Positions 1 through 20,399 of a stretch of DNA of 20,399 bases are shown here, one piece after another. A model generated the notes under the pieces. That model was not told the DNA's origin, ran no database searches, and saw only the letters and a list, made by a program, of their open reading frames with translations. This DNA comes from a virus. The position numbers and the translations under genes are program-made. The DNA is taken from positions 1-20,399 of the IMG/VR virus record IMGVR_UViG_3300034082_002350; one strand, given 5' to 3'. The stretch's first letter is position 1; every line of letters starts with the position of its first letter.

Positions 1-134
1 TTCTTGATATTGGGCAGGATCTAAAAGTTCATAAACTAGATAATGATAGTTATGTAATTGATATAGAATATGATAAATATACTATTAAAATTATGGAACT
101 GTTTAAAGAATATTTAAGTGAAAATAATGATTAA
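1..134 (+). CDS. C-terminal end of an unidentified protein (5' partial)
   Basis: An open frame enters from the left edge (codons in phase with position 3) and stops with TAA at 132-134, giving 44 visible residues that end in MELFKEYLSENND. The visible part is acidic and contains a short D/Y-rich stretch followed by a helix-like end. I do not recognise a family from so short a piece. It overlaps the next gene by 8 nt (ATG at 127 inside the last codons), the same tight coupling used throughout this plus-strand operon, so it is probably another member of the glycan gene set. That role is inferred from position only. Confidence 0.6.
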   Translation, partial: LDIGQDLKVHKLDNDSYVIDIEYDKYTIKIMELFKEYLSENND

Positions 135-798
135 AAATAAAGTTTTTATACTTGGAGATTCTTGCACAACAAATCTTGCTGGTGAATATATTTGGAACAA
201 TATGCCAAAACTTGGAATTAAAAATTTTATTATTGATAACATTGAGTTTATTTTTGTTTGGTCAACTGGGAAAAGTGCATACTCAATGACAAAAAATGGT
301 TTTAATGAAATAATGGATTTTATTAAAATAAATAATAAAACAATTGAAGAAAACGATATTGTTATATTACATTTTGGTGGTATTGATTATGAGTTTTATT
401 TTCCATTTAGAAATAATTTAGAAAAAACAATAAATGATTATTGTGAATATTCTATAAAATATTTTTCTCAATATACCAAAAACATTTCTTTTTTTGGTTT
501 ATATCCACCAGCAAGACATATGGCAGATGAAGCAAATAAAAAAAATAGGACTACAGCAGATTATGAGTTAAGATTTAATTGTTGGTTAAACACAAATAAT
601 GTTTTTAATATAAAATCTAAAGAATATAATTTACCAACTCCTTTATCCATAGCATATGATATTTTTAAACAAGATGAAAAAATTCTTGGCATTCATACGT
701 ATGATGGAATGCATTTAATTGATCATGTTGCAATAAAAGTACGTAAAGATTTGGTACAATGGATAAAAGAAACATATAAAAATATTTTAATTAAATAA
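127..798 (+). CDS. SGNH/GDSL hydrolase-like protein
   Basis: A 223-residue protein with the block layout of SGNH hydrolases, which are esterases or acetyl-esterases that often trim or add acyl groups on glycans. Block I is seen as VFILGDSC near residues 6-13 with the nucleophile Ser at about 12. The block III region reads HFGGID (about 82-87), where the usual G-x-N-D has Ile in place of Asn. Block V is DGMHL with Asp193 and His196. No signal peptide or membrane segment is visible, so it probably acts in the cytoplasm on a sugar or nucleotide-sugar intermediate. I chose ATG 127 because it gives the usual 8-nt overlap with the upstream gene; a GTG at 118 is also open. Loss of the block III Asn may mean altered activity. 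Family assignment is fairly good; the substrate is unknown. Confidence 0.6.
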   Translation: MIKNKVFILGDSCTTNLAGEYIWNNMPKLGIKNFIIDNIEFIFVWSTGKSAYSMTKNGFNEIMDFIKINNKTIEENDIVILHFGGIDYEFYFPFRNNLEKTINDYCEYSIKYFSQYTKNISFFGLYPPARHMADEANKKNRTTADYELRFNCWLNTNNVFNIKSKEYNLPTPLSIAYDIFKQDEKILGIHTYDGMHLIDHVAIKVRKDLVQWIKETYKNILIK

Positions 799-816
799 AT
801 AAGGAGTGTGTAAGGT

Positions 817-1533
817 ATGATTCAGAATAATGAAACAATTTCTATTGGTTGGATTGATAATGGAAACACTGAGGGAGACTTTACTTTTGGCTTAGTAAAA
901 ACAATAATGCAGGCTTCTCTATCACAAAGACCTTTTAATGCAGCATTTAGAATTACGGGTTCGCATATATCAAAACAAAGACAATTACTTATTAATGAAT
1001 GGATGACTTCAGATTTTACAACTGATTGGATTTTATTAATAGATTCTGATATTGAATTAACAAAAGAACATTTAGATAAATTAATTAGTTATGCAGATAA
1101 AGATACTGCTTCAGTGGTAACAGGATTATATTTTATATTAAGATATAACAAAGATAATAAAGATAAAGTAATACCAGAGCCATGTATTTATAGTGGAGAT
1201 TTTGAAAAAAATGGAGTTGTTTCAGTAATTCATAGTTTTCCTATTGATTCATTAATTCCAATTGATTATGCTGGGTTAGGATTTACTTTAATACACAAGA
1301 GTGTAATTGAAAAAATATATAAAAAATATCCAAACATTTTTTTATTTAAAGAAAATGATAAAGAAGGAACATCTATGATAGGTGAAGATTTTTCTTTTTT
1401 TCAATTAATAAAAAATGCTGGTATTCAATCATACTGTCATACTGGGATTAATCCAAAACATATAAAAAAGATTGCAATTGATTTGAATTATGTATTTAAT
1501 GGAAATTTTGGTAAAATAGAAGAAAAAGAATAA
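817..1533 (+). CDS. GT-A fold glycosyltransferase (family 2-like)
   Basis: A 238-residue protein that looks like a nucleotide-sugar-dependent glycosyltransferase of the GT-A fold. The metal-binding DxD motif is seen as LLIDSDIEL, with DSD at residues 76-78. A G-x-G-F segment (153-156) and the acceptor-side motif GEDFSFF (189-195) followed by His208 are typical of phage- and bacterium-encoded family 2 enzymes. There is no membrane anchor. The start is well supported: AAGGAG at 801-806 sits 10 nt before ATG 817. The next gene starts in the TAATG at 1531-1535, so translation is coupled. Composition is extremely AT-rich like its downstream neighbours. Donor and acceptor sugars cannot be read from the sequence. 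Confidence 0.75.
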   Translation: MIQNNETISIGWIDNGNTEGDFTFGLVKTIMQASLSQRPFNAAFRITGSHISKQRQLLINEWMTSDFTTDWILLIDSDIELTKEHLDKLISYADKDTASVVTGLYFILRYNKDNKDKVIPEPCIYSGDFEKNGVVSVIHSFPIDSLIPIDYAGLGFTLIHKSVIEKIYKKYPNIFLFKENDKEGTSMIGEDFSFFQLIKNAGIQSYCHTGINPKHIKKIAIDLNYVFNGNFGKIEEKE

Positions 1534-2303
1534 TGAAAAATATTTTACTATCAAAGCATGATGGATCATTAGAAAACCCATATCATTTTTGGATTGGGTA
1601 TTTACTGCCAATAATCAATGAGGCTGATAGCAATAAAAATAGCAACGATACTTTTTTAATTCATGAATGTGGCAAAATGACCCACTGGCTTAAAACACTA
1701 TCAGATTATTATAAGAACATAGATATTGTAAGAATTGAAAATATTTTTCAATTATATTTAAATAATAACAAAAACAAAATTTTTAATAATTATGACAATC
1801 CTTTAAATTTTAATAAAGATTTTTTATTAAAATCAACAACTTTAGCAAAAAATATATTTATTGATAAAAAATATAATGATAAAACACCTATTGGAATTTT
1901 AGATAGAAGGCCACTAGAAGAGTATGATGGAAATGAAAAAAATAAAACAACAAGATTAATTAATAATATTGATCAGTTAAAAAATATGACAAAACAAAAT
2001 TCTAAAGTTATAAACACATCAAACTATGATCCAATTAAGTCAGCAAGTGAGTATTCGCAGTTATCAGTTCTTGTTGGTCAGTGGGGTGCTGGATTAACTA
2101 ACATGATTTGGATGAAACCAGGAAGCACAATAATTCAAATATCTGCACCACAAAAAATATATCCAGAATTGTGGGAAAATTCTTTTAAGTTGTTAGCAGA
2201 GTGTCTTGGTCATAATTTTATAAATATTATTGCACAAGATAATTGGTCTAGCGACGCAGACTTAGAAAAAATTGTTAAAATAATAAATGAAATAGAACTT
2301 TAA
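1533..2303 (+). CDS. GT61-like (DUF563) glycosyltransferase
   Basis: A 256-residue protein whose C-terminal half carries the family 61 hallmark: VGQWGAGLTNMIWMKPGS at residues 181-198, equivalent to the common h-G-A-x-L-T-N-x-x-F/W-x-x-P-G-S block in which the protein closes the GT-B active site. The N-terminal half is divergent and rich in Asn/Lys. Family members transfer xylose, GlcNAc or related sugars in polysaccharide assembly. Start and stop are both coupled to neighbours by TAATG overlaps (1531-1535 and 2301-2305). A second GT61-like gene lies at 18778-19719, but the two are clearly different in sequence. GC content is very low (6 G/C in 60 bases at 1741-1800). Family call is good from the motif; specificity unknown. 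Confidence 0.65.
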   Translation: MKNILLSKHDGSLENPYHFWIGYLLPIINEADSNKNSNDTFLIHECGKMTHWLKTLSDYYKNIDIVRIENIFQLYLNNNKNKIFNNYDNPLNFNKDFLLKSTTLAKNIFIDKKYNDKTPIGILDRRPLEEYDGNEKNKTTRLINNIDQLKNMTKQNSKVINTSNYDPIKSASEYSQLSVLVGQWGAGLTNMIWMKPGSTIIQISAPQKIYPELWENSFKLLAECLGHNFINIIAQDNWSSDADLEKIVKIINEIEL

Positions 2304-2977
2304 TGATAGGAATTATTCCAGCAGCAGGTGATGCAGTTAGAATGGGGGGAATTCCTAAATTCTTGCTTCCAATTAACAATGAATTTAAAAATCTAATAAC
2401 ATGGCATATAGAATCTCAATTAAAATATTGTGAAAAGGTAGTGGTTATAACTAAACCAAAATATAAAAATAAGTTAAATAGTTTTATTACTAATAAAAAT
2501 GTTTCAATAGTTTATATGGAAACTTTGTCAATGTCTGAGACAGTTTTAAATGCTATTAAACTTTTTCCATCTAAAGAATATCTATTTGGAATGCCTGATA
2601 CTTTTTGCATTGGGGATAACCCATACGACAAGATAATGGAAGATAATAAACTTTGTGATATTAATTTGGCTATTTGGAAAATTAAAAAATATCAAAAGGG
2701 TAAATTAGGTCAAATAAAAATTAATAAAGACAATCAGGTAGTTGATTGCATAGACAAAGATTTATTATGTAACTATGAATACTCATGGGGAATGATGCGT
2801 TTTAATCATAATGTCTCAAACCTTATAGAAATAAACACACCGCACATAGGATTTATGATAAAGCCATCAGTAGAGAATGGTTTAAGAGTTATGGCAAATG
2901 TTATAAACGGAGAATATTTTGATTGTGGAACAACTAAAGAATATGACCAACTATTAAAAAAAATGAATAGGGTATAA
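2303..2977 (+). CDS. Sugar-1-phosphate nucleotidyltransferase
   Basis: A 224-residue member of the NTP_transferase group, which joins a nucleoside monophosphate to a sugar 1-phosphate to give the activated donor. The N-terminus has the signature PAAGDAVRMGGIPKFLLPI (residues 6-24), with Arg13 and Lys19 in the positions that hold the triphosphate. Asp99 in GMPDTF is the expected metal ligand, and YFDCGTTKEYDQLL (205-218) is the usual C-terminal motif with Asp207. It is slightly shorter than typical RmlA or RfbF proteins and lacks an obvious extra domain. It presumably supplies the donor for the surrounding transferases. It begins in a TAATG overlap with the GT61-like gene and ends 28 nt before the next start. 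The exact sugar and nucleotide are not determinable. Confidence 0.8.
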   Translation: MIGIIPAAGDAVRMGGIPKFLLPINNEFKNLITWHIESQLKYCEKVVVITKPKYKNKLNSFITNKNVSIVYMETLSMSETVLNAIKLFPSKEYLFGMPDTFCIGDNPYDKIMEDNKLCDINLAIWKIKKYQKGKLGQIKINKDNQVVDCIDKDLLCNYEYSWGMMRFNHNVSNLIEINTPHIGFMIKPSVENGLRVMANVINGEYFDCGTTKEYDQLLKKMNRV

Positions 2978-2978
2978 T
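2973..2978 (+). promoter_or_regulatory. Possible -10 element before the CgeB-like gene
   Basis: A perfect TATAAT overlaps the stop codon of the nucleotidyltransferase gene, at the only sizeable gap (28 nt) between 1533 and 8305. I see no good -35 hexamer 16-18 nt upstream and no TG extension. In such AT-rich sequence a chance match is likely, but the position fits the composition break and the uncoupled TTG start at 3006. Confidence 0.25.
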
Positions 2979-3005
2979 ATAAGTGTTATTAAAGAATGGG
3001 GTGTT

Positions 3006-3968
3006 TTGTTGGCTAATATAGTGTTTCTTGGCAACTTTGAAGTTCCTTATAGCAGTGAGAATCATCATGCTAAGTCTTTAGAGTCTCTTGGACATACCGT
3101 GCAAAAATTGCAAGAGAAAAAAGCGGGAAGCACAGAAATATTAAATGCAGCACTAAACTCTGATCTATTCATATGGGTACACACACATAGATGGCAAACC
3201 CCAGGATCCAGGTCTATGACAGATGTATTAAAAGAATTAACGGCTGCTGGCATACCAACTATGACCTATCATCTTGATTTGTGGTTTGGCATTGAACGTG
3301 AAAAAGACTTAAAGGGTGATGAATTTTATACAAACATAGGTCATTTTTTTGCCACAGATAAGTTAATGTGTGATTGGTTTAATGAAAACACAAGCGTTAA
3401 AGGACATTTCTTGCCTGCTGGAGTTTATGATAAAGAATGTTATGTGCATTCTGATTACGATATAAATAATTTTGAGCATGACATAATCTTTGTTGGTAGC
3501 AAGGGGTATCATCCAGAACATAAGTATCGTCCACAACTAATAGACTTCTTACGAAAGACATATGGTAAAAGATTTTTACATGTTGGTGGTGATGGAGATA
3601 CTGGCACAGTTCGTGGTGATGCACTTAACCGTATCTATGCAAAAAGCAAGGTAGCCATTGGAGATAGCCTTAATATAAACTTTAACTATCCATATTACAC
3701 AAGTGACAGATTGTTTGAAAGTACTGGTCGTGGTGGCTTTACTATATACCCTCGCATAAAAGGACTTGATGAGTATTTTGAAGATGGTAAAGAAATTATA
3801 TTTTATGAGCACGGCAACCTTAAAGACCTTAAGGAAAAAATAGACTACTATATACTAGATGGACTAACAAGAGAAAAAATAAGGATTGCTGGTCATGAAC
3901 GAACTAAAAAAGAACATACCTATGTTCATAGGTGGGCAAGCATATTAAGTGAGTTGGAGATAAAATGA
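3006..3968 (+). CDS. CgeB-like GT-B glycosyltransferase
   Basis: A 320-residue protein resembling the CgeB / Glyco_trans_1_2 group of GT-B transferases. The N-terminal domain begins with ANIVFLGNFEVPY and has HHAKSLESLGHTV (20-32), the usual acceptor-domain opening. The C-terminal nucleotide-sugar domain has IIFVGSKGY (160-168) and DRLFESTGRGGFTIYPRIKG (234-253), followed by GKEIIFY, the pattern that holds the donor in this family. No ATG is available near the N-terminus; TTG at 3006 (or TTG 3009) is the likely start, with AATGGGG just upstream as a weak ribosome site. The gene is visibly less AT-rich than the genes before it (28 G/C in 60 bases at 3241-3300). It overlaps the next gene by ATGA. 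Confidence 0.7.
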   Translation: MLANIVFLGNFEVPYSSENHHAKSLESLGHTVQKLQEKKAGSTEILNAALNSDLFIWVHTHRWQTPGSRSMTDVLKELTAAGIPTMTYHLDLWFGIEREKDLKGDEFYTNIGHFFATDKLMCDWFNENTSVKGHFLPAGVYDKECYVHSDYDINNFEHDIIFVGSKGYHPEHKYRPQLIDFLRKTYGKRFLHVGGDGDTGTVRGDALNRIYAKSKVAIGDSLNINFNYPYYTSDRLFESTGRGGFTIYPRIKGLDEYFEDGKEIIFYEHGNLKDLKEKIDYYILDGLTREKIRIAGHERTKKEHTYVHRWASILSELEIK

Positions 3969-4966
3969 ACATAATGATAACTGGTGTTGCTGGCTTACTT
4001 GGTAGTAATTTAGCAAAAAGTCTTTCTGACCATAATATTACTGGTATTGATAGTTTAGTGGGTGGATATATAGATAACATTCCATCAGAAATTAATTTTA
4101 TTAAAAAAGATTGCAATGATTTAACAAAAGAAGACTTTAAAAATATTGAGGTTGTAGTCCATGCAGCATGTACTGCACATGAGGGTCTTTCTGTGTTTTC
4201 CCCTAAGTTTATAACAGACAATACATATGGAAACTCTATGAATGTATTAAGTTGTGCAATTCAGGCTGGTGTAAAAAAGTTTATATTTACATCAAGTATG
4301 GCTAGGTACGGAACACAAGATACCTTGCCATTTACAGAAAACATGATTCCAAGACCACAAGATCCTTATGGTATTGCAAAATATGCCTTTGAGTTAACAT
4401 TAAGAAATCTTTCAAAAACTCATGGTATAGATTTTGTTATTCTTGTACCGCATAACGTTGTTGGTTATGGACAAAACTATACAGATCCTTTTAGAAATGT
4501 TGCTGGAATTATGATTAATAGAATGCTTCAAGGAAAACAACCAATAATTTATGGTGATGGCAATCAAAAAAGATGTTTTTCTGATATAAGAGATATTATT
4601 GATCCATTTCATAAAGTTATTTTTTCTGATGTGGCTAATGGAGAAGTAATAAATATTGGTCCAGACAATAATTTTGTAACAATTAATGAGTTAGCAAAAG
4701 AAATAGCCTCTATTATTGGTTTTGACTTAGACCCAATCTATTTAGATGCAAGACCCTCTGAGGTAAAACTAGCCCACTGTTCTCCTGATAAAGCAAGAAA
4801 GTTGCTTGACTATTCAACACGTTATGAATTGAAAGAAATTTTGTCAAACATGGTTAGTTGGGTAAGACAAAGAGGAACTGGACAATTTAATTTTAATTTA
4901 CCAGTTGAGATTCAAAATAGCCTAACTCCTAAAACTTGGGTAAATCAGAATATATTTAATAAATGA
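3965..4966 (+). CDS. NAD(P)-dependent NDP-sugar epimerase/dehydratase
   Basis: A 333-residue short-chain dehydrogenase/reductase of the extended type. The dinucleotide-binding loop is GVAGLLG (G7-x-x-G10-x-x-G13). The catalytic set is present: FTSSMARYG with Ser110/111, and YGIAK with Tyr135 and Lys139. DPYGIAKYAFE is typical of UDP-glucose 4-epimerases and related enzymes, and VPHNVVGYGQ and GDGNQKRCFSDIRDI fit the substrate-binding half. The length matches the family. It would interconvert or dehydrate the activated sugar supplied by the nucleotidyltransferase two genes upstream. It overlaps both neighbours by 4 nt (ATGA), so it is part of the operon. Whether it is an epimerase, dehydratase or decarboxylase cannot be settled by eye. 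Confidence 0.88.
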   Translation: MNIMITGVAGLLGSNLAKSLSDHNITGIDSLVGGYIDNIPSEINFIKKDCNDLTKEDFKNIEVVVHAACTAHEGLSVFSPKFITDNTYGNSMNVLSCAIQAGVKKFIFTSSMARYGTQDTLPFTENMIPRPQDPYGIAKYAFELTLRNLSKTHGIDFVILVPHNVVGYGQNYTDPFRNVAGIMINRMLQGKQPIIYGDGNQKRCFSDIRDIIDPFHKVIFSDVANGEVINIGPDNNFVTINELAKEIASIIGFDLDPIYLDARPSEVKLAHCSPDKARKLLDYSTRYELKEILSNMVSWVRQRGTGQFNFNLPVEIQNSLTPKTWVNQNIFNK

Positions 4967-5670
4967 CTGAAATGATTAAAACAACAATTAATGGTGAATT
5001 TGATATAAACCTTCCAAAGCATCGTGCAGATAGACCAGACTGGTATCAGCCACACGGTTGGGAAAAACCAAGACTAAAACATATGTCGGAAAACATTTCA
5101 TCTGGAGATGTTATGTATTATGTCGGCGCAGAAGAAGGAGAGTTTGCTGCGTTGTGTCAAATGTGGGGTTCAGAAGTAGTTGTGTTTGAACCTAATCCAA
5201 AGGTTTGGTCACATTTTCCATTACTCTGGAGTGCAAATAATTTAAATGTTCCAATAGTTTGTATTCCTGGATTCGCATCTGATAAAATAAACAATCTTTC
5301 AAGAATATACTATAACGAATGGCCACCAGAAGTTAATAATGTAATTGAAGCAGCCCATGGATTTAAAGAACTATATCTTGAGGGAGATACTTATGGTCAA
5401 ATTACTATAGATTCTTGTGTATATGATCATGGCATTAAGCCACCTACCGCTATTTCATTGGACGTAGAGGGCAGTGAATGGAGGGTCCTAGGAGGGGCTG
5501 AGAAGGTGCTTAGAGAGCATAAACCAAAGATTTGGCTATCTGGACACCCTGAGTTCATGTTACAACAATGGAATGAATCTTTATATAATCTTAGACAATG
5601 GATAAAAGGATTAGGTTATACTGAAATAATCTTAGACTATCAGCATGAGGTACACTTATTTTATGAGTAA
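4963..5670 (+). CDS. FkbM-family SAM-dependent methyltransferase
   Basis: A 235-residue methyltransferase that probably O-methylates a sugar or glycan. The SAM-binding loop is YVGAEEGEFAAL (53-64), followed by VVVFEPNP (72-79) with Glu76 placed to bind the ribose of SAM. The FkbM hallmark is AISLDVEGSEWRVLGGAEKV (163-182), in which D-V-E-G-x-E is close to invariant, and KPKIWLSGHPE (187-197) is the usual following strand. No membrane segment is present. It starts in an ATGA overlap with the epimerase gene. In bacterial polysaccharide and glycolipid loci FkbM proteins cap or decorate sugars, which fits the neighbours. Family call is strong; acceptor unknown. Confidence 0.85.
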   Translation: MTEMIKTTINGEFDINLPKHRADRPDWYQPHGWEKPRLKHMSENISSGDVMYYVGAEEGEFAALCQMWGSEVVVFEPNPKVWSHFPLLWSANNLNVPIVCIPGFASDKINNLSRIYYNEWPPEVNNVIEAAHGFKELYLEGDTYGQITIDSCVYDHGIKPPTAISLDVEGSEWRVLGGAEKVLREHKPKIWLSGHPEFMLQQWNESLYNLRQWIKGLGYTEIILDYQHEVHLFYE

Positions 5671-6517
5671 TATTAATGCATATCTTTACTCAGTTAAAGA
5701 AGAAGACTGTGCCAGCGATAAATGGGATTATGGTCTAATAAAAGAAATGTTTAATAAAAATAATATTAAGCCAATACGAACAACATCTTTGCCTAAAGTA
5801 GAACGAGCCTTTGTAGTTATTCCTGGACCACAAAATGTTGATTATGAAGAAACAATATCTAATGAATTAAATAATATAAATAGGGTTGTTTTATTTATTA
5901 CTGGTGATGAAAGCGCTACATTTGACGTAGATAAAATAATACATAATAACATTGAGATTTGGATTCAATACCCACACCAAAAACATGAAAAATATAATAA
6001 ACTTCCTGTAGGAGTTCCTCAACACTTAAAAAATAATTTACCAGAATATCAAGATAAATCTTGTGATGTATTTTTTGCAGGACAGATAACCCATCAAAGA
6101 AGGCAAGAGTTATCTAAAGTTATGCCAACTGTTGAAAATTCTTTTTATAAACCAACAGATGGATTTGCACAAGGATTAAAACCAAAAACATATTATGACA
6201 AAATGTTTTTAAGTAAAATTGTTCCATGCCCTAGTGGTGCTGAAGTGATAGACTCTTTTAGATTTTATGAAGCAATTGAAATGCTATGTTTGCCAATAGG
6301 AGATAAAATAGATTCTAAAGGAAATGAAACTAATTTTTATAATTTTATTTTTCAAACAGATTTTCCAATAGGAATAACAGACAATTGGAAAAATATAAAA
6401 AAAATTATTCCATCATTATTAAATAACTATCCACATAATATGCATCAAGTTGTTTCTTGGTGGATTAAATATAAAAGAGATTTATCTATTAAGATAATGG
6501 ATCAAATAAATGAATAA
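5663..6517 (+). CDS. Exostosin-like (GT47-type) glycosyltransferase
   Basis: A 284-residue protein with the C-terminal GT-B signature of the exostosin family. DVFFAGQITHQRRQEL (135-150) corresponds to the usual F-x-G-x-x-x-x-x-R segment. MFLSKIVPCPSG (181-192), then DSFRFYEAIEMLCLPI (197-212), matches the family pattern of 'small residue + R + x-x-E-A-x-x-x-G-C-I-P'. Starting at ATG 5663 places GAGGT (5647-5651) 11 nt upstream and overlaps the FkbM gene by 8 nt; an in-frame ATG at 5645 would add six residues and is less likely. It overlaps the next gene by 8 nt. Sequence similarity is by motif only, so the family call is moderate and the sugar is unknown. Confidence 0.6.
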   Translation: MSNINAYLYSVKEEDCASDKWDYGLIKEMFNKNNIKPIRTTSLPKVERAFVVIPGPQNVDYEETISNELNNINRVVLFITGDESATFDVDKIIHNNIEIWIQYPHQKHEKYNKLPVGVPQHLKNNLPEYQDKSCDVFFAGQITHQRRQELSKVMPTVENSFYKPTDGFAQGLKPKTYYDKMFLSKIVPCPSGAEVIDSFRFYEAIEMLCLPIGDKIDSKGNETNFYNFIFQTDFPIGITDNWKNIKKIIPSLLNNYPHNMHQVVSWWIKYKRDLSIKIMDQINE

Positions 6518-7271
6518 AAAAGATGTAACCATTATTCTTGCGACATCTGTCATTCCAGACCATCCAAATACCAGTATGATAGATCAAACTATAAAAGATA
6601 TAAGAGTTCATTTCCCAAACAACGAAATAATTATGCAAGTTGATGGATTAAGAACAGAACAGTTTGATCGTGAAAAAGATTATAATGAATATAAAAATCG
6701 TATTCTATGGAAATGTTTGCATGAATATAAAAATATATTGCCAGTAATTTTTAATGTTCATAGTCATCAAAGCACAATGATGCGTAAAACTATCAAACTG
6801 GTACAAACATCTTTAATTCTTTATGTAGAAGGTGATGCACCTCTTGCTCCAGATGTTGGAATTGACTGGGAAAAATGTTTTGATATGCTTGAATATGGAA
6901 AAGCAAATACAATACGTTTTCACTTTGAATCTAAAATACCTAAAGAGCATATGCACTTAATGTTTGGAGAAGAGAATGGGTTTATGAAAACCGCACAATG
7001 GAGTCAAAGGCCACACATTAGCACAGTAAAATACTATAAAGATTTTATACTAGATGCTTGTGGAGAAAAAACTTTTATTGAAGACGTTGTTCATGGAAAA
7101 ATACAAGACGACATGATGCCATATGACAAATTTAGTGACGATGGATGGGAAAAACATAAACTGTGGATTTATTATCCAGAAGGAAATATTAAAAGATCTT
7201 ATCACTTAGATGGTCGTCAAGGAACAAGAAAATTTACTTCTGATGATGATATATGGGGATATAAAGAATGA
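6510..7271 (+). CDS. Probable GT-A fold glycosyltransferase
   Basis: A 253-residue protein that begins KKDVTIILATSVIPDHPN, a typical first strand and loop of family 2-like transferases, and has LYVEGDAPL (104-112), where Glu107-Gly-Asp109 sits in the position of the metal-binding DxD. The C-terminal half has a repeated Asp pattern (DDMMPYDK, FTSDDDIWGY) and several His residues (SYHLDGR) that could line the acceptor site. No membrane anchor is seen. It overlaps both neighbours (8 nt upstream, ATGA downstream). The GT-A assignment rests on one motif and the operon context, so it is tentative; a non-catalytic relative is possible because the DxD is not canonical. Confidence 0.5.
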   Translation: MNKKDVTIILATSVIPDHPNTSMIDQTIKDIRVHFPNNEIIMQVDGLRTEQFDREKDYNEYKNRILWKCLHEYKNILPVIFNVHSHQSTMMRKTIKLVQTSLILYVEGDAPLAPDVGIDWEKCFDMLEYGKANTIRFHFESKIPKEHMHLMFGEENGFMKTAQWSQRPHISTVKYYKDFILDACGEKTFIEDVVHGKIQDDMMPYDKFSDDGWEKHKLWIYYPEGNIKRSYHLDGRQGTRKFTSDDDIWGYKE

Positions 7272-8305
7272 AATTAGGAATTATTGCTAGATCAGATAAT
7301 ACTGGTCTTGGAAATCAAACCAAAGAACTTGTTGATATGTTAAATCCAAGCAGCATATTATTAATTGACTCAACTCCATTTAATAAAAATAGACAACATC
7401 CAGAATGGTATAAAGATTATAATTGCATTAGGTCAACTGGATTTCCAAGCCTTCAACAAATTAAACTATTTCTTAATCAAGTTGATGTTGTTATTAGTTG
7501 TGAAACATTTTATGATCAAAACTTTGTTAGGTATGCTCAAAAAAGGGGTGTAAAAACCATTCTTCAGTATAACTATGAACTTTTTGGCAATCTTGCAGCA
7601 ACAAACCTTCCTGTTCCAGATGTTCTTTTATCTCCAAGTGTTTGGCATATTGATCATGTTAATAAACTTTTTGGTAAACAATCAAAGGTTATTCACCTGC
7701 CACCACCTACAAATCCATTAACTTTTTCAGGGGCTAAAGAAATAAACCTATCTAAAAACCACAATAGAATACTACACATTGCTGGAAAGAAAGCAGCAAA
7801 GGATAGGAATGGAACAAATACTGTTCTTGAAATGCTTAAACATTCTAAGGCAGATTATGAATTAGTCATCAGAAGTCAGAGTGAGATAGAGACAAACATT
7901 AAAGACTCTAGGCTTACAATTGAAATAGGAAATCCAGATAATAGAGAAGATATGTATAGTGGGTTTGACGCTATGGTGCTTCCTAGACGCTATGCTGGTC
8001 TTTGTTTGCCTATGAATGAGGCTCTCATGAGTGCCCTGCCAGTTTTTATGACTAATATATCCCCTAATAACTATGTTCTTCCAAGTGAATGGCTTGTTAA
8101 AACTAGATTAATTGAAACATTTAGAACTAAGGTTAGGATTGAATTATTTGAAGCAGATGCTCTTGCCCTTGCAGAAGCAATAGATAATTATGTAAATAGC
8201 AGTAATAAGATTATTCAAAAAGAAAAGGCTTTTGAATTGGGATATAGCAACTTTGCTCCTGATAAATTAAAAGATAGTTATTTAGATATTATTTCTCATA
8301 TTTAG
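7268..8305 (+). CDS. GT4-like GT-B glycosyltransferase
   Basis: A 345-residue transferase of GT-B fold. The N-terminal Gly-rich loop is NTGLGNQTKEL (11-21). The C-terminal donor domain starts near ILHIAGKKAAKDRNG (168-182), and the family signature is DAMVLPRRYAGLCLPMNEAL (234-253), with the E-x7-E motif reduced to one clear Glu at 251, before SALPVFMTN. The length fits the family. It closes the plus-strand operon: the start overlaps the preceding stop by ATGA and the TAG stop overlaps the converging Stealth-like gene by 17 nt, with no terminator between them. Composition is less extreme than in 118-2977. Retaining chemistry is expected from family knowledge; the substrate is not readable. 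Confidence 0.75.
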   Translation: MKLGIIARSDNTGLGNQTKELVDMLNPSSILLIDSTPFNKNRQHPEWYKDYNCIRSTGFPSLQQIKLFLNQVDVVISCETFYDQNFVRYAQKRGVKTILQYNYELFGNLAATNLPVPDVLLSPSVWHIDHVNKLFGKQSKVIHLPPPTNPLTFSGAKEINLSKNHNRILHIAGKKAAKDRNGTNTVLEMLKHSKADYELVIRSQSEIETNIKDSRLTIEIGNPDNREDMYSGFDAMVLPRRYAGLCLPMNEALMSALPVFMTNISPNNYVLPSEWLVKTRLIETFRTKVRIELFEADALALAEAIDNYVNSSNKIIQKEKAFELGYSNFAPDKLKDSYLDIISHI

Positions 8306-8981
8306 TTTTTTCAATAAATTGTTTTCTAAGTATACTATTTAAGATCATATCAAAAGAACTGTCTGCGCTTGATAAGTATATATGTTCATCTTTTTTTAAA
8401 TTATATGATTTTAAAACCAATGGGCCTCTACTATAAACTTTTACATCTTCCATTTGTTTTCCACCTATATTAAATACATTTCCATATATAGATCTCCATA
8501 GGAACTGGTCATTGTTTTGAAGTATTTGTTTTAATTTTTTCTTTTCCATAACCATAGGGACGTGAAGTTCATAGTCAAGTGGACTTTCAATACCAAGTGA
8601 TTTAATTTTTTTGTATGTAGCAGAAAGTTTCCTAGTATAGTTAGAGTTTGGGTTTATTTTTTGATATAGATTTATTTTATCTAAGAGGAAGCCTCCGTGA
8701 TAGGTTTCAATAGTATTGATATTTTTAACAATATAAAAATCATCATTCATTAATACAAACTCTTCAGATATTTCATTTGAATTACAAATAGTATTAAGAT
8801 TTTGAATTGCATTTCTATACTTTGTCAATACTTGTTTTACATTAATGTAGTTTCCAATATACCAAGGTGGTTTACCTCCAACAACCCATATATTTGAGTT
8901 TGGAAAACTTTCAACTACAGATCTAATTGAATATTTTAGTTCCTCGTTGATTCCATCTTTACATATATAAACAAAATCCAT
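8289..8981 (-). CDS. Stealth-like sugar-phosphate transferase (short form)
   Basis: A 230-residue protein resembling the Stealth family (bacterial capsule phosphotransferases such as CpsY/SacB and the animal GlcNAc-1-phosphotransferase GNPTAB). MDFVYICKDGINEELKYSIR (1-20) matches the CR1/early CR2 pattern 'D-x-V-Y-x-x-x-D-G ... E-L-x-Y-S-x-R-S', WVVGGKPPW (32-40) the following strand, and FVLMNDDFYI (75-84) the conserved N-D-D motif. It is shorter than the common 300-350-residue forms and I see no clear CR3/CR4. Start ATG 8981 has GAGGT close upstream, and a TATAAT at 8995-8990 lies 8 nt before the ATG. It converges on the glycan operon and overlaps its last gene by 17 nt. It probably adds a hexose-1-phosphate to the same glycan; that is inference. 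Confidence 0.6.
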   Translation of the reverse strand: MDFVYICKDGINEELKYSIRSVVESFPNSNIWVVGGKPPWYIGNYINVKQVLTKYRNAIQNLNTICNSNEISEEFVLMNDDFYIVKNINTIETYHGGFLLDKINLYQKINPNSNYTRKLSATYKKIKSLGIESPLDYELHVPMVMEKKKLKQILQNNDQFLWRSIYGNVFNIGGKQMEDVKVYSRGPLVLKSYNLKKDEHIYLSSADSSFDMILNSILRKQFIEKTKYEK

Positions 8982-8989
8982 ATTACCTC

Positions 8990-9040
8990 ATTATAAAAAT
9001 TAAGAAAGGCGAACTTATTTTTAGTAAATTCGCCCTTCCT
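8990..9040 (-). terminator. Rho-independent terminator after the holin-like gene
   Basis: Read on the minus strand, arms at 9040-9029 (AGGAAGGGCGAA) and 9013-9002 (TTCGCCTTTCTT) form a 12-bp stem that is continuous when two G-U pairs are allowed, with a 15-nt loop, followed by AATTTTTATAA as the U-tract. On the plus strand the two wobble positions become A-C mismatches, so it is best read as a minus-strand terminator. It begins 10 nt after the stop codon of the holin-like gene and ends just before the Stealth-like gene. Confidence 0.8.
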
Positions 9041-9050
9041 AATTAACCAA

Positions 9051-9335
9051 CTACTTCTTTTTAGCAGCAGCCTTCTTCTTTGCTGGAGCCTTCTTAGCAG
9101 GTACAATCTTACTAAGTGCATCTGAAACAGCACCAGTATCTGGTAATACGCCAAAAGCCTTGTCATTAGGATTGAGCGCTCTTAATGCAACTGGTGCAAG
9201 AGCAGCAACTAGTGCAGCCCATAGATCTTTTGGATCTGTTACTCCAGCCATATACAATGCAAGTACTGAACCAAGAACAGATCTACCGTATGATGCTAGC
9301 ATTGCTTTATTTTTATCGTTTAGTATGTTATTCAT
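9051..9335 (-). CDS. Holin-like membrane protein with lysine/alanine tail
   Basis: A 94-residue protein. After a short polar N-terminus come two hydrophobic segments, about residues 16-32 (SYGRSVLGSVLALYMAGV region) and 39-53 (WAALVAALAPVALRAL), separated by a polar turn TDPKDL. LRALNPNDKAFG (51-62) follows, a motif I associate with small actinophage membrane proteins near the lysis genes. The end is a strongly basic PAKKAPAKKKAAAKKK tail. Two membrane passes and a charged C-terminus fit a class II holin, which would open the membrane at lysis timing. The start at 9335 is set by a perfect GGAGG 5-9 nt upstream; the frame stays open to 9464 but that extension has no support and overlaps the XapX gene. 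It is the last gene before the terminator at 9002-9040. Confidence 0.6.
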   Translation of the reverse strand: MNNILNDKNKAMLASYGRSVLGSVLALYMAGVTDPKDLWAALVAALAPVALRALNPNDKAFGVLPDTGAVSDALSKIVPAKKAPAKKKAAAKKK

Positions 9336-9343
9336 TATTCCTC

Positions 9344-9502
9344 CTAGGATATAACTCGTGTTATCGTTGTGAAGCCAATCCATAAACCAATAATTCCTGC
9401 GACTCCCGCAAAAACTGGTGGTGCTGGAACTGGCAATTTGAATGCTGCGAACACGACACCGCACCCAAAACCTGTTAGTATAGAAAAAAATATTTCTTTC
9501 AT
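9344..9502 (-). CDS. XapX-domain small membrane protein
   Basis: A 52-residue protein, MKEIFFSILTGFGCGVVFAA at the start, then FKLPVPAPPVFAGVAGIIGL. The block K-L-P-V-P-A-P-P-x-x-A-G-x-x-G-I-x-G is the hallmark of the XapX (DUF1427) family, whose members are two-pass membrane proteins of unknown function. It would sit in the cytoplasmic membrane with the Pro-rich loop between the two helices. Start ATG 9502 has AAAGGA about 7 nt upstream. Its stop lies 8 nt before the start of the holin-like gene, overlapping that gene's ribosome site, so the two are co-expressed. A place in the lysis cassette is inferred from position; no function is established. Confidence 0.72.
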   Translation of the reverse strand: MKEIFFSILTGFGCGVVFAAFKLPVPAPPVFAGVAGIIGLWIGFTTITRVIS

Positions 9503-9505
9503 TGT

Positions 9506-9865
9506 TTAGTCCTTTGTTATATTTTCTGGAAGCAACTCCATAAGTTTTTCTGAGTAATTATTAAAACCTTGACTTTTTAATTCTTCTGAAACTTCTTTAA
9601 TTGTTTTTTGTGATTGCTCAATATACTCAAAAGCCCAGTCTCTTGAATCAGACAAAAACTTAATAAAGTTTTCTTTATGAATTACATCCTCAGATTGACT
9701 ATCAGTATTTTTATTTTGAAAAACAATCTCTTTTAATCCTTCATTTTCAAGAAAAAGTTTCGTAATTGCAAGATTACATTTTTTTAATTTATCAAATAAT
9801 GATAAATATGCAATACTAAGAGATATTGACATTGTTGCAAAAAATATTAAAAGACCAGTTCTCAT
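9506..9865 (-). CDS. Membrane-anchored coiled-coil protein
   Basis: A 119-residue protein with one N-terminal hydrophobic helix (LLIFFATMSISLSIAYLSLF, residues 5-24), then a charged, helix-rich body with likely coiled coil (FDKLKKCNLAITKLFLENEG and SQKTIKEVSEELKSQG). A W at the centre (SRDWAFEYIEQSQ) may be a packed core. I do not recognise a family. It is the first gene of the terminal cassette with XapX and the holin-like protein, so a role in lysis or envelope disruption is possible. The stop is 3 nt from the XapX start codon. A TACAAT 7 nt before the ATG, with no ribosome site, suggests a leaderless message. Confidence 0.65.
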   Translation of the reverse strand: MRTGLLIFFATMSISLSIAYLSLFDKLKKCNLAITKLFLENEGLKEIVFQNKNTDSQSEDVIHKENFIKFLSDSRDWAFEYIEQSQKTIKEVSEELKSQGFNNYSEKLMELLPENITKD

Positions 9866-9872
9866 ACTATCT

Positions 9873-9878
9873 ATTGTA
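9873..9878 (-). promoter_or_regulatory. Candidate -10 for a leaderless transcript
   Basis: TACAAT on the minus strand (9878-9873) ends 7 nt before ATG 9865, so transcription would begin at or next to the start codon. There is no Shine-Dalgarno-like sequence in that gap. No convincing -35 is visible (TTTAAT lies at roughly the right distance). The arrangement recurs in this window at 17023-17028, 18159-18167 and 18763-18771. Confidence 0.4.
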
Positions 9879-9895
9879 CTCTATTCTGATCATCA

Positions 9896-10027
9896 TTAAA
9901 AGTCTTCATCTTCAATGTCAAATAAATCTAATTCAGATAATTTGCTCATTCGTGAGGCAAAAAACAAAGAAAATGCAATAGCGCTTGATATTACTGCTAA
10001 TATTAATATAATTATCTTTTTTTTCAT
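9896..10027 (-). CDS. Single-pass small membrane protein with acidic tail
   Basis: A 43-residue protein: MKKKIIILILAVISSAIAFS begins it, one hydrophobic helix follows the basic KKK start (inside-positive), and the tail SELDLFDIEDEDF is strongly acidic. No family recognised. It begins in an ATGA overlap with the preceding zinc-ribbon-like gene, and GGAG lies about 13 nt upstream. It resembles small phage membrane proteins that modulate lysis or host membranes, but nothing in the sequence proves that. Confidence 0.55.
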   Translation of the reverse strand: MKKKIIILILAVISSAIAFSLFFASRMSKLSELDLFDIEDEDF

Positions 10028-10155
10028 TTTGGTATATTCACTCCACACCTAATACAAGAATTATAACTTTTGCCAGTAAATGGACAGGATCCGCCATCAA
10101 CAAAAAAATGACCTTTTATTTTACATTTAAGATACATAAAAAATAATTTTATCAT
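10024..10155 (-). CDS. Tiny zinc-ribbon-like protein
   Basis: A 43-residue protein, with Cys11, Cys24, Cys34 and Cys37 and a His16: CKIKGH (11-16), GGSCPFTG (21-28) and NSCIRCG (32-38). The final C-x-x-C-G and the early C-x4-H look like the small single zinc knuckles common in phages (reminiscent of DUF1660-type proteins, which share 'C-K-x-x-G-H ... C-x-R-C-G'). It probably binds one zinc ion and a nucleic acid or protein partner. It is coupled on both sides by 4-nt ATGA overlaps. Function unknown. Confidence 0.55.
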   Translation of the reverse strand: MIKLFFMYLKCKIKGHFFVDGGSCPFTGKSYNSCIRCGVNIPK

Positions 10156-10382
10156 TTAATAGCCTCTCTAGTAACTAACACAATTGCCCCTTCCATTTCT
10201 AATGCTTTTTTTAGTTGAACGGTATATTGAAGTGCCCGAATTTTTTCATCATGAACCATTCTAGCAAATTTTTTTTCATTTAATTTAATGGTAAGAAAGT
10301 GATCATTGTCAATAAGTTCAACAGAAAATCCTTTTGGAGCCTGTATTGAATGAAATGCTCTTCGCATAGAATCAGTATACAT
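10152..10382 (-). CDS. Conserved-looking hypothetical protein (76 aa)
   Basis: A 76-residue protein with a predicted beta-rich first half (GFSVELIDNDHFLTIKLNE) and a long helix (DEKIRALQYTVQLKKALEME) followed by a strand (GAIVLVTREAIK). The mixed alpha/beta layout suggests a compact globular protein. No catalytic motif, Cys cluster or membrane segment. ATG 10382 lies in a TAATG overlap with the upstream gene and the stop overlaps the next gene by ATGA, which supports it as real. I do not recognise the family. Confidence 0.6.
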   Translation of the reverse strand: MYTDSMRRAFHSIQAPKGFSVELIDNDHFLTIKLNEKKFARMVHDEKIRALQYTVQLKKALEMEGAIVLVTREAIK

Positions 10383-10678
10383 TAGAACGGTGTGTGTTCT
10401 TTCTTAGCAGCATATATTTCTGCAAAAGTTCCATTCCAACGAACTCTTCCTTTGCATCCAACATTATATTTTTTAGTATTATTTTCATGTGAAATAATGT
10501 CATATACAAAGCCCTGAATTTCAAAGCCACTGGCTAGATGCTCTTGACCATTAACAAAAATTCTCCACACTAATGGATCTTCTGATTTTGCTTTTGTATT
10601 GAAACGAACTATAATTTCGTCATAAGGACGCAACCATCTATCTTTAACTATTTTTGCAATGTACGTTAGTTTATTCAT
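10382..10678 (-). CDS. Hypothetical protein with beta-barrel-like core (98 aa)
   Basis: A 98-residue soluble protein. Alternating hydrophobic strands (YDEIIVRFNTKA, LVWRIFVNGQEHLASGFEIQ, KYNVGCKGRVRWNGTFAEIY) suggest a small all-beta fold. It has one Cys (75) and no known catalytic motif. It is coupled to both neighbours (4-nt overlap upstream with the DUF6356-like gene, TAATG downstream). I believe similar proteins occur in environmental phage contigs but cannot name a family, so function is unassigned. Confidence 0.6.
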   Translation of the reverse strand: MNKLTYIAKIVKDRWLRPYDEIIVRFNTKAKSEDPLVWRIFVNGQEHLASGFEIQGFVYDIISHENNTKKYNVGCKGRVRWNGTFAEIYAAKKEHTPF

Positions 10679-10869
10679 TCACTTACCTGCCTTTTATCTG
10701 TTCTTATAATAATATTTTTTACCATTGTTGAAGCGGTTGTCTGAAACAAAAATGGGAAAATAGAATGTATAAGGCAAATTAATCCAGCAGCAATAAAGGT
10801 AATAACTATAAGCCATGCTTCAAGCATATGCTTGAAATAGTTTTCATGAACCAATTTTAGGTGTTTCAT
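10675..10869 (-). CDS. DUF6356-like membrane protein
   Basis: A 64-residue protein: HENYFKHMLEAWLIVITF, then one or two hydrophobic segments (WLIVITFIAAGLICLIHSI), then FPFLFQTTAS and a basic end (IIIRTDKRQ). The order 'E-x-Y-x-x-H-x-x-x-A ... G-x-x-C-L-I-H-x-x-x-P-F-L-F-x-x-T-x-S' is the pattern of the DUF6356 family, small inner-membrane proteins common in alpha-proteobacteria, actinobacteria and phages. Function is unknown for the family. It starts in an ATGA overlap with the kinase-nucleotidyltransferase gene upstream. Confidence 0.65.
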   Translation of the reverse strand: MKHLKLVHENYFKHMLEAWLIVITFIAAGLICLIHSIFPFLFQTTASTMVKNIIIRTDKRQVSE

Positions 10870-11627
10870 ATTCCTAGTTCCTTTCGTTTTTGAGTTGCAG
10901 AGATTGCCTGTATTTCTGGAGTAAGTTCTACCTGTTCAATCTTATATCCTACGTCACGACCATAAACAATGTTAGTAATGTTTGGTAAACGCAATACCAT
11001 TGCATCTTTCATAAACTCATCTTTTGCAATATATTCTTTTACCTGATTAAACTTAAGTGGATCCTTTTCACTTGTATTGTATGTGTTTCTGACTCCAAGC
11101 AATACTTGATTAGTTCGCTTACCCGCTTCTTTATATAAAGCGTGATGACCCTCATGCCATGGTTGATAACGACCAAGCATAAGTGTTGTTGGTGCAGACC
11201 AGTCGTGCAATTCAAATAAAGAAATGATTAAACTTGCTTTATCGTATGGATTTTTTTCATGATCAGAAAACATAAAGTCAAACTCTTTTGGTGCTGTAAA
11301 TATTTTATTTGTATCTTCAAATCTACCCTTTTGAATTGTATCCATAAAAATTAAAATGTTTGGTTTTCCAAATGCTTCTCTTGTGGCATTTGTAGGACAA
11401 ATAAAATCTACAACTACTGGAGCAACCCCCTGTTTAGCAATAAGTCTAGCCATCTCACCCATGCGTCGTGCTTGCTCTATGCGATCTTCAGCGGTAAAAC
11501 CAAGATCAGAATTAACGGTTAAACGAACTTCATCTGCATTAAGATGAATAGCATTAATGCGTTCTTTCAATGCTTTTGCCAGTTCTGTTTTTCCAGATCC
11601 AGGTAGACCAATTATTTGTATGATCAC
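10866..11627 (-). CDS. P-loop kinase fused to a nucleotidyltransferase domain
   Basis: A 253-residue two-domain protein. Residues 1-140: a P-loop kinase with GLPGSGKT (7-14), NADEVR (30-35) in the place of the APS-kinase substrate loop, and VVVDFICPTN (71-80), all as in CysC-type adenylylsulfate kinases. Residues 145-253: a cytidylyltransferase-like domain with LGRYQPWHEGHHAL (151-164), holding the H158-x-G-H161 nucleotide site, and ISATQKRKEL (242-251), equivalent to the I-S-x-T-x-x-R motif. The same two folds occur in PAPS synthetase and, in reverse order, in NadR. The motifs look closer to an NMN/pantetheine-type adenylyltransferase than to ATP sulfurylase. Start is GTG 11627 with GGAG 7 nt upstream inside the end of whiB. 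Substrates are uncertain; a role in cofactor or modified-nucleotide supply is inferred. Confidence 0.75.
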   Translation of the reverse strand: MIIQIIGLPGSGKTELAKALKERINAIHLNADEVRLTVNSDLGFTAEDRIEQARRMGEMARLIAKQGVAPVVVDFICPTNATREAFGKPNILIFMDTIQKGRFEDTNKIFTAPKEFDFMFSDHEKNPYDKASLIISLFELHDWSAPTTLMLGRYQPWHEGHHALYKEAGKRTNQVLLGVRNTYNTSEKDPLKFNQVKEYIAKDEFMKDAMVLRLPNITNIVYGRDVGYKIEQVELTPEIQAISATQKRKELGI

Positions 11628-11628
11628 T

Positions 11629-11913
11629 TTATTGCTCCATTGTTAAAGATTGCCAAATATTTGACCAATCTTGTTTAGATTTATGTTTATTAAATTCTCT
11701 AGAAATTTCTCCAGTTTCAAGGTAAACCCCTCCCCAAATTCCCCACTCTTTTCCAGATACTCCATTAGCAAAACATGTTTTTCTAACAGGGCACTGTCTA
11801 CAAAGTGCATCAACATTATGTCTAATTCCCTCTTCATCTTCATACCTATCAAAGTATAAATTTGTTTCAAGACCTAAACAAGAAGCCTCATCTTTCCATA
11901 AATGCTGCTTCAA
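11629..11913 (-). CDS. WhiB-family iron-sulfur transcription regulator
   Basis: A 94-residue WhiB-like protein. Four Cys ligands are in the family spacing: Cys12, Cys38, Cys41, Cys47 (C-x25-C-x2-C-x5-C), which hold a 4Fe-4S cluster. The turn GIWGGV (58-63) is the family signature for contact with the primary sigma factor. WhiB proteins are found only in actinobacteria and their phages, so this is the best host marker here. A phage WhiB (mycobacteriophage TM4) is known to alter host division and block superinfection; a similar role is possible. Start is TTG 11913 with GGGAG 4-8 nt upstream; no ATG is available in frame nearby. The end overlaps the ribosome site of the next gene. The C-terminal basic stretch (NKHKSKQD) is short. 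Confidence 0.9.
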   Translation of the reverse strand: MKQHLWKDEASCLGLETNLYFDRYEDEEGIRHNVDALCRQCPVRKTCFANGVSGKEWGIWGGVYLETGEISREFNKHKSKQDWSNIWQSLTMEQ

Positions 11914-11915
11914 GA

Positions 11916-12125
11916 TTACTCCCTATACTTATTTGGAATATCCCAACCATTACGACCTGGCTTGTATATTTTATGTAAGTACCACTTATCTTTTATTCTA
12001 ATTCCATTAACAGATGTTTTTGCCATGTCGGATTCTTTTAAATCAACAACATCCCATCCATCCCAAATAAGATTATTATTTTTATTTATAATCTTATCCA
12101 TTGTATTTAAACTTCTAATAATCAT
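11916..12125 (-). CDS. Hypothetical protein (69 aa), W/D-rich
   Basis: A 69-residue soluble protein with a conserved-looking core: LIWDGWDVVDLKESDMAKTS (19-38), then NGIRIKDKWYLHKIY, and the end GRNGWDIPNKYRE. Repeated W-D pairs and Gly suggest a small beta-rich fold. I recall similar short proteins in environmental phages but no name or function. ATG 12125 has GGAG 6-9 nt upstream and the stop lies 2 nt before the WhiB start, so it is co-transcribed with whiB. Confidence 0.6.
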   Translation of the reverse strand: MIIRSLNTMDKIINKNNNLIWDGWDVVDLKESDMAKTSVNGIRIKDKWYLHKIYKPGRNGWDIPNKYRE

Positions 12126-12132
12126 TTTTCTC

Positions 12133-13083
12133 CTATATTTTTTCGTGAAGTTGTATCCATGAGTTTTTAAAATTTTCCCATGAAAATTTGTTATTAATTT
12201 CTTTTGATTGTAAAACTTGATTATACATATTAGATTTTATTAAACGAACATTTTCATCAATCATTTTTGCTATTTTTTTAGCATGTTTTTCTTTATTTAC
12301 TTCTCCATCATAAATTATTCCATATCCCAATGAAACTTCTTTTAATGCACCAAGATCATTGTATATTGACAAGCAGTTTGCACTTAATGCTTCAACTTGT
12401 GAAAGACAAAATGTTTCTTCAAAAAGAGAAGGATAGGCAAAAATATGAGCCTTTGACATACTTTCAGTTAAAACTTTTCTAGATGTATGTCCATGCATAT
12501 ATATTCTTTTATCATTTAAAAGATTTTTATAGTCTTTGTTAGTAATTAAATTATCAGAATAAACTTTGTTATATATTCTTAAATTAAAATCTTCTTTTGC
12601 ATATTTTAATGCTAATAATAAAACCCAAAACCCTCTTTCTTGTGCAGATGTGTGTAGTATTTCTACAGTTTTAACATTTTTAAATCTATTAATATCATTT
12701 ATTATTGGATCAATAGCGTTATATATTACTACAACTTTCTCTGGATCAATATATGTTTTTTCAATAAATTCTTTTTTTGCAAATTCTGACACTACAATAA
12801 CATATTTTATTTTATCTGTAAACTCTTTTTTGTAAAATGCATTCATAGTAATGTTTTCATTAAACTGTTCTGTTGTATTGTGAACCCAAAGAATTATTTC
12901 TTTGTCATCATAGATATAATCATTTAAATTTTGATTAATATATCCTGGCAATATGATGCAGTTATATTTATTAAAATTTGGAGTAAATGGCAAAACAATT
13001 TCATGGAATCTTTTTGCTAAATATTCAGTTCCACCAAAAACTTCTTTGTTATATTCAAAAATTAAATTATTATTTGTTTGCAT
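12133..13083 (-). CDS. GT4-like GT-B glycosyltransferase
   Basis: A 316-residue transferase. The N-terminal domain opens LIFEYNKEVFGGTEYLAKRF (7-26), where E-x-F-G-G-T-E is the usual donor/acceptor loop of GT4 enzymes. VIVVSEFAKKEF (95-106) and VVVIYNAID (117-125) are the linker motifs, and the C-terminal FAYPSLFEETFCLSQVEAL (215-233) is the family E-x7-E signature. ATG 13083 is preferred: it starts 1 nt after the upstream stop with AGGT nearby. A TTG at 13110 would add nine residues and overlap the upstream gene by 26 nt. It is the only transferase inside the minus-strand block; it may decorate virions or act with the main glycan set, which is inference. Confidence 0.82.
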   Translation of the reverse strand: MQTNNNLIFEYNKEVFGGTEYLAKRFHEIVLPFTPNFNKYNCIILPGYINQNLNDYIYDDKEIILWVHNTTEQFNENITMNAFYKKEFTDKIKYVIVVSEFAKKEFIEKTYIDPEKVVVIYNAIDPIINDINRFKNVKTVEILHTSAQERGFWVLLLALKYAKEDFNLRIYNKVYSDNLITNKDYKNLLNDKRIYMHGHTSRKVLTESMSKAHIFAYPSLFEETFCLSQVEALSANCLSIYNDLGALKEVSLGYGIIYDGEVNKEKHAKKIAKMIDENVRLIKSNMYNQVLQSKEINNKFSWENFKNSWIQLHEKI

Positions 13084-13084
13084 T

Positions 13085-13435
13085 TTAATACCTAAAAATC
13101 CCAACTTCAATATTTTTTGATTCAGCGCTGGATACTAATCTAGATTTTGACTCATTTGGCTTACTTAAAAAAGCAAAATAGTTTATTTGATCCATATTTG
13201 TGTCAAGCCATGAAGGGGCTGTATTATAAAACTTAATTTTGCGACCACGAGCCTTCATTCCACGTTCAGATAAATTAGAAAACTCTGAAACAAAGTTATT
13301 GACTCTTGCTGGACCAACAGAATAAATTATAAATTCCTTATCATCCTGATTCATTCCAGACATAGCAACACTCATGGCACGAAGAAATACGTTGTAATCG
13401 TTAAACTCCGCTGTTCCCTGCACTGCCACTATCAT
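13085..13435 (-). CDS. Conserved phage hypothetical, possibly SLOG-like
   Basis: A 116-residue soluble protein. It opens MIVAVQGTAEFNDYNVFLRA, which resembles the first strand and loop of nucleotide-sensing SLOG/DUF2493 proteins (I-x-V-x-G-x-x-x-F-x-D-Y), then EFIIYSVGPARVNNFV, FSNLSERGMKARGRKIKF and a final NIEVGIFRY strand. The alternation of strands and helices fits a Rossmann-like fold. The residues that would bind nucleotide are not certain, so the SLOG idea is weak. The gene's start overlaps the upstream membrane protein gene by 35 nt in another frame, and its stop is 1 nt from the transferase start. Confidence 0.6.
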   Translation of the reverse strand: MIVAVQGTAEFNDYNVFLRAMSVAMSGMNQDDKEFIIYSVGPARVNNFVSEFSNLSERGMKARGRKIKFYNTAPSWLDTNMDQINYFAFLSKPNESKSRLVSSAESKNIEVGIFRY

Positions 13436-13829
13436 TTGATTCCATCCCTTTTCTTAAATCATCTAATATTGATAACATCTTGCTTAAATCTTTTTTTGAC
13501 AAATTTTGAATATCTAATGGTTCTACAGTGCTTTCGTCTACTCTTCCATTGATAGCGTTAGCAGTATAAAACACATTGTCTAATATCCAATATGCCCTAC
13601 CCTCAGTTATTACAACCTTTAACATATTTTTTTGAACATGTTTTTGAGACTGCGTTATAACTTTTGGTTTATCAAACATTTCTTTTGGAATAACATCTTT
13701 AACCATTTCATAGATATTGCTTTGTCTATATCTAATCTTTGATAAAAACCTTCCTCTTTTTTTGTTTGATATTTTAATTATAGACCATGAGACAATGAAT
13801 GTCAAGCCCACAATTAACAAATATTCCAT
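13401..13829 (-). CDS. Membrane-anchored hypothetical protein (142 aa)
   Basis: A 142-residue protein with one N-terminal membrane helix (YLLIVGLTFIVSWSIIKI, 3-20), a basic stop-transfer stretch (SNKKRGRFLSKIRYR) and a soluble cytoplasmic domain containing EMVKDVIPKEMF, TQSQKHVQKNM, AYWILDNVFYTA and LSKMLSILDDLRKGM, ending in a small-residue tail (SGSAGNSGV). I do not recognise the family. The last 35 nt overlap the next gene in a different frame. It lies between a coiled-coil protein and a possible sensor, suggesting a small membrane-linked module; that is speculation from order. Confidence 0.6.
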   Translation of the reverse strand: MEYLLIVGLTFIVSWSIIKISNKKRGRFLSKIRYRQSNIYEMVKDVIPKEMFDKPKVITQSQKHVQKNMLKVVITEGRAYWILDNVFYTANAINGRVDESTVEPLDIQNLSKKDLSKMLSILDDLRKGMESNDSGSAGNSGV

Positions 13830-13831
13830 TT

Positions 13832-13993
13832 TTACTTAGATTTTTTTTCAGGTTGCTTAGTTAAACTTAAAACCATAGAATTAAGTCTATTTGTTTCAAG
13901 TTGTAATTTTAACAACTCTAATTCTGTATCTGATAGTTTTTGTTTATAAAATGTTATTAGTTGAACTAATTCATTTTTATCTAAATTTTCCAT
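13832..13993 (-). CDS. Small coiled-coil protein
   Basis: A 53-residue protein, MENLDKNELVQLITFYKQKL at the start, that is almost all heptad-like helix (LSDTELELLKLQLETNRLNS) with a basic end (KQPEKKSK). It has no Cys, no membrane segment. GGGGG (with TAG of the upstream gene) lies 4-8 nt before ATG 13993. The stop is 2 nt from the membrane protein start. Likely a dimeric or trimeric partner protein; function unknown. Confidence 0.6.
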   Translation of the reverse strand: MENLDKNELVQLITFYKQKLSDTELELLKLQLETNRLNSMVLSLTKQPEKKSK

Positions 13994-14001
13994 TTATCCC
14001 C

Positions 14002-14370
14002 CTATTTTTTTAGATCAAAGGCAGTTCCCTGCCAAATTTTTTCTACCTTTTTCTTTTCTCGTTCTACAATTGCTCTTGACCATGAAAACCCAGCATCTCC
14101 ACCCCAAGCATCCCACATAATTCTTCCATTAGATGGAAAGTCTGGGCCATTAAAAAATCCTTTTCCTTTTTTATCTACTTCGTGACGTGAAAAAAATGAA
14201 AACATTCTTTTAACAGTATCAAGAGACATAGATCTTCCAGCAACTATATCTGTTGCTCTACCCCAACCAACAGGTGTTCCAGCGCCAGTAGCCTTGCCAT
14301 CGGCTTTCCACTTAAGAGCACGACGTGCAGCAGACTTCATTCCATCATTAGGAGAGTATGTATCAGCCAT
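14002..14370 (-). CDS. Conserved phage protein with C-terminal IWQGTAFD motif
   Basis: A 122-residue protein from ATG 14370, beginning MADTYSPNDGMKSAARRALK. It is rich in Gly/Trp/Arg: GAGTPVGWGRATDIVAG, LDTVKRMFSFFSRHEVDKKG, GPDFPSNGRIMWDAWGGDAG and FSWSRAIVE. The pattern 'S-x-x-M-x-x-A-x-R-A-L-x-W-K ... R-A-x-x-I-x-x-G-x-x-x-S-x-x-T-V-K-R-M-x-S-F-F-x-R-H' recurs in many phage proteins encoded near head and portal genes, but no function is established. It ends KIWQGTAFDLKK, which is very like the end of 14521-15285. The start overlaps the previous gene by 8 nt; a TTG at 14409 would extend it by 13 residues but overlaps far more. Probably virion-associated by family context, not proven. Confidence 0.68.
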   Translation of the reverse strand: MADTYSPNDGMKSAARRALKWKADGKATGAGTPVGWGRATDIVAGRSMSLDTVKRMFSFFSRHEVDKKGKGFFNGPDFPSNGRIMWDAWGGDAGFSWSRAIVEREKKKVEKIWQGTAFDLKK

Positions 14371-14521
14371 TGACAGTTTTTTTCTGTGATTTATTAATGT
14401 ATGGACCAAGATCTGCCTTAACAGATCCGTCTTTTCTTAAACGAACAATTCTTCCATTTTTAATTTGCATAGGATTGAATGCCTGGTTTGAATAATAAGA
14501 AGCAGAAGATCTTTTAGCCAT
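14363..14521 (-). CDS. Small basic hypothetical protein (52 aa)
   Basis: A 52-residue basic protein: MAKRSSASYYSNQAFNPMQI then NGRIVRLRKDGSVKADLG and KSQKKTVNG. Ser/Tyr/Asn-rich N-terminus and a Lys/Arg-rich middle, no Cys, no membrane segment. It starts in a TAATG overlap with 14521-15285 and its stop sits inside an 8-nt overlap with 14002-14370, so it is translated between the two proteins that share a C-terminal motif. A small structural or nucleic-acid-binding protein is possible; I do not recognise it. Confidence 0.6.
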   Translation of the reverse strand: MAKRSSASYYSNQAFNPMQIKNGRIVRLRKDGSVKADLGPYINKSQKKTVNG

Positions 14522-15285
14522 TACTTTGTAAATCCTTTCGGATCAAATACACTACCGTCCCAAATTGTTTTGGTAGTCTTTGTTTCAGTTTTATATGTTC
14601 CACCACGTCTTTTATATTCAGCAACTACCCAAGCATTGGCGACAGCAGATGGATATACATCAAACTTATCTTTTGCTGCTTGCACAACTCTTGCATAAAG
14701 TTTAGGATTTGATGGATTACTTCCACCACGTCTTGGCTTAATCATGTCTTCATAATTAGGTTTTTCTGCTTTACCAATTTGTGCATCATACATTGCCATT
14801 AATGTTTCTGAGTCTGTTTCTGGAATTCCTGAATCAGTTGAACCCATTTCAACTACAAGATCTACTGATACAGATAATGATTCAATTTTAATAACTTCAG
14901 ACATGCGATGATAAGAAACATATGGCTTTTCTTCCCATGCACCGTCTTCTTCTTCATATTCACGAACAATAACTGGCTTATCATTTTCTATATATTCCAT
15001 AGAATATTCTGATCCTGGCAATCCAAGCAATCCTGGATTAGTCATTACGTATTCAACACGACCAACCATGTTTTTATTATCTTCGCCCATATACATTACA
15101 AAGTCGCCTTCTTTAATTTCATACATACTTTTTCCTATGTTACCTTCAGAGCGATTAATTGCATAAATTTGTGCTGCTGCTTCTGCCCTTGTCTGGTGGC
15201 ACCCCATAACTTCATTGGTACCTTCTTTTAATGCTGGGTATCCAGAACATCCGAATGAGCCTTTGGCTCCAACTCTATATGGCAT
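14521..15285 (-). CDS. Multi-part conserved phage protein with C-terminal IWDGSVFD motif
   Basis: A 254-residue protein in at least three parts. (1) Residues 1-50, GAKGSFGCSGYPALKE ... VMGCHQTRAEAAAQIYAIN, a Cys-containing module common at the start of phage prohead-associated proteins. (2) About 55-135, EIKEGDFVMYMGEDNKNMVG ... PGLLGLPGSEYSMEYI ... YVSYHRMSEVIKI, the small domain often found beside XkdF-type prohead proteases. (3) About 195-235, KLYARVVQAAKDKFDVYPSA ... VVAEYKRRGGTYKT, a helical Tyr/Lys-rich module seen in many phages. It ends TIWDGSVFDPKGFTK. No protease triad is visible. GGAGG lies 6-10 nt before ATG 15285. It likely belongs to the head module by family context; the exact role is unknown. 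Confidence 0.68.
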   Translation of the reverse strand: MPYRVGAKGSFGCSGYPALKEGTNEVMGCHQTRAEAAAQIYAINRSEGNIGKSMYEIKEGDFVMYMGEDNKNMVGRVEYVMTNPGLLGLPGSEYSMEYIENDKPVIVREYEEEDGAWEEKPYVSYHRMSEVIKIESLSVSVDLVVEMGSTDSGIPETDSETLMAMYDAQIGKAEKPNYEDMIKPRRGGSNPSNPKLYARVVQAAKDKFDVYPSAVANAWVVAEYKRRGGTYKTETKTTKTIWDGSVFDPKGFTK

Positions 15286-15307
15286 AGCAAACCTCCTAGG
15301 TTATATA

Positions 15308-15320
15308 CTGATTATATCAG
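15308..15320 (-). promoter_or_regulatory. Extended -10 promoter overlapped by a palindrome
   Basis: On the minus strand CTGATATAATCAG: a TG-A-TATAAT extended -10 (15319-15311) that also forms a perfect inverted repeat, CTGAT-ATA-ATCAG. It lies 23 nt before ATG 15285, leaving a short leader with the GGAGG ribosome site. No good -35 is seen, as expected for an extended -10. The palindrome over the -10 could be a repressor site. The TGA of the preceding gene lies inside it. Confidence 0.5.
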
Positions 15321-15658
15321 AGTTCTTCTTTAGGAGATATCAATAGACGTTTAATTTCATGCAAGGACCATTGGTCTTTTGCTGAAAGTTTATTAATTTC
15401 TTCTTTATTTAATGCTTTTTCCGATAGTGTTATTATTGGGTCTTTTTCAAATAGATCAATGTTTATATACCCTTTTTCCCAAAGTCCCATAACCTCAGTA
15501 TTGACGCTTGAAATATGATCCTCATATAGTTCTGGCATAAGTTCTTTAATTTTAGGAGTAAAAGCATAAAGCAACTCTCCAGTTTGAGAATCAACTCCAG
15601 CAGCCTGAATTCCACCCTTTAGTATAAGATCTTCTATCAGTTCTTCATCACTCATCAT
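15317..15658 (-). CDS. Hypothetical protein, winged-helix-like (113 aa)
   Basis: A 113-residue protein from ATG 15658 (ATG 15655 also possible; a TTG at 15664 is open). Content: LIEDLILKGGIQAAGVDSQT, GELLYAFTPKIKELMPELYE, EVMGLWEKGYINIDLF and PIITLSEKALNKEEINKL. The pattern 'helix, helix, T-G-x-x-L-Y-x-F-T-x-K, helix, L-W-x-x-G-(strand)' resembles a small winged-helix DNA- or protein-binding module recurrent in phages. No known family is claimed. It overlaps the upstream gene by 11 nt, and its stop overlaps the promoter at 15308-15320. Confidence 0.6.
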   Translation of the reverse strand: MMSDEELIEDLILKGGIQAAGVDSQTGELLYAFTPKIKELMPELYEDHISSVNTEVMGLWEKGYINIDLFEKDPIITLSEKALNKEEINKLSAKDQWSLHEIKRLLISPKEEL

Positions 15659-16130
15659 AACCAACCACTTCTTTATCTATAATTGCATTATTTTTTAATT
15701 TTATAAATGGACCTTTTTCAAAATCTATATCTTTTAACTTTTTCATAAAAGGACAAAAAGTTCTTGCTTGTTTCATACATTCTATATGAAATGGATAAAA
15801 ATCTGAAAAAACAACTGGTCCGATTTCTGTTACTTTTTTAAAATCTGAAGTTATCCATCTTATTGTATTGTCATTATTTTGAAATTTTATTCCACAATAT
15901 GGACAGACTTCATTTTTATATATTTTGTTTTCATTTTCTATGTTTAATGATAGCAACATTTTTTCTTTAAATGCTGGTTTTGATTGCCAAGGTATTGGAA
16001 CTTTTTTTGCTAGCCCCAATCTTCTATATTCACTATAGTTATATGTAGTAATAGCAATTGGCCTTGGAAGTCCTTCTTTATCTTTATTCTTTTCATTCCA
16101 AAATACAGGTTTTAAAAAAATATTTTTCAT
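15648..16130 (-). CDS. Zinc-binding hypothetical protein (160 aa)
   Basis: A 160-residue soluble protein with a zinc-site layout: VCPYCGIKF (Cys76 and Cys79), later FHIECMKQARTFCPFMKKL with His114, Cys117 and Cys125. It resembles phage proteins with a split C-x2-C / H-x2-C zinc knot. The N-terminal part (PRPIAITTYNYSEYRRLG) is rich in Pro/Tyr/Arg. No catalytic motif is evident. ATG 16130 lies 2 nt after the thioredoxin stop. Because of the short AT-rich spacer there is no clear ribosome site and translation is probably coupled. Function unknown. Confidence 0.62.
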   Translation of the reverse strand: MKNIFLKPVFWNEKNKDKEGLPRPIAITTYNYSEYRRLGLAKKVPIPWQSKPAFKEKMLLSLNIENENKIYKNEVCPYCGIKFQNNDNTIRWITSDFKKVTEIGPVVFSDFYPFHIECMKQARTFCPFMKKLKDIDFEKGPFIKLKNNAIIDKEVVGYDE

Positions 16131-16131
16131 T

Positions 16132-16386
16132 TTACATCACAAAATTAATAAAATTAATTAATTCTATTTTTGTTTGAGCCCCAGTTATTCTTTTAATTTC
16201 AACCCCATCTTTTAATAAAATAAAAGTTGGAATAGATCTAATTTCAAATGTTTTTACAAGTTCTAGTTCACTGTCAGCATCTATAATTTGAAAAAAATAT
16301 CCATCTTTAATTAATTCTTTAACAATGGGTTTAACTTTTTTACAAGGATTGCACCAATCTGCTGTAAAATAAAGTATGTTTTTCAT
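16132..16386 (-). CDS. Thioredoxin-like protein
   Basis: An 84-residue minimal thioredoxin fold. The active site is DWCNPC (Cys12-Asn-Pro-Cys15), preceded by the strand NILYFTA, and the cis-Pro loop is RSIPTF with Pro53. FILLKDGVEIKRITGAQTK matches the last strands and the conserved Gly. It lacks the first strand and helix of full-length thioredoxins, which is common in phage versions. It would reduce disulfides or supply electrons to ribonucleotide reductase in the cytoplasm; no reductase gene lies in this window. It overlaps the nuclease gene by ATGA. The CNPC dipeptide is unusual (CGPC is standard) and may change redox potential. Confidence 0.85.
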   Translation of the reverse strand: MKNILYFTADWCNPCKKVKPIVKELIKDGYFFQIIDADSELELVKTFEIRSIPTFILLKDGVEIKRITGAQTKIELINFINFVM

Positions 16387-16790
16387 TTTCCAGACTTTGC
16401 CCTAGCCTTTTTAAGTGCTTCAAAATCTTTGACTTTTGTATCACCAAGATATCCCCAAGCATATCCATCATTAATCATTTTATCGTTTAATGATTCAGTA
16501 TCACCATTTACGTATATCCAGCCAAGGATACGTCCATATTTTTCTGATGAATTCATTTTTTCAGTTTTAATTACAACGGACTTAGCATCTTTAAGATACT
16601 TTTTTAAATAATCTTTTGACTCAAGACCTAAAACCTTTTCAGCCTTGTCTGTTGTGCGAGACTCTGGCGTATCAATACCAGCAAGACGAACACGAGATGC
16701 AAATAAAATATCAAACCCTAAATCAATAATAACATCAATAGTGTCTCCATCAACAACATTTTTTACTTCTTTAACAAAATATTCATACAT
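16383..16790 (-). CDS. Staphylococcal-nuclease-like (SNase) protein
   Basis: A 135-residue thermonuclease-fold protein that cleaves nucleic acid with calcium. Seen: NVVDGDTIDV (11-20) with Asp14/Asp16, RLAGIDTPE (35-43) with Arg35, Asp40, Thr41 and Glu43, and EKYGRILGWIY (83-93) with Arg87. These catalytic residues match those of the S. aureus enzyme, even in number. NDKMINDGYAWGY (102-114) is the conserved late motif. There is no signal peptide, so it would act inside the cell, for example in host DNA degradation or DNA processing. ATG 16790 has GGTGG 7 nt upstream and overlaps the previous stop by 8 nt; an open TTG at 16823 would add 11 residues without support. Confidence 0.88.
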   Translation of the reverse strand: MYEYFVKEVKNVVDGDTIDVIIDLGFDILFASRVRLAGIDTPESRTTDKAEKVLGLESKDYLKKYLKDAKSVVIKTEKMNSSEKYGRILGWIYVNGDTESLNDKMINDGYAWGYLGDTKVKDFEALKKARAKSGK

Positions 16791-17022
16791 TTTGTACCAC
16801 CAATTTTTCTCTCTCGTCAACAAGAGTTATAGCAAAAGACATCATTTTTTTATATCCTTCAGAGTTATCCATAATCTTATTGTAATGATGACCACAAAAA
16901 GTTAACTCTCCAGAAAGACCAGTAACTCTTACTAAAGCCTCTGCTGCACAGGAATCACAGCGATCAGTTGCTTTAAGAATCCATTCTTTTTCTATAACCT
17001 GTTCAGTAATCATTGTATTCAT
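16783..17022 (-). CDS. DUF7455-like zinc protein
   Basis: A 79-residue protein. ATDRCDSCAAEALVRVTG (18-35) and TFCGHHYNKIMD (41-52) give Cys22, Cys25, Cys43, His45 and His46, a one-zinc C-x2-C ... C-x-H-H layout. 'A-x-D-R-C-D-x-C-x-A-x-A ... G-x-L-x-F-C-x-H-H' is the pattern of the DUF7455 family, widespread in actinobacteria and their phages, with no known role. The last part is a helix with acidic residues. The first ATG (17022) directly follows a TATACT, so the second ATG (17013) may be the true leaderless start. The stop overlaps the nuclease start. Confidence 0.7.
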   Translation of the reverse strand: MNTMITEQVIEKEWILKATDRCDSCAAEALVRVTGLSGELTFCGHHYNKIMDNSEGYKKMMSFAITLVDEREKLVVQNV

Positions 17023-17028
17023 AGTATA
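17023..17028 (-). promoter_or_regulatory. Candidate -10 for the DUF7455-like gene
   Basis: TATACT on the minus strand abuts ATG 17022. A start site about 7 nt downstream would fall 2-3 nt before the in-frame ATG at 17013, giving a nearly leaderless message that makes a protein three residues shorter. No clear -35 or TG extension. Confidence 0.35.
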
Positions 17029-17031
17029 CCG

Positions 17032-17205
17032 CTACTTTCTATTATCAGTAGAATAAAATCCTGGAGCATTGAACATAACTCCAGGAGAAGACCATTGTCT
17101 TTGCATTATTTTATTGCAGCAAGATGGCTCTCTATCTTCACCAAATTCTCTTTTAAATTCAATGATAGAAGAGCACTCTGTGCATTTATAGTCATATGTT
17201 GGCAT
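17032..17205 (-). CDS. FmdB-family zinc-ribbon protein
   Basis: A 57-residue protein beginning MPTYDYKCTECSSIIEFKRE, the standard FmdB start 'M-P-x-Y-x-Y-x-C-x-x-C'. Cys8 and Cys11 form the first zinc pair. The second pair, normally C-P-x-C-G, is here SCCNK with adjacent Cys29 and Cys30, which is degenerate. SPGVMFNAPGFYSTD (40-54) is the family's typical end motif (F-x-G-x-G-F-Y-x-T-D). The protein is small and probably binds DNA, RNA or a protein partner; FmdB was first noted beside formamidase regulation. No ribosome site is clear before ATG 17205. It lies 21 nt after the exported-protein gene in transcription order. Confidence 0.78.
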   Translation of the reverse strand: MPTYDYKCTECSSIIEFKREFGEDREPSCCNKIMQRQWSSPGVMFNAPGFYSTDNRK

Positions 17206-17226
17206 TACTTATGTATATTTTTTCTA

Positions 17227-17838
17227 TTATTTTACCCAATTGCCCAAAAGACGCAGCAATGTTTGTATTTTAGAATTAATTAACTTTAATTGAGAAGTAA
17301 CGCTTTTTTGTAAAATTTCGTTTTCTGTTGATCTTTTTTCAAAAGTTATTGTTTCTATTTCTGAATCTTTTTTAACAGAAATGATTGCAGAAGTATTTTC
17401 TTTTGGAGAAGTTTCTTTTAAAAGATCTGAAACATTACCATGGTAATCTATGGTATCGTTATAATTAAATGTAAATGCTCTTCCATTTACAGTAGTTTTT
17501 GATTCTACGTTTACACCATCTTGGTCTACTTCTATTTCAGACCTAACCACTACGTCTGGAGTATTCATAGTAAAAGTTCCATTATTATATGATGTTGTTC
17601 CTGGACCCTGCCAGAATCCACCACGGTTTTCATTAGTTACTGGATCTGCTGCTACCTGCGGAACAACTTTATTTCCACCAAATTCTCCACTAGAACATGC
17701 AGAACCACAAACAATAATATTAGTTACATTGCCAGCACTATCTAAAACAGCATATGTTCCATCTGCATTTGCTGTAGAAGGGGCAATTCCTGTTGCTATA
17801 ATACTTAGTATAAAAATTAACTTTAATTTATTTTTCAT
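17227..17838 (-). CDS. Secreted protein of unknown function (phage-encoded exported protein)
   Basis: A 203-residue exported protein. A Sec signal peptide is clear: KNKLK, a hydrophobic core (LIFILSIIATGIA), and an A-N-A site at 23-25, giving mature DGTYAVLDSAGNVTNIIVCG. Cys44 and Cys48 (VCGSACSSGEFGG) may form a disulfide. A Gly/Asn/Thr-rich beta region (RGGFWQGPGTTSYNNGTF, VNGRAFTFNYNDTIDY) precedes a long basic helical end (LKLINSKIQTLLRLLGNWVK). I believe similar N-terminal domains occur in environmental actinobacterial and phage contigs, but no function is known. ATG 17838 has GGAG 7-10 nt upstream and the best promoter in the window (17866-17895), suggesting high expression. Envelope alteration, adhesion or blocking of other phages is conceivable, not shown. 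Confidence 0.75.
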   Translation of the reverse strand: MKNKLKLIFILSIIATGIAPSTANADGTYAVLDSAGNVTNIIVCGSACSSGEFGGNKVVPQVAADPVTNENRGGFWQGPGTTSYNNGTFTMNTPDVVVRSEIEVDQDGVNVESKTTVNGRAFTFNYNDTIDYHGNVSDLLKETSPKENTSAIISVKKDSEIETITFEKRSTENEILQKSVTSQLKLINSKIQTLLRLLGNWVK

Positions 17839-17865
17839 TTTTTCTCCTATATTAGTTATTAATTA

Positions 17866-17895
17866 ATTGTATCATTAAGATATGCTGCCTGTCAA
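17866..17895 (-). promoter_or_regulatory. Strong sigma-70-type promoter for the secreted-protein gene
   Basis: On the minus strand TTGACA (17895-17890), an 18-nt spacer, then TACAAT (17871-17866) with a TGA extension directly before it (17874-17872). This is a perfect -35, a five-of-six -10 and an extended -10 together, the strongest promoter-like sequence here. The expected start leaves a leader of about 20 nt that includes the GGAG site. The -35 lies inside the last codons of the HNH gene. Confidence 0.75.
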
Positions 17896-18150
17896 CCTAT
17901 GATAAGTTCTTATTCTATGGCAGTTTGCACAAACAACTTCACACTTTTCAATTTCTTTTTTAATTGATTTCCATGAAAAACCATCATGTATCATTCTTGA
18001 GATATTGTATTTTTTGTCTCTTAGATGGTCAAAATCTAAGATAATATGATTATTGATTCCACAATCAATGCACCCAGAGTCTTCTTTAATTTTTGCAAGT
18101 CTTTTTTTATACTCTTGCTTATTATAATGGTCTAACTCTTTGTCAGTCAT
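17875..18150 (-). CDS. Small HNH endonuclease
   Basis: A 91-residue free-standing HNH nuclease. SGCIDCG (Cys27, Cys30) and VVCANCHRIR (Cys74, Cys77) form the structural zinc site. DFDHLRDKKYNISRMI (39-54) holds the catalytic D-x-D-H with His42 as general base, and N76-x-H78 completes the H-N-H set. The N-terminal helix (NKQEYKKRLAKIK) is basic. ATG 18150 is preferred over TTG 18159, because the extended -10 at 18159-18167 would start transcription at the ATG. It could act in genome packaging, as a mobile nuclease, or in defence against rivals. It follows a structured RNA candidate and its 3' end carries the -35 of the next gene. Confidence 0.85.
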   Translation of the reverse strand: MTDKELDHYNKQEYKKRLAKIKEDSGCIDCGINNHIILDFDHLRDKKYNISRMIHDGFSWKSIKKEIEKCEVVCANCHRIRTYHRLTGSIS

Positions 18151-18158
18151 TAAATACA

Positions 18159-18167
18159 ATTATATCA
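18159..18167 (-). promoter_or_regulatory. Extended -10 for a leaderless HNH transcript
   Basis: TG-A-TATAAT on the minus strand (18167-18159) ends 8 nt before ATG 18150, with no ribosome site between, so transcription should begin 0-2 nt from the start codon. No good -35 is visible. It lies 11 nt after the closing stem of the RNA candidate at 18179-18257, so the HNH message need not include that element. Confidence 0.6.
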
Positions 18168-18178
18168 GTGTGTATAAG

Positions 18179-18257
18179 CCCTACACAGGTATTCCAAGCA
18201 CTTAAGCCAGGGAATATATAGAAAGGTAACTACTCCATCCCAAGGTCCTGTGTAGGG
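18179..18257 (-). ncRNA. Structured RNA candidate closed by an 11-bp stem
   Basis: In the gap between hsp20 and the HNH gene, CCCTACACAGG (18257-18247 on the minus strand) pairs perfectly with CCTGTGTAGGG (18189-18179), closing a 57-nt interior. Inside, TATTCC (18216-18211) pairs with GGAATA (18195-18190) around a 15-nt loop that contains the palindrome CTTAAG, a possible kissing contact. A TATAAT at 18272-18267 lies 7 nt before position 18260, so a minus-strand transcript would begin at the foot of the stem. There is no U-run after the stem, so it may be either a processed small RNA or a leader element. It does not resemble a tRNA. The minus strand is chosen on the promoter; the stem itself is symmetric. 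Identity unknown. Confidence 0.55.
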
Positions 18258-18266
18258 ACTATCTAT

Positions 18267-18272
18267 ATTATA
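18267..18272 (-). promoter_or_regulatory. -10 element at the foot of the RNA candidate
   Basis: A perfect TATAAT (18272-18267 on the minus strand) directly follows the hsp20 stop codon and sits 7 nt before the expected start at about 18260, three bases outside the 11-bp stem. No TG extension or clear -35 is present in the hsp20 end. Its spacing to the stem is the reason the RNA is placed on this strand. Confidence 0.4.
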
Positions 18273-18689
18273 CTACTTGATCTTAATAGACTTAGGCTTC
18301 TTTTCTTCTGGAACTATTCTATCAATATGAATTGTTAGCATACCGTCCTTAAGTTCAGCACCAGTAACTTCCATGTATTCACCAAGAGCAAATGTGCGGG
18401 TAAATTTACGACCAGCAATCCCCTTATGAACAACTTCAGCATCTGTTACTTCTACAAGTTCTCCCTTAATGACAAGAGATCCATTATCAACGGAAACATC
18501 AATGTCATCTTTTGAAAATCCTGCTACTGCAAGAGATAGTTTATATGTATCTTCATCTAATTTAAGAAGATCGTATGGAGGATAAGATTGAGAGTTTGTT
18601 CTATGTGCATTATTAAGTCTGGCCAACTCTCTATTCCAGCCAATAAAAAAAGGATCATTAAATAGATCCATAGTTAGGTTTGTTACCAT
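18273..18689 (-). CDS. Small heat-shock protein (Hsp20, IbpA-like)
   Basis: A 138-residue alpha-crystallin-type chaperone that holds unfolding proteins in solution without ATP. Seen: the start of the domain YPPYDLLKLDEDTYKLSLAV (36-55), AGFSKDDIDVSVDNGSLVIK (56-75), HKGIAGRKFTRTFALGEYME (88-107), and the G-x-L motif as DGMLTIHI (115-122), with a VPEEKKPKSIKIK tail that carries the I-x-I oligomer contact (I135-K-I137). This order, notably G-I-A-x-R-x-F-x-R-x-F, is the IbpA/B type common in bacteria and in cyanophages. ATG 18689 has GGGG 8-11 nt upstream. It is the first gene of the minus-strand block, with a TG-C-TATAAT promoter at 18748-18756. It may protect virion or polymerase proteins during infection. 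Confidence 0.9.
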   Translation of the reverse strand: MVTNLTMDLFNDPFFIGWNRELARLNNAHRTNSQSYPPYDLLKLDEDTYKLSLAVAGFSKDDIDVSVDNGSLVIKGELVEVTDAEVVHKGIAGRKFTRTFALGEYMEVTGAELKDGMLTIHIDRIVPEEKKPKSIKIK

Positions 18690-18747
18690 TTTTATTCCCC
18701 TTTCAAGCGAATAAGTTAATTTACCCCCCTATTGGGCAGGTATATAT

Positions 18748-18756
18748 ATTATAGCA
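18748..18756 (-). promoter_or_regulatory. Extended -10 promoter for hsp20
   Basis: TG-C-TATAAT on the minus strand (18756-18748), with a leader of about 50 nt containing the GGGG ribosome site. No strong -35. It is 10 bp from the oppositely facing extended -10 of the GT61-like gene (18763-18771), so the two promoters may compete. A C-rich run (CCCCCC at 18724-18729 on the plus strand) sits in the leader. Confidence 0.5.
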
Positions 18757-18762
18757 CAAAAC

Positions 18763-18771
18763 TGATATACT
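18763..18771 (+). promoter_or_regulatory. Extended -10 for a leaderless GT61-like gene
   Basis: TG-A-TATACT on the plus strand ends 6 nt before ATG 18778, so the first transcribed base should be at or next to the start codon. There is no ribosome site in between. It shares the core TGATAtAcT with the sites at 15308-15320, 17866-17874 and 18159-18167. Confidence 0.55.
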
Positions 18772-18777
18772 ATAAAA

Positions 18778-19719
18778 ATGGAAACGCAGTATAAATACTC
18801 AAATAAAAAAGAATATATGCACAGTAGTGGTCCAATACCAATTTTTGAATTGTCTGATTTTAAAATTATAAATAATGACAGCAACATTATTAAAAATTTT
18901 AATGGATTGTATTTTCCAGTTTTTTATGGCGTTAACTATGCATTACTACTAAATGACTATATTGGCACATTTTTAAAATTAAAAAAAGATTATCCAGATT
19001 TAAAGATTATATTTTTTACATCAAAAAATTTAAAAAATATAGTAAATAAACCAGGTTTTGAAATAGCGTCTGATGATTTTATAAAATATTTTAATTGCGA
19101 GTTAGTTGATGTTGACACAGACAATTACTTTTTTGATAAAATTATACTTACCGAAGGTGACTTGCCAGTTATTCCACATCACATATATTCTGGAAGTCAG
19201 TGGAGGTATAATGAACTATCAGAACCCGTAAAGTATTGGTGGTGTGATTCTTTAAAAGAAATAACAAATTATTTTAATAAAGAACTATTTGACCTTGAGG
19301 GGAAAAAATTATACATAACAAGAAAATTTGTTAATAAAATATATCATTCTAAAAATGATTCCTGGAGTATTAAAAGAAGACATGATGTTATGTATGATGA
19401 TTTATTTGAAAATGAATTAATTAAAAATAAATATTTTGTTTTTGATGGAAACGGTGAAGGATTTTTTAAACAAATAAATTTATCCTACAATGCAAAAATT
19501 TTTGTTTCAATTGAGGGAAGTTCTTTTTTTAATGCAATCTGGTGTAAAGATGAAACTCCAATAGTTGTAATTAAAGTTAAAGATGACTATACATTTTACC
19601 ATGCAGAACTTTTAAGAATGCTTAACAAAAAAAATGTTATAGAAATAGATGTTTCTAAGATGAACCCAAAAGATGGAATTAGTTTTATTATAGAAACAAT
19701 AAATAAAATTATTGAATAA
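18778..19719 (+). CDS. GT61-like (DUF563) glycosyltransferase
   Basis: A 313-residue protein with a GT61-type C-terminal half: KLYITRKFVNK (177-187) corresponds to the family's 'L-Y-I-x-R', FVFDGNGEGFFKQINLSYNA (220-239) to the E-x-x-x-F-x-x-Q-I block, and IFVSIEGSSFFNAIWC (241-256) to the H-G-A-x-L-x-N-x-x-F block, with E-G-S in place of the usual H-G-A. This change may affect activity. The N-terminal half has WWC and repeated Asp/Tyr. It is distinct from the transferase at 1533-2303. It begins leaderless and ends in an 11-nt overlap with the converging carbamoyltransferase gene, with no terminator. It likely belongs to the same glycan pathway. Confidence 0.6.
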   Translation: METQYKYSNKKEYMHSSGPIPIFELSDFKIINNDSNIIKNFNGLYFPVFYGVNYALLLNDYIGTFLKLKKDYPDLKIIFFTSKNLKNIVNKPGFEIASDDFIKYFNCELVDVDTDNYFFDKIILTEGDLPVIPHHIYSGSQWRYNELSEPVKYWWCDSLKEITNYFNKELFDLEGKKLYITRKFVNKIYHSKNDSWSIKRRHDVMYDDLFENELIKNKYFVFDGNGEGFFKQINLSYNAKIFVSIEGSSFFNAIWCKDETPIVVIKVKDDYTFYHAELLRMLNKKNVIEIDVSKMNPKDGISFIIETINKIIE

Positions 19720-20399
19720 TTTTAAAGTTATATTCTTTTTCCCATTTTAAAATATCCGCTTTATCATTTAAAAGTGGTTGGCCTTTAATATTTAAACTAG
19801 TATTTAATAATATTGGAACCCCCGTAATAGCATACCAGTTTGACAATACTTTGTATAAACCAGGATGTTGATTTCTGTTTACGGTTTGAACTCTTGAAGT
19901 TCCATCTTTATGAACAACTGATGGTATTTTTTCTGGCTGCAAACATTTAACCGTATACTGCATATATGGAGAATCAAAATCCATATCAAACCACCTATCT
20001 GCATATTCTTCCATTACAACAGGTGCAAATGGTCTGAACAACTCTCTTTGTTTAATTAAATTAACCTTATCTTTAATATTTAAATCTCTAGGATCAGCCA
20101 AAATACTTCTATTGCCAAGTGCTCTTGGACCATATTCCGCTCTTCCACTTGCTACGGCTACAACTTTATCTCTAATTAAGTTGGTAACTATTTCATTTAC
20201 TGGATATTCCCCGCCTAAATCGTGACCTAAATATGGACCTTTCCATTCAATATGCTTACCGTATAGTGCTGCTGCTGCTCCTAAAGAACTTCCAGCATCG
20301 CCTGGGTTTGGCATAATCCAAACATCGCCAAATATATTCCACAACAATGTATTAGCGGAAGAATTTAAAGCACACCCACCCATGAATACAAGGTTATCT
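19709..20399 (-). CDS. Carbamoyltransferase, NodU/CmcH family (5' partial)
   Basis: The C-terminal part (about 229 residues) of a carbamoyltransferase; the frame runs off the right edge. FMGGCALNSSAN and IMPNPGDAGSSLGAAAALYG belong to the kinase-like domain, and ASGRAEYGPRALGNRSILAD with RELFRPFAPVV to the C-terminal domain, both near-invariant in NodU, CmcH and TobZ. The enzyme uses carbamoyl phosphate and ATP to put a carbamoyl group on a sugar or similar hydroxyl. Together with the transferases and FkbM enzyme this points to a decorated glycan. Visible sequence is intact. It overlaps the GT61-like gene tail to tail by 11 nt. A start at 20383 is not right because the conserved motif continues upstream. 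Confidence 0.92.
   Translation of the reverse strand, partial: DNLVFMGGCALNSSANTLLWNIFGDVWIMPNPGDAGSSLGAAAALYGKHIEWKGPYLGHDLGGEYPVNEIVTNLIRDKVVAVASGRAEYGPRALGNRSILADPRDLNIKDKVNLIKQRELFRPFAPVVMEEYADRWFDMDFDSPYMQYTVKCLQPEKIPSVVHKDGTSRVQTVNRNQHPGLYKVLSNWYAITGVPILLNTSLNIKGQPLLNDKADILKWEKEYNFKIIQ

Follow-up and report, generated by a model that had tools for sequence, protein, structure and literature searches.

A candidate small RNA gene, apparently with its own promoter, between hsp20 and an HNH nuclease gene in probable actinobacterial phages

A stretch of 79 nt on the minus strand (18257..18179) of a virus record of 20,399 bases, the whole of which is here called the window, appears to encode a previously uncatalogued phage RNA of about 80 nt, apparently with a promoter of its own. 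Judged from sequence comparison, the element is quite probably an independent RNA gene. With less assurance, we favor the fuller statement that low-GC actinobacteriophages carry it in single copy as a stand-alone gene for a small RNA, that its product acts in trans, and that an HNH nuclease gene has docked behind it. The element would thus represent a compact, well-supported RNA family in probable actinobacterial phages that is absent from Rfam, and suggests that small structured RNAs cluster beside tRNA and hsp20 genes, with HNH nucleases docked at RNA genes.

In the window, the minus-strand order is hsp20 (18689..18273, Pfam PF00011), the element, and then the HNH endonuclease gene (17875..18150, start codon ATG at 18150, PHROG 2255/3106), which is a neighbor and not a part of the RNA. 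The perfect 11-bp inverted repeat described in an earlier note, CCCTACACAGG at 18179-18189 and CCTGTGTAGGG at 18247-18257 around a 57-nt interior (18190-18246), was confirmed in the sequence. No open reading frame of 50 aa or more spans the gap, in agreement with the statement that nothing there encodes protein. A second, 6-bp hairpin reported inside the repeat (TATTCC/GGAATA, 18190-18195 and 18211-18216, with a CTTAAG loop) is present in the window but restricted to near relatives; since relatives generally lack it, it lies outside the conserved structure. The TATAAT noticed near the foot of the stem is likewise present (minus strand, 18272-18267, directly behind the hsp20 stop codon at 18275-18273), but the spacing is 9 nt and not the 7 nt given. 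Considered alone, the window is only moderately unusual: the fold z-score is a modest -2.5 or so on both strands, and other perfect inverted repeats of 11-12 bp, rich in AT, occur in it too. Near its far end, the window also carries the C-terminus of a carbamoyltransferase (19709-20383), which adjoins a glycosyltransferase gene (18778-19719).

In the predicted RNA, the two ends pair as a stem, P1, with CCCUACACAGG as the 5' arm (18247..18257, minus strand) and CCUGUGUAGGG as the 3' arm (18179..18189, minus strand); the latter, placed by sequence and alignment, probably marks the 3' end region. A comparison over related phages, which the earlier note had proposed as a check, found compensatory changes in P1: all 11 pairs were formed in 28/28 aligned diverse copies, and two-sided changes occurred in 10 of the 11. 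Versions of P1 include CCCCACACAGG, CCCUACACAGG, CCCCAUACAGG, CCCCGCAUAGG, CCCCGCAUGGG, CCUCACGUAGG and CCUCACGCAGG, each with its pairing partner. Counted over the whole structure, there were 36 double-change cells versus 6.6 in shuffles. Paired cells amounted to 96.9% versus 29-58% in slid controls, and each measure exceeded both the 500 shuffles and every slid control, no measure being equaled by more than one shuffle. This comparative evidence makes a strong case that the hairpin is real. Departures from Watson-Crick pairing, collected from 38 distinct P1 stems of which two are chance matches, were 13 G.T versus 3 A.C, an excess that favors an RNA of the minus strand.

The same variation bears on a reading at the DNA level, in which the element serves the HNH nuclease as a site for cleavage or recombination, or is a palindrome bound by a protein, the latter having been listed as an option in the earlier note. 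An HNH gene does adjoin most copies, and relatives of the window HNH adjoin conserved RNA genes. However, the sequence of P1 varies widely while its pairing is kept, which sequence-specific DNA binding does not require, and copies without HNH, near different genes, exist. We therefore regard a DNA-level role as quite improbable.

P1 would clamp a core consisting of a P2 hairpin with loop NNUAGUUA, a P3 hairpin, and UGAA and CCUU joints. Near-invariant positions in this core are CCUU-RG-(N)GAUGG-NN-UAGUUACC and GGC-N4-GUGCYUGAA. The first segment reads CCUUGG-GAUGG-AG-UAGUUACC in the window (18225..18245, minus strand) and contains P2, formed by GAUGG and CC..AUU around a conserved loop; the second contains P3, formed by GGC and GCU and followed by a conserved UGGAA/UGAA segment (18197..18208, minus strand). 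Because the first set of relatives was baited with the CCUU-UAGUUACC segment, conservation of the first segment is partly built into that set. An independent search with P3 and the tail only recovered new copies (L344-L346, L348-L350, L352, L354-L358, L360 and L361), all of which have the core, with small departures in L346, L352, L355 and L357 and in L349. These copies scored 57-88 bits with the model R1. Partition-function averaging supported P1, and more weakly P2 (GAUGG with CC.AUU) and P3 (GGC with GCY). The evidence for P2 and P3 is mainly conservation, with little covariation; in P3, 83% of cells are paired.

Three known motifs that resemble parts of the core were considered and rejected: a K-turn or C/D box (UGAUGA/CUGA), as many copies read GGGAUGG or AGAGAUGG; a CsrA GGA site, as GGA is missing from the AGNGAUGG class; and, for the resemblance of GAUGG, a fluoride riboswitch, which gave no Rfam match.

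During infection, the RNA may act in trans: its invariant segments would bind a partner, either a protein or a second RNA, while P1 would serve as an exchangeable clamp and shield both ends. The combination of an invariant core and a covarying clamp offers clear and cheap mutants and probes toward the partner.

A promoter with its -10 box at the end of hsp20 would start the RNA approximately at the foot of P1. Of 135 distinct flanks, 118 have a -10 match of at least 5/6 in the 30 nt that precede P1 (null, 27%). Behind the 3' arm, P1', a perfect TATAAT occurs in 125/135 distinct flanks, in most cases 14-18 nt beyond the stem, and in 121/135 the start codon of the next gene is 7-10 nt behind the -10 box; most of the loci in these counts, and in the neighbor counts below, come from related phages and are hence not independent. 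Upstream of the element, the -10 boxes match the consensus less closely than downstream. Together, the downstream TATAAT and the ATG that closely follows it suggest that the next gene is leaderless and has its own promoter, and thus that the RNA is not its leader. In the window, the HNH gene has an extended -10 element, TGATATAAT (18159..18164, minus strand), with the ATG 8 nt behind. The arrangement of TGnTATAAT followed by ATG after 7-10 nt, seen at 18159-18164 and in relatives, also suggests that leaderless genes are frequent in these phages. No -10 box separates the element from another small RNA, element C, in copies that lie directly behind the latter, and these copies may be processed from a joint transcript.

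These observations weigh on the reading as a cis-acting leader, in which an aptamer-like core with P1 exerts riboswitch-like control over the downstream gene, P1' hiding or freeing its start. In riboswitch aptamers, a P1 that covaries freely and begins approximately at +1 typically closes an invariant core, and the element has the same design. Consistent with such control, an HNH gene lies downstream in 136/153 loci, and in L083, L235 and L249 the HNH ATG lies inside P1'. A cis-riboswitch belongs to the 5' leader of its target gene, however, and outside the L083 group this is not what was found, given the near-perfect TATAAT between P1' and the ATG. Unlike the genes behind riboswitch aptamers, those behind the element are leaderless with their own promoter and mutually unrelated, several unrelated genes being preceded by it. 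The suggestion that the element is a leader of the HNH gene lost further ground with the finding that the element and HNH can each be found without the other. We consider a cis-acting leader rather unlikely.

A role as terminator, or as insulator of the next gene from hsp20, with P1 stopping upstream transcription, appears unlikely as well. The 11-bp stem behind a gene is GC-rich, and U-rich stretches follow P1' in some members; but a terminator needs neither a conserved 57-nt interior nor an invariant core, and hsp20 and the stem are separated by a -10 box. Furthermore, a scan for Rho-independent terminators with loops of up to 8 nt found none on the minus strand at the P1 stem. A canonical U-tract terminator was not found behind P1' either, so that the RNA 3' end, which we place near P1' of a discrete RNA, is a guess.

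The neighbors of the element vary. Apart from the 136 loci with HNH, downstream genes are structural, glutathione-peroxidase-like or others; upstream, hsp20 is found in 122/153 loci, and PstS-like, FmdB-like or other genes in the remainder (names other than HNH and hsp20 are our own reading of the sequences). Variable neighbors, covariation, a -10 box of its own and a separate promoter for the next gene all support the suggestion, made in the earlier note, of a phage small RNA.

The HNH protein is about 91-94 aa long, and its PHROG matches are to HNH families only; a Pfam match of the gene to cytochrome c552 is probably spurious. Relatives with about 50% identity are found in tRNA clusters of Streptomyces and Mycobacterium phages, with Microbacterium phage Jera as a case in which the relative is not in a tRNA cluster. 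In one viral contig (L231, 2434-2534), an HNH relative directly follows tRNA-Asn, and its TATAAT and leaderless start repeat the layout behind the element. As relatives are mostly beside tRNA genes in cultured actinophages, the HNH gene probably docks beside small-RNA genes, and would treat the element like one of them. Behind the RNA gene, it is probably a free-standing mobile nuclease; that it may use the RNA gene as a target does not conflict with a stand-alone RNA. In phage T4, SegB is reportedly a free-standing homing endonuclease in the tRNA region (Brok-Volchanskaya et al., 2008, PMC2330249, cited in PMC10448857). The likeness is that of a nuclease gene in or beside a cluster of small-RNA genes, as HNH relatives here adjoin tRNA genes, whereas SegB belongs to another nuclease family, GIY-YIG, and homing by the HNH protein is putative.

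Most members have a structured RNA immediately upstream of a compact HNH gene, which also recalls the HEARO or omega RNAs, obligate partners of RuvC- and/or HNH-bearing proteins of the IscB/IsrB type, and the element might accordingly be the RNA partner of the HNH protein. Against this, the protein is small and has only HNH domains to judge from its PHROG matches, the association is not obligatory in either direction, no variable guide lies beside the RNA, the element differs in size, and no Rfam match was obtained, the HEARO covariance model included. A role as partner of the nuclease is thus very improbable, and docking of the nuclease behind an independent RNA gene is preferred.

At least 164 distinct viral contexts contain the element, and 82 different interiors occur among those collected; a search with the core pattern returned at least 120 stretches and another pattern at least 119. 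Among 80 viral loci in which the gap was anchored on hsp20, it was present in 27 and otherwise absent behind hsp20. Whole phage records with a strong match have one copy each. A blastn search of INPHARED with the element gave no match, and a pattern search of about 85,000 bacterial and archaeal genomes gave no credible match. The only seven hits in these genomes scored 13-21 bits with R1, had no obvious P1 and lay in several cases in apparent coding sequence; they look like chance, their number being approximately that expected by our own estimate.

The statement that the element matches no known RNA class holds as far as Rfam 15, in which a scan at gathering and at relaxed (E ≤ 10) thresholds yielded no match to it. 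Neither ARAGORN nor Rfam identified it as tRNA or tmRNA. In two papers on freshwater actinophages (PMC10202952, PMC6802176), a keyword search found no mention of such an RNA; both give whiB as an actinophage marker. A WhiB gene in the window therefore points to an actinobacterial host, and the carrier phages probably infect actinobacteria. The closest kind of known RNA is that of GOLLD and ROOL, ornate orphan RNAs of phages and prophages that are hundreds of nt long and lie near tRNA islands (PMC12286853). Like them, the element is a structured noncoding orphan RNA from phages and lies near tRNA genes at some loci, but it has 79 nt and no Rfam match to either model.

A second arrangement, type B, was found in 23 contigs of related phages (7 distinct sequences). 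Here a core, CCUU.GGAUGGUGUAGUUACC, runs straight into the 3' arm of a 13-bp stem that covaries. The 5' arm of this stem precedes AUNCC and a GUGCAG hairpin, and in most cases tRNA genes begin within a few bases downstream. Rfam searches of type B returned only the adjacent tRNAs and miRNA models at chance level. Homology of its core with that of the element described above (type A) is likely, and type B is possibly type A in circularly permuted form. The type B segments were not reported by an nhmmer profile built on the 3' segment of type A, and a 9-nt motif was not significant (P 0.07-0.5), so that the permutation relies only on the 21-nt core that both types share, the 13-bp stem next to it and AUNCC/GGAU pairing. 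We tentatively raise the possibility, on balance doubtful, of a portable RNA module with two topologies: free-standing in type A, with P1 between UGAA and CCUU, and permuted in type B, with P1 behind UUACC, as the 5' piece of tRNA operons. If true, phages would be keeping beside their tRNA genes an RNA receptor or catalyst of a new kind.

Other small RNAs may lie in the same region. A tiny RNA resembling an H-type pseudoknot (for example GACACCUGAGCAUGUGUAUAAACUGCUC) is found behind hsp20 in approximately 37 of the 80 anchored loci, for instance at L023 3414-3480 and L006 3414-3480; both of its stems appear to covary, and it has no Rfam match. Another compact element, NGUCGGGGGAGACAGCGACN-UAAAUACCUGGCAU, whose outer pair varies, lies directly before type A in L022 (2440-2470), L192, L223 and others; it is often joined to type A with no promoter between, and is not in Rfam. 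Further structured-looking sequences in the gap behind hsp20 are CUGCACCCCUUCAUCGGGGAGUCGCAG (L028 3405-3460) and ACGGAUGCUCCCCUGAUGGGAG... (L039 960-1050); Rfam hits of the neighboring RNAs, CUGCACCCCUUCAUCGGGGAGUCGCAG included, were at chance level only. ARAGORN also identified phage-encoded tmRNA genes in two of the contigs (L089 8144-8387 and L212 8677-8901).
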